Positions 1 through 64,000 of a stretch of 64,000 bases of DNA are shown here, in pieces. How positions within the stretch are numbered: the first letter of the stretch is position 1; each line of letters starts with the position of its first letter. The stretch is from Mycolicibacterium aubagnense (GTDB lineage Bacteria; Actinomycetota; Actinomycetes; Mycobacteriales; Mycobacteriaceae), in NCBI RefSeq assembly GCF_010730955.1, contig NZ_AP022577.1:4836001-4900000 (forward strand), written 5' to 3'. Made by a program: the position numbers and the translations under genes. Below the pieces are notes generated by a model that was not told the origin of the DNA, did not search any database, and saw only the letters and a list, made by a program, of their open reading frames with translations.

Positions 1-202
1 TGTCCGCCAGTGCGGCAACCGAATCCGCCGAACTCACCTCAAGGCCGTACGTGACCACCTCGGGGCGGTCGTCGGTGAAGGCGGTTCGCGCGGTGGAGTA
101 CACCTTGCGCGCTCCGCGGGCCAGCACCTCGTCGACCAGGGCTGCGCCCAGGCCCCGGCGGCCACCCGTTACCAGAACCACCTTGCCTGCTACGTCGGTC
201 AT
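1..202 (-). CDS. SDR-family oxidoreductase, N-terminal part
   Basis: Only the first 67 codons lie in the window; the gene runs off the left edge. The start ATG (202-200) follows an AAAGGAG ribosome site. The protein opens with a Rossmann nucleotide-binding motif of the short-chain dehydrogenase type (VLVTGGRRGLGAAL, about residues 8-21), followed by an acidic stretch that would sit at the cofactor ribose. This supports an NAD(P)-dependent oxidoreductase. The catalytic Ser-Tyr-Lys part is outside the window, so substrate and cofactor preference cannot be judged. A palindrome 23 bases upstream may be the operator for a nearby TetR-type repressor. Confidence 0.85.
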   Translation of the reverse strand, partial: MTDVAGKVVLVTGGRRGLGAALVDEVLARGARKVYSTARTAFTDDRPEVVTYGLEVSSADSVAALAD

Positions 203-224
203 GTCGTGCTCCTTTCAATCTGGC

Positions 225-238
225 TAACGATCTCGTTA
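225..238. promoter_or_regulatory. Palindromic operator candidate upstream of SDR gene
   Basis: TAACGA-TC-TCGTTA is a perfect 6-bp inverted repeat with a 2-bp spacer, placed just upstream of the leftward SDR gene. Its size and position fit a TetR-family operator, but no cognate regulator is visible in the window. The rest of the gap between the SDR gene and the next gene (203-508) holds no gene that I can support. Confidence 0.4.
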
Positions 239-508
239 CTGAGATAGAACCACCAAAGCTGATTGATGTGACCGGCGGTCAGGTGTGGGGTTTGTGACAC
301 TCAAATGCGGAATAGTCCGGCAACGCGCGGCGTTTTGGGGCGCAGCACGTGCGTCTGGCAACGCGTCACGGTCGATGAGGCCGGTTCAGCTACTCGGTGG
401 TGGCTGTTGGGCACGCCTTCACCGTCGTCGACGCTATGCCGATTTCCTGCTGTGTCGCTTCACTTTTCGCGGAGGAAACCCAATCGGCGCATGCTATGAG
501 GTCCTTGT

Positions 509-964
509 CTACGCGCGCGGCGTCGAGAATCGACCGGGGGAGCGGATCGTGACCGGCGGCCGTTGGAGTGCGGCAGACACTTGTGTGCTGACGACCCGTT
601 GTAGCTCTGGCAGGTCTGCCGGTAGTCCGGGGGCGGTTCCTGTCTCGGCGAGCAGGACGACGTCGTTGGCGATGCCGCCGACCGCAACGGAGCCGACCGG
701 GACAAGAAGCGTGGCCGGCAGCAATGCGACTTCCATCTGATCGGGAAAGCGCGACAACGGACCGATGAACCGTCCGGTGATGGTCACGATGGCGATGACG
801 CGTTCCGCCGTGAAATTCTCCGTAGCAACCCGCGGATCAGCTGACGTCGGCAACACGTGGGTCAAAGTGATCGCGGATGTCACAGGCGTACCCGACATGC
901 CTCGATACGTGATGCCCGGCGTCGCAGGCAATTTGGCGAGTGTTTCGGCGATATCAGCCGACAC
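509..964 (-). CDS. Small ADP-ribosyltransferase-like protein
   Basis: 151 aa from a GTG start that has an AAGGGAG site 9 bases upstream; a longer reading frame to 1030 exists but would overlap the preceding gene and lacks such a site. Visible motifs match the R-S-E class of ADP-ribosyltransferases in order: an Arg in TYRGMSG (about residues 18-24), a Thr-Ser strand in VLPTSADPRVAT, and an ARTT-type segment DQMEVALLP in which the Glu is preceded by Gln at position -2 (Q-x-E). It is the last gene of the CpnT-like operon. It lacks a signal peptide or trafficking domain, so if it is a toxin it needs a carrier, or it may be a decayed toxin tip. Function is inferred from motifs only. Confidence 0.55.
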   Translation of the reverse strand: MSADIAETLAKLPATPGITYRGMSGTPVTSAITLTHVLPTSADPRVATENFTAERVIAIVTITGRFIGPLSRFPDQMEVALLPATLLVPVGSVAVGGIANDVVLLAETGTAPGLPADLPELQRVVSTQVSAALQRPPVTIRSPGRFSTPRA

Positions 965-995
965 GCGGCTCTCCCTTCGTCGGGATTGGCCCCGG

Positions 996-1835
996 TTATC
1001 CGGCGCTTGGAACCCATTGGTTTTCAACACCCTGCACGTCGGTCAGGCGGTTGTTGCCCACCACAGCCTCGAACACTCCAGCCTCGACTCGTCCAGCTCC
1101 GATGCGCTCGGCATCAGCGGGGTCATCGCTGAGTACCAGCACCTCGGCGGTTTCACCCACGCGACGCAGTACGCGCACGGGCACACCGTCGACCTGCGCC
1201 GTGAAAATTCGCTCGAAGACTTCGCATTCCGGCAGGCGGACGGTCGCGGACCACGCACGTGGGCGGACTCGTTCGAAACCTGCAGGGCCAGTTTCGGTGA
1301 GCGCCGTCAGGAGTACGGATTCCGCAATGATGTCAGCGAAGAACTCACGACCCTGCCATCGCGCCAACGTGCCCACTATCGGGCTCGGCGGCCGCCAGCG
1401 TTTGGCGCGTACCCAGCCACGGCCGGCCCCCTCGTAGCGCGACAAGCACTTCTGCTCACCGTCGGAACGGATTCGCCAGTACTCGGCGCCATAGGAGAAT
1501 CTCGTGCGGCTCATGCGCCATACCGGGGCCAATGAGTCTCCGTAAAGAAAACCGTAGGGGAAGTCGAGCCAGGGCCGGTCCGAGTCACTCGGCTTGGAGA
1601 ATGTTGCCAGTCGCGGTTGCTCAAACCGGACGACGTCAGCGAAATCCGGGGCGGCGTCGACGCCATACGCCGCCAATAGATCTACAGGCGTCCCCAGCCC
1701 GACTACTGCCGAAGCTTCGGTGACATAGCCGCCAATCTGATCGAGTCCAGATTCTACGATGGCGTGAGATATTGGCGCGGCGAGCAATTTCTGCAATACA
1801 AATCGCTCACTCACGATGGCTCTGGGCGGATTCAT
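996..1835 (-). CDS. Unknown protein of CpnT-like locus
   Basis: 279 aa. The ATG overlaps the stop of the upstream immunity-type gene (TGATG), so the two are translationally coupled. I do not recognise a domain. The middle is rich in aromatic and Arg residues (FPYGFLYGDSLAPVW, then WRIRSDGEQKCLSRYEGAG, about residues 90-140), and the C-terminal half has alternating hydrophobic strands and several Glu/Asp clusters. No signal peptide or membrane segment is seen, so it is probably cytosolic. Its position between an immunity-like gene and the ADP-ribosyltransferase-like gene suggests a role in this toxin locus (adaptor, chaperone or further immunity protein), but this is inference from context. 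Confidence 0.6.
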   Translation of the reverse strand: MNPPRAIVSERFVLQKLLAAPISHAIVESGLDQIGGYVTEASAVVGLGTPVDLLAAYGVDAAPDFADVVRFEQPRLATFSKPSDSDRPWLDFPYGFLYGDSLAPVWRMSRTRFSYGAEYWRIRSDGEQKCLSRYEGAGRGWVRAKRWRPPSPIVGTLARWQGREFFADIIAESVLLTALTETGPAGFERVRPRAWSATVRLPECEVFERIFTAQVDGVPVRVLRRVGETAEVLVLSDDPADAERIGAGRVEAGVFEAVVGNNRLTDVQGVENQWVPSAG

Positions 1836-2359
1836 CAACCACGAACTCCGAACAACGGGCTGCCGTCTTCCCGTCGAAACGACTCTTCAATCTTATCGAC
1901 AGGGGCATGGAGAAGCACGGACAAACGGGTGAGTCGATCAGGCGCCATGAGACGACCTCCACTGCTCACCGCAATAGTCCGGTCGGTCGCATCGACTGAC
2001 GTGTACCGATCGACCCCGTCGAACTCTTGCAATGAGATGCGATGGCCATTGGCCAAGTCTCTGCCTGCTATTGGCCTTGCCAAGATTGGCAACGCCCTGA
2101 CGCTTCTATAGGTGTCCCCAAACCAACCGAGTAGGAAGCGCTCTACGACTGAAGGAGACGCGCCTGAGAATTCAAACACTTCGGGTCCAAGCCTGTCCGA
2201 ACAGGTAACCTGCGTCCATCCGTCTGCCCTGCCACGGACAAAATAACGGAGCTCGCCGCCTAGATTCCAGAAGATATCAGCGTCGCTACCTTCTGTGTTC
2301 CTCGTCAACGAAAATTTGGCAAGGTTCGCCCATTCTTCCAGTTGTCGAGAAATAGACAT
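1835..2359 (-). CDS. TNT immunity factor-like protein (Imm61 type)
   Basis: 174 aa. The ATG at 2359 has a CGGAG site; upstream in-frame codons give an improbable extension. Pattern and length resemble the mycobacterial immunity factor for TNT (Rv3902c, about 176 aa): an N-terminal LEEWANLAKF helix, a strand region with FWNLGGELRYFVRGR, a central ERFLLGWFGDTYRS block, and a C-terminal LSVLLHAPVDKIEESFRREDGSPLF segment. In M. tuberculosis the immunity factor lies directly behind cpnT and neutralises the TNT NAD+ glycohydrolase in the producer cell. Here another gene intervenes, so this may be the second member of an immunity pair or the true partner displaced by one gene. Family assignment is from memory of the pattern. 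Confidence 0.6.
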   Translation of the reverse strand: MSISRQLEEWANLAKFSLTRNTEGSDADIFWNLGGELRYFVRGRADGWTQVTCSDRLGPEVFEFSGASPSVVERFLLGWFGDTYRSVRALPILARPIAGRDLANGHRISLQEFDGVDRYTSVDATDRTIAVSSGGRLMAPDRLTRLSVLLHAPVDKIEESFRREDGSPLFGVRG

Positions 2360-2381
2360 CGACTCCGATTGTCCGTGTCGC

Positions 2382-2945
2382 CTATAGGTGGGATAGGACG
2401 GATTCTGGCATTCCGGCGAGCAACTGCGCATCTAGCTCGTCGTATGTCAAAGGCAACAGATGGTTTGCGGGTTGGATGCCACCGGCACGCAAGATGAAAT
2501 ACCTGCTGGGTTCGGACTTCAGCTCGTACTTGGAAACGTACTTCTCGAGGGATGTCTGTTGGACGCGCGGGTCCAGTCCGGCGTCCTCCCAGGCCCACAT
2601 GATCGGGTCCAGTCGGCAGGACATTCGGAGGCTTTCGCCGACGTTCCAAATGACATACTTCCCGGCGTCGTCGGCATCGGTGAAGAATCCAGATAGGCTC
2701 TCAAGCGGCTCATTGCGGCGTTCGGTGGTTGCGGTCAGGACGTTGTATCCACCGTCGGTCGGCTCAACGATGTACGACGTCCAGTCTGGATATGGATATC
2801 CCCGTCGAAGGTGCAGACGATCCGCTTCCCATACAGGTGCATCGCGCGCAGGCTGGCCAGCATATGTGTAGATGCGCCGCCACTTGTCGTATCGATTGAC
2901 CAGTTCTGCCAGTCGCGGATCGGCGCTCGACTCAGTTCCTGTCAT
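2382..2945 (-). CDS. Candidate immunity protein next to toxin gene
   Basis: 187 aa starting at the ATG at 2945, which has a CGGAGG site; a GTG six bases earlier is in frame but sits on that site. It begins 16 bases after the toxin stop, the classic position for the cognate immunity gene. The protein is acidic and cytosolic with no transmembrane segment. Notable stretches are a Trp/Tyr-rich N-terminal third (DKWRRIYTYAG), a central FTDADDAGKYVIWNVGESLR, and a C-terminal LLPLTYDELDAQLL. I do not recognise a named family with confidence; it is called a candidate immunity protein because of position, size and charge. Confidence 0.6.
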   Translation of the reverse strand: MTGTESSADPRLAELVNRYDKWRRIYTYAGQPARDAPVWEADRLHLRRGYPYPDWTSYIVEPTDGGYNVLTATTERRNEPLESLSGFFTDADDAGKYVIWNVGESLRMSCRLDPIMWAWEDAGLDPRVQQTSLEKYVSKYELKSEPSRYFILRAGGIQPANHLLPLTYDELDAQLLAGMPESVLSHL

Positions 2946-2961
2946 GTCCACCTCCGTGGGT

Positions 2962-5364
2962 TCATTTCGCAGTTGTTTCGCGAATCAGGCGCCATAGTGT
3001 CAGCTCCTCGATCGAAACAGGTCTGCCGGTGTCCAAATCGATGACGGCCCATTGCTGAGCTCCGCCGGGTTGGCCAAATGCCGCTTTGGCGGGTCCGTAT
3101 TCAACCTTCCAATTGAGGCCGTCGGGTATTGGCCGCCCGGTTCCGACAAACGTGTGATAGTCGTTGGCGACTCCAGGCGGCATGGACCGTGTGGAGAGAG
3201 GCGCCCCTTCATCTCCCATAAACCCGCCTCCGTTCGAGCCCAGCCTATCGAGTTGATGCCCGGCGGGAATGTGGTCCGAGAGTGCTGGCGGCCCATCGAA
3301 CCCGTTGTTCGGAGCTTGCCGATCCCAGTCCCATTGCAGACGGCCCTTGTCGTCGACTGTAGTGAACTCGCTCTTGAACTCTGCCTCAGTCCGGCCCGCC
3401 AGCGGGTCGTATCCGTCGGTGACGCTGGGCGGCACACCACCTTCGTGAAGCCGGGCGATGTCGTCTGCGGGGTTCCTCACGTGCTCAAAGGCGCTGTCGG
3501 GTGGGAAGCCGTAGTCGTGGCCCGCAACTGGAGGGGGCGGAGTTGACGGCGGGGGGTTGTCATTGGGCTCAGGCGGCGATGGGTGATTCTCGATTGGGCC
3601 GTCGCTGGCATGTGGGGATTCTGAAGGGGGAGCGGGGTGGTGTTCGCTTGGGCTGCCGTGGTCCACGGGGCTGTGTTCAACGGGCGCCGGTGTGTGCGGC
3701 TCGCCGGGCCCCGTGGGCGAAGTGTGCGGTGCAGGCACCTCGTGTGTCGGCGCTGAGGAGGGTGCAGGCTCCGGCTTCGGTGCGGGCGCAGGTTCCGGCT
3801 TGGGTACTGCAGCCGGAGGCTCCACCGGCGCCTTCCCCGCGGCGGTCGGCCCAGGCGCCGCCTCGGGGACGCCCACCTTGTCCAGGTTGCTGGTGATGTT
3901 CCCGGCCCGGCTGGCTACCTCGTCGGCTCCCGCAGCAGCCGCACCGCCGCGAGACGCGACTGCACCCGTATCGCGTGCGACGGTGCCACCCACCCGCGTC
4001 TCCGTCTCAGCGCCGGCCACGCCGACGCGCGCCGCCCCACCGGCAGCGTCGGCTGCCGGTGCCGCCTCGCCTACGCCGGGGATGATGAGTGACCCGGCTT
4101 GTGCTGCGTTGTAAGCGAGTCCGCGTAATGGGTGACCGTTCTTGAAATCCTCGACGTCGAACATCGACTTGCCGAGATTCGTCAAGTCATTGCGGATGCC
4201 AGGAGTCGCTAGCGCCAGCGGAGCAGTGAAGGGGTCGCCGACCAGCACCGCTTCGCCCAGAGTCTTGCCGGTGTTCAGCCAGGCTTTGCCTGCGCCCTCC
4301 GGGTCGTAGAGGAAGCGGGTCGGATCAAGCTGTTCGAGCCCTTCGGCAGTCTGCGCGACGAATTTGAAGCCGCCTTCAAGTGGATCAACCAGCGCAGTGA
4401 AGTTCATGGATAGCGCGCCGCCGACCTCTGGTCCGAACACCGCGACGAACTCCTTGTTCGCCCACGCTTCCAGCTTGTTGGTCAACCCGTCGAGGTCGTT
4501 GATGCCTTGGCTGACAACCTGATCCATGGCGTTGGCTTCACGCTTCATGTTGTTCAGGACGGTGTCGATGTCGTGGGCGATCTGCTTGATCTTGTCGAGG
4601 GGATTGTGACCCTCGAACATGCCGCCGATAGTGCTGAGAATGCCGCTAAGGCTCAGCTGATGGAGCAGATCTCGGATCGCGTTCTGCGCGTTTTCGACAG
4701 TGGTCGCGAACGAATCGATCTGACCGGCCAGCGCCTGCGCCTGTTTGTCGATGCCGGTCAAGCCGCCACCGATGTCATTGGCGGCCTTTTGCATCTGTGG
4801 CGCTTCTGGAATCTGGAATCCGCCCAGAGTCGTTCCCGCAGTGGTCAACGCGCCCGAACCGCCACTGATCGCCGAGCCGAAGGTCCGCCATGCGGTGGCA
4901 GTCGCTCGCATCTGCGCGGGATCGCCGTCCGGCCACACCCCGCCGACAAAGGCCTCGACAATGCTCCAGCCGATCGGGGCGGCGATGGCACCGCCGAACA
5001 CCGACGGCACGCCCGGTGCTGAGAAGGTACCGGGATCGCCCGGTTTCGCCACGGGCGACTCGCCGCCCCCAACCGTGGAGTGCGCGTTCGCGATTCCGTA
5101 GTTGTAGGCCGACATCTGGATGCCTTGCCCCGCACGCCGTGACGCGTTGACGGCCGACGCTGCCGCGTGCAGCAGTGCGTTCGCCGCATTGGTGTAGCTG
5201 CGGGAAAAGACAAACGCCGCAGCATCATGGCCGAAGCCGGACTCGTGCCTGGACAGGGCGGCCGTCAGCGTCGAAACGGCGCTGGTGACGGCGTTGGATT
5301 CAGCGCCGACCGATGCACCGGCCGAATTGAGCGCCGTCGGGTCGACCGTGATCGGGCCGGTCAC
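2962..5364 (-). CDS. cpnT: CpnT-like toxin with C-terminal TNT (NAD+ glycohydrolase) domain
   Basis: 800 aa; M. tuberculosis CpnT is 846 aa. Layout: an N-terminal WXG100-like helical region (about 1-110), a long Ala/Gly-rich helical channel region (about 115-490), a Pro/Glu/His-rich linker (about 500-625), and a TNT domain (about 677-800). TNT hallmarks are GHQLDRLGSNGGGFM, then DYH at about 735-737 and AFGQPGG with Gln near 765; His-737 and Gln-765 are likely equivalents of the catalytic His792 and Gln822 described for CpnT. The known protein forms an outer-membrane channel and releases a toxin that destroys NAD+. The gene starts 3 bases after the esxE-like stop, so it is coupled to the two Esx-type genes, as in M. 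tuberculosis. The Pro-rich linker is typical of toxin-tip exchange. Confidence 0.85.
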   Translation of the reverse strand: MTGPITVDPTALNSAGASVGAESNAVTSAVSTLTAALSRHESGFGHDAAAFVFSRSYTNAANALLHAAASAVNASRRAGQGIQMSAYNYGIANAHSTVGGGESPVAKPGDPGTFSAPGVPSVFGGAIAAPIGWSIVEAFVGGVWPDGDPAQMRATATAWRTFGSAISGGSGALTTAGTTLGGFQIPEAPQMQKAANDIGGGLTGIDKQAQALAGQIDSFATTVENAQNAIRDLLHQLSLSGILSTIGGMFEGHNPLDKIKQIAHDIDTVLNNMKREANAMDQVVSQGINDLDGLTNKLEAWANKEFVAVFGPEVGGALSMNFTALVDPLEGGFKFVAQTAEGLEQLDPTRFLYDPEGAGKAWLNTGKTLGEAVLVGDPFTAPLALATPGIRNDLTNLGKSMFDVEDFKNGHPLRGLAYNAAQAGSLIIPGVGEAAPAADAAGGAARVGVAGAETETRVGGTVARDTGAVASRGGAAAAGADEVASRAGNITSNLDKVGVPEAAPGPTAAGKAPVEPPAAVPKPEPAPAPKPEPAPSSAPTHEVPAPHTSPTGPGEPHTPAPVEHSPVDHGSPSEHHPAPPSESPHASDGPIENHPSPPEPNDNPPPSTPPPPVAGHDYGFPPDSAFEHVRNPADDIARLHEGGVPPSVTDGYDPLAGRTEAEFKSEFTTVDDKGRLQWDWDRQAPNNGFDGPPALSDHIPAGHQLDRLGSNGGGFMGDEGAPLSTRSMPPGVANDYHTFVGTGRPIPDGLNWKVEYGPAKAAFGQPGGAQQWAVIDLDTGRPVSIEELTLWRLIRETTAK

Positions 5365-5367
5365 AGA

Positions 5368-5655
5368 TCAAGACCACATCTGGTGGTTCTTGCTCGCAGC
5401 GGTCGAGTAGTTCTCGTGGGCGCCCTCAGCGATCTGGCGAAGCCGGGCCAGCGCCTCCCGCATCTCGCGGGCGCCCTCGTCCCACTGCGCCTGAGCCGAC
5501 CGTTCAGCCTCGCCGGCGTCGCCGTACCAGCTGGACCCCAGTCGGGCGACGGAACCGGCCGCCTGCGTCAGATGCGCTTCCAGGTCGCTGTCGAACGCCG
5601 TCATCCGGTCGATGACCGCCGCCAGTGCCGCGGGGTTGACGCTGAACTCGCTCAT
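5368..5655 (-). CDS. esxE: EsxE-like WXG100 protein
   Basis: 95 aa with a W-x-G turn (WYG, residues 43-45) between two amphipathic helices, the WXG100 hairpin fold. The ATG overlaps the stop of the upstream esxF-like gene (TGATG). In M. tuberculosis EsxE and EsxF form a dimer made from the cpnT operon and needed for CpnT surface placement and toxin release; gene order here (esxF, esxE, cpnT) is the same. A long in-frame extension upstream exists in the reading frame but overlaps the esxF-like gene completely, so the internal ATG is chosen. Confidence 0.85.
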   Translation of the reverse strand: MSEFSVNPAALAAVIDRMTAFDSDLEAHLTQAAGSVARLGSSWYGDAGEAERSAQAQWDEGAREMREALARLRQIAEGAHENYSTAASKNHQMWS

Positions 5656-5957
5656 CAGAGGCCCGACCCCGCGATGTGGGCGCCTCCGTCGGCATCGGTG
5701 CTCGCGTACCGCGCCGCCGCATCGTTGAGCAGTGCCGACATGCGGCTGAGGCCAGCGACCACCTGGGACGCGCCTTCGTGCCATTCCTTCCAGACGTCCG
5801 CGTATGCCGAGGCGGCGGAGCCCGTCCATCCGGTGCCCATGAGACCGGACACGTCGTTGTCCAGCGACGTGATCCCGGTCCGGAGTCCGTCGGCGACAGT
5901 CGCCAGTTCGTGTGACACCGCCACCAACTCGGACGGTTCGACCTGTAACTCGGCCAT
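5655..5957 (-). CDS. esxF: EsxF-like WXG100 protein
   Basis: 100 aa, first gene of the toxin operon. It has a W-x-G motif (WTG, residues 44-46) followed by the helix AASAYADVWKEWHEGA, as in EsxF. Predicted partner of the next gene product in a four-helix heterodimer exported by a type VII system. No ESX core secretion genes (eccC, mycP, eccD) are in the window, so export must use a system elsewhere in the genome, as for the M. tuberculosis locus. The promoter must lie in the 274-base gap shared with the divergent mscS-type gene. Confidence 0.85.
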   Translation of the reverse strand: MAELQVEPSELVAVSHELATVADGLRTGITSLDNDVSGLMGTGWTGSAASAYADVWKEWHEGASQVVAGLSRMSALLNDAAARYASTDADGGAHIAGSGL

Positions 5958-6231
5958 GCGATACCCCCAACGCGATTGGCTGACGGTTGGAGCTTACCGA
6001 GGACCCTAGGGGGCCGCTGACGCGAATTTCGTTGTCGTTCACAGGTATCGGACAGGCGACTGTCGGATTTCTGACAGGAACGGCGACCGAAGTGCGCTGG
6101 CGGTGTGAGCCAGGCTACGACCAGCGCGGCCCACCGACTGGATCTCGCGACGCGACAAAGATGCTGGTCCCGGCTGCAACGAGGAATCGCCGTGGCCAGG
6201 GGATTCCACGGCCTCTCGTAGGGTCGAAACC

Positions 6232-7188
6232 GTGCATGTCTACCAACTGGCGTTCGAATGGACGGATACGAACCGACACTGGCTGATCGAGGTCCCGATC
6301 CGGATCGTGTCCTACGGCGTCATCGCCCTGATCGCACGGTTGGCGCTGCACCGCGTAATCGACCGCGTCACGACCGGGCGGGCCGGCAAGACCATGGCCG
6401 TTGACGACGAGTCGCAAGCCAACCGTCCGCCGTTGCTGCGCTACCTGCGCGACCGGACGGCGTCGTCCAACGCCCGCAAGGCCGCCGAGCGGCGCCGCCA
6501 GCGTGCCCACACCATCGGCTCGGTGCTGAAGTCGACGGTGTCGATCCTGCTGCTGGTGTGGCTCGTCCTCGCGATCCTGAGCGTCCTGGGCGTGAACATC
6601 GCCCCGTTCATCGCGTCGGCCGGTGTGGTCGGCCTCGCGATCGGCTTCGGTGCGCAAAACTTGGTGCGCGACTTCGTCAGCGGCATCTTCATGCTGCTCG
6701 AGGATCAGTACGGCGTCGGTGACAGCGTCGACCTCGGCGACGTGACCGGCGAGGTGCAGAGCGTCGGCCTGCGCATCACCACCGTGCGCGACGGCGACGG
6801 CACTCTCTGGTACGTCCGCAACGGCGAGATCAAGCGCGTCGGCAACATGAGCCAGGATTACGCTGTTGCGCACGTTGAGGTTCCGGTCGCGCTGACTGCG
6901 GACCTCGACCGGGCCGAGCAGGTGGCCATCGAGGCGGCCGAGTCGGCCATCACTGATCCGGCGATCTCCGACAACGTGCTGGGCGATCCGGAAATGCTTG
7001 GCATCCAGGAACTCTCGCCTGATCTGCTCATCCTGCGGATGACGGTCAAAACCAAGCCGAACACCCAAGGTGCGGTGCAGCGCCGGCTTCGCCGCGAGAT
7101 TCTGCGCGCCTACGACGAACACGACATCGCACTGCCGTACCCGCAGGGGCGTTTCCACGCCGTGGTGGGTGGTCGGGCCACGGAGTAG
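6232..7188 (+). CDS. MscS-family mechanosensitive ion channel
   Basis: 318 aa with a GTG start (VHVYQLAFEWTD). Two or three transmembrane helices come first (about residues 18-45 and 102-150), followed by the MscS pore-helix signature rich in Gly/Ala, GVVGLAIGFGAQNLVRDFVSG (about 132-152, read as TM3), then the beta domain EDQYGVGDSVDLGDVTG and a C-terminal alpha/beta domain. These channels open under membrane tension and release solutes during hypo-osmotic shock. Monocistronic; it ends in a strong bidirectional terminator. An arginine-rich cytoplasmic loop (about 75-100, RKAAERRRQRAH) lies between the first helices. Confidence 0.9.
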   Translation: MHVYQLAFEWTDTNRHWLIEVPIRIVSYGVIALIARLALHRVIDRVTTGRAGKTMAVDDESQANRPPLLRYLRDRTASSNARKAAERRRQRAHTIGSVLKSTVSILLLVWLVLAILSVLGVNIAPFIASAGVVGLAIGFGAQNLVRDFVSGIFMLLEDQYGVGDSVDLGDVTGEVQSVGLRITTVRDGDGTLWYVRNGEIKRVGNMSQDYAVAHVEVPVALTADLDRAEQVAIEAAESAITDPAISDNVLGDPEMLGIQELSPDLLILRMTVKTKPNTQGAVQRRLRREILRAYDEHDIALPYPQGRFHAVVGGRATE

Positions 7189-7196
7189 TGCCCTGG

Positions 7197-7224
7197 GCTC
7201 CCCGAACATCATTGGTCGGGGAGC
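7197..7224. terminator. Bidirectional hairpin terminator
   Basis: GCTCCCCGA and TCGGGGAGC form a perfect 9-bp stem with a 10-base loop, between the convergent mscS-type and GreA/GreB-C genes. There is no T-tract, which is common for mycobacterial terminators. Confidence 0.7.
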
Positions 7225-7226
7225 GG

Positions 7227-7592
7227 TCAGCGCCCGGCGGTCTCCTGCGGATTCACGCTGTCGACGGCCAGGACCGTGATCGCCATGCTCCGCCCGGATT
7301 CTGTCATGTATCTCCGGGTTTCGCCGACGTGAGCGGCGACGAGCGCCTTTCCTAGCGGGCACTCCACGGAGCAGGTGTCACCGAGCGGCTTGGCGTCGGC
7401 GGGCAGGACGAGCTGGAAGACGTCGATGTCGTCCGGGTCGCCGTTGAACGACACGGTGACCCATGCGCCCGGCACGGCCTGACCGTCGAGGATCAGCCCG
7501 TCGCGCGCATCGATTGTGTTGGTGGATGAGGTTTCTCGCGGGTGCCGGTCTGCGATGACCGCACCGTGTTGTTCAGCGGCATTCGATGACAC
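7227..7592 (-). CDS. GreA/GreB C-terminal domain protein
   Basis: About 121 aa if started at GTG 7592; the frame is open to GTG 7688 but the extra N-terminal residues are low-complexity and no clear ribosome site is seen at either, so the start is uncertain. The C-terminal 80 residues fit the GreA/GreB C-terminal fold: VPGAWVTVSFNGDPDDIDVFQLV, then ECPLGKALVAAHVGETRRY, the place of the SPLG-A-L motif. The N-terminal coiled coil that reaches into RNA polymerase in true GreA is missing, so this is not a standard transcript-cleavage factor; it resembles stand-alone Rnk-like or CarD-like polymerase-binding modules. Cytosolic, single gene. Confidence 0.7.
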   Translation of the reverse strand: MSSNAAEQHGAVIADRHPRETSSTNTIDARDGLILDGQAVPGAWVTVSFNGDPDDIDVFQLVLPADAKPLGDTCSVECPLGKALVAAHVGETRRYMTESGRSMAITVLAVDSVNPQETAGR

Positions 7593-7795
7593 CGGGTGTG
7601 GGGGTGAAACCCTTGACGCGGTGTTCGGGTGAATTACAGCGTCCACACTTGTCACTATCCGCCGCGACGCAGGCGGTGGCTGACGCACGCGGGCTTGTTT
7701 GCCGTGATGTCACGTGATGTACGTCCGGGTGTCAGGCGAACGGGGTGAAAACTGCTGCGGCGTTGTTGTCATAGCCCGGGCGTAGCGTCCGTCAC

Positions 7796-8956
7796 ATGAC
7801 CGACAAACGACGTTTACGAAGCCTCAAACAGGCTCGACGCGATGTGCGGCGAGCGAAGAAGCGCAACGCCGGCGGCGCGGCCGGCGAGGCCCCTACGGAC
7901 CTATTCCGCCGCGCCATGTCGTGTGGCCATCCGCTCGGCCTACTCCGGTTGGCCAGCGATTTGATTCACCTGTCGAAGCCCGACAAGCTGGCGTTTCTGA
8001 AGTCCGTTCGCCGCGACCCCGTGCCTCTGGATCGGATTCTGAGTGCCTTGACTGGTGTGCGGAATCGGGAGACGACGGCGGTGCTCGCGGTGATCGCGGA
8101 ACTGCTCGTTGACGAGCCCGAACTGCAGCTGCGATGCAGGGAGGAGCTGTCAGAACGCCGCGATCGTCTGCCGCGATGGATTGCCGAGCTATCCCAGATT
8201 GACGTGTACCGTGCGGTCCGCAGAACCGACGTGTTCGGAGATACCGACGAACTCTTTCTTAGTGCGCGAATCGATGGTGGGCATGAGCTGACCATCGTGG
8301 TGCTGATTGACCACAACAGATTCGGGGGAATTGTCGGAGCGGCCGCGGCTCCAGGTCCGATCGATGAGGCTGTCGCGTTGATGGCCGAATCCGATGACGA
8401 GCTCGAGGTCGTCGAGATGTCGTCGGCTGACGCCCGAAGATGGATTGAAGATGCGTTCGTCAGACCGACGTTCGCATACGAGGCCTATGATTGGCCGCTA
8501 TACGAACCGTTGGTTCAGTGGCTGGTAACCCGGCTGCCCGAAGGCGGTGAACATCGGCCCCCTGCTATGGATTGGCAAGTTGCCGAACAGCTTTGTGATG
8601 CTTTCTTTGCCAGCAGATTGTCTGGTCCGTTCGCAGGACCCATGTATCGGGATCAGCTGCTCGAACTTTTCGAGACTGGCACAGAGGACCCGCTGCGGTG
8701 GAGTGAAAAACGCGTCCGAGACGTAATGCGCAACCCGGCTTACTCTTACGACGACGGCGATGACATTCCGTTGGAGGTCGCGCTGAATGTGCCCGACCTG
8801 CTTCGTGCATTCATTTCATATGCACACGCGCAGAGTGGGATTGGGGATGAACTGACTTCGCGAACCCTCGCCGTGATCGACGAGTTGCGGTCTAGCTACA
8901 GGCACGAACTTCTGGGCGAGGCGCGAGAGTTTTGGGGATACGACGAGGCCGGCTAG
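7796..8956 (+). CDS. Conserved hypothetical protein, 386 aa
   Basis: Begins with a strongly basic segment (residues 1-27, KRRLRSLKQARRDVRRAKKR) and continues as a mostly helical, acidic, soluble protein. No signal peptide or transmembrane helix. A central region with alternating strands (LFLSARIDGGHELTIVVLIDHN) may be a small alpha/beta domain, and the C-terminal half is helical with WPLYEPLVQWLVTRLP. I do not recognise the family. The start ATG lies after a 100-base gap from the divergent GreA/GreB-C gene; no strong ribosome site is seen. It ends before a long hairpin. Confidence 0.7.
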   Translation: MTDKRRLRSLKQARRDVRRAKKRNAGGAAGEAPTDLFRRAMSCGHPLGLLRLASDLIHLSKPDKLAFLKSVRRDPVPLDRILSALTGVRNRETTAVLAVIAELLVDEPELQLRCREELSERRDRLPRWIAELSQIDVYRAVRRTDVFGDTDELFLSARIDGGHELTIVVLIDHNRFGGIVGAAAAPGPIDEAVALMAESDDELEVVEMSSADARRWIEDAFVRPTFAYEAYDWPLYEPLVQWLVTRLPEGGEHRPPAMDWQVAEQLCDAFFASRLSGPFAGPMYRDQLLELFETGTEDPLRWSEKRVRDVMRNPAYSYDDGDDIPLEVALNVPDLLRAFISYAHAQSGIGDELTSRTLAVIDELRSSYRHELLGEAREFWGYDEAG

Positions 8957-8983
8957 CAGTCGGTCCTCTCCTGGGGCACAGAC

Positions 8984-9021
8984 GATTTGGAGCCGTCAAG
9001 GAAACTTGACGGCTCCAAATC
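8984..9021. terminator. Long perfect hairpin, terminator and dispersed motif
   Basis: A 17-bp perfect stem (8984-9000 with 9005-9021) closed by a GAAA tetraloop. Outside it, CTCTCCTG (8966-8973) can pair with CAGGAGAG (9030-9037). It lies between convergent genes and should stop transcription from both sides. The right arm and following bases (TTGACGGCTCCAAATCG then CATGT-TCA) recur with few changes beside the hairpin at 18502-18556. Confidence 0.75.
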
Positions 9022-9103
9022 GAACATGTCAGGAGAGCTGGCCGGCGCGTCACAGCGCGCGCAGACACCACGAAACCGACGCGCGAACCGGCGGCAGGGC
9101 GGG

Positions 9104-11092
9104 TCAGCGCTCAACCGAAACCGGCTCACTCCCCGCAATCTTCTGCGTCCGCTTGTACATCCACGCCAGCACCGCTGCGAAGGCTACGACGCCGATCACT
9201 TGAGGAGCAGACCCGCCGAAGCCGGAGAACAGCGCGAACGGCTCATCGGAACCAGTCCCGGCGACGAAACCCGCGAACACGACGCCATAGAGGCTCTCGC
9301 CGACGATCATGCCCGTCGCCAACAGCACACCCAGACGCTTCTTGCGCTCGACGTCTCCGCCGGTTCGGTCCGCCCAGCGGTTGTAGAACCAGCCCAACAG
9401 CGCGCCCAGCGGAATGATCAGCGTCAGGCTCATCGGCAGGTACATGCCCATCCCGACGGCCAGCGGCGGCAGCGCGAATCGCGATGTGCGGGTGAGGGTC
9501 TCGTCGACGATGATCGCCACGACGCCGATCACCGCGCCGAGTCCGATCAAGCCCCAGTTCAACGATCCGCCGAAAACGCCCTTGGCCAACGACGAAATCA
9601 ACGCGGCCTGCGGCGCGGCCAGCGCATGGTCGCCCGCGCCGGGAGCACCGAGGAACCCGAACGCCCGCTGCATCAGGTTGAGCACCGGAGGGATGATCGC
9701 CGACCCGAACGCCACACCAATGATCAACGCCACCTGCTGTTTCCATGGCGTCGCTCCGACGAGCTGACCGGACTTGAGGTCCTGCAGATTGTCGTTGGAG
9801 ATGGTCGCCACGCCGAACGTGATGGCCGCCGCGAACAGCGTGAACGCCACGAGTGCGGTGGATTGCCCACCGGAGGCAGGCCCGAACACCACCTTGATCA
9901 ACACCGCGGCGATCAGCACTGTCAGGATGCCGACGCCGGAGATCGGGCTGTTCGACGAGCCGATCAGCCCCGCCATGTACCCGCACACCGACGCGATGAC
10001 CAGTCCGATGACGAAGATGAACACCAGACTCGCCGCGATGATCCCAGCCGAATGCCCTTGCAGCACAGTGCCGCGGCTGAAATCCCACAGCAGCACGGCG
10101 ATCGGCAGCAACATCACCACGACGGTGCCGACGACGATGGGAAAGGGGATGTCGCGCTCGGTGAGGTCGACCACCTGGCCTTGCCGTCGGTCGCGCGCCG
10201 ACACCAGTGCATCGGTGACGCCCTTGATAATGGGGCGCAGGATCTTCAGCAGCGTCCAGATCGCCGCGACGGCAATAGCTCCCGCGCCGACGAACCGCAC
10301 CTCATGCACGAAGACGCCGTCGATGATGTCGCCGATCGGCTCACCGGTCCCGAGTGTCCCGATGGTGCGGATCGGCAGCAGCACCCCGAACGAGATGACC
10401 AGCCCGACGAGCATCGCGATGCCGACCGTCATACCGATCAGGTGCCCGACGCCGATCATCGCCATCGACAGGCCGGCGCTGAACATCGTGCCGCCCGCAC
10501 CGATACGGGTATATGCGGTAACCGAATTCGCGAGCACCTTGAGATTGGCCAGCAGTCCGAAGCCGGCCGACACCAAAGAACCGAACGTGATCACCCGAAG
10601 TCCGGTGCGGTTGGCCTCCGCGCCTTCGGTGCCGTCACCGACCTTGAGCACCTCGGCGGCGGCGACGCCTTCGGGGTAGGGGAGCTCGGTGCCGGTGACG
10701 AGCGCGCGGCGCAACGGTATGGAGTACATGACGCCGAGGGTGCCGCCGACCGCGCAGACGGCGACGGTGGTCCAGTAGGGGAAGCCGGTCCACCAGCCGA
10801 TCATGATCAACCCGGGCAGCACGAAGATGATCGCCGAGAGCGTGCCCGCCGCCGACGCGACGGTCTGCACGATGTTGTTCTCGACGATCGAGTGGTTGGC
10901 GAAGCTGCGCAGCACCGCCATCGAGATCACGGCGGCCGGGATGGCGGTGGCGAACGTCAGGCCTACTTTGAGTCCGAGATAGACGTTGGCGGCGGTGAAC
11001 ACGAGCGTGATGGCGCCGCCGAGCAGGATGCCGCGAACGGTCAGTTCACGCAGCGTCGGGGTGGCGGGGGTCGCTGGAGTGGCGGTGGCCAA
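9104..11092 (-). CDS. OPT-family oligopeptide/metal-chelate transporter
   Basis: 662 aa from a TTG start (11092) preceded by GAGAGAGGA; the open frame upstream is low-complexity and overlaps nothing useful. About 14-16 hydrophobic helices are visible. OPT features include an N-terminal LTVRGILLGGAITLVFTAANVYLGLKVGL, a loop with ELPYPEGVAAAEVLK (the typical P-Y-P/PEG-A-A-E-V loop), and SSNSPISG. The family moves oligopeptides or metal-siderophore complexes by proton symport in the inner membrane. Substrate is not shown by sequence. The gene is read toward the 8984 hairpin and sits 80 bases downstream of prfC in the same direction, so it may be partly co-transcribed. Confidence 0.88.
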   Translation of the reverse strand: MATATPATPATPTLRELTVRGILLGGAITLVFTAANVYLGLKVGLTFATAIPAAVISMAVLRSFANHSIVENNIVQTVASAAGTLSAIIFVLPGLIMIGWWTGFPYWTTVAVCAVGGTLGVMYSIPLRRALVTGTELPYPEGVAAAEVLKVGDGTEGAEANRTGLRVITFGSLVSAGFGLLANLKVLANSVTAYTRIGAGGTMFSAGLSMAMIGVGHLIGMTVGIAMLVGLVISFGVLLPIRTIGTLGTGEPIGDIIDGVFVHEVRFVGAGAIAVAAIWTLLKILRPIIKGVTDALVSARDRRQGQVVDLTERDIPFPIVVGTVVVMLLPIAVLLWDFSRGTVLQGHSAGIIAASLVFIFVIGLVIASVCGYMAGLIGSSNSPISGVGILTVLIAAVLIKVVFGPASGGQSTALVAFTLFAAAITFGVATISNDNLQDLKSGQLVGATPWKQQVALIIGVAFGSAIIPPVLNLMQRAFGFLGAPGAGDHALAAPQAALISSLAKGVFGGSLNWGLIGLGAVIGVVAIIVDETLTRTSRFALPPLAVGMGMYLPMSLTLIIPLGALLGWFYNRWADRTGGDVERKKRLGVLLATGMIVGESLYGVVFAGFVAGTGSDEPFALFSGFGGSAPQVIGVVAFAAVLAWMYKRTQKIAGSEPVSVER

Positions 11093-11172
11093 CTCGTGGT
11101 CCTCTCTCTTGGGTGCTCTACACCGTAAGCGCTGAGCGCCGAGGTGTGCCCACCTTCGAGAAGGACGTGCCG

Positions 11173-12813
11173 CTAGCTTTCCGCCGCCGCCACCAACGAC
11201 CGCAGCTTCACGTTCGGGTTGTCCCGCTGGAACCCTTCGAGTCGCCACGGCGTCGAGAACAGCACCAGCAGGACGCCGTCGGTCCGGGTCAGCACCTCGC
11301 ACGACACCTGCTTGCTCATGAACTCGGCGTCCTCGGGGTCGACGACCCGCGCCACCTGGTACGGCAGCGATTCCATCATGATGGCCGCGCCGATCTCGGT
11401 CGCCATCCGGTGCGCGGCCACCTCGAACTGCATGGGGCCGACGGCTGCGAACACCGGTGCCTGCTCACCGCGCTTGTCCGAGCGCAGCACCTGGACGACG
11501 CCCTCTTGGTCCAGCTGCTCGATGCCCTTGCGGAACTGCTTGTGCTTGCTCGGATCCTTGCCGCGGACCACCGAGAAGTACTCGGGGGAGAAGCTCGGGA
11601 TCGGCGGAAACTCCACGGGCACATCGCGATACAGCGTGTCGCCGGGGCGCAGTGCCGCGGCGTTGGCGAGGCCGATCACGTCACCGGGCCACGCGTCGTC
11701 CAGCGTCGAACGCTGCTGCCCGAACACCGACTGCGCGTACTTGGTGACGAACGGCTTGCCGGTCCCGGCGTGCGTCAGCACGTCACCGCGTTCGAACGTG
11801 CCGGAACACACCCGTGCGTACGCGATCCGGTCGCGGTGCGAGCTGTCCATGCCGGCCTGCACCTTGAACACGAACGCGCTGAACGGCGAATCCACCGGAC
11901 GTGGCTGGCCGGCGACATCGACGATCGCGCCGGGCGAGGGCGCCAGGTCGACCAGCACGTCGAGTAGCTGGTTCACGCCGAAGTTCAGCGCCGCCGAGGT
12001 GAACAGCACCGGCGACGACTCGCCGGACAGGAACGTCTCGCGGTCGTAGTCCGAGCCGTCCATCGACAGCAGTTCGGACTCTTCGACGGCGGTGTCCCAG
12101 TCACCCTCGGCGGCATCGTGCGCCTTGTCGGCGGGGATGTGCTCTTCCGGCGCGGCGGTGGCGCCACCGGCGGTGCGGGTGAAGCGGATGTAGTGGCCCT
12201 TGCGGCGGTCCATCACACCCTTGAAGTCGCCGGCGATGCCCACCGGCCAGGTCAGCGGCGTCGTCCGCAGCCCGATGCGCTCGTGGATCTCATCCATCAG
12301 CTCCAGCGCGTGCCGGCCGGGGCGGTCCCACTTGTTGATCACCGTGATGATCGGGATGCCGCGGTGCTTACACACCTGGAACAGCTTCAGGGTCTGCGGC
12401 TCAAGGCCTTTCGCTGCGTCGATGAGCATCACCGCGCAGTCGACGGCCGTCAGCACCCGGTAGGTGTCCTCGGAGAAGTCGGCGTGGCCGGGGGTGTCCA
12501 GCAAGTTGATGACGCAGTCGCGGTACGGGAACTGCAGCGCCGTCGACGTGATGGAGATGCCGCGGGCCTTTTCCATCTCCATCCAGTCCGACACCGTGGA
12601 CTTGCGGCCGGCCTTGCCGTGGATCGCGCCCGCCTCGGTGATCACCCGTGCATGCAGGGCCAGCGCCTCGGTCAGCGTCGATTTACCGGCGTCAGGGTGG
12701 CTGATGACGGCAAACGTGCGGCGACGGGCGGCTTCGGTGGCGACCCGGCTGGTGGAGCCGGTAGCTGAGGCGGAACTGGTGGCGGGGGCGGTGTCGGTCA
12801 TGGCACCAGACAT
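11173..12813 (-). CDS. prfC: Peptide chain release factor 3 (PrfC)
   Basis: 546 aa from ATG 12813 (a second ATG at 12801 is also possible). A translational GTPase: G1 SHPDAGKSTLTE, a switch region with ARGISITS, G3 DTPGHADF, G4 NKWD, followed by the RF3-specific PEYFSVVRGKDPSKHKQFRKG segment and C-terminal domain III. RF3 removes RF1/RF2 from the ribosome after peptide release and uses GTP. The frame is open much further upstream into the sulfatase region, but that is antisense-frame shadow; the conserved GTPase starts near the chosen ATG. Ribosome site is weak, so the transcript may be leaderless. Confidence 0.93.
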   Translation of the reverse strand: MSGAMTDTAPATSSASATGSTSRVATEAARRRTFAVISHPDAGKSTLTEALALHARVITEAGAIHGKAGRKSTVSDWMEMEKARGISITSTALQFPYRDCVINLLDTPGHADFSEDTYRVLTAVDCAVMLIDAAKGLEPQTLKLFQVCKHRGIPIITVINKWDRPGRHALELMDEIHERIGLRTTPLTWPVGIAGDFKGVMDRRKGHYIRFTRTAGGATAAPEEHIPADKAHDAAEGDWDTAVEESELLSMDGSDYDRETFLSGESSPVLFTSAALNFGVNQLLDVLVDLAPSPGAIVDVAGQPRPVDSPFSAFVFKVQAGMDSSHRDRIAYARVCSGTFERGDVLTHAGTGKPFVTKYAQSVFGQQRSTLDDAWPGDVIGLANAAALRPGDTLYRDVPVEFPPIPSFSPEYFSVVRGKDPSKHKQFRKGIEQLDQEGVVQVLRSDKRGEQAPVFAAVGPMQFEVAAHRMATEIGAAIMMESLPYQVARVVDPEDAEFMSKQVSCEVLTRTDGVLLVLFSTPWRLEGFQRDNPNVKLRSLVAAAES

Positions 12814-12869
12814 GCTATTGGCCGACCAGGCAAAACCTGTAATCGCGACGGCGTGACCAGCGGGTTTGC

Positions 12870-14693
12870 TTACGGCCGGAATCGGCACAGCAGTCGCTGG
12901 ACGGCGCTGCCGGGCTCCGGCGGCCGCCTGCTGACGTACGGCCACGGCTCGTTGCGCTCCGGAACGGACTCTGTGCGGACCTGCTTGAGGTGAGTCCGCA
13001 GGTATCGGCGCACCTCCTGGAGCGCGGGATCGGCCCAGCGGTTGACGGCCTCGATGGGGTCGGAGGTCAGGTCGTAGAGCTCCCACTGGTCGTCGAGCGG
13101 GTCGGTGCGGTACGTATCGCCGCCCCGGCTGTTCGCCGCCAGGTGCCGCACCCCCGGTTCGGTCCACGTCGCCGGATCGTCGAACGTGCGGACCAGCTTC
13201 CACAGGTGACCGGCGCCGCCGACCACAGCGCCGGAGACCCGTGACACCAGTCCCTCGAAGTTGGCGGCGACGTTCGCGGGCACCCGGATACGCAGCAGCG
13301 CAGGCGGATTCGTGTTGGCTCCGATCGCCTGCGCGGCGCCCGACGCCCCGGTGTCGCCTTCGAGGATGTTGTCGCGGGTCATGATGTAGACCGGCCGGTC
13401 CTTTTCGGCCGCAGCACCATTCACCACCGGCATGAGGTCGCGGCCGGGCAGGGGATGTACTTCGGTGAACGAGGCGGCCAGCGTCTCGGACGTGGCGGCG
13501 ACGTCGACGCCGGCGGCGCCCAGCAGCGTCGGCACCAGGTCGACGTGGGAGGTCGGGGCGTCGACTTCGCGGGAAGTGGTCGTGTCTGCGCCGATCCGGA
13601 CGATGACGAACGGGACGCGCGTCGCCTCGTCGTACAGGTTGAACCACTTCTGATGCAGCCCGCCGTGCGCGCCGAGCAGGTCGCCGTGATCGGAAGTCCG
13701 TACCAGCAAAGCATTTTCGGACCCGTTCTCGGTGACGGCCCGGCGAACCCGGTCCAGCGGACCGTCGACTTCGGCGTGCAGCCGGTAGTAGAGGTCGCGG
13801 TACTGCTGCGCATTGCGGCGGTAGGTGCGTTCGATCACCGCGGCCGGCCCGTAGCCGGAGTAGTAGGCCTCGCGGAAGGCGGCTTGCGCGGCCGGCTTGT
13901 CGCTCAGGTCCTCGGTGGCCGTAGGTGCCGCGGGCACATGTGGCGGTTCGAGCACGGGGTAGTCGAGTAGCGGGCTCCGCCGTACCCACGCCGGAAACAA
14001 CACGATGTCATGGGGATTGACGAAGCTGGCCACCAACAGGAACGGCCGCAGCGCGTCGGCGTCGCCGGCGCGCCGCCGCGCGTAGCGGTCTTCGAGCCAG
14101 GCGACCACGCGTTCGGCGACCAACGGATCCCGGCGAAAACCACTGTTGGACATGGCCGCTCCGTGCGGCTCCGGTCCGACCCAGCCGGAGAAGCCGTACG
14201 GCCCCAGCGGATCGGCGTCGAGGTACGCCTGCACCGCCACCGGGTCGACGACGCCGTCGGCGTCATTGGTGGCCAGTGGCTTGCCGGTCTTGGGGTCTTC
14301 CAGGTCGGCGTGCGAGATGTGCCACTTGCCGTCGTAGTGCGTGTCGTAGCCGGCGGCGCGCAGCCAGTTGCCCAGAGTCGGTACCTCGCCTTGGCGCAGC
14401 CAGCGCAGCCGTGAGTCGTCGTACCGCTTGCCGAGGCCGTCGGTCTGCGTGACGCCGTGCAGGTCCGGGTATTGACCGGTGAACAGCGTCGGCCGACTGG
14501 GGGCACACGCCAGCGAGCCGGTGTAGTGCCGGGTGAAGTGCACGCCGTGTTCGTCGAACCAGCGCCTCCCGCCGAGAGTGCGGTGTCGCCAGGCGAGGAC
14601 GTCGTCGGACTCGTACGGCGGGACCGCACGTTCCTCGTCGGTCATCAAAATGACGATGTCGGGGCGCTGCTCCACAGCGCCATGAAACACCAC
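12870..14693 (-). CDS. Sulfatase family hydrolase (formylglycine type)
   Basis: 607 aa from a GTG pair at 14693/14690. The formylglycine signature C-A-P-S-R is present in SLACAPSRPTLFTGQYP (about residues 61-77); the cysteine must be converted to formylglycine by a maturation enzyme that is not in the window. Metal and active-site features include TDEE near the N-terminus, YDGKWHISH, and TSDHGDLLGAHGG. No signal peptide is seen, so it is probably cytosolic. It likely hydrolyses sulfate (or phosphate/phosphonate) esters of small organic compounds; the substrate cannot be read from sequence. Its stop lies about 56 bases upstream of prfC. Confidence 0.85.
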   Translation of the reverse strand: MVFHGAVEQRPDIVILMTDEERAVPPYESDDVLAWRHRTLGGRRWFDEHGVHFTRHYTGSLACAPSRPTLFTGQYPDLHGVTQTDGLGKRYDDSRLRWLRQGEVPTLGNWLRAAGYDTHYDGKWHISHADLEDPKTGKPLATNDADGVVDPVAVQAYLDADPLGPYGFSGWVGPEPHGAAMSNSGFRRDPLVAERVVAWLEDRYARRRAGDADALRPFLLVASFVNPHDIVLFPAWVRRSPLLDYPVLEPPHVPAAPTATEDLSDKPAAQAAFREAYYSGYGPAAVIERTYRRNAQQYRDLYYRLHAEVDGPLDRVRRAVTENGSENALLVRTSDHGDLLGAHGGLHQKWFNLYDEATRVPFVIVRIGADTTTSREVDAPTSHVDLVPTLLGAAGVDVAATSETLAASFTEVHPLPGRDLMPVVNGAAAEKDRPVYIMTRDNILEGDTGASGAAQAIGANTNPPALLRIRVPANVAANFEGLVSRVSGAVVGGAGHLWKLVRTFDDPATWTEPGVRHLAANSRGGDTYRTDPLDDQWELYDLTSDPIEAVNRWADPALQEVRRYLRTHLKQVRTESVPERNEPWPYVSRRPPEPGSAVQRLLCRFRP

Positions 14694-14750
14694 TGATCGC
14701 GGCTGCGCAGTGAAACGGCAGACAACCTCTGTGGTCGATTTTTTCCTGAA

Positions 14751-15167
14751 TTAGCTGGTACTTTCGTGCTCCTCGAGCCCCACCGCCGCCAGCAATTCCT
14801 TCCGGTCTTTCTCCAGTTTGCCGGAGGTGTCAATTTCGCGCATCAGGTCCGCCAGGCCATCCGCGATGGCGTTGAGTTTCTGCTGGAGGGCATCGGTCGA
14901 GCGAGTCTCGGTGTTCTGCAGCAGGGCCACGAGCAGGAACGTGATGATGGTGGTCAGCGTGTTGATGATCAGCTGCCAGGTATCGAAGTTCACGAAGAGA
15001 AACGTGGGCGCCCAGATCACCACGATGGCAACGCAGGCGGCAAAGAACCACGCTTTGGAAGCCCACTTCGAGACCTGTGTCGCGAACCGGTCGAAGAACG
15101 GAACGTCCTTCGATACGTCGCTGGGTAACTCAGCACCCTGGTTCGCGGTGTTGGCGGTATCGGTCAT
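14751..15167 (-). CDS. Low-affinity iron permease family protein
   Basis: 138 aa with a GGGAGG ribosome site. A hydrophilic N-terminus (about 1-38) is followed by two transmembrane helices (about 39-60 and 68-86) with ITFLLVALLQNTETRSTDALQQKLN, then a charged helical tail. This matches the small low-affinity iron permease family (PF04120). Proteins of this family in bacteria are rarely characterised and iron transport is presumed rather than shown. It is transcribed toward the sulfatase gene with a 57-base gap. Confidence 0.8.
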   Translation of the reverse strand: MTDTANTANQGAELPSDVSKDVPFFDRFATQVSKWASKAWFFAACVAIVVIWAPTFLFVNFDTWQLIINTLTTIITFLLVALLQNTETRSTDALQQKLNAIADGLADLMREIDTSGKLEKDRKELLAAVGLEEHESTS

Positions 15168-15288
15168 GGCGGCCTCCCAGGAGCGCAGATGAGGCAGTAG
15201 CCATACCCGGCAAACGGAGCGCCCAAACGCCTTGCTGTGTCCGGACAGCCCAAAACTGAAGTGCCGCAGGGGAAGCGGCGAGCACTAC

Positions 15289-17112
15289 CTAGTCGAACTG
15301 CCCGGCCAGGTACTCCGTCCGCGACGCAGTGCGCGCCAGCTTGCCCGACGTTGTGCGCGGGATGCGCCCCGCGGCGACGAGCCGCACGTCGGCGACGCGA
15401 ACCTGATGATGACGCGACACCGCGGCCCGCACGGCCTCGGCGACAGGCTCCAACGCGGCCCGGCCCGCACCCACCGCGCGCTCGGCGACCACAACCAGTT
15501 GTTCACCCGAATCGCCCGGCACAGCAAAGGCTGTCACGTAACCTGAGCGCACGGCCGGCGACGCACCACTGACCGTCGCCTCGATGTCCTGTGGGTAGTG
15601 ATTGCGCCCGTCGACGATCACCAGGTCCTTGATCCGGCCGGTCACGAACAGCTCGCCGCCCACGTACACGCCGAGATCCCCTGTGGCCAACCACAATGCG
15701 TTGTCCTCGGCGCCGTCGGCGTGGCTGACGGTCTGGCGAGTTTGCAGCTTGTTGCCGAACACCCGCTCCGACTCCTCCGGCCGGCCGAAGTAGCCCCGGC
15801 CGATGTTGTTGCCATGCAACCAAATTTCTCCGACCACTCCGTCGGCTGCTTCGTCGCCGTCGGGGGTCACGATGGTCACCCACTGGTCGGGGATGGCGCG
15901 CCCACACGACACCTGCGGTACCGCACCCTCGGCATGCCGGCCCACGACGACGGCGCGGCCCGCCGCGAGCTCCGCGCGGTCCAGATATGTGGCGCACGGC
16001 TTTTCGTCGGCGGCGATGCTGGCCACCGACAGGGTGGCCTCGGCCATGCCGTACGACGGCTTGACCACCGTCTCGGGCAGTCCGTACGGCGTGAACGCCT
16101 CCATGAACTGCTCGATGGACGGCAGCGTCACCGGCTCGGACCCGTTCAGCAGCGTCACCACATTGCTCAGGTCGAGGGACTCACCGGCCGGCGGCAGGCC
16201 GCGCTGCGCACACAACTCGAACGCGAAATTGGGTGCCGCGGCAAAAGTCCGGCCGTGCGCGGCCTCGTCGGCCAGCCGCTTGATCCAGCGGTAGGGCCGC
16301 CGGACGAACGCCATCGGGTCCATGAGGCTGATCTGACCGCCGCACAGCGCGGGGAACATGATCATGATCAGGCCCATGTCGTGGTACAGCGGCAGCCAGC
16401 TCACGCTGCGGATGTCGGTGTCCAGCCCGCCGGCCAGGATCATCTGAATGACGTTGGTGCACACGTTGCGATGCGTGATCTCCACGCCGGCCGGGGTGCG
16501 CGTCGAGCCCGAGGTGTACTGCAGGTACGCCACGTCGTCGGTGCGAGCGCCCGGGTCGACGTGCATCTCGGCCAGCGTGCCGGGCACGGCGTCGACGGCG
16601 ATGACGCGCGGTCGCTCGGCGGCGGGCAGCGTCTTGATGAACGCGCGGACCGCCTCGGCGGCAGCGGTCGTGGTGAGGACGGCGGACGGTTTGGCGTCCG
16701 CCAACACGGCGGCCAGGCGTTCGGTGTGGCCGGCGAGGGCCGGTGCGAACAGTGGCACGGCGATGTTTCCGGCGTGGACGGCCGCGAAGAACGCCGCGAC
16801 GTAGTCGACGCCCTGCGGCGCGAGGATCGCGACGCGGTCGCGGGGAGCGGTGACCTGTTGCAGCCGGGCCGCGACGGCATTGACCTGAGTCCAGAGCCCG
16901 TTCCAGCTGAGTTCGATGATGTCGCCGTCGGGATTCTGCGCGTAGTCGATGAAGCGATACGACGGCTGATCGCCCATCGCCGCGCGGTTGCGCTCCAGGA
17001 ACGACGTCAGCGTGATGCCGTCAGGTATGACGATCTTGCCGTCCGGTTGGACGTATTGTTCCAGCGATTCCGCCGCCCCAATAATGCTGTGACTCAAGGC
17101 TTCCCGACCCAT
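15289..17112 (-). CDS. Fatty-acyl-AMP ligase (FAAL, FadD type)
   Basis: 607 aa. The adenylation P-loop YTSGSTRTPAGVEITHRN (about residues 197-214) carries the T-R-T-P-A-G form typical of FAALs, with WLPLYHDMGLI and, further on, PSYGMAEATL, and a C-terminal GRIKDLVIVDGRNHYPQDIE. Such enzymes activate fatty acids to acyl-AMP and pass them to an acyl carrier protein or a polyketide synthase for lipid assembly. No PKS, MmpL or acyl-carrier gene is adjacent, so the partner is elsewhere; the exact FadD number cannot be assigned. Cytosolic. Start ATG chosen for fit to family N-terminus. Confidence 0.9.
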   Translation of the reverse strand: MGREALSHSIIGAAESLEQYVQPDGKIVIPDGITLTSFLERNRAAMGDQPSYRFIDYAQNPDGDIIELSWNGLWTQVNAVAARLQQVTAPRDRVAILAPQGVDYVAAFFAAVHAGNIAVPLFAPALAGHTERLAAVLADAKPSAVLTTTAAAEAVRAFIKTLPAAERPRVIAVDAVPGTLAEMHVDPGARTDDVAYLQYTSGSTRTPAGVEITHRNVCTNVIQMILAGGLDTDIRSVSWLPLYHDMGLIMIMFPALCGGQISLMDPMAFVRRPYRWIKRLADEAAHGRTFAAAPNFAFELCAQRGLPPAGESLDLSNVVTLLNGSEPVTLPSIEQFMEAFTPYGLPETVVKPSYGMAEATLSVASIAADEKPCATYLDRAELAAGRAVVVGRHAEGAVPQVSCGRAIPDQWVTIVTPDGDEAADGVVGEIWLHGNNIGRGYFGRPEESERVFGNKLQTRQTVSHADGAEDNALWLATGDLGVYVGGELFVTGRIKDLVIVDGRNHYPQDIEATVSGASPAVRSGYVTAFAVPGDSGEQLVVVAERAVGAGRAALEPVAEAVRAAVSRHHQVRVADVRLVAAGRIPRTTSGKLARTASRTEYLAGQFD

Positions 17113-17264
17113 ATGTCAACACTAGTAGCGGATCTAACTAATCGACGAGTCGGACAATTATGAAAGTCACCACTGCGGGAACGGTGATGTGACGCAGCCC
17201 ACTGGTAATCGGTCGTGGGATGCGGTCCCGCTGGCGTCGACTGCGAAATTTATTCCCGGATATA

Positions 17265-17279
17265 TACCCCCCTCGGGTA
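17265..17279. promoter_or_regulatory. CsoR/RicR-type copper operator candidate
   Basis: TACCC-CCCTC-GGGTA, an inverted repeat of the TACCC-N5-GGGTA type bound by CsoR/RicR-family copper repressors in Actinobacteria and Bacillus. It lies 40 bases upstream of a small membrane protein gene that is followed by a Met/His-rich DUF305 lipoprotein, a context that fits copper response. Confidence 0.6.
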
Positions 17280-17318
17280 CTATGGCTGACGATACCGACA
17301 CCTGAACCGGAGGCCGAC

Positions 17319-17714
17319 GTGACGCATGGCAGCACGCGCCCCCATGTCATCGGCTGGGTCGTCGGACTGCTGTTCTTGATCGTGGGCATCATCGGCATGC
17401 ATTCGCTGATCGTCACGCCGGCGCACGCGCCGTCGCATCACCCGCAGTCGGCTGTTCATCAACCCGCCAGCGCTCCGGCTGGGCAAACATCCATGTCAGA
17501 TGCCTGCAACTGCAACGGGCACAATGGCTTTCACGCCTGCGTTTTCGTCATGACCGAACTGCTGACCATCCTGGGTCTGGCTTTGCTGTACTGGCTGGGC
17601 GTCACGCCTCAGGAGACCGTGCAGGCCCAGATTCGCCAAGCATTGCGGCGCAGGCAACGAGCCCCGCCGTGGACGGTGCTGACCCTCGAGGAACTGTCTC
17701 TACTCCGAATCTGA
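17319..17714 (+). CDS. Small His/Cys-containing membrane protein (DUF6153-like)
   Basis: 131 aa from GTG 17319, which has a CCGGAGG site; the frame is open to 17220 but that extension would contain the operator. One transmembrane helix near the N-terminus (about 8-28, GWVVGLLFLIVGIIGMH), then a His/Pro/Ser-rich loop (HAPSHHPQS), a CNCNGHNGFHAC cluster offering metal ligands, a second helix (about 75-92), and a basic tail ending PPWTVLTLEELSLLRI. The ligand cluster and the upstream operator suggest copper handling at the membrane. It lies 48 bases before the DUF305 gene and is probably co-transcribed. Confidence 0.7.
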   Translation: MTHGSTRPHVIGWVVGLLFLIVGIIGMHSLIVTPAHAPSHHPQSAVHQPASAPAGQTSMSDACNCNGHNGFHACVFVMTELLTILGLALLYWLGVTPQETVQAQIRQALRRRQRAPPWTVLTLEELSLLRI

Positions 17715-17762
17715 TGGGCCGCGCTCCGCGTCCACCCCATCCAATTCCCAAGGAGTCCAACC

Positions 17763-18425
17763 ATGTTCAAAATCACATCTATCGCCACCGTTGCTGTAGC
17801 CGGAACCGCTGCTGCCATCGCGCTGGCCGCCTGTAGCCCGCCGAGTCAGCACGACTCGACCCTGCCCCCGACCAGCTCGTCCATGCCGATGTCGGGCCAC
17901 AACATGCCGGGGATGTCGGGCGGCAACATGCCTGGGATGTCGGGCACCAACATGCCCGGGATGTCAGGCGCCAACTTCAACGACGCCGACGTGACATTCC
18001 TGCAGATGATGTATCCGCACCACGCGCAGGCCGTCGAGATGGCCAAGCTGGTCCCGACCCGCTCGCAGAACCAGCAGGTGAAGGATCTCGCCGCGGCCAT
18101 CGAGAAGGCCCAGGCTCCGGAGATGCAGCAGATGACGACGCTGCTGGCCGGCTTCGGCAAGCCCGCGCCGTCGGCCACCATGAGCCACTCGATGCCGGGT
18201 CTGATGACCCCGCAGCAGATGACCGACCTGACGGGCCTGTCCGGCGCGGCGTTCGACAAGATGTGGCTGCAGATGATGGTCGAGCATCATCAGGGTGCCA
18301 TCACCATGGCGGGCGATGAGCTGAAGAACGGCACCAACGCCGACGCCAAGAAGATGGCCGAATCGATCGTCACCACGCAGCAGGCCGAGATCAGCACGAT
18401 GAACGGCATGCTCGCCACGATGTAA
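17763..18425 (+). CDS. DUF305 lipoprotein with Met/His-rich metal motifs
   Basis: 220 aa. A signal peptide ends in a lipobox (LAAC, Cys at 24), so it should be anchored outside the inner membrane. Residues about 40-70 hold several MPGMSG/MSGHNM repeats, a methionine-rich stretch typical of copper ligands. The rest is a ferritin-like DUF305 fold with paired motifs MMYPHHAQAVEMA and MMVEHHQGAITMA, each with a His-His pair. A copper-binding or buffering role in the periplasm is likely, supported by the upstream operator and partner gene. Good ribosome site (AAGGAG) 8 bases upstream. Confidence 0.85.
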   Translation: MFKITSIATVAVAGTAAAIALAACSPPSQHDSTLPPTSSSMPMSGHNMPGMSGGNMPGMSGTNMPGMSGANFNDADVTFLQMMYPHHAQAVEMAKLVPTRSQNQQVKDLAAAIEKAQAPEMQQMTTLLAGFGKPAPSATMSHSMPGLMTPQQMTDLTGLSGAAFDKMWLQMMVEHHQGAITMAGDELKNGTNADAKKMAESIVTTQQAEISTMNGMLATM

Positions 18426-18501
18426 GCCGACGACCGCCGATGCGGGCGGTCAGAACTGTTACTTCAGCACCGGTGTCCGTAGGCGACCCTCGCTGGGAAG
18501 C

Positions 18502-18535
18502 GTCAACTTTCCCTGACTCGTCAGGGAAAGTTGAC
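18502..18535. terminator. Long perfect hairpin between convergent genes
   Basis: A 16-bp perfect stem (18502-18517 with 18520-18535) with a 2-base spacer. It follows the DUF305 gene by 76 bases and precedes the end of the leftward flippase-like gene. The next bases, AGCTCCAGATCG then CATGTGTCA, match those at the 8984 hairpin. Confidence 0.7.
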
Positions 18536-18639
18536 AGCTCCAGATCGCATGTGTCACAAGACAGAACGACACGCCGACGACGACACGCCGCGCTACGCGG
18601 CTGACACTGTGTTCAAGCTTCGATGTCCGGAGCCGCTAC

Positions 18640-21009
18640 TCAGATCATGTCGTTCTTGGTCAACCAGCGCATGACGGGCCAGCCGATGAACACCGGCAGC
18701 CAGCACGTCAGCACCCGATAGAGCAGTACCGACGGCACCGCGATCGCGGCCGGCAGCCCGAACGCGGCCAGACCACCGATCAGCGCGGCCTCCACAGCGC
18801 CGACACCACCGGGCGTCGGGGCGGCCGAGGCGAGTGTGCCACCGATCATCGTCACGACGCACACCGTCACGAACGACGTCGACCCGCCGAAGGCCTCGAT
18901 ACTCGCCCACAGCGCCAACGCCGCGCCCAGAGTTGTTGCACTGCAGCCCAACACGATCAACCCGAGGCGCCGGGGTTCGCGGCCGAGCTCGATGAGGTCG
19001 GCCCACACCTCCGTCAGTCGCGGCCGGACCGATGTCCCCAGCCAGTGCCGCCACCGCGGCACCAGCATGAACGTGCCCACCACCCCGAGCGCCGCGCCGC
19101 CGATCAGATAGAGGATCGTCGACGACGGGACGAAGTGCGACAAGTCGGCCGACGCACCCGCGGCCGCACTGAAGAAGATCAGCAGTGCCACGTGCGTGAG
19201 CACCTGCACCGACTGCTGCAGCGCCACCGCGGTCGTCGCGCGTAGCGCGCCGAGCCCCGCCTTCTGCAGGAACCGGGTGCTCAGGGCCAGGCCGCCGACG
19301 CCGGCGGGCGTCGTCGTCGCGGCGAAGGTGTTGGCCACCTGCATGATGGTCAACTTCCCGAAGTTCACCGACTCCGAGGCGCTGGCCCACAGCGCCGCCG
19401 CCGCGCCGACATACGTCAGCGCCGAGACCGCAAGCCCGAGCAGCGCCCACCACCAGTTGGCGGACCGCAGCTCGGAGAAGAACGTCGGCACCGTGCTGAT
19501 GAATGGATAGGCGACGTACACCAGCGCGATGAGCAGGACCAGCTGGATCACCTGGTTGCGGGTGAAGCGGGTGATGGTCTCGGTCTGGATGCGGTCGGCG
19601 CCGGTCTGGTGCTTCACCTCGTCGCGGGCCGCGGTGATCACGGCACGCGAATCGGGCAGCGACTCACGCAGCCGCAACGGCATCGCCGACTTGGTCAGCC
19701 GACGGGACGCGGTCAGCACGGCGTCCGCGCCGAACTGCTCGATGGCCGCCGCCACCGCCGGCTCGGCGTCGTACAAGTCCGTTGTCGTCACCAGCAGCTG
19801 AGCCACGTCGGATTGCAGCTGCACATCGGACGCGCCGTACTCCGAGCTACCCAACCCGCCGAGCAACACCGTGGTGCCGTCGACGGTGATCTGGGACGTG
19901 CGGAGGTCACCGTGGGAAATCTGGTGTTCGTGGAGTGACCCGAGTGCATGCCAGACGGCCTCGACCGGGGTTTCGTTGGTCAGCGGAACGCCACTCGCCG
20001 GGGTGTGCCCGTACAGGGTCCAGCCGCGATCGAGGGCCGACAGCGCGACGGTCCGGGTGTTCGCCAGCCCGAGGTCGCCGACCGCGATGGTCATGAGGGC
20101 GCGGTGTTCGACGGCGCGGCGCATCGAGGTCTGCAGCGGAGCGGTTTCGTCGTTGCGCAGCGTGATCTTGCGCCAGAGCTGACTCATGGCGCCGCCCACC
20201 CGCTGGTTCGGTCCGTACAACTCGACGACGGCTCGCGTGCCCGCGTTCGAATCGGCGCTGAGCACCAGCGGTCCGGTGCCGGCCGGCCGGATGACCGTCA
20301 GCGCCGACACCTCGAACTTGCGCCGGGCGAGTGCCTGCACCGCGCCGGCCAGCGGAACCTCCAGCGCCGGCGTGCCGCTGACCAGGACCACGAGCGCGCC
20401 GACGAACCAGCCGACGGCCAGACCGAGCAGCGACCGGGCCGGCACGATGGCGCTGACCACCAGGTGGATCGGCACGAACGCCAGCAGCAGCGTCCACCAC
20501 CAGCGGCGCAGCCGGGCCGGCTGCCAGGGCCCCGACACCGTCAGCACCGCGGCCAGCAGCGCGATCCAGCGCGGGTCGTCGAGGAACTGGGAGAAGACGG
20601 TGTTGAGCCGGTCGGACAGGTCGAAATGCCAGTTCGGCGCCGCGATGCCGGTGGAGTTGATGGACAGCGACAGCACCGCGATCAGCCCGGCAGCGGCATA
20701 CGGCCCCAGCAGTTTCCATTGCCGCGTGACCAGCAGGCTCAGCAGGATCACGAACGGCAGCGCGAGGATCGCGATGGCATAGGCGAGGTAGACCAGGTTC
20801 GACTGCGTCGGCGTGAGCACCCCGACGATCCGCGACACCGACCGCTCCAACCGGACCCAGTCGTTACGCGTGATCAGCGAGCTGGTGACGACGGTGACCA
20901 GGAAGGCCGTCGCGGCCACGAGCCGCAGGATGTCGTTGGTCCTGCGGGTGATCGGTTGCAGCAGGCTGCCCGAGACCGCGACCTCGCGTCCGTCAACCCG
21001 CATCAGCAC
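18640..21009 (-). CDS. Large flippase-like membrane protein with degenerate kinase-like centre
   Basis: 789 aa from GTG 21009 (or ATG 21003). The N-terminal part (about 1-220) has about six transmembrane helices. The central soluble region (about 230-460) resembles a degenerate protein or aminoglycoside kinase: SHGDLRTSQITVDGTTVLLGGLG sits where HGDLHxxN and DFG would be, but the metal-binding Asn and Asp are replaced (Q and G). The C-terminal part (about 480-780) is a lysylphosphatidylglycerol-synthase/TIGR00374-type membrane domain with FAATTTPAGVGGLALSTRFLQ and ASAAPTPGGVGAVEAALIG. This domain is found in polyisoprenoid and glycolipid transport proteins. A role in lipid or glycan translocation is inferred. 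Confidence 0.8.
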   Translation of the reverse strand: MLMRVDGREVAVSGSLLQPITRRTNDILRLVAATAFLVTVVTSSLITRNDWVRLERSVSRIVGVLTPTQSNLVYLAYAIAILALPFVILLSLLVTRQWKLLGPYAAAGLIAVLSLSINSTGIAAPNWHFDLSDRLNTVFSQFLDDPRWIALLAAVLTVSGPWQPARLRRWWWTLLLAFVPIHLVVSAIVPARSLLGLAVGWFVGALVVLVSGTPALEVPLAGAVQALARRKFEVSALTVIRPAGTGPLVLSADSNAGTRAVVELYGPNQRVGGAMSQLWRKITLRNDETAPLQTSMRRAVEHRALMTIAVGDLGLANTRTVALSALDRGWTLYGHTPASGVPLTNETPVEAVWHALGSLHEHQISHGDLRTSQITVDGTTVLLGGLGSSEYGASDVQLQSDVAQLLVTTTDLYDAEPAVAAAIEQFGADAVLTASRRLTKSAMPLRLRESLPDSRAVITAARDEVKHQTGADRIQTETITRFTRNQVIQLVLLIALVYVAYPFISTVPTFFSELRSANWWWALLGLAVSALTYVGAAAALWASASESVNFGKLTIMQVANTFAATTTPAGVGGLALSTRFLQKAGLGALRATTAVALQQSVQVLTHVALLIFFSAAAGASADLSHFVPSSTILYLIGGAALGVVGTFMLVPRWRHWLGTSVRPRLTEVWADLIELGREPRRLGLIVLGCSATTLGAALALWASIEAFGGSTSFVTVCVVTMIGGTLASAAPTPGGVGAVEAALIGGLAAFGLPAAIAVPSVLLYRVLTCWLPVFIGWPVMRWLTKNDMI

Positions 21010-21115
21010 AGAATCCCAAGTACCGGGTCAGTTGGGGAAATTGGCGCGCCGACACACCGCGAACCCGCCGAAACCGCATTCCGGCAGGCGCCCACTCGAA
21101 TTTTCACTGCTGGAA

Positions 21116-21141
21116 TGTCCCCCGCAAGCGGGAGGTGCCCC
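21116..21141. repeat. Short mycobacterial dispersed hairpin motif
   Basis: TGTCCCCCGCAAGCGGGAG followed by GTGCCCCCA. The core CCCGC-AA-GCGGG is a 5-bp inverted repeat (21121-21132). This small GC-rich motif is familiar from intergenic DNA of several mycobacteria and lies between the PBP stop and the upstream membrane protein start. Confidence 0.4.
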
Positions 21142-21153
21142 CAGTTTCGGCGG

Positions 21154-22932
21154 TCAGGAGGCGGCGGCACGCAGAAAGTCCCCGCTGACGGCCACCGCGG
21201 GTGCCGACGAATCGCCGCCGACCACCAGTGTCGCGAACGCGAGGTCCCCGACGATCCCGGCGAACCAGCCGTGCGAGTGCGTGTTGTCGCCGAACTCGGC
21301 GGTCCCGGTCTTGCCGCCGAGTCCGTCGATGTCCTTGAGCGCGGTCGCGGTGCCGTCGGTGACGGTCAGCCGCATCATGGCCCGCAGGGCGTCCGCGGTC
21401 GGCTTGTCGACAGGGGCCGACGGCGAGCTGGCCGTGGTCTGTTGACCGGGCAACAGCGTGGGGGTGATGGTCGACCCATGCGCCAGGCTGGCCTCGGCGA
21501 CCGCCAAGCCGAACGGACTGACAGTGACGGTGCCCTGGCCGATGCCGTTCTCGACGCGCTGCGCCGGGGTGTCGGCGTTGGGCACCTTGCCCGTGACCGT
21601 GGTGATGCCGGGGGTGACGAAGTCGACGCCGATGCCGAGGTTCTTGGCGGTGTTGGGCAGGGCGTCGGCCGGGAGCTTGTCGGCGAGCGCCGCCATGGTG
21701 GTGTTGCAGGAATGCGCGAATGCCTGCGCCAGCGGCACGGTGCCGAGGTCGAACTTGTCCTCGTTGGGGATGGTGCGGTTCTCGATGGTCACGGTGCCCG
21801 GGCAGGGCTCGGGGGAATCGGCGGTCGCGAGCCCCTTCTCCAGGGCCGCGGCGGTGGTGACGGTCTTGAACGTGGACCCCGGTGGGTACAGGCCGGTGAA
21901 GGCGATGGGTCCCTGCGCGTTGGCGGCGTCGTTCTGCGCCGCCGCGAGGATGGCGCCGGTGCTCGGTGCGATCGCGACGAGCACAGTCGGCCGGGGATCG
22001 GTGGCCACGGCGTGCTGAGCGAGGAGCTGCAGGCGCGGGTCGAGGGTGGTGCGAACGGGCTTGGTGTCCCCGGGCTCGTTCTTCACGAGCTCGTCGGTGG
22101 GCTGCCCCTGTTCGTCGACCAGGTCCACGGACCACCCCGCGGTCGCGTCGATGGCCTTCTGCCATACCTCGGGCAGTCCGCTGATGGCCGGTGAGTGCAG
22201 GTTCGGGTCGGCGGTCAGCAGCGCGCCTTGCTTGGTGACGGTGACGCCGGGAATCTGGGTGAGCTCGTCGGCGACCTGTGCCAGGTCAGCCTCGCGGAGC
22301 TTGACCACGGTGACGCGGTCGTCCTGATTTCCGTTGAACTCGCCTGCGATCGACTCGGCGGTGATGGTGTCGTCGAAGCGGGCAACCACCGGAGCCAGCG
22401 CGGCGGCGGAGTCGAGGTGGTCGCGACTCAAGGTGACGACGCCGACCGTCTGCCAGTTGAGCAGCGGCTGCCCGTTGCGGTCGACGACGGGCGTCAGCAG
22501 TGCCTTGTCTTCGCTGAACTGGAACGTGCCGCCTTGCCGCAGCTTCGGGTGCAAAAGCGCCGGGGCCCAGCGGATTTTCCAGTCCTCGCCGACTTTGGTG
22601 GCGATTGCTGTTGTGTCATAACGGAATTCGCGGCCAGGCCCGAGAGACCAGGTGTAGGCCAGTTTGGCGGTCGACTTGTTGTCGCCGTCTCCGGGCGTGG
22701 CCTTGACGTCGAGCGTGGCGTTTTTGCCCATACCGTCGAACATGGACTTGATGGCCGGTTCGGACGCGGTGGTGTCGGTGGTGTCTTTGGCGGCGGCGCC
22801 GGAGTCCTTGCGGTGCAACGCATCAGCAAACGCGTTGAAGGCGTCCTCGGGCTCCGGGCCGTTGAACATCGAGCATCCGGTGGTGCCGAGGAGCAGCGTG
22901 CAGGTCAGCAGCAGCGCAGTACGTTTCGTCAT
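21154..22932 (-). CDS. Penicillin-binding lipoprotein (Rv2864c type)
   Basis: 592 aa from ATG 22932 with a GAAGG site. A signal peptide ends in the lipobox LGTTGC (Cys 20), so it is a lipoprotein outside the membrane. An NTF2-like/MecA-N domain (about 25-150) and a PBP dimerisation region come before the transpeptidase: SxxK at GSTFK (Ser 353), SxN as SCN, and KTG as GKTGTAEFGD near the end. These are the three catalytic motifs of DD-transpeptidases, which cross-link peptidoglycan. The architecture and length match the M. tuberculosis penicillin-binding lipoprotein Rv2864c (603 aa). All key residues are present, so it should be active and beta-lactam sensitive. Confidence 0.9.
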   Translation of the reverse strand: MTKRTALLLTCTLLLGTTGCSMFNGPEPEDAFNAFADALHRKDSGAAAKDTTDTTASEPAIKSMFDGMGKNATLDVKATPGDGDNKSTAKLAYTWSLGPGREFRYDTTAIATKVGEDWKIRWAPALLHPKLRQGGTFQFSEDKALLTPVVDRNGQPLLNWQTVGVVTLSRDHLDSAAALAPVVARFDDTITAESIAGEFNGNQDDRVTVVKLREADLAQVADELTQIPGVTVTKQGALLTADPNLHSPAISGLPEVWQKAIDATAGWSVDLVDEQGQPTDELVKNEPGDTKPVRTTLDPRLQLLAQHAVATDPRPTVLVAIAPSTGAILAAAQNDAANAQGPIAFTGLYPPGSTFKTVTTAAALEKGLATADSPEPCPGTVTIENRTIPNEDKFDLGTVPLAQAFAHSCNTTMAALADKLPADALPNTAKNLGIGVDFVTPGITTVTGKVPNADTPAQRVENGIGQGTVTVSPFGLAVAEASLAHGSTITPTLLPGQQTTASSPSAPVDKPTADALRAMMRLTVTDGTATALKDIDGLGGKTGTAEFGDNTHSHGWFAGIVGDLAFATLVVGGDSSAPAVAVSGDFLRAAAS

Positions 22933-23066
22933 GACCCTTCGAGCCAACCATGAGTGGCTATGAATTCCGGCGTTGAAACGCTGGGGTGGGCACGTATCCA
23001 GTAGCGTCCCCTGTCAGTGGACAATTCCACTACGCGGCGGAGCGTATTTGATGAATGGGGTCTGGC

Positions 23067-23804
23067 ATGAGTGGTGTGGTGGTCACCGGTGGCGCATCCG
23101 GCATCGGTCTGGCGTCGGCCAAGGCGCTGATCGCCGATGGTCGTGCGGTGTCGCTGTTCGACATTTCGCCTCAGGTGGTGACGGTGGCGGAATCGCTCGG
23201 GGCGCACGGCGTCGTCGTCGACGTGACTGACACCGACTCCATGGCCGTCGCCGTCGAGCAGGCCGCCGCGGCCATGGACGGCATCGACGGTTTGGTGCAT
23301 GCCGCGGGCCGCGTGCTGCCAGAACCGGTCGGGATGTTCACCGTCGAATCCTGGGATGCTGTGGTCGACGTGAATCTGCGCGCGCAGGCGCTGCTGTCCC
23401 AACTGCTGCTGCCGCATTTCGAGAAGGCGTTGGCTGCGGGCGCCGCGCCGGCGATCGTGGGGATTTCGAGCATCGAAGGGCTGGTGGGTAATCCGTTCAT
23501 CCCGGCGTACTGCGCGTCGAAGGCCGGGCTGCTGGGGCTGACCCGGTCGATGGCGGGGCAATTGGGCCCGTTGGGAATTCGCGTCAATGCCGTGTGCCCC
23601 GGCTTCATCGAAACCCCGATGCTCGCTGATGCGCTGGCGGTCGAGGAGGTGAAGACCGCGTTCGTGGCGGCCGCGCCGTTGGGGAGGCTGGGGCAGCCCG
23701 AGGAGATCGGGGCGACGGTCGCGTTCCTCATGTCGCCCAAGGCGTCGTTCATCACAGGTACGCAGATTGTGGTCGACGGGGGAGTGACGTCCCGGCACGC
23801 ATAG
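23067..23804 (+). CDS. SDR-family NAD(P)-dependent oxidoreductase
   Basis: 245 aa from ATG 23067, with GGGG upstream; an earlier in-frame ATG adds four residues only. Classical short-chain dehydrogenase: cofactor motif [12 protein letters not shown] (about 6-17), an Asp-containing LFDIS after strand 2 pointing to NAD(H), the HAAG motif in place of NNAG, catalytic Ser in ISSIE, YCASK (Tyr-x-x-x-Lys), and a C-terminal [10 protein letters not shown] cytosolic alcohol/ketone oxidoreductase; substrate unknown. It stands alone, divergent from the PBP gene. Confidence 0.9.
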
Positions 23805-23991
23805 ATGTGTCTTGTGGCGGCGGGCGCGTTTGTCGTGATGCAGCGATTGAATTGACCCAACTGCGTAATTCACCTGAATCCCGAGTGCCGGACCGTAAGA
23901 ACCCGCGTAGTTGACTACTCGGGTTCTTCGTCAATTGGCGACCTAACGTGCGTTTGACCAAATATCTCAATGTCAAACGAAGTAGGTCACC

Positions 23992-24807
23992 ATGGGCGAA
24001 TTTGCGACAGCCGGCAACGTCCTGGATGAACGCTTGGCTGCGGCGACCGGCCTGCTGTCGCACCCCGACGGTGCGGCGCAAGACAAGCTGACAGTGACGC
24101 TCCCGGCGTCTGTGAGCCGAAGGGGAGTGCTCGATGGCGCGTTCGCGATCTTGGAGGCGCTGGCCACCGCCGAAGGCGGACTGGGATTGACCGCGCTGGC
24201 GGGTGCATGCGGGTTGGCGAAGACATCGTCCTTTCGGCTCGCCGAACAACTTGTGGCCCTCGGAGCACTTCAGCGAGTGAACAACCGCTATTACATCGGT
24301 GCACGCATCGGGCGGATCGGGGAGAGTTGGCAACCCAATCCGGTATTACGCCAGGCCGGGCAGGGGCCGGTGCGCACGTTGGCTGCTCAATCACGCGCGA
24401 TCGCCTCGTTGCGGATTTTGCATGAGGACCGTCTGCGGCCGATCTGTACCGCCGCGCCGCACGGCCGTGGCTATATGCCCACCCCCGCGAGCCGAGAAGC
24501 GACCGGCCGTACTGCGTCTGGTCGCGTGCTGTATGCCACCAAGGGGCAGAACGACGTTGGGCTGCCTGACTGTTGGACGCGACTGGAATGGCGGCGGCTT
24601 CGCGAGTCTATTCGTGACCACCACGCTGTAGTGGTTGACCAGCAGGACGCTTTCGCTGGAATCTGCTGCGTCTCGGCGCCGGTGTGGTGGCCCAACGGTA
24701 CGTGTGCGGGAGCGGTCACTGTCCTGATGCAAGCGGCCAAGCCCGCGCCGAATCTGCGTGACCTGGTGGTGCGTGCCGCGCGCAGTATCGGTGCTGGATT
24801 GCGATAG
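23992..24807 (+). CDS. IclR-family transcriptional regulator
   Basis: 271 aa. After an unusual N-terminal extension of about 40 residues comes an IclR-type winged helix: RRGVLDGAFAILEALATAEGGLGLTALAGACGLAKTSSFRLAEQLVALGALQR in about residues 43-96, followed by a wing (NNRYYIGARI) and an effector-binding domain (about 110-270) with AASREATGRTASGRVLYA and CAGAVTVL. These regulators bind small acids or aromatics. The target is unknown; no catabolic operon is adjacent. The gene is convergent with the lysozyme gene and ends in a hairpin. Confidence 0.8.
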   Translation: MGEFATAGNVLDERLAAATGLLSHPDGAAQDKLTVTLPASVSRRGVLDGAFAILEALATAEGGLGLTALAGACGLAKTSSFRLAEQLVALGALQRVNNRYYIGARIGRIGESWQPNPVLRQAGQGPVRTLAAQSRAIASLRILHEDRLRPICTAAPHGRGYMPTPASREATGRTASGRVLYATKGQNDVGLPDCWTRLEWRRLRESIRDHHAVVVDQQDAFAGICCVSAPVWWPNGTCAGAVTVLMQAAKPAPNLRDLVVRAARSIGAGLR

Positions 24808-24838
24808 CAGTCGTCTTCTGTACGACGATCGTCCCCCC

Positions 24839-24864
24839 CGATGGCCGCCATCAGGCGGCCATCG
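24839..24864. terminator. Bidirectional hairpin terminator
   Basis: CGATGGCCGCC-ATCA-GGCGGCCATCG is a perfect 11-bp stem with a 4-base loop, between the convergent IclR and GH24 genes, following a run of seven C residues. Confidence 0.75.
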
Positions 24865-24889
24865 GCGAAACCGATTCGACCACAACATT

Positions 24890-26014
24890 TTATGCAGTCG
24901 ACGCCGCCACAGCGGTGGCATCTGGCGCGACTTCCACATCGTCGGAACCGTCAGGCGAGCTTGTTACAGCGCCACCTGAGTCGACTCCGGTGCTCGAGTC
25001 GCTGCTATCGCTGGTTGGTGTGGTTGTGCTGTCGCCGTTGGTGGTTGCGTCAGAGCTGTTCGAGGGGTCGGTGGTGCTCGAGTCGCTGCTATCGCTGGTT
25101 GGTGTGGTTGTGCTGTCGCCGTTGGTGGTTGCGTCAGAGCTGTTCGAGGGGTCGGCGGTGCTCGAGTCGCTGCTGTCGCTGGTTGGTGTGGTTGTGCTGT
25201 CGCCGTTGGTGGTTGCGTCAGAGCTACTCGAGGGGTCGGTGGTACCCGGATCGGTAGTTCCGGTTGACGAGGTGGAGCTGTCACTTGTGCCAGGATCCGT
25301 TGTCGAGTTCGAGCCCGACGCTCCGTCGCTCCCAGACCCGCTGTTGTCACTGTTGCCGGGCGTGCCTGAATCTGACGCCGCGGTCGGCACGCTGTTGGGC
25401 CAGTGCAGCACCGACACATCGAGCTTCTGGGCGGCAACTGCTTGAGCGTTGTTGAACAGAAGGACATCTGCGGTGTTGCGCGGTATGACGCCGGGGTTAC
25501 CGGCGGTGTTGATCTGGCAGTTTTGCGCCGCCGACGCCCAGTCCTGCGCCAGGCACGCCGCCTTGAACTTCGGCCAGGTCGCGGGGAACCCGGCGCCCAG
25601 ACCCCAGGCCATGCTGAGCACCCCGAGCTGGGCGTCTGCAGGCCAGTTCTCGAAGTCCGGGAACGTCCGCTTGAGGATGGCCTGGTTGGCGTTGAGCACG
25701 TTGGCAACCAGTTGGGCGATCGCGTCGTCGGTGAGGTGCAGCGTGGTGAAGGGCGGTGCGGCCGCCTTGTATCCCTTTTGGGCAAGGCTGGCGGTCGTAT
25801 GGACCTTGTTCCACTCGGCCTGGATCTCACTCTGCGAAGCAGCTGAGTTGTCGGAGTTGTGAACAAACGGGAGGGCCGACGCCGCCGCTACAGAGTCAAT
25901 GAGATTGCCGATGCCGACGGTAACCTTCCCGAGGATGTCGAGGTACATGTAGGGCACAGACCCTTCAAAGCGCTTGCTGAACGGAACAAAGGCCTGTTGA
26001 ACGCTCGGTTGCAT
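24890..26014 (-). CDS. GH24 (T4-type) lysozyme with Ser/Thr/Asp repeat tail
   Basis: 374 aa with a very strong AAGGAGG site. Residues 1-205 form a lysozyme-like domain: Glu17 in KRFEGSVPYMYLD, Asp26 and Thr32 have the same spacing (9 and 6) as the catalytic triad of T4 lysozyme (E11, D20, T26), followed by GIGNLI. It should cut the MurNAc-GlcNAc bond of peptidoglycan. Residues about 210-374 are almost only S, T, D, G, N and P and include three 28-residue repeats. There is no signal peptide, transmembrane helix or phage neighbour. It is the last gene of the five-gene leftward cluster, so it may be released by lysis or an unusual secretion route. Confidence 0.8.
   Translation of the reverse strand: MQPSVQQAFVPFSKRFEGSVPYMYLDILGKVTVGIGNLIDSVAAASALPFVHNSDNSAASQSEIQAEWNKVHTTASLAQKGYKAAAPPFTTLHLTDDAIAQLVANVLNANQAILKRTFPDFENWPADAQLGVLSMAWGLGAGFPATWPKFKAACLAQDWASAAQNCQINTAGNPGVIPRNTADVLLFNNAQAVAAQKLDVSVLHWPNSVPTAASDSGTPGNSDNSGSGSDGASGSNSTTDPGTSDSSTSSTGTTDPGTTDPSSSSDATTNGDSTTTPTSDSSDSSTADPSNSSDATTNGDSTTTPTSDSSDSSTTDPSNSSDATTNGDSTTTPTSDSSDSSTGVDSGGAVTSSPDGSDDVEVAPDATAVAASTA
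24996..25247. repeat. Three tandem 84-bp repeats in lysozyme tail
   Basis: Starts at 24996, 25080 and 25164, nearly identical. Each encodes 28 residues (DPSNSSDATTNGDSTTTPTS then DSSDSST plus one variable residue) on the minus strand. Near identity at the DNA level suggests recent expansion by slippage. Confidence 0.9.
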
Positions 26015-26112
26015 TTCTTCCTCCTTATGGTTAGGCGTTGAGAATCAACGGATTTCGATATTCACTTGGCGCCCACGAATGGCGTGTGTCTCGGTAATGC
26101 CGCCGTGAGGCT

Positions 26113-27573
26113 TCAGGACGCCGCTGAATTACCGGTGCCCGAATCAGAGGTGTCGTCGCCAGTGCTGCCCGAGCCGTCGGTATCGCCAGCGCCACCGTCC
26201 GGAGAGGCTGCGGTGCCGTTGCTCGAAGGCGTTGACGGAGTCGAGGTTGTCGGAGCAGGTGGGGGTGCCTGCGCGACGTCCGGTGCATCGGCCGGCGGCA
26301 ACACCGGAAGGTGACTGCACAACAGCGCGATGACCTGCATACCCGGCCGCGAGTATGTCCACGTGCCGTTTGAGTCGGTCGGCGGCAGACCACCCGCGAG
26401 CGAGAACGGGCCGATAAACCCGTTGCCGCTCAGGGCTTCCTGGTCCTGGCCGCTCCATTGCACCGAGATGTTCAGGTTCTTCACCACGACGATGGAGGTG
26501 GGTAGCCCATAGACCAGAGGCGCCTGCCCCTCTGGCGCAGCGACATTCGGGGCGGGCAACAGCCCGCCGCGCGGCATGCCGGGCACACACCAATTCGGAT
26601 CGGCGAGGAACACGCCATCCCAGATCGAAATGCCTGCCGACGTGAACCCGATGGTCGCCGACATGTAGTCGAAAGTCACTGACATGCTCGACGTGGGCGG
26701 AGGGGGCGGGGGTGGGGGCAGCGGGGGTGCGGGAGGCGGCACGGGAAAAGGAAGCGGGCGACGAATCACCCAATCCCTGGCGACGGGACCTTGCCCGCTT
26801 ACCTGTACTGCCTCAGCGGCCAGCGCCGGATTCATCGACAACTTCGGCCTGAGTGAAACTGGTTCAGCGACAGCAACCTTCATCATCGTGGGATTGATCG
26901 TTGCTTCCGGCGTTGCGGTTACCGCGGAGGTTCGGGCCAGCAGGGGGGTGGCCATCGCCGGGCTCACCTCGTGCAGGTATGCCAGGCTCGGGAGTGGAGC
27001 TTGCTGCGCCTCAGCCGGTTTGATCGTCCACAGCGAGGGATTGAGCACCGGCGGAGCGATCGGTACGCGGCCTCCCGTCGAGGTGCCGCCCGCCGGAGTC
27101 GTCGGCGCCGACTGCACCTGGGTGGAGTCGAACACCGACCAATAACTCGTGTTGTCCAACGGCCAGTCATCGGGCACACAAGCCAACTCCGGAGAGACTC
27201 CCGGCGGGCTCAACACCGATTTCGCCATGGCGATTTCGGCGTCGAGTCGCTTCCAGGCGTCGCTGCCCGCCGCCGCTGTCGGTTGCGCAGCGGTGACCGC
27301 CAGACTGTAGATCTGGCTCGCCGAGCCGTAGTACAGATCCTTACCGTTCACCGAGTACTGCGTTGGCGACATCAGGTACGGCGCATCGAAATTCGGCAGC
27401 AGAAATGATGCCAACCGGGTCGGGTTGACCACGCCGTCCTGCACGATGTCGTCTGGCGTCGGCAATGCGAAGGGCAGGAAGACCAGCGAGATGTTCGGGT
27501 TGCCGCTGGCGAAGGCGTTGACGAAAACGTCGGTCACCTTCTGGCCGAGCGTCGCCAGGGTGTCGTCGGCCAC
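26113..27573 (-). CDS. Unknown protein B of low-complexity cluster
   Basis: 486 aa from GTG 27573, five bases after the stop of the upstream gene and with a GGGGAG site inside its end, so the two are coupled. An N-terminal helical region (about 1-130) holds ISLVFLPFALPTPDDIVQDG. A Pro-rich segment (about 275-310) leads into a C-terminal domain (about 315-430) with VTFDYMSATIGFTSAGISIW, GLPTSIVVVKNLNISVQWSG, GPFSLAGG and PGMQVIALLCSHLPVLPP, and then a Thr/Ser/Gly/Asp tail. The block pattern parallels the C-terminal part of the upstream protein, so the two share a domain. I do not recognise the family. No signal peptide. Confidence 0.7.
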   Translation of the reverse strand: MADDTLATLGQKVTDVFVNAFASGNPNISLVFLPFALPTPDDIVQDGVVNPTRLASFLLPNFDAPYLMSPTQYSVNGKDLYYGSASQIYSLAVTAAQPTAAAGSDAWKRLDAEIAMAKSVLSPPGVSPELACVPDDWPLDNTSYWSVFDSTQVQSAPTTPAGGTSTGGRVPIAPPVLNPSLWTIKPAEAQQAPLPSLAYLHEVSPAMATPLLARTSAVTATPEATINPTMMKVAVAEPVSLRPKLSMNPALAAEAVQVSGQGPVARDWVIRRPLPFPVPPPAPPLPPPPPPPPTSSMSVTFDYMSATIGFTSAGISIWDGVFLADPNWCVPGMPRGGLLPAPNVAAPEGQAPLVYGLPTSIVVVKNLNISVQWSGQDQEALSGNGFIGPFSLAGGLPPTDSNGTWTYSRPGMQVIALLCSHLPVLPPADAPDVAQAPPPAPTTSTPSTPSSNGTAASPDGGAGDTDGSGSTGDDTSDSGTGNSAAS

Positions 27574-27578
27574 GGTGC

Positions 27579-29372
27579 TCAGCTCCCCGGTGCCGCTGCG
27601 GCTCCCACAGCTGCTGCCGCGGCCGGCGCGGCACCACCTGCCATCGCCTGTGGCGAGTTGGTCGAGTTCTGCTTGGGTAGCGTCGGGTCGTCCATCAGCG
27701 GGGCTGCAGGCTGTATCTGGCCGATCCAGCCGGCGATCTGGGAACCCAGCAGCTGCAGTGTTCCGCCCTTCTTGCCGTCGGAGGTGAAGGTGAATCCCGA
27801 TGATGTCTGCTGCGACCCGAATGCGCCCGAGGACTGCTGATCCTGGTGCTGCGCTGAGGCGTTGGCGACGCAGAACATATAGCTGGCGGACACGGCGACC
27901 TGATTGGAGCTGGATTGTCCGGAGCTCTGGGCGGCCTGGTTCGCCTTGTTGAAGGCGTCCCCGAAATCGCCCCAGTCGTCGCAGGTGATGTTGACGTTCC
28001 GGATGATCAGGAACGCTTTGGGGACCATCGGCAAGAGAGCGGGGGTCTTGTCGCCGATCTGGTTGGCGACAGTGCCGTCGCTGATGCAGTTCGCCCGTTG
28101 TTTGACCATGTACCAACCCTTGATGTTGAACAGGTCACCCAGGAACCACGGCCGCTCGATGGTCGCGACGAAGTACTCGAACTGCACACTGGCCGAGCTC
28201 GAATTGTCTTCGTGGCTCGTCCAGTTGTACTGGTTCGCGTGACTGCCGGACGCGTTGTTCGCGTCGCTGTGGCTATCGGTCGTCGATGCGCCGAACCAGC
28301 CGATGTTGAACCCGCCGCTGCCGCTGTTGGACTGCGACTGCTGGTGTTGCCAATTGTCGGCGAACGAACCCGCGGCCGTGCCCGTCGTGGCGTCGTGGTG
28401 CTGGCTCGTGCCCGTGATCTTCTGCACGCCAAAGGAATCGTCGGCGTAGTCCCACCACGACGACGGGCTGATGTAGGACCACGGGACATTGGCCGAGATG
28501 CCGCCGGCCAGCTGGACCTGATAGGCGCCGTACATTTGTTTCGCCATCGCCGCCAGAGCGGTGACCGCGCCCTCGCCTTCGGTTGCGATGATGTCGAGAG
28601 CGTCTTGCACCTGCTGGCGACCCATGCTGTTGAAGTCGTTGAGTGCCGCAGTGACCTTGCTGGCGTAGCTTTCCGCCACGATCGGCCAGGACTGACCGGC
28701 GACCGGGTCGGCCATCGCCTGCGCATAAGCCTGGGCCTGTGCAGCGATGGCGTCGGTCCACGCCTGCTGATTGCGCCGGAACTGCGCGTACAGCGGCGTG
28801 TATCCGATGAAGTTGCCGTTCGAGTCCTTCAAGTAGAGCAGGTTCTGCGCTGCCGCAACGCGATTGAGCACGTCTTGCGCCGGCGGCGACTGATCAATGG
28901 GCTGCATGCCGGTGATGATCGTGTAGTACTCGACGCTCACGTCTCGATCGGGCCAGGCCGTCGCCACTCCGTTCTGCGTAACCTCCAGCATGTGATCGAC
29001 CAGTTGTGACGTGTTGAACGCCGCGTTTATCGACGCCTCCATTTGCGGATCGGGCGCCGCCGGCGGCGGGTACACCGATCCGGGCGGTCCCGCGGCCGGA
29101 GTCGACGAACTGGCCTGGGCAGGTGCGTTGAACGTGCCGTCATCGCCGAAGCTGGCCGCCGAATCCCCGCCGCCAGGCGTCCACGCGTGGGCGTAGTCCT
29201 TCGGATCGATCGGGTAGCCGGTCATCTGGTGCATATAGACGGCGGTGCCGAGCGGCTTGCCGTCGGGGCCGATTTGGCTTGAGGCAACCTGGTTTTCGAT
29301 CTGGTTCAGGGCATCAAGCAGGGCTTTGGTGATGCAGCCGACGTTGCCGATCTGCTGTACTCCGGAGGTCAT
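27579..29372 (-). CDS. Unknown protein A of low-complexity cluster
   Basis: 597 aa with a GAGGAG site. Residues 1-60 are a short folded head (GCITKALLDALNQIENQVASS), then a Pro/Ala linker. Residues about 115-300 are helical and hydrophilic. From about 390 comes a strand-rich domain with VQFEYFVATIERPWFLGDLF, GWYMVKQ, ALLPMVPKAFLIIRNVNITC, a Gln/Ser-rich insert, and GSQIAGWIGQIQPAAPLMDDP; two tandem GSGG/Ser-Asn runs interrupt it. The same order of blocks appears in the downstream protein. The family is unknown to me; a surface-binding or pore-associated role is a guess. Ends in an Ala-rich tail, no signal peptide. Confidence 0.7.
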   Translation of the reverse strand: MTSGVQQIGNVGCITKALLDALNQIENQVASSQIGPDGKPLGTAVYMHQMTGYPIDPKDYAHAWTPGGGDSAASFGDDGTFNAPAQASSSTPAAGPPGSVYPPPAAPDPQMEASINAAFNTSQLVDHMLEVTQNGVATAWPDRDVSVEYYTIITGMQPIDQSPPAQDVLNRVAAAQNLLYLKDSNGNFIGYTPLYAQFRRNQQAWTDAIAAQAQAYAQAMADPVAGQSWPIVAESYASKVTAALNDFNSMGRQQVQDALDIIATEGEGAVTALAAMAKQMYGAYQVQLAGGISANVPWSYISPSSWWDYADDSFGVQKITGTSQHHDATTGTAAGSFADNWQHQQSQSNSGSGGFNIGWFGASTTDSHSDANNASGSHANQYNWTSHEDNSSSASVQFEYFVATIERPWFLGDLFNIKGWYMVKQRANCISDGTVANQIGDKTPALLPMVPKAFLIIRNVNITCDDWGDFGDAFNKANQAAQSSGQSSSNQVAVSASYMFCVANASAQHQDQQSSGAFGSQQTSSGFTFTSDGKKGGTLQLLGSQIAGWIGQIQPAAPLMDDPTLPKQNSTNSPQAMAGGAAPAAAAAVGAAAAPGS

Positions 29373-29543
29373 GGGGTGCTCCTCATCTTGTGTGGTCTTG
29401 TGTGGTGTCGGTTTCTCAACCCGGCACTCCCGTCCGGGAGCACTCAGGTAGGTATGTGTTCAATTGCGTTGGGCGTCAGTGCTGATCGATGTGGTTCAGC
29501 CGCTGAGTATCGAAGTGTCGCTACCGGCGCGGCCGGCGGCGGG

Positions 29544-30743
29544 TTAGGACGTGGGCAGGCCCACTTTGGTGCAGTCGAACCAACCCCACAGCGTCCGGGC
29601 GTCATTCGTGAATTTCGTGCCCGAGATGGTGCGGGAGGTCAGGCGGCACGTCGTGCCGTCGGGAGCGCCGCCACCTTCAGCCGTCTGCCAACTCCCATCG
29701 GAGTTCTGACTGACGAAGATCCCTGTGTGGCCGTCGTTACTGGTCTGGCTGGAGGCGAGGTAGAAGTAGTCCCCTGGGTTCGGTTTCGCGCCGGCGGAGG
29801 CCTTCACAAAAGCGGGGCTCGCCAAGCTGACGTTGCCGAGGCTGACGAACATTCCGGTTCCCGGTTTGTACGGACCGACCGCGGGCGCGCCGCACCATTC
29901 TCTGACGGCACGAACGAACATGGCGCAGCTGGTTTTCACACCGGTCAGCGCCTGGGCGGCCTGTTGGGTCTTCTCCTGGTTGCAGGCTATGAAGTCGCGG
30001 TAGAAGTCGCTTCGCTGCGTCTGGCCCATCGGTCCGGCGCTCAGAGCCTGATTGCAGCACCGCACAATTCGGGCTCCTACAGATTCGCCGGGGTTGGATT
30101 TGAAGGTGAACAAGGTGGCGATGTAGTTGCCCGAAGTCGACGGCTGGCTTCCCGAACCGCCGGTGCTCGAACCGGACTTGCCTGAGCCCGAACCTGTGCC
30201 GGGACCCGAACTCGAACTCGAACTCGAGCCCGAACCTGTGCCGGGACCCGAACTCGAACTCGAACTCGAGCCCGAACCTGTGCCGGGACCCGAAGTCGAA
30301 CCTGAGCCGGAACCAGAGTCGGTACCACTTGGGTCGGTGCCACCAGTAGAGCCGTCAGTGCCACCTTGGTCGCTGCTGCTGCCCGGGCCGGCGTTGTCGG
30401 TGGGGTCGGCACCGCCTGGGTCGGTGCCGCCGGTGGAGTTGTCGGTGCTGTCGCTTGGATCCGCGCTGCCGCTGGGGTTCTCAGTGCTGCCCGAATCGGT
30501 GCCACCTGAGTCGGTGCTGCTGCTGGGGTCGGTACCGGTTGAGTCGGTGCCGCCGCTGGGGCTGTCTGCGCCGCCGCCCTGGTCGGAGCCGGCACTGGGG
30601 TCTTCGGTGCTGTTGCTCGGATCTGTGCCGCTGCTCGAGCTGTCGGTGCCACTCGGTTCCGTGCCCGTAGTTGGGTCGGTGCCATCCGAGCCGCTGGTAT
30701 CTGCGGCAGTCGTGTCGACGGTGTCGGTATCTGTGTCGGTCAC
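29544..30743 (-). CDS. CHAP/NlpC-like cysteine peptidase with long low-complexity head
   Basis: 399 aa from GTG 30743, GAGGTGA site. Residues 1-205 are nearly pure T, D, S, G, P and E, with two 14-residue repeats. The folded part (about 206-399) looks like a papain-fold amidase: Cys273 in TSCAMFVRAVREWCG and His339 in NDGHTGIFVSQNSDG, with PGDYFYLASS between them, the order C...PGD...GH of CHAP/NlpC-P60 enzymes. Those cut peptidoglycan stems. It has no signal peptide. The same cluster holds a GH24 lysozyme, so the cluster carries both a glycan and a peptide hydrolase. Confidence 0.7.
   Translation of the reverse strand: MTDTDTDTVDTTAADTSGSDGTDPTTGTEPSGTDSSSSGTDPSNSTEDPSAGSDQGGGADSPSGGTDSTGTDPSSSTDSGGTDSGSTENPSGSADPSDSTDNSTGGTDPGGADPTDNAGPGSSSDQGGTDGSTGGTDPSGTDSGSGSGSTSGPGTGSGSSSSSSSGPGTGSGSSSSSSSGPGTGSGSGKSGSSTGGSGSQPSTSGNYIATLFTFKSNPGESVGARIVRCCNQALSAGPMGQTQRSDFYRDFIACNQEKTQQAAQALTGVKTSCAMFVRAVREWCGAPAVGPYKPGTGMFVSLGNVSLASPAFVKASAGAKPNPGDYFYLASSQTSNDGHTGIFVSQNSDGSWQTAEGGGAPDGTTCRLTSRTISGTKFTNDARTLWGWFDCTKVGLPTS
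30196..30279. repeat. Tandem 42-bp repeats in CHAP-like gene
   Basis: Two exact 42-base units plus a partial third, starting at 30196, 30238 and 30280. On the minus strand they encode a 14-residue unit made of SGPGTGSG plus a Ser run, inside the low-complexity head. Confidence 0.85.
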
Positions 30744-31480
30744 TTTAAATCACCTCGTTGTCAAAGGATTTCGACGGTCAACCAATTGGGCATCCACGGC
30801 GACGTCTGGTGCAACGGCCCGGTCCGATGAGCGGACCGGGCCGCAGGCATCCGGGTCCTGTTTGCGAAACGCAACCGGCGACGCGGCCGGCCGGCATCCG
30901 GTTGGGATATCAAAAATGGGGTGGTGGGTCCGCTCAACGGACCGAGGTCTTGCTTGAGATCCGCCAAGTGAGTTGTGATTCATGCATATTCGGGCTCACC
31001 CGATTCATCCGTCTGGTCACGAGAGTCATTGGGAGACAACATGTCAAGGCGGATTGATTCCGACCGGGCCGCTGCTGCTCGCGAGACAATCGGACGAGGA
31101 TGTTTTGAAAGATCCCCGCGTGGATGTGTGCAGTCCCGTTTGTCGAGACGCAACGAAGATTGACCTGTAGGCGTTCTAGCCTACCGAGATGGACGGCCGC
31201 TGGGGGCTGGGCAGCCAGGCAATTCCAACGCTCTCCACAGGTCAGGCGACGGGTCGAAGTTCAAATCCGGAAATGGTGAAAGCATTTGCGCCGGAGAAGA
31301 ATTGGACCCGTGACCGGCAACCTGATACGAGGGGCTGCACTGTCCATCCGTGCTGCCCGCGCCGAGATCCGCTCGATGGTCCATCGGTCATGCTCGCGGT
31401 TGTCGTAGGTGCGCCGGCCGCAGCTCAAGGTGTGTCGCGGAGCCGAGCCCGTGTGTCGTGATCACCCGGTCGGCCTCCAC
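30744..31480. other. Gap with a strong hairpin, no supported gene
   Basis: 737 bases between the CHAP-like start and the end of the Thr-rich gene. CGGCCCGGTCC (30815-30825) and GGACCGGGCCG (30833-30843) form an 11-bp hairpin 72 bases upstream of the CHAP-like start, which could be a leader structure or a terminator for the upstream Thr-rich gene. No open frame in this gap shows a credible protein. Confidence 0.6.
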
Positions 31481-32425
31481 TCACACTGCGTGTTCGAAGG
31501 GGTTGTTGTCGGCCCCGGGCCCACCGCTATCCCCGTCGCCGGCCCCGGCCCCAGACCCGGACCCTTCGCCCTCGCCTTCGCCGGACCCTTCGCCTTCGCC
31601 CTCGCCGGACCCTTCGCCAGACCCTTCGCCCTCGCCCTCGCCGGACCCTTCGCCTGTGCCGTCCCCACTGCCTGACCCGTCGCCGTCCCCATCGCCACCC
31701 CCGCCGCTATCGATATCGGCGGGTGTGACGGGACCGCGCGGGCCGTAAGTGCCTGAATCGTCGGTCGGTTCGCCATCGGTGGAGGCGTCGTTGCCCTCCC
31801 CGTCATCGGTTTCTTGGGTGGGGTCGTCCGTGGTGTGACCGTCAGTGGGTGCCGATGTGGTTGGTTTGGGCTCCCAACTCCCGTCGCGAGCCATCCATAC
31901 CGTCTGATCGGTCGAGTCGGTCAGTTTGCCGTTTTCGTCGTACTCGTCAGTGTGCTGACGCGCGTCGTTAACGCCGCCAGCGGCGTCGGACCAGACCGTC
32001 GTAACCGCCCTGATCGTTCCGCCCGGATATGTCGTGGTTACCGTCTCGGTGTTGGTGTCGGTCTCCGGGTCCCAGATCGTCTGCCCCTGCTCCGTCGTCG
32101 ATGGGCCGTCGGCCGGGGTCAAGGTGGTCGTCCAGTTCGAGGTATGGGCGTATTGCTCCAGCACCGTGTGGCTACTCGAATCAATCGTGACGGTGGTGTC
32201 TTTCGATTCAATATGTTTGGTGCTGTCAGTGGTTGTTGTCGTTACACCGCGCCCGGATGTCTCGTGCACGATGTCGGTATCCGTCACCGTGGAACCGTTT
32301 TTGTATTGGATCCGAGTACTGGTCTGCACACCGCCGTCGGGCAGGTAGGTGATCTGCCGCTGCGCGCCGATGATGGCGTGATCAGGATCCGGCACTTGGA
32401 TCGGCTGCCATGCGTTGCCGCTCAT
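31481..32425 (-). CDS. Thr-rich repeat protein with Gly/Glu/Ser tail
   Basis: 314 aa with an AAGGA site. Residues 1-200 are an alternating Thr/Asp/Ser-rich sequence of short strands (TTTTDSTKHIESKDTTVTI, WTTTLTPADGPSTTEQG, TETVTTTYPGGTIRAVTTVW) that looks like a beta-solenoid or RHS-like repeat region. Residues about 200-300 are acidic low complexity with many GSGEGEGE units. No signal peptide or catalytic motif. First gene of the leftward low-complexity cluster. The strongly acidic, Gly-rich tail recalls RTX-like or adhesive regions, but no GGxGxDxxx calcium-binding repeats are present. Confidence 0.65.
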   Translation of the reverse strand: MSGNAWQPIQVPDPDHAIIGAQRQITYLPDGGVQTSTRIQYKNGSTVTDTDIVHETSGRGVTTTTTDSTKHIESKDTTVTIDSSSHTVLEQYAHTSNWTTTLTPADGPSTTEQGQTIWDPETDTNTETVTTTYPGGTIRAVTTVWSDAAGGVNDARQHTDEYDENGKLTDSTDQTVWMARDGSWEPKPTTSAPTDGHTTDDPTQETDDGEGNDASTDGEPTDDSGTYGPRGPVTPADIDSGGGGDGDGDGSGSGDGTGEGSGEGEGEGSGEGSGEGEGEGSGEGEGEGSGSGAGAGDGDSGGPGADNNPFEHAV

Positions 32426-33365
32426 GAGCGGTCCTTCAGGATGCCCGCCGACAGATGAATATGCGCCGATATTGGTTCACGCATGCCGAAGCCCCTTGCA
32501 TCGTGGCGATACCGTGAATGTACATCTATGTGCGGGAAGACGGAGTTTCGTACAAGCGAATTGACAGGAAAGTCAACGTGGTCTCACCCCGATCGCCTGT
32601 CATGCATTTCAGTGCGCCGCATGCGATGCCCTTTCGCCGCGAGGCCAAATGCATCCACGCTGCGGATTGATCCTGCGAGGGCGGTGAGCAAGCCAAGGTC
32701 GGTGTACTGCCGCGGCACACCGTCGCGCTCCTGATCACCCGGATCTTCGAGCGCGGCCTCTGCCCGGCTCTCTCGCGCAGCAGGATTGCGACGAGGACGG
32801 AGCTCATGCCCGGGATCGCGTCGCGGCTGACGCATTCGTAGCCATGCGCGCTCAGGGACGCAGGCGTAGCAGCCATCCAATTCCGTTGCCGCACTATTCA
32901 ATTAGTCCGCAACACCGTCGTGTTAGACGCAATGTTCATCGCTGTACCCCGACAATTGGCCCGTCGCCGACGGCGCCGCCGTACTCCGCTTCGGGCGGAC
33001 CGACCTTAAGTGTGAGGGGGCGAGATCACCGGGCAGCGCATGACTCGCATACCAGCCGCCGATCTCCTCGTTCGGCGTACGTTGACCTGCGCGTTTGCGA
33101 CGAAGATTAACCAGCTCTCGCGACACGCCCGAATCTTGTCAAAGTAGCCAGGCGTGTCTTGTCAATCTGCGCGGCATCTCGACATCGTCGTCATCGAGAT
33201 GCCGCCGGCCGCGTGATCTTCTGGGGTTCCTTGCGGTCAGTTGGCGGCTCATAATCATCAGATACCGGGTTTGATCTGCGCCTCAAGAATTCGCCAAGAC
33301 ATCTGAAGCACCCTCTATCCAGCCCAGCCCACGACGGGCTGACGACACCGAAGGGAATCAATGAG
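32426..33365. other. Long non-coding gap between divergent clusters
   Basis: 940 bases between the leftward low-complexity cluster and the rightward peptide-export cluster. Open frames in it are short, differ in style from the neighbours and have no ribosome site. The right part holds the hairpin at 33171-33205 and must hold the promoter for the peptide genes. Confidence 0.6.
33171..33205. terminator. Strong hairpin upstream of peptide genes
   Basis: GCGGCATCTCGA and TCGAGATGCCGC form a 12-bp perfect stem with an 11-base loop, about 160 bases before the first peptide start. It is preceded by TCTTGTCAATCTGCG, which also precedes the hairpin at 53665. It may insulate the two clusters or be a regulatory leader. 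Confidence 0.5.
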
Positions 33366-33545
33366 ATGAGCGGCAACGAACAACAACAGCAGACGGCAGC
33401 CGACGCGAGCAACGATCGCACGAATCAGGGCGACAGTATTGGGGATCTGGCGCCCAGCCACGAGGAGTCGGTCGGCGTGAAGGGTGGGGGGCTACAAGTG
33501 GGCACGTGGCATGGCAGCGGCGGCGGCGCCGGAAAGGGCCAGTAG
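33366..33545 (+). CDS. Double-glycine leader peptide 1 (secreted peptide precursor)
   Basis: 59 aa, ATG 33366 with GAAGGG 10 bases upstream. The N-terminal leader is hydrophilic and Gln/Asn/Asp-rich and contains IGDLAPSHEESVGVKGG (25-41), which parallels the second peptide's IEDLAPADADAVKGG. Cleavage after the Gly-Gly pair by the downstream C39 peptidase would release an 18-residue Gly-rich core starting GLQVGTWHGSGGG and ending KGQ. The core has no Cys, so a modified or linear peptide is expected. Role (bacteriocin, signal or other) is inferred from the system, not shown. It lies 49 bases before the second precursor. Confidence 0.75.
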   Translation: MSGNEQQQQTAADASNDRTNQGDSIGDLAPSHEESVGVKGGGLQVGTWHGSGGGAGKGQ

Positions 33546-33594
33546 CTGCTGTCGGTGCAGCCAGTCCGGAATGTTAGCGAAAGGAATCAAGGAA

Positions 33595-33741
33595 ATGATG
33601 TCCAGCTCTGAGAGCGATCCGTCGGCGACAGCCGCTGAGGTCGACACAATCGAAGATTTGGCGCCGGCCGATGCGGATGCGGTGAAGGGCGGATTCAATC
33701 CGCAACCTGAACCACCGGGAAAGCCTGCGTCGCACCAATAG
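33595..33741 (+). CDS. Double-glycine leader peptide 2 with FNPQPEPPG core
   Basis: 48 aa from ATG 33595 (or the adjoining ATG 33598), with AAAGGA and AAGGA sites. Leader IEDLAPADADAVKGG (19-33) ends in Gly-Gly and is very close in pattern to peptide 1. The predicted 15-residue core FNPQPEPPGKPASHQ is Pro-rich. Small peptides with a VKGG-FNPQPxPPG junction occur in many unrelated bacteria, so this is a recurring type rather than a local oddity. The bases before both peptide genes are alike (GAA-GGAATCAA-GA then ATGA), suggesting duplication. It is followed by a hairpin and then the cyclase gene. Confidence 0.85.
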   Translation: MMSSSESDPSATAAEVDTIEDLAPADADAVKGGFNPQPEPPGKPASHQ

Positions 33742-33768
33742 ATGTAAAGGGTCCGGGTATTTGATTCA

Positions 33769-33803
33769 GCGGCCACCGCTCGCGGGTGCCCGGCGGTGGC
33801 CGC
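33769..33803. terminator. Hairpin between peptide genes and cyclase
   Basis: GCGGCCACCGC and GCGGTGGCCGC form an 11-bp stem with a 13-base loop, 27 bases after the second peptide stop. As a partial terminator it would make the peptide transcripts more abundant than the export genes. Confidence 0.6.
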
Positions 33804-33883
33804 CTGACCGGGGGTCTCAGTTCACGGAAACTGCCAGCTTGCTGTGGAGAACATGTGTTGCTGGCTCGACCCGCCCAGGAACT

Positions 33884-33899
33884 CTAGATTTAATCGGTG
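33884..33899 (+). promoter_or_regulatory. Possible -10 element and leaderless start for cyclase gene
   Basis: TAGATT at 33885-33890 lies 6 bases before the GTG at 33897, a spacing compatible with a leaderless transcript starting at the GTG. No clear -35 is present, and no ribosome site precedes the GTG. Confidence 0.3.
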
Positions 33900-34910
33900 T
33901 CCGATGCGCCCGTCGAGGGACCACTGGGATACCTCGACGTATCGGCGCCGGGCGTCCCGCAGCGGAGGGTGCCGATTTTCGGTCAGCTCTTCGTGGGCCG
34001 CGAGTGTGCAGGGATCACGCCGGCGCGGCGGATGGTGGTCGATGATCCTCAGATTTCTCGCAACCATCTAGAGGTCCGCCTTGATGCCGAGACGACGCGG
34101 GCGTTTGTCATCGACACCAGCACAAACGGGACGCGGATCAACGGGATGCGGCTCGAGCGCGCGGTGCCCATGCCGATCAAGTCCGGCGACGTCATTTGTT
34201 TGGGCGATCTGACCCTGAGGTTCGATTCCGCCCGGTTTACCGGGTCGAGCTATGCCGACCCGGGCCTGACGCGTGCGCGGATCGACCTCACTCCGATGGT
34301 CATGGTGGTCGGGGACATCGTGAACTACTCCACCCTCTCGGAGGTCACCGACCCGGCGGTGATCGCGTCGGGCCTGAACGTGCTGTGGGGTGATCTCAGT
34401 GCCATCCTCCGCGCGCATCGCGGCACGCTGAACCACTACGCCGGGGACGCCCTGTATGCGGTGTGGGAGCCGAGCGCCGTGCCTGATGCGGTGGCGTTGG
34501 CGATCACGTTCGCGCTGGTCGCCAACGAGCGCGTCGGCGTCCTGGGCCCCGCGCTGCCGTTGCGCAATCCGGACGGATCACCGATCCAAATGGGTTGGGC
34601 GATCGTGCAGGGGGAAGCCGCGTTGTCCGCGATGACCCGCTCCGTCGAGGCGGTGATCGGCGATTCCACCAACGTCGCATTTCGGCTGTCGGGACTGGCC
34701 GGGCGCGACGGGCGCGCGGCGGTGATGGTGACGGCCGCAGTTCAACATGCGGTCCGCGACAGATTCGCTTGGGGCCCACCCGAGCAGCTTCTGCTCAAGG
34801 GGCGGCAGGGTTTGGAGACCGTTTATCCCGTCCTCGCGGCTGCCGCTGCGCAGCAACCGACACCCACAGATGGCGCCACGTCCCGTCGTACCGACCCATC
34901 CCCGCGATGA
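33897..34910 (+). CDS. FHA domain-class III nucleotidyl cyclase fusion
   Basis: 337 aa from GTG 33897. An FHA phosphothreonine-binding domain (about 20-105) is seen in LFVGRECAG, DDPQISRNHLEV, and STNGTRINGM. A class III adenylate/guanylate cyclase domain follows (about 135-315): first metal Asp in VVGDIVNYSTL, second in HYAGDALYAVW, and the transition-state pair in VIGDSTNVAFRLSGLAG (Asn and Arg present). The usual purine-specifying Lys three residues before the GD is replaced by His, so nucleotide choice (ATP or GTP) is unclear. The product is expected to bind the two CNB domains of the transporter two genes downstream. Stop overlaps the next ATG (ATGA). Confidence 0.85.
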   Translation: MSDAPVEGPLGYLDVSAPGVPQRRVPIFGQLFVGRECAGITPARRMVVDDPQISRNHLEVRLDAETTRAFVIDTSTNGTRINGMRLERAVPMPIKSGDVICLGDLTLRFDSARFTGSSYADPGLTRARIDLTPMVMVVGDIVNYSTLSEVTDPAVIASGLNVLWGDLSAILRAHRGTLNHYAGDALYAVWEPSAVPDAVALAITFALVANERVGVLGPALPLRNPDGSPIQMGWAIVQGEAALSAMTRSVEAVIGDSTNVAFRLSGLAGRDGRAAVMVTAAVQHAVRDRFAWGPPEQLLLKGRQGLETVYPVLAAAAAQQPTPTDGATSRRTDPSPR

Positions 34911-35851
34911 CCACGCCGGGCGGTGCAGCTGATACGACGGTGTTCAGCGCCGCCGGTCACCCGTTCACGTGGCTGCAGGTGATCGATGCTGCGCGGGTGC
35001 GGGGCCAGTGGCAGGCGCTCGAGCGCCGGGTCGCCGGGCTACTTGCTCGGGAGGCCGACCTCACAGCCACCGACTCACTGCCGACCGCGGATGCGACGAA
35101 AGCGGCCGCTACCGCTTGGCGATATCGGCACAGACTGCTCAGCGCCGATGAACTCGTGGAGTGGCTCGCCCGCTACGGCGTCACCGTGCCGGAATGGATG
35201 GCGGAGATGCGCCGCTCACTGACCGATCCCGCCGAGGGGCTCACGCAGGCGTCGGACAATGAACTCGACCGGGCCTGCTGGGTGCACGCAGTGTGCTCGG
35301 GCGTGCTGGCCGAATATGCGCGGACGCTGGCCGAAGAGGTCGCCGTGGCGCTGGCCGAACGGCCGGGCGCTACGCCGTGGGACGATCTGGCCGCGCTGCC
35401 GGGCGCCCGTGAGCGCTTCTGTACGGCCCAATTGCGTGAGCCGCTATTGGCTGCCGAGGTCCACACCAACAGGGTTGGGTGGACCAGCCTCGAACTACAG
35501 ATGCTGATCCACCCCGACGAGGCGGTGATGCGCGAAGCGGCGATGTGTATCTCTGTGGACGGGCGTGACCTGGGTGATGTCGCCGCAGATGCCGGCGCGG
35601 AGCTGCAGACGGTCTGCCTGCTGCTCGACGACGCCGACCCGGCGCTGCGCACCCGGCTGCTGGCGGCCGACCCTGGTGAGCTCGTCGGGCCGTTGTCCAC
35701 CGGAGCAGATCATTGCGTCGCGGTGGTCCTGAAACGGTGCACCCCAAGCCTGGACGATCCCGCGGTGCGCCGCCGCGCCGCAGCCACCGTGCTCCATCGC
35801 GCCCTGTCCGCTGAGGTCAACCGACATGTCCACTGGCATGAGCATCTCTGA
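34907..35851 (+). CDS. PpiC-like peptide maturation protein
   Basis: 314 aa; the ATG overlaps the cyclase stop. An N-terminal helical region (about 1-180) is like a SurA/trigger-factor-type substrate-binding head: ELVEWLARYGVTVPEWMAEMRRSL. The C-terminal part (about 215-310) has the parvulin-like pattern seen in the putative 'peptide maturation system' proteins: LQMLIHPDEAVMREAAMCISVDGRDLGDVA, then LLAADPGELVGPLSTGADHCVAVVLKRC, then ALSAEVNRHVHWHEHL. The known parvulin active-site residues cannot be traced with certainty, so it may bind rather than isomerise. In this operon it is expected to hold the two precursor peptides for export. Cytosolic, no signal peptide. Confidence 0.65.
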   Translation: MTTPGGAADTTVFSAAGHPFTWLQVIDAARVRGQWQALERRVAGLLAREADLTATDSLPTADATKAAATAWRYRHRLLSADELVEWLARYGVTVPEWMAEMRRSLTDPAEGLTQASDNELDRACWVHAVCSGVLAEYARTLAEEVAVALAERPGATPWDDLAALPGARERFCTAQLREPLLAAEVHTNRVGWTSLELQMLIHPDEAVMREAAMCISVDGRDLGDVAADAGAELQTVCLLLDDADPALRTRLLAADPGELVGPLSTGADHCVAVVLKRCTPSLDDPAVRRRAAATVLHRALSAEVNRHVHWHEHL

Positions 35852-38800
35852 GCCGCCGGCTCCTGGCGTACCGGGGGAGCGGCACCGCTTCGCGCTGCTC
35901 GAACTGATGCCCGCGGACGTGCGGCGCTTGGTGGAGGCCTCGTTCCATCGTGAGTCGTATTCGTTCGGCGAGGTGATCGTCGCCGAGGGCGACGCAGCGG
36001 ACGCCATGTACATGCTCGAGTCGGGCACCGCACGTGTCATCAAGACCGGCGATCAGGGTGAGGAGGTCCCGCTCAACGTGCTGCACGCCGGCGACGCGTT
36101 CGGCGAGCGGGCGTTGCTCGCACCCGGCGGCACCCGCACCGCGACCGTACGCGCGTCCGGCGCGGTGGTGGCGCTGCGGCTCGACAAGGCGGTGTTCGAC
36201 GCGCTGGTGTTCAGCGAGCCTGCCATCGCCCATTACCTCGACCTGCACGTGCGTCGCCACGAGCTGCGCGACTTCCTGCGCGCCTACACGGCCTTTTCGG
36301 GTCTTCCCGCCGAGGGCATGCGACTGCTGCTCGAGGGCCTGACACCGATGACTGTGCCCGCCGGGCACATCGTGATCCGCCAAGGCGACCCGCCCGGGCC
36401 GATGTACATCGTGCGCGCCGGCCGGCTGCGTGCGTACTTCGAAACCAACGCCGCGCGGGAACAGCGCGCCTACCTACGCCAGGGTGATTTCTTCGGCGAG
36501 GTGGCGCTGCTGCGCGGCTCCACGCGCACGGCAACCGTCGAGGCAGTGACCGACGCCGATTTATGGACGCTGCCCCCAGCGGTTTTCGTCCGCCTCTCCG
36601 CGGAGTTCCCGGCGTTCCGCAAGGAGATCGAGCAACGCATCTCGTCCTACGACTACCTGCGTACGGCGCGGGTGCCGCTCGATTTCGCCGAGGAGCTGTT
36701 ACCCGCACAAGCCGGACCCGACGCGCTGGCCGCGGACCAGACCCGCACCGCCACAGCTGAATTCCCGCAAGCCGACGTTCAAACCAACGGCGGCGACGAA
36801 CAGCTCGACGGGTCCATCAGTTCGCGGCGGCGCATCCGCCGATTTCCGTCTGTGTTGCAGGTCGACGAAATGGACTGCGGCGCAGCATCTCTGGCCAGTG
36901 TTTGCCACTACTACGGGCGCAACGTCTCAATCACCCGGGTGCGTGAAGCGGTCCATACCGCCATCGACGGTACGAGCCTGCTGGGTATCGCGCGGGGCGC
37001 AGAGGCGCTGGGGCTGGCGGCGCGCACCGCCAAGGTGTCCAAGACGCGCTTGGACGAGATGCCGCTGCCGGCCATCGTGCACTGGGATGCCAACCACTGG
37101 CTGGTCCTGTATGACGTTGGCGCGGAGCATGTTCGATTGGCCGACCCCGCCCGAGGCCGCCGCAAGGTCAAACGCTCGGAGTTCGAGTCGAAGTGGTCGG
37201 GCTTCGCAGCGTTCTTCACCCCGACCGACGCATTCGCGCAGACCCCGCAGGCGACCTCGCGCGTCGGCTGGCTGGTCGAGTTCTTCCGGCCGTATCGCCG
37301 CGTCTTGGTCTTGGCGCTCGTGCTGGCCCTGCTGGCCGCCGGTGCCGACATGCTCATCCCGGTGTTGAGCAAGTACATCGTCGACGGGGTGATCCAATAT
37401 CACGACGCAAGCCTGCTGACACTTCTGGTGGCGGGCATGTTCGGTGCGCTGGTGCTCAGCGTCGCGGTAACGCTGGCGCAGCGATACTTCCTCAGCCGCA
37501 TCGCGGTGCGCATCGATCGAGCGAGCCTGGACACGCTGTCGGAAAGACTGCTCGCCTTGCCGATGAGCTACTTCAACGCGCGCCGCACCGGGGACATCTC
37601 GCGGCGCCTGAACGGCTTGCGACAGGTGCGCACATTCATCGTCGAGCACGGAGTCGCGGGCCTGGCTTCGGCCGCCCAACTGCTCGTAGCGGTGATCATC
37701 ATGTTCGTCTACAGCTGGCGGCTCGCGCTGGTGTATCTGGCGACCGCTCCGCTGTACGGGGGGCTGATGTGGTTCTCCCGCAACCGTCTTCGCCCGGCGT
37801 TCGATGTGCTGGAGGAGTCGTGGGGTAAGTACCAGTCACGCCAGATCGATTCCATCAAAGGCATCGAGACGGTCAAGGCGATGGGCGCCGAAGAATCGCT
37901 TCGCCGGCTGCTGCTCGGGCAGTTCAACGGCCTTTCCTCACAGCTGTACCGGGCCGACCTGACGGTGATGACCTATCAGGCGCTCGTTCAAGTCGTCACG
38001 TTCCTGTCTCTGGTGCTGTTCTTGTGGATCGGCGCCCTGCAAGTCATGCGCGGCCACCTCACGATCGGCGAGCTGGTCTCCTTCAACGCCCTTGTGTTGC
38101 TGGCCAATGGTCCGGTCCTGGGCCTGCTGTGGCTGTGGGACCAGCTGCAGTATTCGACCATCCTTCTCGACCGACTCAACGACATCCTCGAACAAGAACC
38201 CGAGCAGGGCGAGGATCACTCGTCGCTGACACCGGTGCCGACGCTGTCAGGTCGAGTTCGGTTCGCGCGGGTGACATTCGAGTACCCCGGCCCAGCCACG
38301 ACGCCGATACTCGACGAGATCGACTTCGAGGTCGAACCGGGTACTCGGGTGGCCATCGTCGGGCGCAGCGGCTCCGGTAAGACCACACTGGTCAAATGCC
38401 TGTCCGGGCTGCTGTTGCCCACCGCCGGGACGATCCTGTTCGACGGGGCGGATCTGACTGGGCTGCATTTGCGCCAACTGCGCCGCCATATCGGGTTCGT
38501 ACTGCAGGACAACCACATGTTCGACGCGTCGATCGCCGAGAACATCGCGCTCGGCGACGAGGACGCGGACTCCGAGCGGATCATATGGGCGGCGCGGGTG
38601 GCCAATGCCGCCGAGTTCATCGAGCGCCTGCCGCTGGGCTACGAAACCAAGATCGGCGAGAGCGGGATGCTGCTGTCCGGTGGCCAGCGCCAGCGGATAG
38701 CGATCGCGCGGGCCGTCTACCCGCGGCCGCCGGTGCTGGTCTTCGATGAGGCCACCAGCGCACTGGACACCGAATCCGAGCGCGCGGTCAAAGAAAACCT

Positions 38801-38981
38801 CGACGAGCTCCTCGAAGGACGCACGTCCTTCGTGATCGCCCATCGGCTATCCACCGTCCGCGACGCCGACGTGATCCTGGTACTGGAGAAGGGCCGGCTG
38901 GTCGAGCGCGGTACGCACGACGAACTCATGGCCAGACAGGGTCTGTACTACTACCTGTGCAGTCAGCAACTGGCACTGTGA
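35826..38981 (+). CDS. Cyclic-nucleotide-gated C39 peptidase/ABC exporter (PCAT)
   Basis: 1051 aa from ATG 35826 (GAGG site 9 bases upstream), overlapping the previous gene by 26 bases. Two cyclic-nucleotide-binding domains come first, each with a phosphate-binding cassette: FGERALLAPGGTRTATV (Phe92) and FGEVALLRGSTRTATV (Phe223). A C39 peptidase follows (about 335-470) with Cys351 in MDCGAAS, His424 in ANHWLVLYD and Asp440 in LADPARG. Then six ABC transmembrane helices (about 485-760) and the ATPase: Walker A GRSGSGKTT, LSGGQRQR signature, Walker B VLVFDEATSALD, and AHRLST. It should cut double-glycine leaders and export the cores, with nucleotide binding as a switch. No HlyD-type partner is near, as expected for this envelope. 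Confidence 0.95.
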   Translation: MSTGMSISEPPAPGVPGERHRFALLELMPADVRRLVEASFHRESYSFGEVIVAEGDAADAMYMLESGTARVIKTGDQGEEVPLNVLHAGDAFGERALLAPGGTRTATVRASGAVVALRLDKAVFDALVFSEPAIAHYLDLHVRRHELRDFLRAYTAFSGLPAEGMRLLLEGLTPMTVPAGHIVIRQGDPPGPMYIVRAGRLRAYFETNAAREQRAYLRQGDFFGEVALLRGSTRTATVEAVTDADLWTLPPAVFVRLSAEFPAFRKEIEQRISSYDYLRTARVPLDFAEELLPAQAGPDALAADQTRTATAEFPQADVQTNGGDEQLDGSISSRRRIRRFPSVLQVDEMDCGAASLASVCHYYGRNVSITRVREAVHTAIDGTSLLGIARGAEALGLAARTAKVSKTRLDEMPLPAIVHWDANHWLVLYDVGAEHVRLADPARGRRKVKRSEFESKWSGFAAFFTPTDAFAQTPQATSRVGWLVEFFRPYRRVLVLALVLALLAAGADMLIPVLSKYIVDGVIQYHDASLLTLLVAGMFGALVLSVAVTLAQRYFLSRIAVRIDRASLDTLSERLLALPMSYFNARRTGDISRRLNGLRQVRTFIVEHGVAGLASAAQLLVAVIIMFVYSWRLALVYLATAPLYGGLMWFSRNRLRPAFDVLEESWGKYQSRQIDSIKGIETVKAMGAEESLRRLLLGQFNGLSSQLYRADLTVMTYQALVQVVTFLSLVLFLWIGALQVMRGHLTIGELVSFNALVLLANGPVLGLLWLWDQLQYSTILLDRLNDILEQEPEQGEDHSSLTPVPTLSGRVRFARVTFEYPGPATTPILDEIDFEVEPGTRVAIVGRSGSGKTTLVKCLSGLLLPTAGTILFDGADLTGLHLRQLRRHIGFVLQDNHMFDASIAENIALGDEDADSERIIWAARVANAAEFIERLPLGYETKIGESGMLLSGGQRQRIAIARAVYPRPPVLVFDEATSALDTESERAVKENLDELLEGRTSFVIAHRLSTVRDADVILVLEKGRLVERGTHDELMARQGLYYYLCSQQLAL

Positions 38982-39039
38982 CGCCGAGGCGGCACTTTTG
39001 TGGCTGGCAGGCGTGGCATTGGACCGACCTAGGCATGTC

Positions 39040-39059
39040 TGCTCGCCGGGCGGCGAGCA
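39040..39059 (+). terminator. Hairpin after exporter gene
   Basis: TGCTCGCC-GGGC-GGCGAGCA, an 8-bp stem with a tetraloop 58 bases after the exporter stop. The remaining gap to 39300 shows no gene. Confidence 0.6.
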
Positions 39060-39300
39060 CCTTCACGATTTCTTAATGGTGTGGGTGCGACGGTAGTCGC
39101 ATGCCGCAGAACTCGGACACACGACTGCCCGATGATTGCACAACCGGCGCACATGTTCTGCGACGCAGCACTTTTGGTCAGCATCTCGGCCAGACGGAGC
39201 CGTGGCCGGGCGGGCGAGTGCACGGCAGCACATCGACGGCTCGGAGTCCCCACGAGGCCGCGGTCCGACCTGTCGCCGGCCGGCGGAGAGGTATCAGGGC

Positions 39301-40650
39301 GTGACCGCAGCGCGGTTCAAGGAACTGTCCTTGATGCACGGCTGGGTCCCCGTGTTGCTGACGATGACGGCGCTGGTGGCCGTGATCGTCGCGGTCGGAT
39401 GGCGGACGCGCCGCTGGCGGACGGTGTGGGTTCCCGTGGCGATCGTCGTGGGCGTGGTCCTGGCAGCCGTCGCCCGCTGGTTTGTCAGTGCTGCAGGGAT
39501 CACGGGTGGTCCAGCTCCGCTCACGCTGTGGGTGTGGGTAGCCGTGCTCGGTGGCGCGTGCGTGGCGACAGTCGCTGGTTGGCGCACCAGCCGGTGGTGG
39601 AGACGTGGCGTTTCGTTGGTGGCGGTGCCGTTGTCGGCGGCGTGTGTGGCCGCGATGGTCAACGGCTGGGTCGGATACTTTCCGACCGTGGGCGCTGCAT
39701 GGACAGAGCTCATGTCCCGACCGCTGCCGGACCTGACCGATCGCGCCGGCCTCGCAGCCATGCAACTGAGCGGACACGTGCCCGCAAAGGGTGTCCTGAT
39801 CTCGGTCACCATCGATTCGGCGGCGTCACATTTCAAACATCGCAACGAGTTGGTTTACGCCCCGCCAGTGTGGTTCACCGCAACCCCGCCTCCGGCCCTA
39901 CCGGCGGTGATGATGATCGGCGGTGAATTCAACACACCCACGGACTGGATACGTGCCGGCGACGCGATCACCACCATCGACGCATTCGCCACACGGCATA
40001 ACGGTCAGGCGCCGGTGTTGGTGTTCGTGGACTCCGGTGGTGGATTCAACATCGACACAGAGTGCGTGAACGGTTCACGCGGCAATGCCGCCGACCACCT
40101 GACCAAAGACGTTATCCCCTTTGTGGAGTCCAGTTTTGGGGTCAGCAAGGACCCTTCCCGGTGGGCGGTCGTCGGATTCTCCGCCGGGGGCACCTGTGCG
40201 ATCGATTTGACTGTGATGCACCCCGAGCTTATCCATACCTTTGGCGACATTTCTGGCGATGCGAGCCCCAACGCGGGCACCACCGCGCAAACCATCGTTC
40301 GGCTGTTCGGTGGCAATGTGGCCGCGTGGCAAGCGTTCGATCCGCGCACCGTGATCACCAAACATGGTCACTACGAGAATATTTCAGGCGTATTCACCGT
40401 GTCAGGCGCCAGCCTGGACAACCAGAACAGGGCTGTCGGCGCGGACCCCGTCGAGCAAGGCACGGCCACCGGGCTTCGCGACCTCGCCACCGCCAACGGA
40501 ATCCACTGTGACATCGTCGCACTGACCGGCAGACATGACTGGCCCTACGCCGGCCGCGCCTTCGCATTGATCTTGCCGTGGCTGGCCGGCCAACTGGGTA
40601 TTCCGGCAGACGGTCGGCCTCCACACCCCGCTCCGGTCGGGGGTTCGTGA
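39301..40650 (+). CDS. Membrane-anchored esterase (Ag85-like alpha/beta hydrolase)
   Basis: 449 aa from GTG 39301 (GGAGAGG site); an ATG at 39334 is an alternative. Four transmembrane helices (about 15-120) precede an outward-facing alpha/beta-hydrolase domain (about 160-430). The nucleophile elbow GFSAGGTCA carries Ser, an Asp in FGDISGDASPN is seen, and the C-terminal TGRHDW offers the His. This layout matches mycobacterial esterases related to the antigen-85/mycolyltransferase fold, which act on envelope lipids. The natural ester is unknown. The next gene is a porin. Confidence 0.8.
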   Translation: MTAARFKELSLMHGWVPVLLTMTALVAVIVAVGWRTRRWRTVWVPVAIVVGVVLAAVARWFVSAAGITGGPAPLTLWVWVAVLGGACVATVAGWRTSRWWRRGVSLVAVPLSAACVAAMVNGWVGYFPTVGAAWTELMSRPLPDLTDRAGLAAMQLSGHVPAKGVLISVTIDSAASHFKHRNELVYAPPVWFTATPPPALPAVMMIGGEFNTPTDWIRAGDAITTIDAFATRHNGQAPVLVFVDSGGGFNIDTECVNGSRGNAADHLTKDVIPFVESSFGVSKDPSRWAVVGFSAGGTCAIDLTVMHPELIHTFGDISGDASPNAGTTAQTIVRLFGGNVAAWQAFDPRTVITKHGHYENISGVFTVSGASLDNQNRAVGADPVEQGTATGLRDLATANGIHCDIVALTGRHDWPYAGRAFALILPWLAGQLGIPADGRPPHPAPVGGS

Positions 40651-40790
40651 ATGCACTCCGGTGGTTCGGCCGGTCTGCGGGCCTTGCTCGGTCGGTTCAG
40701 CTGGCCGACCCGAGCGCGATACCTGGCGATACGCCTCCAATCGCGCCGACGAGACCGGCCCACCCACCCACCAGGAAGGCGGAACCTAAA

Positions 40791-41432
40791 GTGCGGGTAA
40801 GCATCCGAGGCATCCTCGCGGGTGCCGTTGGTACGGTACTGCTCGCACTGCAGGTCGCCGGCATTTCGCATGCCGGGCTGGACAACGAACTGAGCCTGGT
40901 CGATGGACATGACCGTACTTTGACTGTGCAGCAATGGGATACGTTCCTCAACGGCGTATCTTCCTTGGACCGCAACCGGCTGACCCGGGAGTGGTTTCAC
41001 TCCGGCACGGCCAACTACTCCTGCGAGGGTGCCGGGTGTGACGACTTCGCCGGAACCTTGGTGATGGGCTATCAGATCGGGTTTCCGTGGTCGCTGGGTG
41101 TGGGCATCAACTTCAGATACACCACACCGAACATCCTGCTCGATAAAGTCAACCCCGGGACGATGCGCGGTGCCAGTGCCGGCGGCATCATCACGCCGAA
41201 CCTGTTGCCGGGTGTGTCGATTTCCGCCAACTTGGGTAACGGCCCCGGCATCCAGGAAGTCGCGACCTTCTCGGTTCACGTCGCCGGTCCACATCGCACC
41301 GTGGCGGTATCCAACGCGCACGGCACTGTCACAGGCGCTGCCGGTGGCGTGCTGTTGCGTCCCTTCGCCCGTCTCATCTCTAAAACCGGCGACTCGGTCA
41401 CTACTTACGGCGAATCATGGAACATGAACTGA
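40791..41432 (+). CDS. mspA: MspA-family outer membrane porin
   Basis: 213 aa from GTG 40791 with an AGGAAGG site. A 28-residue signal peptide is followed by GLDNELSLVDGHDRTLTVQQ, matching mature MspA from residue 1. Porin hallmarks include GYQIGFPWSLGVGINF, ITPNLLPGVSISANLGNGPG and a C-terminal Asn ending in GESWNMN. MspA forms an octameric channel for small hydrophilic solutes in the mycobacterial outer membrane. Two features differ: the constriction segment reads D90-K91-V92-N93 where MspA has D90-D91-G92-D93, and two Cys (about 50 and 55) lie in a loop where MspA has none. Conductance and selectivity should differ. It is immediately followed by a decayed DUF1501 gene. Confidence 0.95.
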   Translation: MRVSIRGILAGAVGTVLLALQVAGISHAGLDNELSLVDGHDRTLTVQQWDTFLNGVSSLDRNRLTREWFHSGTANYSCEGAGCDDFAGTLVMGYQIGFPWSLGVGINFRYTTPNILLDKVNPGTMRGASAGGIITPNLLPGVSISANLGNGPGIQEVATFSVHVAGPHRTVAVSNAHGTVTGAAGGVLLRPFARLISKTGDSVTTYGESWNMN

Positions 41433-41434
41433 GG

Positions 41435-41914
41435 ACAGCCCGACGAGTGGCCGCGACCGCCGCCGCCCTTCGGTTCTCCGACGTCGTCGCGACCCTGCCG
41501 GCCGCGGCCGAGGATGGCTATCCCAACACCGATCTCGGTGCCCAGTTGCGGCTCGCGGCGCGCCTGCTCGCCGACGACAACCTCGGCCTGCGGATCGTGC
41601 ATGTGCCGATGGTCGCCGACTTCGACCGGGTGCTCGTCGCGACGTTCAGAGAGTTCGGCCGCCGGGTGTCCGACAATGGATCCTCGGGCTTGGACCGCGG
41701 CGCGGCGTCGACGGTGCTGCTGCTCGGCCCGACCAACCCGGGAATCTTCGGCGAACCGCCGTCGCTGACCCGGCTCGATGTCGACGACAACCTGCGAGCC
41801 ACGGTGAACATGACCGAGTTCTATGCGACGATCGCCGAGGGATGGTTCGGTGTCCCCGAGAACCTCGTACTGCCGGGTTCCCCGAAACCGATCGCCGGCG
41901 TGATCGCCTCGTGA
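41435..41914 (+). pseudogene. DUF1501 remnant
   Basis: The frame reads YPNTDLGAQLRLAARLLADD-LGLRIVHVPM then, without the expected FDTH segment, DFDRVLVATFREFGRRVSDNGSSGLDRGAASTVLLLGP, and ends WFGVPENLVLPGS. These blocks match the C-terminal third of DUF1501 proteins, but the first two thirds and an internal part are missing, and the usual DHG is DRG. Most likely a deleted pseudogene. An ATG at 41417 inside the porin gene would open the same frame. Confidence 0.6.
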
Positions 41915-41943
41915 GTGCGGCCGTAGCGCTACCGTGTGATCCC

Positions 41944-42615
41944 ATGCGGGTATTGGTGTGCGAGGACGACATCGAACTGGGCGTCCGGATCGCGGCCGGA
42001 CTGCGCTCGGCGGGTTTTGCGGTCGATGTCGCCCACGATCTCGCCGACGCGGACCTCAAAATCACGGTGAATCATTACGACTGCCTTGTCATGGACCGCG
42101 CGATGCCCGACGGCGACGGACTCGACCTGATCGCCGGCAAGCGCGCCCAGGGAGTGACCGTACCGGCACTGATGTTGACCGCGCTCGACGCGCTTGCCGA
42201 CCGCGTCGACGGTTTCGCCCACGGCGCCGACGACTATCTCGTCAAACCCTTTGCGCTGGCCGAACTTTCGGCTCGAGTGCAGGCGTTGTGCCGCCGTCGG
42301 GAACGACCGGCGCCGGCGCGGATCAATGTCGGCGATCTCATCGTCGACCTGCCGCGACGGCGCGTGTTGCGCGACGGGATTCTGCTGACCCTCACGCCCA
42401 AGGAATTCGCGGTGCTCGAAACGCTGGCGATTCGGGCGGGCAATGTGGTGAGCAGAACCGAACTGGTCGAGAGCTGCTGGGACGAGATGGCGGAGCCGGC
42501 ATCGAATGTGGTTGACGTCGTCATTGCCCAACTGCGCCGCAAACTCGGTTCGCCGTCGCTCATCGAGACGGTGCGCGGCGCCGGATTCCTGATGCCCGAG
42601 CAGACGCCGGTGTGA
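41944..42615 (+). CDS. OmpR-family response regulator
   Basis: 223 aa from ATG 41944. Receiver domain: acidic pair in VCEDD, phospho-acceptor Asp in MDRAMPDGDGLD (about residue 51), Thr in LTA, Lys in VKPF. A winged-helix output domain (about 125-218) includes LTPKEFAVLETLA and a C-terminal ETVRGAGFLMP. It binds DNA as a phosphorylated dimer. The stop overlaps the start of the histidine kinase gene (GTGA), so they form a two-component pair. The regulated genes are unknown; the truncated secreted gene behind the kinase may be a former target. Confidence 0.92.
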   Translation: MRVLVCEDDIELGVRIAAGLRSAGFAVDVAHDLADADLKITVNHYDCLVMDRAMPDGDGLDLIAGKRAQGVTVPALMLTALDALADRVDGFAHGADDYLVKPFALAELSARVQALCRRRERPAPARINVGDLIVDLPRRRVLRDGILLTLTPKEFAVLETLAIRAGNVVSRTELVESCWDEMAEPASNVVDVVIAQLRRKLGSPSLIETVRGAGFLMPEQTPV

Positions 42616-43898
42616 GGCACCCCGCTGATCCGCGTCCAGCCGTTGCGCGGTTGCGTCGTACCCGATGGCTCCTGACCGCCCTGTTCACCGCCATCACCGC
42701 CGGATGCCTCGTAGCGCTCGGTCTGGTCGCCGCCTCGATAGACTCACATTCCCGCGAACGCGCCCTCGACAACCACGTGGACAGAGTCGTCACCGGGCTC
42801 GCTCGCCAGGTCTATCGCGACGACGAAACCGGTGCACTCGACTTCGACGGGTTACGAACCGACGACCTCGCCCAAGGGCATACCGCGGTCGCTCTGCTTG
42901 AAACCGACCCCGACGGGCACTGGCGGGAGAGATTCGTACACCAACGATCGGCGCTGCCCGACCCAATGGGGCTCGAGGCGATCGCAGATCGCGTCGTTGC
43001 TACTGGCGTGACGGCCTACGCCACAGCCATCGCCACCACCGGTGCACCCGTTCGCCTCGCCGCCGAACCGATCGACGACGGATCCAAAGTGATCGCCACC
43101 GTGATCGCCGGCACCGATCCCACACCGAGTCGCACCGACCATCGACTACTGGTGGAGGCGCTGGTCGTAGGGTGCGGAACCCTCGTCGCGGCAGCCGCGG
43201 CCGCCGGCCATCTGTTATCGGGCCGCAGCATGCGCCCGGCCCTGGCCATGCTCGACGAACAGGAACGGTTCCTCTCCGACGCAGCACACGAACTGCGCAC
43301 ACCACTGGCGACGCTGCAACTGGTCACCGAACCCCATGCGCGAACCACCGCCGAAGCCGATCTCGCACTCCAAGATGCGCACCGACTCACCGGCCAGATG
43401 GCCCGTCTGGTGACGGGTCTGCTCGCCCGCACCCGTACCCGCACCGGCGTCGCTCACACTGCGACCACGCCACTGCGGCTCGACCAGCTCGCCGAGTCGA
43501 TCGTTGAGGAGGTGCGCGACGGCCACGACATCACCCTGACAACCAGCGAGACCATCGTCACCGGGGACCCGGACCTGCTCGGACTTGCGATCCGCAACCT
43601 CCTCGACAACGCCATTACGCACGGCGCCCCCGAACACCGCCGGGCCCAGATCGACGTCACCGTCGCCGACGGCCGCGTCGCGGTGCGCGACCACGGACCA
43701 GGCATCGATCCCGCGATACGCGGCAATCCGTTCGACCGAGGCGTCACCGGCCCCGACGGCCACCACGGCATCGGACTGGCAATCGTGGCCTGGGTCGCCC
43801 AACTCCACTCCGGCACCGCCACCATCGAACCCGCGCCCGGCGGCGGCGTGGTCGCCACAATCGCGCTACCTCAAGCTCACGAGTCGAGGAGTATGTAG
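42612..43898 (+). CDS. Sensor histidine kinase
   Basis: 428 aa from GTG 42612, overlapping the regulator stop. A transmembrane helix (about 17-40), a sensor domain of about 130 residues facing outward, and a second helix (about 178-198) come first. The dimerisation helix carries the phospho-His in SDAAHELRTPLATL (about residue 227). The ATPase domain has the N-box NLLDNAITHGAP, G1 DHGPGID and GIGLAIVAWV. Partner of the preceding response regulator. The stop overlaps a following GTG (TAGTG). Confidence 0.9.
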   Translation: MRHPADPRPAVARLRRTRWLLTALFTAITAGCLVALGLVAASIDSHSRERALDNHVDRVVTGLARQVYRDDETGALDFDGLRTDDLAQGHTAVALLETDPDGHWRERFVHQRSALPDPMGLEAIADRVVATGVTAYATAIATTGAPVRLAAEPIDDGSKVIATVIAGTDPTPSRTDHRLLVEALVVGCGTLVAAAAAAGHLLSGRSMRPALAMLDEQERFLSDAAHELRTPLATLQLVTEPHARTTAEADLALQDAHRLTGQMARLVTGLLARTRTRTGVAHTATTPLRLDQLAESIVEEVRDGHDITLTTSETIVTGDPDLLGLAIRNLLDNAITHGAPEHRRAQIDVTVADGRVAVRDHGPGIDPAIRGNPFDRGVTGPDGHHGIGLAIVAWVAQLHSGTATIEPAPGGGVVATIALPQAHESRSM

Positions 43899-44105
43899 TG
43901 AGGACATCGATATCCCGGATCGCTGCCGCTGCGACGCTGGCGGCCGCATTGAGCGCGGGGACGCCGGCGGTGTTGCGGGCTCTGCGGGGCTACCGCTGAC
44001 CGGGATCAGCGGTAGCGTCGGTGCGGCCGGCTTCGTCCAGACCGTCGTGCAACCCGGTGTGATCGTCGACCGCCAGCCTGAGCTGAACGCGCAGGACTGT
44101 CCTCA
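43898..44105 (+). pseudogene. Truncated or frameshifted small secreted protein
   Basis: A GTG at 43898 overlaps the kinase stop and has a GAGGAG site 7 bases upstream, so translation starts well. It gives a signal-like stretch (VRTSISRIAAAATLAAALSA) but stops at 43999 after 33 residues. The next bases, in another frame, read GSAGLPLTGISGSVGAAGFV, a plausible continuation with one shift. It looks like a signal-peptide gene broken by a frameshift, though a functional 33-residue peptide is not excluded. Confidence 0.45.
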
Positions 44106-44111
44106 TGCGAG

Positions 44112-44693
44112 TCAGCGTGCCGCATTCGGTGTCCACAGCGCGTCGAGTGCCGCGGTGAGGATGGGCGTTCGGAAGACTGGCTCTCCCGGGATGGAGGCGA
44201 TGGAGGCGATCAGCGCGAGAATCTGCGTTGCATCGAGGTCGTTGCGCAGCTCGCCGGATCGGTGTGCCTCCTGCACCAGTGACTCGGCGGCGTCGAGTAC
44301 GAGGGCGAAACCTTCACGGAACACAGGGCTTTCGGCGTCGGTCAGGTGGAGCAGCTCGCTGGCCAGAACGCGTTTGTGCAAGAAGTAACCGTAGAAGCGG
44401 CGCAGCCAGGCCTGCAGTCTGGCGCCCGGGGTGGCGCCCTCGCACGTCTGCGCAGCCTGGCAGATCGTGGCGATCTCCTCGCTGTAGAGCGCTTCCAATA
44501 ACGTGCGCCGGTCGGCGAAGTTGCGGTACAGGGTCGCCGAGCCGATATTCGCGCGGCGCGCGATGTCGGCCATCGATACGTCCGCGTCGGGGTCGGCGAA
44601 CGCGGCCCGGGCGGCGGCCAGGATCTTGTCGCGATTGCGCTGTGCGTCCACCCGCCGGGTGGCGGGTGGAGTTGCGCGTTCGTTGGTCGTCAT
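44112..44693 (-). CDS. TetR-family transcriptional regulator
   Basis: 193 aa from ATG 44693 (GAGGTGAGAG before it); longer starts would include the operator. The helix-turn-helix reads VSMADIARRANIGSATLYRNFADRRTLLEALY (about 41-72). The C-terminal ligand domain is helical. It lies divergent from an alpha/beta hydrolase gene with a 37-base palindromic operator in the 146-base gap, so it most likely represses both itself and the hydrolase. The ligand is unknown. Confidence 0.9.
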   Translation of the reverse strand: MTTNERATPPATRRVDAQRNRDKILAAARAAFADPDADVSMADIARRANIGSATLYRNFADRRTLLEALYSEEIATICQAAQTCEGATPGARLQAWLRRFYGYFLHKRVLASELLHLTDAESPVFREGFALVLDAAESLVQEAHRSGELRNDLDATQILALIASIASIPGEPVFRTPILTAALDALWTPNAAR

Positions 44694-44745
44694 GTCTCTC
44701 ACCTCGCACTTCCACGCCACGGTCGACAAGTGGGGAGGGTCTCCG

Positions 44746-44782
44746 TATTGTCGAAGTGGGCACCCTGTCCACTTCGACAATA
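44746..44782. promoter_or_regulatory. Palindromic TetR operator
   Basis: TATTGTCGAAGTGG and CCACTTCGACAATA are perfect 14-bp arms around a 9-base spacer. Position between the divergent tetR-type gene and hydrolase gene makes it the likely operator for both. Confidence 0.8.
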
Positions 44783-44839
44783 CTCATCCCGCCCCGTGCG
44801 CCACCACCCGGTAGCGCCGCATCGCACAGGAGATCTGTC

Positions 44840-45784
44840 ATGATCCGCACCCCAGCACCCACCGACAGTGTCATCGGTCCGCCGACCGCGACGCTGTCCA
44901 CCAGGCCCGTGATCCTGCCTGCCCCTGAACGTGGCGATGACCTGCAAGTCCGTGTCACCGCACCGGGCAGCGGCGAGGGTCTGCCGGTGGTGTTGTTCTC
45001 GCACGGGTTCGGCTTCTCGATGGACGCCTACGGCCCCCTGACCGACTTCTGGGCATCGCACGGCTTCGTCGTCATCCAGCCCACCCACCTGGACTCGGCG
45101 TCGCTCGGTCTGGCTCCCACCGACCCGCGCGGGCCGCAGATCTGGCGCTACCGGATCCAGGATCTGGTGACCATCGTCGATAATCTCGACGCGGTCATCG
45201 CGGCTGTGCCGGGCCTGCCGGGCCGGGTGGACCGCAGCCGGATCGCCGCGACCGGGCATTCTTACGGCGCGACCACCGCCAGCGCACTACTGGGAGCCCG
45301 CGTTCTGCCCCCGGCGGGTGATGCGCAGGAAGACTTCACCGACTCCCGGATCCGCGCCGGCGTACTGCTGAGCCTGGCCGGGCTGGCCGGCAACGACCTC
45401 ACACCGATTGCGACCCAGTTCTTCCCGTTCATGAATCCCAGCTTCGAGCACTTCAGCGCCCCCGCGCTCATCACCGCCGCCGATGCGGACCAGTCACCAC
45501 TGTCCACCCGCGGCCCGGACTGGTGGGAAGACGCCTACGCGCTAAGTCCGGGCGTCAAGTATCTGCTGACCCTGTTCGGAGCTGACCACGCTCAGGGTGG
45601 CATCCACGCCTACGGAACAGTGCCGCAGTCAGATTCGGACAACCCGGCCACCGTCGCGCTCGTGCAGCGCGTCACCACCGCCTACCTGCGTACCGCGTTG
45701 CAGGTCGATGAGACCAGTTGGCCCGCAATGCAACAGGAACTGGCCGGCCAGCTCGAACCGGGCGGCCGCATCACCACCAAGTGA
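44840..45784 (+). CDS. Alpha/beta hydrolase (chlorophyllase/PAF-acetylhydrolase-like)
   Basis: 314 aa from ATG 44840 with an AGGAG site. The fold shows an oxyanion strand VVLFSHGFGFSMDAYG, nucleophile elbow GHSYGATTAS (Ser about 140), a distal Asp in ITAADADQS and a C-terminal His in FGADHAQGGIHAYG. No signal peptide. The pattern fits chlorophyllase-like or platelet-activating-factor acetylhydrolase-like hydrolases in Actinobacteria. It is under control of the divergent TetR regulator and may detoxify or process its inducer. Confidence 0.85.
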   Translation: MIRTPAPTDSVIGPPTATLSTRPVILPAPERGDDLQVRVTAPGSGEGLPVVLFSHGFGFSMDAYGPLTDFWASHGFVVIQPTHLDSASLGLAPTDPRGPQIWRYRIQDLVTIVDNLDAVIAAVPGLPGRVDRSRIAATGHSYGATTASALLGARVLPPAGDAQEDFTDSRIRAGVLLSLAGLAGNDLTPIATQFFPFMNPSFEHFSAPALITAADADQSPLSTRGPDWWEDAYALSPGVKYLLTLFGADHAQGGIHAYGTVPQSDSDNPATVALVQRVTTAYLRTALQVDETSWPAMQQELAGQLEPGGRITTK

Positions 45785-45972
45785 GCCCGGGCGGCCGTGT
45801 CATTGACGCAACGCGGCAGCGTCGGGCGTCTGCCTCCGGGCAATCATCGAAATATGCGGTTGTGCTTGCGGTTTCGTGCACTGAGTGTGCCCACTCGGCA
45901 TCGGTCGGTGCTTCGGCCCAGACGGGTCGCAAGACGGGACACCCAGGAAAGTGGTGGTGTGCCTGGGGCTGC

Positions 45973-47052
45973 TTAGACGCCCGCCGCCGATAACCATTCG
46001 CTGTAGAACAGCACGATGCCGAGTCCGCAGGCGACCGCGGCGATGAGCCAGAATCTAATGGTGAGTGTGGTTTCCGGCCAGCCCATTAGTTCGAAGTGGT
46101 GGTGCAGCGGGGAGTTGCGGAATACCCTTCGGCCGGTGGTGCGGAACGATGCGACCTGGACAACGACCGAGGTCACCTCGGCAACGAACAGAGAGCCCAA
46201 GACGACCGCCAGGATCTCGGTGCTACTGGTTACCGACAGGCCGGCGACGATGCCGCCAAGCGCCAGTGAACCCGTGTCGCCCATGATGATCTTGGCCGGT
46301 GCTGCGTTCCACCAGACGAATCCGATACAAGCACCTGCGGTCGCCGCCGCAACCACCGCGAGGTCGAGAGGGTCACGTACCTGGTAACAACCGGCCGCTT
46401 GTGAGACCGCACAGGCGTTTCGGTACTGCCAGAACGTGATGAGCACATATGCAGCGCTCACCATGGCCATGGCACCAGCGGCGAGCCCATCCAGGCCGTC
46501 GGTGAGATTGACGGCATTGGACCACGCTGAGACGACGACGATGCAGAACACCACGAACAACGCGGGCGGGAGAGTGAGTGCGGCAATGCCACGTACGAAG
46601 GACACCTCCGTGGTGGCGGGGGTCAGGCCATCAGCATTGCGGAACTGCAGGGCAAGTACCCCGAACAGTACGGCCGCGAGCAGTTGGCCAGCGGACTTAG
46701 CTCGCTTGTTCAGTCCGAGATTGCGGACCCGTCGTAGCTTGATGTAGTCGTCAGTAAATCCGACGCAGCCCAATGCAGTGGCCAGACCCAGGACGAGTAG
46801 ACCGGACGCCGATGGGCCATCGCCATCCTGCGTTAGCCCAATGAGGTTGGTGGCCAAGTAACTTACCCAGATCGCCATGAGGATCGCGATACCGCCCATG
46901 GTTGGGGTTCCGCGTTTGCGTTGGTGGGTTTGCGGGGCCTCGTCGCGGATAGGTTGGCCGAGGCCCCGTCTAGTAAATACGCGGATCAACACCGCGGTCA
47001 CGAGGATTGCCACCACCAACGCGATGGCTGCGGCGATGAGCACTTGGGTCAC
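45973..47052 (-). CDS. mraY: Phospho-N-acetylmuramoyl-pentapeptide transferase (MraY)
   Basis: 359 aa from GTG 47052, full length for the family. Ten transmembrane helices. Family motifs are [18 protein letters not shown], the Asp-Asp pair in [33 protein letters not shown] and [12 protein letters not shown]. It transfers phospho-MurNAc-pentapeptide to undecaprenyl phosphate, making lipid I. mraY normally sits within the division and cell wall cluster with murF and murD; none of those genes is here, so this is either a relocated copy or a second copy. All catalytic residues seem intact. Confidence 0.93.
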
Positions 47053-47172
47053 TTTTCACCGCCACTCAGGTAGTTGTGCCCAAAATATCTGTCCCGCGAT
47101 AGATCCCGATCCCCCATAGGGTCCAGTATCGCTGGTGTCGTTATCGGGCCGCCGTGATTGTTTCGCGTGTGG

Positions 47173-47835
47173 CTATGTGTTAGTTGGGGCGCTGAGTTCG
47201 AAGGCGGTGGCCAGGTTGGCGATGACTTCGGGGTCGCCGTCGACGACCAGCGACTGGCGGGTGAGGGCTTCGACGAGTGTGCTCGAGCCGTTGTTGATCC
47301 CGACGAGTGTTGCGATGTCTGTGCTGATGGTCGCCCGAGGCTGATGCGCGGTGCCGGCCTGGATGTTGATGTCTCCGTTAGTGATTGCGACGTGAAAAGC
47401 GTTGCCGTCGACGCGTAGCTCGTAATCGCCGTCCGCCGCGGGGGAGCTCTGGGGATTGAATCTGGCGGCCATCGCGAACGCGAGCAGATTGGTGTTGACG
47501 GCCTGGCCTTCGGCCGGGGTGCCCAGGCGGCGCAGTCCCCATCGGGTCAGGCCGAGCAGCACCGGCCGCAGCGCCTGGCCATCTGCGGCGAGCTGATACA
47601 CCGTTGACGCGGCCGGGGGAGGTAGCACGGCTTTCTCGATGACCGCAGCTTCTTCGAGTTCGCGTAGTCGCTGGGTGAGCAGTCCGGTCCCGATGCCGGG
47701 CAATCCGGTCAGCAGGTCGGTGAATCGTTTCGGGCCCATCAGCAGTTCGCGAACGATCAGCATCGTCCAACGCTCGCCCAACAGGTCGAGCGCGACTGCC
47801 AGTCCGCAGTACTCGTCGTAAGACCTCTTCGTCAT
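47173..47835 (-). CDS. HxlR regulator fused to SCP2-like domain
   Basis: 220 aa. An HxlR-type winged helix (about 5-100): CGLAVALDLLGERWTMLIVRELLMGPKRFTDL and GIGTGLLTQRLRELEEAAVI. The C-terminal part (about 115-215) resembles an SCP2 sterol-carrier-type domain, FHVAITNGDINIQAGTAHQPRATISTD then LVVDGDPEVIANL, which may bind a lipid effector. It is divergent from the small basic protein and MMPL genes, with a palindrome between them. A lipid-sensing repressor of the transporter is a reasonable inference. Confidence 0.85.
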   Translation of the reverse strand: MTKRSYDEYCGLAVALDLLGERWTMLIVRELLMGPKRFTDLLTGLPGIGTGLLTQRLRELEEAAVIEKAVLPPPAASTVYQLAADGQALRPVLLGLTRWGLRRLGTPAEGQAVNTNLLAFAMAARFNPQSSPAADGDYELRVDGNAFHVAITNGDINIQAGTAHQPRATISTDIATLVGINNGSSTLVEALTRQSLVVDGDPEVIANLATAFELSAPTNT

Positions 47836-47855
47836 GTCTCGCCCATCATATCATT

Positions 47856-47871
47856 TGAAGTATGTACTTCA
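47856..47871. promoter_or_regulatory. HxlR operator candidate
   Basis: TGAAGTA-TG-TACTTCA, a perfect 7-bp inverted repeat in the 63-base gap between the hxlR-type gene and the divergent small-protein gene; a good candidate for autoregulation. Confidence 0.65.
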
Positions 47872-47898
47872 GAATTAGTAAGTAGTAACGTCCGGTTT

Positions 47899-48255
47899 AT
47901 GAACTTACGAACGGCGGCGCCGACCGCCAGGACCCCCGACCCTCCACTCGAAACCGTCCCGATCGATGCGCCCTCGGGCGCATCGGATGTGCCGAAAGAA
48001 GCTGCTGGAAAGAGACATTCGAGTTATGCCGGATCAACCAACCGCCTGCGTGCCCCGTCGGTGCGCGCTCCTGCACCTCGGCGGGAGGCCGCAGCGGCGG
48101 CCGGTAAACCTGCCGGGCGGACCGGGGTGTGGACCCGAATCACCAACGCGCTGCGCAGTCCCCGCCGCCGCAAACCCGACCAGCCGCAGTACCCGCCGCG
48201 CCGCCCGGCGTTCATGGCAGATGCCGCCATGAAACGTGAAATGCATCGGCTCTGA
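47899..48255 (+). CDS. Small basic Pro/Arg/Ala-rich protein
   Basis: 118 aa, leaderless-looking start 27 bases after the operator. Composition is Pro, Ala and Arg-rich with a hydrophilic basic middle (about 45-95) and an end KREMHRL. No domain or membrane segment. It lies 130 bases before the MMPL gene and may be co-transcribed. It could instead be a non-coding stretch; codon style fits coding but no homologous pattern is recognised. Confidence 0.5.
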   Translation: MNLRTAAPTARTPDPPLETVPIDAPSGASDVPKEAAGKRHSSYAGSTNRLRAPSVRAPAPRREAAAAAGKPAGRTGVWTRITNALRSPRRRKPDQPQYPPRRPAFMADAAMKREMHRL

Positions 48256-48385
48256 AGTGTCGCGCACAGCTCAGAAAGTCGGCTAGCGCCGGACTGAAAT
48301 ACGTGGTGCCGCTACTGGATTGCCGCATCCGTGACCCCGCGTGTCGCCACCACCGTCACCGCTTCGCAGAAAAGAGAACTCGACT

Positions 48386-50656
48386 ATGTTCACCAAACTC
48401 GGCGAACTCGGCTTGCGCTACCCACGCTCGATCCTCGGTGCGGCGCTTGTGCTGTTGGTGCTGGCGGGGATTTTCGGCGCCCCCGTCGCCGTGCAATTGC
48501 CCTCCGGGGGATACGAGGTCGGCGACTCCGAATCCTCCCGGGCAACAGCGATCCTGAACCACACCTTCGATGTCGGCGGCATGCCCATCGTCTTCGAAAT
48601 CACCGGTTCCAATGGTCCGGACGCCTCCAACGTGCGTGACCGCGCCCACCACGTGATCGACGCGTTGACCGCGTCCGGGCATGCACAACAAATCAACTCT
48701 TACTGGACCGCGGCAGCATCAGCGACCGCGGCCTCACTGCTCAGCAGCGACCGTCGAACCGGCCTGGTCGTCGCCGAGATCACCGGCGGTGATAGTGACG
48801 CACCACCGCGGGCGCATGACATCGCCAAGGACCTGGTCGGCACCCGAGATGGCGTGACTGTGAAGGCCGGCGGTCAGGCCATCGCGTACTACGACTTCAA
48901 CCGGCAATCGCGCATCGACCTCGTTACCGTCGAAGCCATCGCAGTCCCGTTCACCTTCGTTGTCCTGGTCTGGGTTTTCGGCAGTGCTGTCGCAGCGATG
49001 GTGCCTCTCCTCGTCGCCGCATTCGCGGTCGCCGGAACGACCGCTGCGCTACGCCTGATCTTCGCGTTCACCAATGTCTCGGTGTTCGCGCTCAACCTCA
49101 CCACCGCGCTGTGCCTGGCCCTGGCCATCGACTACACGCTGTTCATCATCGAGCGCTACCGCGAAGAGATCACCGACGGCGCGCAAGCCGTACAAGCACT
49201 GATCACCACCCTCAACACCGCAGGCCGCACCGTCACCTATTCAGCGATCACGGTCGCGCTGTCCCTGGCCACCATGGCCGTCTTCCCGATGTACTTCCTG
49301 CGATCGCTGGCCTACGCCGGAGTGATCTGCGTGGGACTGTCGCTAATGGGGGCACTGGTCGTGGCGCCGGCACTACTGGTCGTCCTCGGCGCCCGCATAG
49401 ATGCGTGGGACATCCGCACTCCGATTCTTCGGCTGTGCGGCCGCCAGAACACTCGCCGGCGCCCTCTGCAGGACAGTTTCTTCTACCGAACAGCCGTTTT
49501 CTGCATGCGCTACGCGGTCCCGGTAATCATCGCCGTGACAGCACTATTCGCCGGATTGGGCGCGCCGTTCCGCGGGATCCAGACCGCCTATCCCGACGAC
49601 AGGACATTGCCCTCATCAGCATCGTCACGCCAAGCCGGTGATGTCCTGCGTGAACAGTTCCCGCGGTACGGCAGCAACGCCATTCGCATCGTCCTGCCTA
49701 CGGACGCCGGCTCAACTGCAGGCCTGTCGCACTACGCCGCCGCCCTCTCGAGAACCCGCGATGTCGCCGCGGTCGCCGCACCGGATGGAACCTACGTCGC
49801 CGGAGCCCGCATGAGCACCGATCCATACGGCGCTGAGATACGCCGGGACGCAGCGTATCTCACGGTCTCGAGCACCCTCGACCCGTTCTCGCCGCCTGGC
49901 GAAGGCCAACTCGTCGCGCTCAAGGCCATCTCCGCGCCCGGCCCGACATTGTTCGACGGCACCGCGCAACGCAACATCGACGACGTCCACGGGATCACCA
50001 GCCGCATTCCCCTCGTGCTGGCGCTGGTCGCGATCACCACGTTGGTGCTGGTGTTCTTGTTCACCGGCAGCATGCTGCTCCCGGTCAAAGCCGTGCTGAT
50101 GAACGCCCTGTCGCTGACCGCCTCGTTCGGGGCGATGGTGTGGATCTTTCAGGAAGGTCATCTCGGTGGGTTCGGCACGACCACCACGGGCAACATCAAT
50201 GCCGCATTCCCGCCGCTGATCTTCTGCCTGGCGTTCGGTCTGTCGATGGACTACGAAGTGTTCGTGCTCTCGCGCATCCGCGAAGAGTGGCTCCGCACGC
50301 CTCGACAGACCGCTTCCGACAATGACCAAGCTGTAGCCGTTGGGCTGGCCCGCACCGGCCGGATCGTCACCGCCGCCGCGACCGTCATGGCCATCGTCTT
50401 TGTGGCCATGATCGCGTCTCAGCAATCCAATATGCGCATGCTCGGTACCGGGCTCACCATCACCGTGCTGCTGGACGCGTTCGTCGTCCGCACCGTATTG
50501 GTGCCCGCTGTAATGAAACTGATGGGCCGCGTCAATTGGTGGGCGCCGGGACCACTGGCCCGCTGGCACACCATCTGGGGGCTGCACGAAGGGCCAACAT
50601 CCCCGTCCGAGACGGTTCAGCATCACAACGGTCAAACGACGGCCAACAGGTCCTAG
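48386..50656 (+). CDS. MMPL-family transporter
   Basis: 756 aa from ATG 48386; an earlier in-frame ATG adds a low-complexity head. Two repeats of an outward loop plus a five to six helix bundle, as in RND/MmpL proteins. The transmembrane Asp/Tyr proton-relay motif appears twice: ALAIDYTLFIIERYREE and AFGLSMDYEVFVLSRIREE. MmpL proteins export envelope lipids or drugs by proton motive force. No mmpS or lipid synthesis partner is next to it. The divergent HxlR-SCP2 regulator, with its possible lipid-binding domain, probably controls it. Confidence 0.9.
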   Translation: MFTKLGELGLRYPRSILGAALVLLVLAGIFGAPVAVQLPSGGYEVGDSESSRATAILNHTFDVGGMPIVFEITGSNGPDASNVRDRAHHVIDALTASGHAQQINSYWTAAASATAASLLSSDRRTGLVVAEITGGDSDAPPRAHDIAKDLVGTRDGVTVKAGGQAIAYYDFNRQSRIDLVTVEAIAVPFTFVVLVWVFGSAVAAMVPLLVAAFAVAGTTAALRLIFAFTNVSVFALNLTTALCLALAIDYTLFIIERYREEITDGAQAVQALITTLNTAGRTVTYSAITVALSLATMAVFPMYFLRSLAYAGVICVGLSLMGALVVAPALLVVLGARIDAWDIRTPILRLCGRQNTRRRPLQDSFFYRTAVFCMRYAVPVIIAVTALFAGLGAPFRGIQTAYPDDRTLPSSASSRQAGDVLREQFPRYGSNAIRIVLPTDAGSTAGLSHYAAALSRTRDVAAVAAPDGTYVAGARMSTDPYGAEIRRDAAYLTVSSTLDPFSPPGEGQLVALKAISAPGPTLFDGTAQRNIDDVHGITSRIPLVLALVAITTLVLVFLFTGSMLLPVKAVLMNALSLTASFGAMVWIFQEGHLGGFGTTTTGNINAAFPPLIFCLAFGLSMDYEVFVLSRIREEWLRTPRQTASDNDQAVAVGLARTGRIVTAAATVMAIVFVAMIASQQSNMRMLGTGLTITVLLDAFVVRTVLVPAVMKLMGRVNWWAPGPLARWHTIWGLHEGPTSPSETVQHHNGQTTANRS

Positions 50657-50700
50657 CTGCCCATTAATGACCATGCCCCCAGTCAGTCAGGACAACGACC

Positions 50701-51381
50701 ATGCTTGATACTGCCTACAGGCTCGCTCGCCGCCGAATCGCCGAGCTGGCCCTCGCCCTGAGCGCCGACCAGTTCGCAATCCCGGTGCCCGCGACGCCCG
50801 GCTGGACGGTCCACGACCTTCTGACACATCTGGTCGGTGGTGCCGCCGACATCACCAACGGCAGGCTCGACGTGGCGGGAAGCGATCAATGGACAGAGCT
50901 CCACGTGCGGGAACGGCGCACCCGGTCGATCGATGAACTCCTGGCCGAATGGCACCGCGTCGGCCCGACCGTCGAGACATCCCTGACGAATCCGACTTTC
51001 ACCGGACCCAACCTCGCCGCCGACGCCATCTGCCACGAAGCGGACCTGCACGAGGCACTCGGCCTGGACCGCGTCGACCGCGAACATTGGCAGCCGTTCC
51101 TGGACACCATGATGCGATTGATGCACCGTCGGTCCCAGGGCTCAACCGCCATGGTGATCCATGACGAGAACGACAGGCAATGGCATTGCGGCGCAGGCGA
51201 ACCCACCCTTCTCCTGCGCGCCGACGGCTACGAACTGCTGCGCGGTGCCTACAGTCGGCGCTCCCGGCGACAGATCGCCGCGTGGGACTGGACACCCGCA
51301 CCGCCCCCGCACATCGTCGAGCACTTCGGGCACTTCGGTCCCCGCGACGACGACCAACCCATCCCGAACACCGTCGCCTGA
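50701..51381 (+). CDS. Maleylpyruvate isomerase/mycothiol-dependent family protein
   Basis: 226 aa. N-terminal DinB/MDMPI helical bundle: WTVHDLLTHLVGGAADI, with a later CHEADLHEALG, providing the conserved metal-ligand His residues of the mycothiol-dependent maleylpyruvate isomerase type (TIGR03083). The C-terminal region has EPTLLLRADGYELLRGAYSRRSR. Many mycobacterial members have no known reaction but likely use mycothiol as cofactor. It lies 44 bases after the MMPL stop; the nature of the link is unknown. Cytosolic. Confidence 0.8.
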   Translation: MLDTAYRLARRRIAELALALSADQFAIPVPATPGWTVHDLLTHLVGGAADITNGRLDVAGSDQWTELHVRERRTRSIDELLAEWHRVGPTVETSLTNPTFTGPNLAADAICHEADLHEALGLDRVDREHWQPFLDTMMRLMHRRSQGSTAMVIHDENDRQWHCGAGEPTLLLRADGYELLRGAYSRRSRRQIAAWDWTPAPPPHIVEHFGHFGPRDDDQPIPNTVA

Positions 51382-51428
51382 ACGGTCCATCGTTTCGTCG
51401 GTAGCCTGACTGCGGCGGAGGGGGACAG

Positions 51429-52169
51429 ATGGGTGTGAAAGTAGAACGGTTTGCGGACTCACCCGTGACGCGGGTGTCCCGATGGTGCTTCAACTGCTAT
51501 CTGATCGACGGCGACGACGGGAATGTCGTTGTGGTCGATGCCTTTATGCCGAAACTGGTGGCCGACCTCGCCCCGTTGCTGGGCGACCGCCGGCCCGTCG
51601 CGGTGACCGCCACCCATGGCCATCCCGATCACCTCAGCGGCGCACCGGCGATCGCCGACCGGTACGGAGCCGGTATTCACCTGGCGGCCGAGACGGTCTC
51701 CTACATCGACGGTAGTGCCACACCCCGCACACCGAGCGTCGCCAAGCTCGCCCGAACGTGGCCGGTCCTGTTCGGCCAACCCTTCGACGCCAAGGCCGCA
51801 GCCGGTTTCGTCGCGGCGTCGGCAACGGTCGGATTCGGCACCACGCGCGGCATGCTGTGGCCGGGACCAGAGCCCACCGTCGCCCTTGACGACGGCGATC
51901 GACTACCGGGCGCCTCGGCGTGGACGGTGATCGCCGCGCCCGGTCACACCGATGACTGAATCACGTTCTGGCACAAAGACTCTCGGACGCTCCTGTCGGG
52001 CGATGCGGTCATCACCATGTATGGCCGCCCGCGGTTCGCGCCAGACACCATCGATGCCGCGGCCAGCGCCCGCACCGCAGCGCGCCTGCGCTCCCTGCAC
52101 GTGGAACATGTACTACCTGGGCATGGATTGCCCGCTCACGAGATCGAGGTGCTGGGCGCCGCCCGTTGA
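51429..52169 (+). pseudogene. MBL-fold metallo-hydrolase gene with premature stop
   Basis: The frame is open from ATG 51429 to a TGA at codon 177 (51957-51959) and then continues in the same frame to 52169 (246 sense codons in all). Metal ligands are intact on both sides: HGHPDH (HxHxDH) and APGHTDD before the stop, then LLSGDAV and VLPGHGLPAHE after it. A Ser TCA to TGA change would explain the stop. Without read-through the product lacks its last metal ligands. It is an MBL-fold hydrolase (glyoxalase II/lactonase-like). Possible sequencing error. Confidence 0.85.
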
Positions 52170-52334
52170 TGGCACGACGACCTTGTGGCTATCGCTGAAG
52201 TAAGGGTTGACCGAAATCACATTGGCCGGATGTAGAGCCCTCACGAATGGCCTGTGCCTGTTCAGCGCGCTGTGCTGTCCCCGGACGACCCGAGGCAGGA
52301 CCGGTCGGTGGTTTCAAGGGCGCGCAAAACGAGC

Positions 52335-52904
52335 ATGCCAGAAGACATGGGCGAACATGAGAAAGCTGACGAGGCACGCAAAGGCCTGATCGATTCGATC
52401 AAAGGCAAGGCCAAGGAGATCGCCGGCGCAGTGACCGGCAACGATTCCTTGACCGCCGAAGGACAGCTGGAGCAGACCCAGGCGCGGGCCCGCAGGGAAG
52501 CCAACACAATCGAGGCAGTCGCTGATGCCGAAGCCGAGGCCGCTACCGATCTGTTGTCTCAAGCGCGCCACCAGGCAGCGATTGCCCGGGACATGGTGCG
52601 GTCGGGCGCCGAGGCCGCGGAACACGCTGCGCAGAAACAACAGGTGGCCCACGTGCAGCACGCCGCACAGGCAGCGCGGCACCGCGCTGCCGAGGAACAG
52701 GTCCGCGCCGGCGTCGAGGAGCAGCGCGAGGAACGCCAGGCGGAGACCCGAGAAACGGTCGACACCGCGGCCGCAGGCAGGGAAGCGGGTGAAGCGCTCG
52801 CCGAACATCGCGCCGCGTTGGGAGAGGCTGCTGAGGAACAAGCCGAGGCCCGGCGCCTTCGCGAGCGTGCTCAGACCCTCACCGATCAAACCGACCTTCC
52901 CTGA
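52335..52904 (+). CDS. CsbD-family stress protein
   Basis: 189 aa from ATG 52335 (ATG 52347 is equally good by comparison with the common N-terminus EHEKADEARKGL). A CsbD-like segment DSIKGKAKEIAGAVTGNDSLTAEGQLEQTQ (about 22-51) is followed by a long, highly charged helical tail of Ala/Glu/Arg/Gln that should form a coiled coil. CsbD proteins are general stress markers. It lies 27 bases before the coiled-coil protein gene and is probably co-transcribed. Confidence 0.8.
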   Translation: MPEDMGEHEKADEARKGLIDSIKGKAKEIAGAVTGNDSLTAEGQLEQTQARARREANTIEAVADAEAEAATDLLSQARHQAAIARDMVRSGAEAAEHAAQKQQVAHVQHAAQAARHRAAEEQVRAGVEEQREERQAETRETVDTAAAGREAGEALAEHRAALGEAAEEQAEARRLRERAQTLTDQTDLP

Positions 52905-52930
52905 GAGATGTTGAGAACCAAGGAGATATC

Positions 52931-53599
52931 GTGAGCATCATTGAATTGCCGTTACAGCTTTTGCGAGCGCAATACCGTCTGGCCCGGTTCCCTCTGCAGT
53001 TCATCGAGGAGCGGTGGATGGCTCGCCTGGACGCCGAAGCACCTGCCCGCCTGATCTATGAGCGGTCGTTTGGCACGCTGGACGCGGCGGTCGGCAGAGC
53101 GCTCGGTGATTCCGCGCTGCGCAGGCAGGGCGCGGTGCTGGCCCGGCGAAGCGAAGTTCGCGGCCAAGCCGCCGTGCGCAGCTTGGCTGCTGCCCAACGG
53201 CGTCGAAAGGCCGGCGCCCAGCTGGAGGACTCGCTGGAAGAGGCCGCCGACGACCGCGACGAAGCCATCGCCGCCAAGCAGGACGCAGTGGCCGATGCTC
53301 ATGAGCGCGCGCAGCAGCGTAAGCGGCAGGCGGCGGAAAACGCCGACAAGCGCATCGTCCAGGCCGCCAGGACAAGCCGGGCCGAGGCCGACCGCAAGCG
53401 CGAAGCCGCTGAAGCCACCGAACAGCAACGGCTGCAACGGATCAACATGGCCGAAGTCAAGTCGGCAGCTGCGGCTGAAGCCGCGCTCGATGATGCTCAA
53501 GACAAGCGCGCCGCCGCGGCTGCCAAACGCGAACAGGCTGAGCAGGTCGAGGTACTTGCCGACGTGGAGAAGCGGAACCGGCGGGCGGGCGGCGTCTGA
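52931..53599 (+). CDS. Coiled-coil protein, partner of CsbD-type gene
   Basis: 222 aa from GTG 52931 with a perfect AAGGAG site. A short hydrophobic N-terminal helix (IIELPLQLLRAQYRLARFPLQ) may touch the membrane, then the whole protein is charged and helical (AQRRRKAGAQLEDSLEEA, QRKRQAAENADKRIVQAA), a long coiled coil. Proteins of this kind in mycobacteria are sometimes mislabelled as translation initiation factor 2. Its function is unknown; pairing with CsbD suggests a stress-related structural role. Confidence 0.75.
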   Translation: MSIIELPLQLLRAQYRLARFPLQFIEERWMARLDAEAPARLIYERSFGTLDAAVGRALGDSALRRQGAVLARRSEVRGQAAVRSLAAAQRRRKAGAQLEDSLEEAADDRDEAIAAKQDAVADAHERAQQRKRQAAENADKRIVQAARTSRAEADRKREAAEATEQQRLQRINMAEVKSAAAAEAALDDAQDKRAAAAAKREQAEQVEVLADVEKRNRRAGGV

Positions 53600-53664
53600 G
53601 GGTTGGCGTAGCAGCCGCACTCAGTAGCTAGGCGGTTCTTGTCAATCTGCGTCGCATCGCGCCA

Positions 53665-53704
53665 GTGGCTTCATCGGCGGCACACCTGCCACCAATGAAG
53701 CCAC
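53665..53704. terminator. Hairpin between convergent genes
   Basis: GTGGCTTCAT and ATGAAGCCAC form a 10-bp stem with a 20-base loop, between the coiled-coil gene and the leftward secreted protein gene. TCTTGTCAATCTGCG (53637-53651) lies on its left, as it does next to the 33171 hairpin. Confidence 0.6.
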
Positions 53705-53729
53705 CCGGCGAAACCGGTTCCCGGACAGG

Positions 53730-55469
53730 CTACTTGCCGCTGCGGTGGCCCCCGCCACCACCGCCGCTCCCGGTGCCACCGTGACCATCCCCGGTTCCGT
53801 GACTACTCGACTCCGACTTGTCTGACGAGTGCTTCGAGCCGTCGTTGTCGTGAGAGCCGTTGCCGCTCTTGCTCTCTCCGCCACCAGCCTTTCCGGCGCC
53901 GGCGCCGGAAAGGCTGCTGCCGCCGCTCGTGCCGCTGTCGGTCTGGCTGGAGTCAGTCGACTTGCGGTGTTTGCCGCCCTTGTCGGAACCCGTCTTGTCG
54001 GTGCCTGCTTTGTCGGTGCCGGCGTTGTCCGGCTTCGAACCGACAGCGCTGTTGGGCACTGACGCCGCGGTCGGGTTGCTGACCTTGATCAGATTGGTCT
54101 GCACCTTGGGCACACTCGTGGCGGCCAGTGGTGCCGCTGCCGCCGGGACGAGGCCGCCCAGGCTGGAGACGAATTGACCAGCCTGCGAGACGATTTCATT
54201 CACGGTATTCGTGAGGCCGAACCGTAGCGCGTTGGGCAGGTTGGTGGTGAGCAACCCGAGCAGGGCCTGTGGGGTGAGGGTGTAGGGCAGACCGGCCACG
54301 AGCGGGACAACCACGGGCGCCGCAACAGCCAATGGCAAGTTCACCGCATACGCGACGTCGTTCGCCACCATCGACACTGCCGAGGACGCCACATTACCCA
54401 GACCACCGACCAGATCCTGCGGGGCTGGAACCGATGGGCTGATGGAGGGCGTCACCGCCGACTTGGTCTGCAACTTGGACACGTTGGTAGCCGCCAGTGG
54501 CGCCGCGGCCGCTGGAAGGAGGCCGCCGAGGGCGCCCGCGAGGCTGGACAGGAATTGCGTTGTGGTGCTGATGAATCCGCTGATGCCACCTTGGACGTAT
54601 TGGCTGACGTAGTTCGGGATGTAGCTGGTGAGCAGACTGAAGAGCAGATCCGGGTGGAATACGGCAGCAGCGCCGTAATACAAGAGTGTTATTGCCGTCT
54701 GAGCCCCGATGTTGATGGGAATGCTTGCGAGGTAGGCCCCGGCATTCCACACAGTGCTCAACGCGCTGGTCAAAATGCCGCCCAGGCCACCGATCAGGTC
54801 CTGCGGAGTCGCGGCCGCGGGGGTGATGGCGGGCGACAGCGCGGCATTGGTCGCCGCATTGGGCACCAGGTTGCCAGGCAAGGGCAGAGGGATCCCCAGT
54901 TTCTCCAACAACGTCACGGCTGCCGGGAAGAGCGCGGTTGCCGGGGCGCTGAAGTCGACGAGCGAAGCCAAGGCGATATCGAGAAAGTTGAGGCCCGTGA
55001 GACCTGAGCCGGCGAAACCCGTGGGAGGGAAGGCCGCATTCTTGAAGTACTCCTGCAGCGCGGCCTCCACCGCTGGCGCCAACGGTGTCGTGGCAATCGG
55101 CGACAGCAACGTCGTGACAGCGTTCATGACCACCGGCGCGGCCGCGGTGTCCAGCCCGTAGAGCACGCCGTCGGCGGCCGCCAAGGGCTGCGCCACGAGG
55201 TAGGCCAAGTTGTTGATCCACTGCCCGTTGCCGAGGAGTTCTTGTGCGACAGACGTGGGTAGCGCCAGCAGGCCCTCGATCAGCGAGATCGGGTCCGAAC
55301 CCGCTGTCAGCTTCACCTGCCTCGTAATTTCTGGCAGTTGAGCCGCCATCGTCTTGGCCTGTGGACTGACCGCGACAAAGCTCGCGCTCACTGCGGCGGC
55401 GCTAGCTACTAGAGCCACCGCCACCTTCTGTGTATTTGCTGTGGATTTCCTGGTATGTGCAGCCGGCAT
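53730..55469 (-). CDS. Secreted Ala/Pro/Gly-rich surface protein
   Basis: 579 aa from ATG 55469. An N-terminal signal-type segment (KVAVALVASAAAVSASFVAV, about 15-34) leads into a long helical, Leu/Ala/Pro-rich region with two internal repeats around PLAATNVSKLQTKSA and PLAATSVPKVQTNLI, each following a PAAAAPLAAT linker. The last 130 residues are low complexity (Ser, Gly, Asp, Lys, His), ending HGGTGSGGGGGGHRSGK. Similar long secreted proteins occur in mycobacteria without known function. No PE/PPE motif. Confidence 0.75.
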   Translation of the reverse strand: MPAAHTRKSTANTQKVAVALVASAAAVSASFVAVSPQAKTMAAQLPEITRQVKLTAGSDPISLIEGLLALPTSVAQELLGNGQWINNLAYLVAQPLAAADGVLYGLDTAAAPVVMNAVTTLLSPIATTPLAPAVEAALQEYFKNAAFPPTGFAGSGLTGLNFLDIALASLVDFSAPATALFPAAVTLLEKLGIPLPLPGNLVPNAATNAALSPAITPAAATPQDLIGGLGGILTSALSTVWNAGAYLASIPINIGAQTAITLLYYGAAAVFHPDLLFSLLTSYIPNYVSQYVQGGISGFISTTTQFLSSLAGALGGLLPAAAAPLAATNVSKLQTKSAVTPSISPSVPAPQDLVGGLGNVASSAVSMVANDVAYAVNLPLAVAAPVVVPLVAGLPYTLTPQALLGLLTTNLPNALRFGLTNTVNEIVSQAGQFVSSLGGLVPAAAAPLAATSVPKVQTNLIKVSNPTAASVPNSAVGSKPDNAGTDKAGTDKTGSDKGGKHRKSTDSSQTDSGTSGGSSLSGAGAGKAGGGESKSGNGSHDNDGSKHSSDKSESSSHGTGDGHGGTGSGGGGGGHRSGK

Positions 55470-55727
55470 GATCTGGTCCCCGCTTCCGTGATCGTTAATG
55501 CCAGCGGCCACAACGTCATTAACAGCAGGCGCACCAACCCCGCCCCATATGCCATGGTCGCCAACGATTGAGCCCCACAAGTAAAATACGCACAGTATGT
55601 TTGCTGGGTCAAGATCTATTTAGCCGCTGAAATTAGCTGGCTGGATTTTGGGCGGGTACCCGTCTGGCCGCCGCGCAGGCCCCGCCAGTTGACGGAGGTG
55701 TTGGTCGGCCCATGTGAGAATCGGGAC

Positions 55728-56381
55728 ATGGGGAGCGCAGGGGGACGCAGTCCGATCGGCAGAGTGATCGGTACGTTGTTCGGTTTCGGGATGTTGGCAC
55801 TGCTGGTGGTGATCTTCCTCGGGTCCAAGAGCGAACCGGGCGCGTTGATCCGGTCAGGTGACGTGGTGACGCCCACAAAGGGCAGCTACGTCGTCTATCT
55901 CGAACCGTCGCAATCCCACATTCGTTGCACGGCAACGACATCTGACGGGACGACGCAGGCGCTGGCGCCCTTCACCGGTGCGCACCCCGAGAAACGATTC
56001 GGCGGCAAACGGCGTCTTCTGTTCTCCCGGGGTAGGGACTTCCGGGCGGTCGGGGAGTTGCCACGCGACCGCGGGCCGGTGACCGTGCGGTGTCCCGGCG
56101 CGAGCCAAATCCGGGTGAGTGCACCGCCCAACGGCTGGTCGTGGCCGATCGTGGTCTTCGCTGTGCTAGCGGCGGCGTGCTTGGTGGTGTTCGTTGTCGT
56201 GGTGTTGCGCCGCCGGCAGACCGGTGGCGGTCAGAGCGGCGGGCCAGGGCCGACGTATCCCATGCCGCCGCAGCGGGGGTATCCCGGTTACCCGTACCGG
56301 GGCTATCCGGGCTATCCGCCGCCCGGGTATCCCAACCAGGGCTACCCACCGAACCCGAATTACCCGAACTACCCCCACTAG
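55728..56381 (+). CDS. Two-helix membrane protein with Pro/Tyr/Gly-rich tail
   Basis: 217 aa from ATG 55728. TM helix 1 (about 12-32) is followed by an outward domain of about 95 residues with two Cys (HIRCTATTSDG and TVRCPGASQI) that may form a disulfide. TM helix 2 (about 140-162) is followed by a cytosolic tail of YPG/YPN/PP repeats (GYPGYPYRGYPGYPPPGYP). This layout recalls mycobacterial proteins that recruit partners via a Pro/Tyr tail. Function unknown. Confidence 0.75.
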   Translation: MGSAGGRSPIGRVIGTLFGFGMLALLVVIFLGSKSEPGALIRSGDVVTPTKGSYVVYLEPSQSHIRCTATTSDGTTQALAPFTGAHPEKRFGGKRRLLFSRGRDFRAVGELPRDRGPVTVRCPGASQIRVSAPPNGWSWPIVVFAVLAAACLVVFVVVVLRRRQTGGGQSGGPGPTYPMPPQRGYPGYPYRGYPGYPPPGYPNQGYPPNPNYPNYPH

Positions 56382-56395
56382 GCGTCCGTCGCGGA

Positions 56396-57535
56396 TCAGG
56401 GCTCGCGCGACGCGGCGAGCGACGTTGCACGGCAGGGCAATTCGACGGTGAACGTCGCGCCGCTGCCGACGCCGGCGCTGGCCGCGCTGATGCGGCCGTG
56501 GTGGGCATCGACCAGGGCTTTGGCGATCGCCAGTCCGATACCCGAACCGCCGTGCGCCCGGTCGCGCGCCGAGTCGGCTCGGTAGAACCGCTCGAACAGC
56601 CGTGGCAGATGCTCGGCGGCGATACCGTCGCCGTCATCGGACACCTGGATCTGTACGGACGCACCGGCGTTGGTCGCCATCACCCGCACGGTGCCGCCGG
56701 GCTCGGTGTGCCGCAGCGCGTTGGTCAGCAGATTGGCCAGCACCTGGTCGAGTCGCTGAGGGTCCGCCCACAGGTCCGGCAGTCCTGGGGCGATATCTGA
56801 GGTCAGCGCAACGCCTTTCGCGCGGTAAGGCGCCGCGAAGGCGTCCACGGCGGCGGCGATGACCGCTGTGGGTGCAACGGACCGGGTATCGATGAGCGCC
56901 ATGTCGCGTTCGGCATCGGACAGTGCCCGGACGTCGGAGCTGAGCCGCGCCAGCCGGCGGGTCTGGTCGCGCAGCACACCGATCGTGGTCGAGTCGAGTG
57001 GGTGGATGCCGTCTTCGATCGACTCCAGATAGGCATCGATGACGGAGACAGGCGTGCGGAGCTCGTGTGCCAGGTCGGCCAGCAGCTGGCGCCGGGTCAT
57101 CTCCACAGAACCCAGCTGCTCGGCCATGGTGTTGAAAGCGTCCGCGATGGCATCGAATTCAGTGCCCAGGTGCGGCGGCGAGACCCGGATGTCGTAGTTG
57201 CCGTCGGCCACGGCGGTGGCCGCGGCGGCGAGTTCGGCGGTCGAACGGTGCATCCGTCGGCTCAGATACCAGCTCAGCGCGAGGGCGGTGGTGGCAGCCA
57301 CCGCGAGCGACATCCCGACCGAGACGGCGGTCGCCTGCCGGAAGACGTGCTCGTACGGGTGGGGGCCGGTGCGACCCGGGATGAGCACGTCCTGCATCAC
57401 CTTCCGGAACATCGGTGGACCGATGATCAGGGCGACGGTGGTCGTGGTGACGATCGCCGCGACCACCACCACCGCGTTGGTGACGAGCAGGCGGCTGCGG
57501 ATTCCGTGCTTGCTGCGCGGATGATTCTGGGCCAT
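56396..57535 (-). CDS. Sensor histidine kinase
   Basis: 379 aa, ATG overlapping the stop of the response regulator gene (TGATG). Two transmembrane helices (about 15-40 and 70-95) enclose a short outer loop, followed by a HAMP domain (about 95-145) and the phospho-His in LADLAHELRTPVSVID. ATPase motifs are NLLTNALRHTEPGG, DDGDGIA and GGSGIGLAIAKALVDAHHG. The small outer loop suggests it senses the membrane or a partner. The gene after it is on the other strand. Confidence 0.9.
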   Translation of the reverse strand: MAQNHPRSKHGIRSRLLVTNAVVVVAAIVTTTTVALIIGPPMFRKVMQDVLIPGRTGPHPYEHVFRQATAVSVGMSLAVAATTALALSWYLSRRMHRSTAELAAAATAVADGNYDIRVSPPHLGTEFDAIADAFNTMAEQLGSVEMTRRQLLADLAHELRTPVSVIDAYLESIEDGIHPLDSTTIGVLRDQTRRLARLSSDVRALSDAERDMALIDTRSVAPTAVIAAAVDAFAAPYRAKGVALTSDIAPGLPDLWADPQRLDQVLANLLTNALRHTEPGGTVRVMATNAGASVQIQVSDDGDGIAAEHLPRLFERFYRADSARDRAHGGSGIGLAIAKALVDAHHGRISAASAGVGSGATFTVELPCRATSLAASREP

Positions 57536-58269
57536 CAGCCTTCTCCCATTCGGTATCCGACGCCGCGCACCGTGGTGACATAGCGCGGCTCGGTCGAGTT
57601 GTCGCCCAGCTTGCGGCGCAGATGGCCGACGTGGACGTCGACGACGTTGTCATTGCCGAACCACGACTCGCCCCAGACGGCTTCCAGCAGTTGGAGCCGC
57701 GTCCACACTTGTCGTGGCCGCGACGACAGCGCCGCCAGTACGTCGAACTCGGTACGGGTGAGCATGATCGGCGCGCCCCCGAGGAGGGTCTGACGGCTGT
57801 CGGTGTCGATGTGCAGGTCACCGAACACGCGTGGTGGTGTCCCGGTCGCCGGGACTGGATCGGGATCCCGTCGGGGCCGGCGCAACATCGCGCGGATGCG
57901 GGCCACCAGCTCGCGGGGACTGAACGGCTTGGTGACGTAGTCGTCCGCGCCGACCGACAGCCCGACGATGGTGTCGATCTCGGTATCACGCGCGGTCAGC
58001 ATCACGACGTACGCGTCGGAGAACACGCGAAGCTGTCGGCACACCTCGATGCCGTCGAGCCCGGGCAGCCCGATGTCGAGGATGACGACATCGGGGTCGA
58101 GTTCGCGCGCCACGAACAGGGCCGACGGGCCGTCAGCAGCGACGCGCACCTCGAACTGTTCGCGTTTGAGGTAGCTGGCCACGACGTCGGCCAGCGCAGT
58201 CTCGTCGTCGACGACCAGCGCGCGCAGGCTCGGCGTGGGTTCAGTGCCGTTCACCTGCTCATAGTGCAC
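57535..58269 (-). CDS. OmpR-family response regulator
   Basis: 244 aa from GTG 58269 (GTG 58254 is a possible shorter start). Receiver domain LVVDDETALADV, phospho-Asp in VVILDIGLPGLDG, Thr in MLTARD and VTKPFSPREL. Winged helix at about 150-242: LTRTEFDVLAALSSRP, NVVDVHVGHLRRKLG and TVRGVGYRMGE. Works with the overlapping kinase gene. Targets unknown; the divergent gene 58408 is a secreted protein and could be a target. Confidence 0.92.
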   Translation of the reverse strand: MHYEQVNGTEPTPSLRALVVDDETALADVVASYLKREQFEVRVAADGPSALFVARELDPDVVILDIGLPGLDGIEVCRQLRVFSDAYVVMLTARDTEIDTIVGLSVGADDYVTKPFSPRELVARIRAMLRRPRRDPDPVPATGTPPRVFGDLHIDTDSRQTLLGGAPIMLTRTEFDVLAALSSRPRQVWTRLQLLEAVWGESWFGNDNVVDVHVGHLRRKLGDNSTEPRYVTTVRGVGYRMGEG

Positions 58270-58407
58270 CCGCGCGAAGACCTGGTCGACCGGATGACCT
58301 GGTCAGCGCCGCGTTCTTTAACGAATCTTCATCGTTCCTCCGGGGAACCCTTGTCGGCCGATTCGAGGCTGGAAGTCGTCAGAAACCCACCGTGAAGGGA
58401 CATCGAA

Positions 58408-58713
58408 ATGATCAGCAAGAGCGCATTCTTCTCGACCGCCGCCGCAGCAGCGGCTCTGGCCGCTGCCACCCTCATGACCGCCGGCCCGGCGCAGGCCGCC
58501 AGCGTGTCCGGCAACAACGGCGCCGACGTGGTGTCGACGTTGCGCAGCGAGGGCTACAACGTGCAGGTCGACGGCGCCCCGAGCGCACCGCTGTCCGCGT
58601 GCACGGTGACCGACGTGCACGGGCTGCCGAATCCTGCGGACCCGACCCAGCGCGCGGATACTCGCATGGTCAACAACGTGTACGTCGACGTCAGCTGTGC
58701 GTCGGACTCCTGA
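58408..58713 (+). CDS. Small secreted protein
   Basis: 101 aa. Signal peptide (ISKSAFFSTAAAAAALAAAT, cut near AQAA at about 31) and a mature region of about 70 residues with two Cys (SACTVTD and VSCASDS) that could form one disulfide. Such short secreted proteins are common in mycobacteria and their function is unknown. It is divergent from the response regulator, with 138 bases between them. Confidence 0.85.
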   Translation: MISKSAFFSTAAAAAALAAATLMTAGPAQAASVSGNNGADVVSTLRSEGYNVQVDGAPSAPLSACTVTDVHGLPNPADPTQRADTRMVNNVYVDVSCASDS

Positions 58714-58760
58714 GTGGGGGCGCAGCGTGCCGGCCGGCGGCGGCATGGTTATGTGAGGGT

Positions 58761-59996
58761 GTGACCCAAGCGTCGTCGCTGCCGCTGGCCGGGATCACCG
58801 TCGTCGCGATGGAGCAGGCGGTGTCCGCGCCGATGTGCACGCGCGTGCTCGCCGACTTCGGCGCCCGCGTGATCAAGATCGAGAACCCCCAGGGTGGCGA
58901 CTTCGCCCGCGACTACGACGACGTGGTGCTCGGCCAGGCCGCCCATTTTGTCTGGGCCAACCGGGGCAAGCAGTCGATCACCCTGAACCTCAAGTCCGAC
59001 AAAGGCATTGCGGTCCTGCACAAGTTGCTCGATGGCGCTGACGCATTCGTTTCGAATCTGGCGCCTGGTGCGACCGCGCGATTGGGGTTGTCACCGGAGG
59101 AGCTGCGTGAGCGGCATCCAGAGGTGATCCCCGTCGAGATTTCCGGTTACGGTGCCGCCGGCCCACTCTCGCAGAAGCGGGCGTACGACCTTCTGGTGCA
59201 AGCCGAATCGGGGTCCTGCGCCGTTACCGGCTTTCCGGGGATGCCGGCCAAGCCGGGCCCACCCGTCGCCGATATCAGCACAGGCCTGTACTCGGCGCTG
59301 TCGATCATGGCGTTGTTGCTGGGCCGGGCGCGCGGCGTGTCGACGGGTGCGGCGCCGTCGGTCGCGGTCAGCCTGTTCGACACCATGACCGACATCATGG
59401 GTTACCCGCTGACCTATACCCAGCATTCCGGCGTGAACCAGCAGCCGCTCGGCATGGCGTCGCCGGCTGTCGCGCCGTACGGCGCGTTCGCAACCCGGGA
59501 CGGGCAGAAGGTGGTGCTCGGCACCACGAATGACAGGGAGTGGCAGCGGCTGGCCCGGGAGATCATCGACCGGCCCGACCTCGCCGAGGATTCCCGATTC
59601 GCGAGCAACTCCGACCGCTGCGCGCACCGCGACGAACTCCATGCCGCCATCGAATCCTGGTGCGCAGAGCGCGATCTCGATGACATTCAGCAGGTGGCCG
59701 ACGCTGCCGGCATCGGCAACTCCCGGTACAACCTGCCCAGTGAAGTCATCGCCCATCCGCACCTCACGTCCCGCGACCGATGGCGTCAGGTCGGTACGCC
59801 GGGCGGCCCCATCGAGGCGTTGTTGCCGCCACCGGTGATCAGCGGCCTCGAGCTGAGCATGGGCGCAATCCCGGGACTGGGCGAGCACACGGATGTGATA
59901 CTCGGCGAATTGGGTTACAGCGCTGAGGATATCGCCGGTCTGCGGGCCGACGGTGCCATCGGAGATGTCTACGGAGCAGGGAGCGACCATGCGTGA
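58761..59996 (+). CDS. CaiB/BaiF CoA-transferase family protein
   Basis: 411 aa from GTG 58761. Class III CoA-transferase pattern: LPLAGITVVAMEQAVSAPMC, DFGARVIKIENPQGGDFARDY, ANRGKQSITLNLKSDKG, and the catalytic Asp region in QKRAYDLLVQAESG. Typically moves CoA between carboxylic acids (formyl-, carnitinyl- or similar). The start of the following thiolase gene lies inside its last codons, so the two are one operon, in line with a CoA-linked catabolic route. The exact acids cannot be assigned. Confidence 0.88.
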   Translation: MTQASSLPLAGITVVAMEQAVSAPMCTRVLADFGARVIKIENPQGGDFARDYDDVVLGQAAHFVWANRGKQSITLNLKSDKGIAVLHKLLDGADAFVSNLAPGATARLGLSPEELRERHPEVIPVEISGYGAAGPLSQKRAYDLLVQAESGSCAVTGFPGMPAKPGPPVADISTGLYSALSIMALLLGRARGVSTGAAPSVAVSLFDTMTDIMGYPLTYTQHSGVNQQPLGMASPAVAPYGAFATRDGQKVVLGTTNDREWQRLAREIIDRPDLAEDSRFASNSDRCAHRDELHAAIESWCAERDLDDIQQVADAAGIGNSRYNLPSEVIAHPHLTSRDRWRQVGTPGGPIEALLPPPVISGLELSMGAIPGLGEHTDVILGELGYSAEDIAGLRADGAIGDVYGAGSDHA

Positions 59997-61137
59997 AGTC
60001 GTCATTGTTGAGGCCGTGCGGACCGCCGTCGGCAAGCGCAACGGGGGACTGGCCGGCGAGCATGCCGCCGACCTGTCCGCGGTGGTGCTCAATGAGCTGA
60101 TGGAACGGTCCGGCGTCGCGCCGGATCTCGTCGACGACGTGGTGTGGGGTTGTGTCTCGCAGGTGGGCGACCAGTCCAGCAACATCGCCCGGTGGTCGGT
60201 GCTGGCGGCCGGCTGGCCCGAGTCGATTCCGGGTACGACGGTCAACCGGGCCTGCGGATCGTCGCAGCAGGCATTGGATTTCGCGGTGCAGGCCGTGATG
60301 TCGGGCCAGCAGGACATCGTGGTGGCCGGCGGCGTCGAAGTGATGAGCCGGGTGCCTTTGGGCGCGGCCCGTCAGACGGGCGAGCCGTACGGGCCGAAAG
60401 CGCTTGCCCGGTATGACGGTTTCAGTTTCAACCAGGGCATCTCGGCTGAGATGATCGCGCAGAAGTGGGGTCTGTCGCGGGCGCGGCTGGACGAATACTC
60501 CGCGCGGTCGCACGAACTTGCCGCTGCGGCACAGGATTCGGGCGCGTTCGTCACGCAGATTGTTCCGGTGTTCACCGACGATGGCGGCGTGGTGCACGAG
60601 GACGAGGGCATCAGGCGCGGGACGACCGTCGAGAAGCTGGGCGGCCTCAAGCCGGCGTTTCAGGACGACGGCGTGATCCACGCAGGCAACTCCTCGCAGA
60701 TTTCCGACGGTGCGGCTGCGCTTTTGGTGATGACCCTGGAGAACGCGCTGCAGCTGGGGCTCACCCCGCTGGTGCGGTATGTCGGCGGCGCGGTGAGCGG
60801 CGCCGACCCGGTGCTGATGCTGACCGGTCCGATTCCGGCCACCGAGAAGGTGCTGCACAAGACGGGCGTGAGCATCGCCGAGATCGGCGTGTTCGAGGTG
60901 AACGAAGCCTTCGCCCCGGTGCCGCTGGCCTGGCTCGCCGATACCGGCGCCGACGAGGCCGCACTGAATCCGCTGGGCGGCGCGATCGCGCTGGGGCACC
61001 CCCTCGGCGCCTCCGGCGCAGTGCTGATGACCAGGATGATCAATCACATGCGCGACAACGGAATCCGCTACGGCTTGCAGACCATGTGCGAGGGCGGCGG
61101 CACCGCCAACGCGACGTTGGTGGAACTGGTCGCTTAG
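59989..61137 (+). CDS. Acetyl-CoA acetyltransferase (thiolase)
   Basis: 382 aa; ATG 59989 overlaps the previous stop. Thiolase motifs are the nucleophile in TTVNRACGSSQQALDFA (Cys about 89), NEAFAPVPLAWL, GGAIALGHPLGASGA (His) and MCEGGGTANATLVEL (second Cys). It condenses or cleaves acyl-CoA and acetyl-CoA in fatty acid or sterol breakdown. It works with the CoA-transferase in the same operon. Convergent with the aldolase gene. Confidence 0.92.
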   Translation: MREVVIVEAVRTAVGKRNGGLAGEHAADLSAVVLNELMERSGVAPDLVDDVVWGCVSQVGDQSSNIARWSVLAAGWPESIPGTTVNRACGSSQQALDFAVQAVMSGQQDIVVAGGVEVMSRVPLGAARQTGEPYGPKALARYDGFSFNQGISAEMIAQKWGLSRARLDEYSARSHELAAAAQDSGAFVTQIVPVFTDDGGVVHEDEGIRRGTTVEKLGGLKPAFQDDGVIHAGNSSQISDGAAALLVMTLENALQLGLTPLVRYVGGAVSGADPVLMLTGPIPATEKVLHKTGVSIAEIGVFEVNEAFAPVPLAWLADTGADEAALNPLGGAIALGHPLGASGAVLMTRMINHMRDNGIRYGLQTMCEGGGTANATLVELVA

Positions 61138-61208
61138 AGCCTCGCTCTGGCGACAGGCTCGCGAAACTGACTGAGTGGCGGAACAAGAGCCCGAAAATCG
61201 CCGTGTGG

Positions 61209-62261
61209 TCAGGGTCGGCGGACTGCGGAGAAGCTCAATGGAGTTTCAGCAGTGTTGGCCGACGCCACGTCTAGGGCGATATCGACCAACATGTCTTCTT
61301 GGCCGCCGACGAGCCCGCGCCGGCCGGCTTCTTCCAGTAGCGTTCGGGCGTCGACGTCGAAGCGCGCAGCGGTGATTTCCGCGTGCCGCAGGAAGCTCGA
61401 ATAGACGCCCGCGTAGCCGAGCGTCAAGGTTTCCCGGTCGACCCGCACGGGGCGTTCCTGCAACGGCCGGACCAGATCGTCGGCGGCATCCTGCAGGGCA
61501 TGTAGATCGCACCCGTGCTCCCAGCCCAGCTTGGTGGCCGCGGCGATGAACACCTCCAACGGTGCGTTCCCGGCGCCGGCGCCCATCCCGGCCAGCGATG
61601 CATCGACCCGGTTGGCGCCGTGTTCGACTGCGACGATCGAATTGGCCACGCCCAACGACAGGTTGTGATGCGCGTGGATGCCGATTTCTGTTGTCGCATC
61701 AAGGGTTTGACGCAGCGCGTCAACCCGGTCGGCGATGTCGCGCATGGTCATCGCGCCACCGGAGTCGACGACGTAGACGCAGGTGGCGCCGTAGCCCTCC
61801 ATGATTTTGGCTTGATCGGCGAGCGATTGCGGGCCGGTCATGTGGCTCATCATCAGAAAACCGACGGTGTCCATGCCGAGTTCGCGGGCGGCCGCGATGT
61901 GGTGGGCGGAGATGTCGGCCTCGGTGCAATGAGTAGCCACCCGCACGACCGTGGCGCCGGCGCGGTGTGCGTCCCTGAGGTCGCGGATGGTGCCGATGCC
62001 GGGCAACACGAGGGTGGCGACCCGGGCGTGACGCACCACGGCGGCAACGGCCTCGATCCATTCGATGTCGGTGTGGGCGCCGAAGCCGTAGATGCAGCTG
62101 GAGCCGGAAAGGCCGTCGCCATGGGCGATCTCGATGGAATCGACGCCGGCTTCATCGAGGGCGCGGGCGATGACGGCGGCCTGCGGGGCGGTGTACTGGT
62201 GGCGTACTGCGTGCATGCCGTCGCGCAGGGTGACGTCGCTGATGTACAGGTCGTGACTCAT
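61209..62261 (-). CDS. 4-hydroxy-2-oxovalerate aldolase
   Basis: 350 aa; ATG overlaps the dehydrogenase stop by 4 bases. DRE-TIM barrel aldolase: the start [16 protein letters not shown], metal ligands in [16 protein letters not shown], and [17 protein letters not shown]. It splits 4-hydroxy-2-oxo acids to pyruvate and acetaldehyde or propanal, which pass directly to the partner dehydrogenase. Together with the hydratase it forms the lower part of an aromatic or sterol ring (meta-cleavage) pathway. Confidence 0.92.
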
Positions 62262-63004
62262 GTTGTGGCTCCCGCGGTTTCACGCGTGCGATGGGCGATG
62301 GTTTCGGCGGCGGCCTTCGCGGCCGAGGTCATGATGTCGAGGTTGCCGGCGTAAGGGGGCAGGTAGTGGGCGGCGCCGGTGACTTCGAGCAAGGCGGTCA
62401 CGCGGGTGCCGGCGAACTTGCCGGTTTCGGGGATGTACAGCGGGTTTTCGCTGGTGAATGTCTCGAACTGGACGCGCTGGAACTCATCGATATTGGCCCG
62501 GGTACCGGGCCCCGCCGATTTCGCAGAGACGGAGGAGACGATCTCGGCGTACGACACGATGCCGCATTCCGAGACCGCGGCGACGATCGGCACGGTGGCC
62601 TGCCCGCCGCAGGTGACCATGTTCAGGTTCTGCGCGTGGAGGTGCTCGTCGAGGTTGACGACCGGGACGCAGTAGGGGCCGAGCGCCGCGGGGGTGAGGT
62701 CGAGCATGCGCACGCCCGTCGGCTGCAGGCGTGTCCAGTTGGCGCGGTGGGCCCCGGCGGAGGTCGCGTCGAAGACGAGCTTGATATCGCTGAAGTTTGG
62801 CATCTTCAGGAGGCCGTCGACCCCCTCCGCAGTGGTGGGCACCCCCATGCGTGCGGCCCGGGCCAGGCCGTCGGAATCGGGGTCGATCCCGACCATGGCC
62901 GCGAGTCGCAGCGGGCCGTCGCTGCGCAGGATCTTGATCATCAGGTCGGTGCCGATGTTGCCGGACCCGATGATGGCAACTGGCCAGGTTGGGTTGTGCT
63001 GCAT
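62258..63004 (-). CDS. Acetaldehyde dehydrogenase (acylating), internally shortened
   Basis: 248 aa against about 300 usual. Family parts: [38 protein letters not shown], catalytic Cys in [26 protein letters not shown], and the end [19 protein letters not shown]. About 55-60 residues normally between NIDEF and the final part (with the GKAIIIxNPAxPP region) are absent, with the frame kept. The enzyme makes acyl-CoA from the aldehyde and CoA with NAD. The lost region belongs to the catalytic/dimerisation domain, so activity is doubtful or altered. Operon with aldolase and hydratase. Confidence 0.85.
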
Positions 63005-63019
63005 AGATTTTCCGGTTCT

Positions 63020-63808
63020 CTAGTCGAGATGTAAGGACACGGTGCCGAGGCCCGTGATGGTGGCATCGGCCCGGTCACCGCGGTGGACAAATGCTGCGGA
63101 GGTGAACGAACCCGACATGACGAACTGGCCAGGGGTGATTTCGATGTCATAAGGCGCCAGTGCGTTGGCCAGCCACGCCACGGCAACGGCCGGATCGCCG
63201 AGCACCGCCGATCCGAGTCCGGTGTCGATCTCGATGTCGTTGAGCCGCAACGATGCCCGGGCATTCGGCAGATCGAGCGCGGCGGAGAAGGGTACCCATT
63301 CGCCGAGCACCACCGCGCCCGAACTGGCGTTGTCGGCGACGGTGTCGGGCAGGGCGATCTGCCAATCGGCGACGCGGCTGTCGACGATCTCCAGCGCCAC
63401 CGCCACCGCTTGAGTGGCCGCACGTACGTCGTCGGCCGTGACAGTGGGCCCGCGCAGCGCTGTGTGCAACAGGAAGGCGATCTCGGGCTCGACGCGTGGT
63501 GCACAGAACCGGTCAGCCGACACCGCGCCACCATCAGGAAACACCATGTCATCGAGGATGTAGCCGAAGTCGGGTTCGTCGACACCGAGCAGGGCCTGCA
63601 TCGGTTCGGAGGTCAGGCCGATCTTGTGCCCGACCACGGCGTGCCCGAGGTGCAGCCGCCTGTCGAGGTTGATCTTCTGGATGGCATAGGCGTCGTCGAC
63701 GCTCAGCGCGGGGTAGCGCGCGGTCAGCGGCGCGATCGGGACCCGGTTGAGGTGAGCGGCGTGGATCAGATCGGCGGCGGCGTGCAGCTCTCCAGTGGTG
63801 AGCGACAT
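63020..63808 (-). CDS. 2-oxopent-4-enoate hydratase family protein
   Basis: 262 aa; ATG overlaps the stop of the upstream regulator (TGATG). Fumarylacetoacetase-like fold: VGHKIGLTSEPMQALLGVDEPDFGYI, VEPEIAFLL (metal Glu pair), ALEIVDSRVADW, and a final GTVSLHLD region. It adds water to 2-hydroxypenta-2,4-dienoate type products of meta-cleavage, giving the substrate of the aldolase. First structural gene of the lower-pathway operon. Confidence 0.92.
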   Translation of the reverse strand: MSLTTGELHAAADLIHAAHLNRVPIAPLTARYPALSVDDAYAIQKINLDRRLHLGHAVVGHKIGLTSEPMQALLGVDEPDFGYILDDMVFPDGGAVSADRFCAPRVEPEIAFLLHTALRGPTVTADDVRAATQAVAVALEIVDSRVADWQIALPDTVADNASSGAVVLGEWVPFSAALDLPNARASLRLNDIEIDTGLGSAVLGDPAVAVAWLANALAPYDIEITPGQFVMSGSFTSAAFVHRGDRADATITGLGTVSLHLD

Positions 63809-64000
63809 CAGATTGCAGTCTCGGCGAGCATCCGCTGTGCCGTGTCGTACATGGCGTTGGCGTGCATTTCGAACAGTTCGAGCAGGTCCACCGAGTCGCC
63901 GCCCAGTTCCTTGGCGATGAACAGGCCGTCGGCGCCCGCAATTGAGTAGTTCACCAACAGTCGCACTTGGGCGTCCGTGAGTCCCGGTGCCAGCTCGCTG
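63808..64000 (-). CDS. Probable TetR-type regulator, C-terminal end
   Basis: The last 63 codons of a gene that enters from the right edge. The residue pattern (LTDAQVRLLVNYSIAGADGL, then KELGGDSVDLLELFEMHANA) is a helical C-terminal ligand domain as in TetR regulators. No DNA-binding part is in the window, so the family is a guess from pattern and place. Its stop overlaps the hydratase start, so it is co-transcribed with the pathway. Confidence 0.5.
   Translation of the reverse strand, partial: SELAPGLTDAQVRLLVNYSIAGADGLFIAKELGGDSVDLLELFEMHANAMYDTAQRMLAETAI

Follow-up and report, generated by a model that had tools for sequence, protein, structure and literature searches.

Gene organization of the locus

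The window, a stretch of 64,000 nucleotides of Mycolicibacterium aubagnense DNA, carries between positions 33366 and 38981 five genes on the plus strand: two peptide genes (pep1 and pep2), a gene for an FHA-class III cyclase, a parvulin-like gene and a gene for a CNB-CNB-C39-ABC exporter (Table 1). All the gene parts named in a preliminary description of this DNA were found where it had placed them, and both gene overlaps that it had reported (Table 1) are right. Its proposal of a single operon holds at most for the cyclase, parvulin-like and exporter genes. Since pep2 is inverted in the relatives Mycolicibacterium sp. CBMA 234 and CBMA 226 (loci L001 and L002), the peptide genes and the cyclase do not form a fixed operon.

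Table 1. Features of the peptide, cyclase and exporter locus (positions in the window).
Feature	Position	Strand	Basis
pep1 upstream region, putative promoter/RBS	33219..33365	+	blastn blocks shared with relatives
pep1, double-glycine precursor, 59 aa; leader of 41 aa with VKGG at its end; core predicted as GLQVGTWHGSGGGAGKGQ	33366..33545	+	translation, orthologues
pep2, double-glycine precursor, 48 aa; leader of 33 aa with VKGG at its end; core predicted as FNPQPEPPGKPASHQ	33595..33741	+	translation, orthologues
GC-rich stem-loop in the pep2-cyclase gap (ends approximate)	33766..33808	+	folding energy
FHA-class III nucleotidyl cyclase, GTG start; FHA ~33993-34205, cyclase ~34281-34841	33897..34910	+	Pfam, profile, model
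Parvulin/SurA-PrsA-like protein; ATGA overlap with cyclase, 26-base overlap with exporter	34907..35851	+	profile, model
Exporter of the peptidase-containing ABC type; two CNB domains at its N-terminus	35826..38981	+	Pfam, alignment, tree
CNB domain 1, with an intact phosphate-binding cassette GDAFGERALLAPGGTRTATV	35952..36209	+	Pfam, alignment
CNB domain 2 (approximate limits), with an intact cassette GDFFGEVALLRGSTRTATV	36354..36611	+	Pfam, alignment
C39 peptidase domain, Cys/His/Asp present	36843..37229	+	Pfam, alignment
ABC membrane and ATPase domains with Walker A and signature motifs	37305..38759	+	Pfam, alignment

The DNA upstream of pep1 is kept in CBMA 226 (from 33219) and CBMA 234 (from 33257) according to blastn, and a promoter scan of this region found no sigma-70 consensus. 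The stem-loop between pep2 and the cyclase gene may possibly act as a terminator or attenuator. The 89-base stretch that contains it folds at -40.1 kcal/mol (z -1.45), a value equalled or bettered by 18 of 200 shuffled sequences and hence not exceptional, and the element falls outside the DNA common to the window and the two relatives.

The FHA-cyclase

The cyclase gene product has an FHA domain (PF00498, E 5.8e-14). Its cyclase domain scored 12.9 bits against PF00211, under the gathering cut-off of 21.9, while that domain is annotated in some homologues in a precomputed list. The assignment to class III made in the preliminary description was nonetheless borne out by profile comparison with solved cyclases (best 1.5e-7) and by the predicted model (pLDDT 82.7), which has a class III fold and for which class III cyclases made up nearly all of the 50 PDB matches listed.

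Conservation was judged in an alignment of 121 related rows (the best 120 of 904 matches plus the window, the top match, P0053, being the window protein itself), with the register taken from the comparison with solved cyclases. The class III metal Asp pair and the transition-state Asn and Arg (D140, D184, N259 and R263) are invariant in all 121 rows. The Arg, Ser, His and Asn-Gly positions of an FHA phosphothreonine site are likewise kept in 119 to 121 of the 121 rows listed: S54, R55 and H57 in 121, N77 in 120 and R35 in 119. The base-reading positions follow neither known pattern, Lys/Asp(Thr) of adenylyl cyclases or Glu/Cys of guanylyl cyclases, but are His and Ala: in this alignment H180 is His in 113 rows, Tyr in 5, Asn in 3 and never Lys, and A252 is Ala in 116. 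The earlier naming of cAMP or cGMP as the signal therefore did not survive: neither nucleotide can be assumed, and a cAMP/cGMP system was rejected because the residues back no particular base. Because of the same His/Ala pair, it is also possible that cyclase activity is low.

Sensing of a phosphoprotein, also proposed earlier, is plausible from the nearly invariant FHA site, but in none of the five exporter loci examined was a Ser/Thr kinase gene found in the 6 kb around the cyclase gene. Across the FHA-cyclase family kinase genes are close by in at least 12 of 25 loci, against 4.8% expected (11 from the neighbourhood comparison and one, G094, among the matches listed). An STPK-FHA relay at the window locus was rejected, since this family-wide enrichment contrasts with 0/5 at exporter loci.

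The exporter and the parvulin-like protein

All domains ascribed to the exporter (two CNB domains, C39, ABC membrane and ABC ATPase) are far over their Pfam cut-offs. Both CNB cassettes keep the Gly, Glu and Arg and resemble the CNB domains of PKG and PKA. A C39 domain with its Cys/His/Asp intact is fused to the ABC membrane and ATPase domains, and peptides with double-glycine leaders are encoded nearby, as expected of a PCAT. The best NCBIfam match was NHLM_micro_ABC1 (TIGR03796), at 565.2 bits and thus below the curated equivalog cut-off of 853.3. The placing of CNB domains at the N-terminus, ahead of C39, is that of HetC, as judged from its description, with two CNB domains here.

A homologue search returned 32 loci, among which L001-L009 match through the CNB and C39 regions; L010-L032, matched in the CNB part only, were left out of the comparison. 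In the exporter tree, the six sequences from mycobacteria group together as a single clade (support 100/100). In the non-mycobacterial exporters the first CNB cassette is intact in 9/9 and the second in 8/9, the exception, L117, being without the Arg. The exporter N-terminus gave no match against plasmids.

A Pfam search of the parvulin-like protein gave no match, rotamase included, and among the 12 members of its alignment rotamase was matched weakly in five (best 0.0039). A profile of the protein and 11 relatives reached SurA at 7e-5. The predicted model (pLDDT 93) had PrsA and SurA as top matches at E 7e-5 to 1e-3, with query TM-scores of only 0.21-0.33. Of the PpiC-like maturation protein proposed earlier there remains only a remote parvulin-fold match with a putative function; the role of maturase is likewise putative.

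The pep1 and pep2 peptides

As claimed earlier, the two tiny genes encode matching leaders, both finishing in VKGG, and both short frames are kept in CBMA 234 and CBMA 226. The pep1 orthologues (L001, 6163-6327; L002, 6798-6971; both plus strand) have a nearly identical core. Differences fall at third codon positions in 39/70 cases against CBMA 234 (p 1e-4) and 33/65 against CBMA 226 (p 0.003), in both above one third. Judged from these comparisons, the pep1 and pep2 frames are more than chance. An FNPQPEPP-like motif occurs twice in the database relatives of pep2 (P0002 and P0003), and a tblastn search of pep2 against plasmids gave no match.

A VKGG profile run against 198 genomes of the genus recovered only the exporter-linked peptides used to build it (G000 and G149) and nothing further below E 0.007. 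In the genomes of loci L003 and L004 its best E was 6.3 in one, with no match in the other, and with G341 included only E above 1.9 was seen. One VKGG peptide that the profile had missed was picked up beside the exporter of G341 by searching for the motif. Candidates with a GG leader were found near 12 of the 15 exporter loci compared, the window counted among them; as the patterns differed between searches and there was no shuffled control, single matches such as that at L009 may be due to chance. No candidate was found at the remaining three: L005, where the contig breaks off within the exporter gene, L003 (M. gastri) and L004 (M. ostraviense). In the exporters of the latter two the catalytic DCGA reads EAGG, so that the C39 cysteine is lost, and this loss coincides with the absence of a peptide. 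Both loci retain the cyclase although the peptidase is dead. The peptide cores are completely different between lineages. The link drawn earlier between peptides and exporter fits these data, in which two of the three exceptions are without the C39 cysteine, and pep1 and pep2 are likely substrates of the adjoining exporter.

Association of the cyclase with CNB effectors

The FHA-cyclase gene adjoins the exporter gene in 6/6 mycobacterial loci, whereas tblastn found no homologue near the non-mycobacterial exporters (0/9, four of them on contigs under 10 kb; Fisher p 2e-4). The refuting condition set with the earlier proposal, related exporters without an adjacent cyclase, thus gave a split result, the two genes being neighbours in mycobacteria and not outside them. 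A single clade of exporter-linked cyclases was rejected (AU p 0.0015), with lineage pairs for the AU tests picked after the tree had been seen and the all-exporter test following the partner label. The cyclase gene lies upstream of the exporter in one locus type and downstream in the other. By this phylogenetic evidence, the cyclase-exporter pairing arose at least twice.

The family was also followed through 25 loci in 25 genomes of the genus, 23 among the 198 sampled genomes plus G218 and G341, which were known beforehand. A CNB gene lies within 3 kb in 18 of these loci, against about 1% expected by density. Among 115 other class III cyclases (FHA-cyclases excluded) in seven of those genomes, chosen once the CNB neighbours of the FHA-cyclases were known, there were nine such cases (Fisher p 6e-11). 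Because the 25 loci are mutually related, the binomial and Fisher figures overstate independence. Where the exporter is missing, the cyclase adjoins other CNB effectors, namely patatin, MFS-patatin and glutaminase proteins (typed by Pfam for representatives and by phmmer with pieces of these for the remainder); such unrelated effectors were found in 13 further genomes. In G076 the MFS-CNB-patatin gene is spread across several frames. The seven loci with no neighbouring CNB gene include G094 (contig edge, with a patatin piece only) and G005 (short contig). The recurrent pairing strengthens the earlier tie between this cyclase family and the CNB exporter; a cyclase specific to the exporter was rejected, 20/25 loci being without one.

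A possible nucleotide-controlled secretion module

The gene set, intact residues at the catalytic, phosphate-binding and FHA sites, leader-core peptides kept between genomes and the repeated pairing of this cyclase family with CNB effectors are observations. We consider it rather probable (about 0.58), from sequence evidence, that the locus as a whole works as a module for peptide secretion under nucleotide control. In this reading the exporter would take hold of the VKGG leaders of the pep1 and pep2 precursors, its C39 domain would cleave after the double glycine, and the cores would then be secreted. The FHA domain would dock on a phosphothreonine protein and couple the activity or location of the cyclase to Ser/Thr kinase signalling. 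The cyclase would produce a 3',5'-cyclic nucleotide, its base left unspecified, which would occupy the tandem CNB domains and gate processing or transport, and the probable task of the parvulin-like protein is to hold or chaperone either the peptides or the exporter. Gating and its direction, phospho-docking, cleavage, and which ligand with which base is used are the parts that we infer. This rare mycobacterial gene set suggests that peptide secretion may be switched by an internal nucleotide signal. More tentatively, and with considerable doubt, the FHA-cyclase may be a portable unit that converts threonine phosphorylation into a cyclic nucleotide of unusual base beside varied CNB effectors, the kinase-cyclase relay here gating leader cleavage and secretion. 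The effectors in this wider reading are the peptide exporter, a patatin lipase, an MFS-lipase and a glutaminase.

The ligand of the exporter need not come from its neighbour, because the non-mycobacterial exporters have intact CNB cassettes and no cyclase homologue nearby. A global signal might instead control the CNB domains, either cAMP from another cyclase (a further 11 matches to class III cyclases were counted in the genome at E up to 1e-5) or ppGpp, which the CNB domain of HetC is reported to bind (PMC10986499); the neighbouring cyclase would then serve other targets or simply co-travel. We think this rather unlikely, as mere co-travel would not predict that the family was recruited beside the exporter at least twice or that it stands next to unrelated CNB effectors elsewhere. 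An improbable alternative has a weak or inactive cyclase serving as a phospho-dependent scaffold whose FHA domain brings the exporter to a phosphorylated partner, with the CNB domains sensing something else. The His/Ala pair and the Pfam score under the cut-off would suit it, but a pure scaffold would not need the metal and transition-state residues kept in 121/121 rows, and the cyclase pairs specifically with CNB proteins.

It is very improbable that the FHA-cyclase and CNB effector form an anti-phage cassette of Pycsar-like design in which the effector (patatin, transporter or exporter) can be swapped. The layout, the patatin effectors at many loci and the non-canonical base pocket recall such systems, and there are weak PADLOC matches to PycC (1.4e-4 for the window cyclase, 7e-9 for P0114) and a match of the exporter CNB part to PycTIR models (9.5e-18), of a kind also to be expected from any ordinary cyclase or CNB domain. 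However, V138, H180 and A182 fit neither EaPycC (F100, R142, Q144) nor BcPycC (Y50, D94, R97), as given in PMC11224242, no TIR domain was found in the proteins scanned by Pfam, and it is hard to see what role the export of peptides would play in abortive defence. Finally, the differing cores and the failure to find such a peptide in L003 and L004 might mean that pep1 and pep2 are not substrates and that their leader shape and conservation are coincidental. This is hardly credible given leaders and cores conserved in three genomes with a third-position bias, a profile that recovers exporter-linked peptides only, and the loss of C39 together with the peptide.

If the secretion module is real, it would offer a direct example of how the nucleotide of a co-encoded cyclase gates a C39 peptide exporter, with phosphothreonine, cyclic nucleotide and secreted peptide brought together as three layers of signalling in five genes. 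The sister lineage with intact CNB domains, a dead peptidase and no peptide found provides a natural control. For CNB proteins of mycobacteria, CNB-patatin and MFS-CNB-patatin among them, the wider pattern suggests where the ligand might come from, in a form that can be tested.

Comparison with known systems

A literature search over titles and the starts of abstracts, with subscription papers largely outside its scope, found no description of this gene set. The exporter matches NHLM_micro_ABC1, an NHLP bacteriocin exporter, from C39 to the ATPase, whereas its CNB domains lie outside the match and its precursors are short GG peptides. With the solved enzymes Cya2, CyaC, Rv1625c and the bacterial adenylyl cyclase 5o5k the window cyclase has in common the fold and the metal and transition-state residues; it differs in its fused FHA domain and its His/Ala base-reading pair. 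Mycobacteria also have pairs of the Rv2435c-Rv2434c type, in which a class III cyclase adjoins a CNB-bearing gene, and the nine neighbours counted by proximity among the 115 other cyclases may be of this sort. To our knowledge no peptide export is associated with such pairs.

Pycsar likewise has a cyclase beside a CNB effector and a non-ATP base pocket, but the window locus has other specificity residues, other effectors and added peptides. Membership was rejected, since the pyrimidine-reading residues given in PMC11224242 are not those of the window cyclase.

The nearest characterised CNB-PCAT is HetC of Nostoc PCC 7120, likened here by description, in which an N-terminal CNB is also fused to C39 and an ABC exporter. 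According to PMC10986499, its CNB domain bound ppGpp and not cAMP in vitro and was needed in vivo, its C39 peptidase was active, and it is described with one CNB domain and with neither a known substrate nor a double-glycine peptide gene nearby. Unlike HetC, the exporter described here has two CNB domains, and next to its gene are genes for peptides and an FHA-cyclase, together with one for a parvulin-like protein, so that the locus supplies candidate substrates for a CNB-PCAT, which are missing for HetC.

The gene set and its conservation

All five genes of the preliminary description were found, namely those of two double-glycine precursors (pep1 and pep2), an FHA-class III cyclase, a parvulin-like protein and a CNB-CNB-C39-ABC exporter, together with the gene overlaps it had reported (ATGA between the cyclase and parvulin-like genes, 26 bases between the latter and the exporter gene). 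In Pfam searches, the cyclase protein gave an FHA match (5.8e-14) and a cyclase domain below the cut-off, while the exporter contained two CNB domains, a C39 domain, an ABC membrane domain and an ABC ATPase. According to the exporter search, the closest named relatives are Mycolicibacterium sp. CBMA 234 and CBMA 226. The DNA common with both is restricted to one stretch (75-87% identity, see table), and no blastn match at E values up to 1e-5 was found beyond it in the 21 kb compared per relative. The five-gene set is kept as a unit in surroundings that differ.

Of 396 genus genomes, 5 had the parvulin-like gene. The CNB2-C39 part of the exporter was likewise present in 5 of 396 phylum genomes, one of them that of the window. 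For the FHA-cyclase, 23 of 198 genus genomes were positive; the same threshold gave one of 198 phylum genomes, again that of the window. The gene set is real, conserved and rare.

Features located in this analysis
Feature	Position	Strand	Remark
Window	G000:C1:4836001-4900000		host genome of 6.3 Mb
Five-gene set	window 33366-38981	+	
DNA common with CBMA 226 and CBMA 234	window ~33219-38989		
Run of five frames	window 24890-32425	-	Ser/Thr/Gly-rich low-complexity stretches
VKGG peptide	L087 12648-12848		mycobacterial exporter genome G341
Radical SAM/B12-binding protein and carbamoyltransferase	L003 1433-5626		M. gastri
Ser/Thr kinase with TPR repeats	L006 40-2559		upstream of the Gemmatimonadota parvulin-exporter pair
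Protein kinase-NB-ARC fusion	L077 6366-9428		genome G105, immediately beside the FHA-cyclase
Class III cyclase with CNB	G143:C1:3637325		CNB at 3635985

Among the five frames in a run in the window, two overlap and one start may be wrong. Four had no Pfam match and one had a CHAP match below the cut-off; their products may be a set of proteins that are secreted or lyse the cell wall.

Precursor peptides

Orthologues of pep1 and pep2 occur in both relatives, with cores almost unaltered (GLQVGTWHGSGGGAGKGQ; FNPQPEPPGKP...). Including extra ones in the same places, the relatives' loci L001 and L002 have four and three peptides with the VKGG leader end, respectively. Third-codon-position differences amounted to 39 of 70 against CBMA 234 and 33 of 65 against CBMA 226, both more than one third. 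The pep2 orthologues lie on the opposite strand in both relatives, so that co-transcription of pep2 with the cyclase is not conserved.

A VKGG profile of 11 peptides, run on the 198 genus genomes, gave five matches below E 1e-7, in the window's genome and G149, all of them rows of the profile itself, and nothing further below 0.007. The third exporter genome of this sample (G074), which is peptidase-dead, had no match. An FNPQPEPP-like motif is present twice in each of two database relatives of pep2. The VKGG peptide of G341 ends in SDLRLKQDI, a sequence that may resemble the first residues of phage tail-spike chaperone domains.

Candidate GG-leader peptides were found near 12 of the 15 exporter loci compared, loci of Gemmatimonadota and Verrucomicrobiota included. 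In one of the three loci lacking a candidate (L005), the contig ends within the exporter; in the other two (M. gastri and M. ostraviense), the C39 active site reads EAGG, not DCGA. Loss of the peptidase Cys and absence of peptides coincide. Peptides that serve as the exporter's substrates would be expected to show this pattern, although these two loci belong to one lineage and count as one event. In M. gastri, the radical SAM/B12-binding protein and carbamoyltransferase are encoded at a distance of a few kb from the exporter with the dead peptidase.

In two other actinobacteria (L115 in G716, L116 in G759), the same CNB2-C39 exporter is accompanied by a full LanB-type lantibiotic dehydratase. 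Short GG peptides number about 8 in the first and about 12 in the second, many of them Thr-rich with a Cys. These are probably lanthipeptide-like clusters.

The cyclase and its association with the exporter

The window cyclase matches solved class III cyclases by profile, and its predicted model matches class III by fold. Residues were compared in 121 rows, made up of the window protein and the best 120 of 904 matches, of which the first is again the window protein. D140, D184, N259, R263 and K301 are invariant in all rows, and the FHA phosphosite residues almost so. Adenylyl cyclases read the base with a Lys/Asp(Thr) pair, guanylyl cyclases with Glu/Cys. Here, in the register set by profile alignments to solved cyclases, these positions are His (113/121, never Lys) and Ala (116/121). 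The cyclase is probably active, with a base-reading pair of neither the ATP nor the GTP type. The base-specificity residues of the Pycsar cyclase PycC, as far as PMC11224242 gives them, are not matched either.

Mycobacterial exporters form one clade in the tree, and their cyclases do not. Grouping all exporter-linked cyclases was rejected (AU p 0.0015), as were the pairs of the M. gastri type with the window type (0.0035) and with G341 (0.015); the pair of the window type and G341 was not rejected (0.22). The cyclase precedes the exporter in G341 and the window type; in the M. gastri type, it lies downstream. Both the trees and this placement indicate that the FHA-cyclase family became linked to this exporter on two or more occasions.

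Outside mycobacteria, none of nine exporter loci had an FHA-cyclase homologue. A parvulin-like homologue occurs in six (L005, L006, L008, L009, L116 and L117), L115 has a fragment at the contig end, and tblastn found none in L007 and L114. An HlyD-like protein then follows in all three loci scanned for it (L006, L007 and L008), and a sigma-54 activator is present in two of two (L006 and L007).

CNB effectors and kinases near FHA-cyclases

Twenty-five FHA-cyclase loci were compared, 23 from the genus sample plus G218 and G341. A CNB gene adjoins the cyclase, directly or across the parvulin-like gene, in 18, against about 1% expected by density (229 CNB domains in 142.6 Mb). The partner is this exporter in five, a CNB-patatin in seven, an MFS-CNB-patatin in one and a glutaminase-CNB in one; the remaining four have a CNB-patatin on one side and an MFS-CNB-patatin on the other. 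Among the seven loci without a CNB neighbour, a kinase adjoins in four (G005, G006, G045 and G105), G094 is a cut contig, and G015 and G134 have neither adjacent. Among the 115 other class III cyclases found in seven of these genomes, 9 lie within 3 kb of a CNB; the pairing is therefore not unique to the FHA-cyclase family, only far commoner there. These nine pairs, of which that of G143 is an example, are each spaced by about 1.1 kb and are perhaps of the Rv2435c-Rv2434c type.

Of the 25 FHA-cyclases, 12 have a protein kinase within 6 kb, against 4.8% expected, but none of those in the five exporter loci does. In loci without the exporter (L071-L086 and L089), where the cyclases adjoin the CNB-patatin, MFS-CNB-patatin and glutaminase-CNB genes, a Ser/Thr kinase is often close.

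Proposed mechanism and comparison with known systems

Most likely, kinase state, read through the FHA domain, would set cyclase activity; the cyclase product would occupy CNB1 and CNB2; and the exporter with its CNBs filled would cut the peptides and then export them. Beyond the anatomy, we infer all of these steps. Since the cyclase is a common part of several CNB-effector loci, the locus is more interesting than a lone operon. Every part has known relatives (CNB-PCAT, class III cyclase). The nearest tested one is HetC of Nostoc PCC 7120, which has a CNB before C39 in common with the window exporter. As described in PMC10986499, this CNB can be essential and can bind a ligand other than cAMP.
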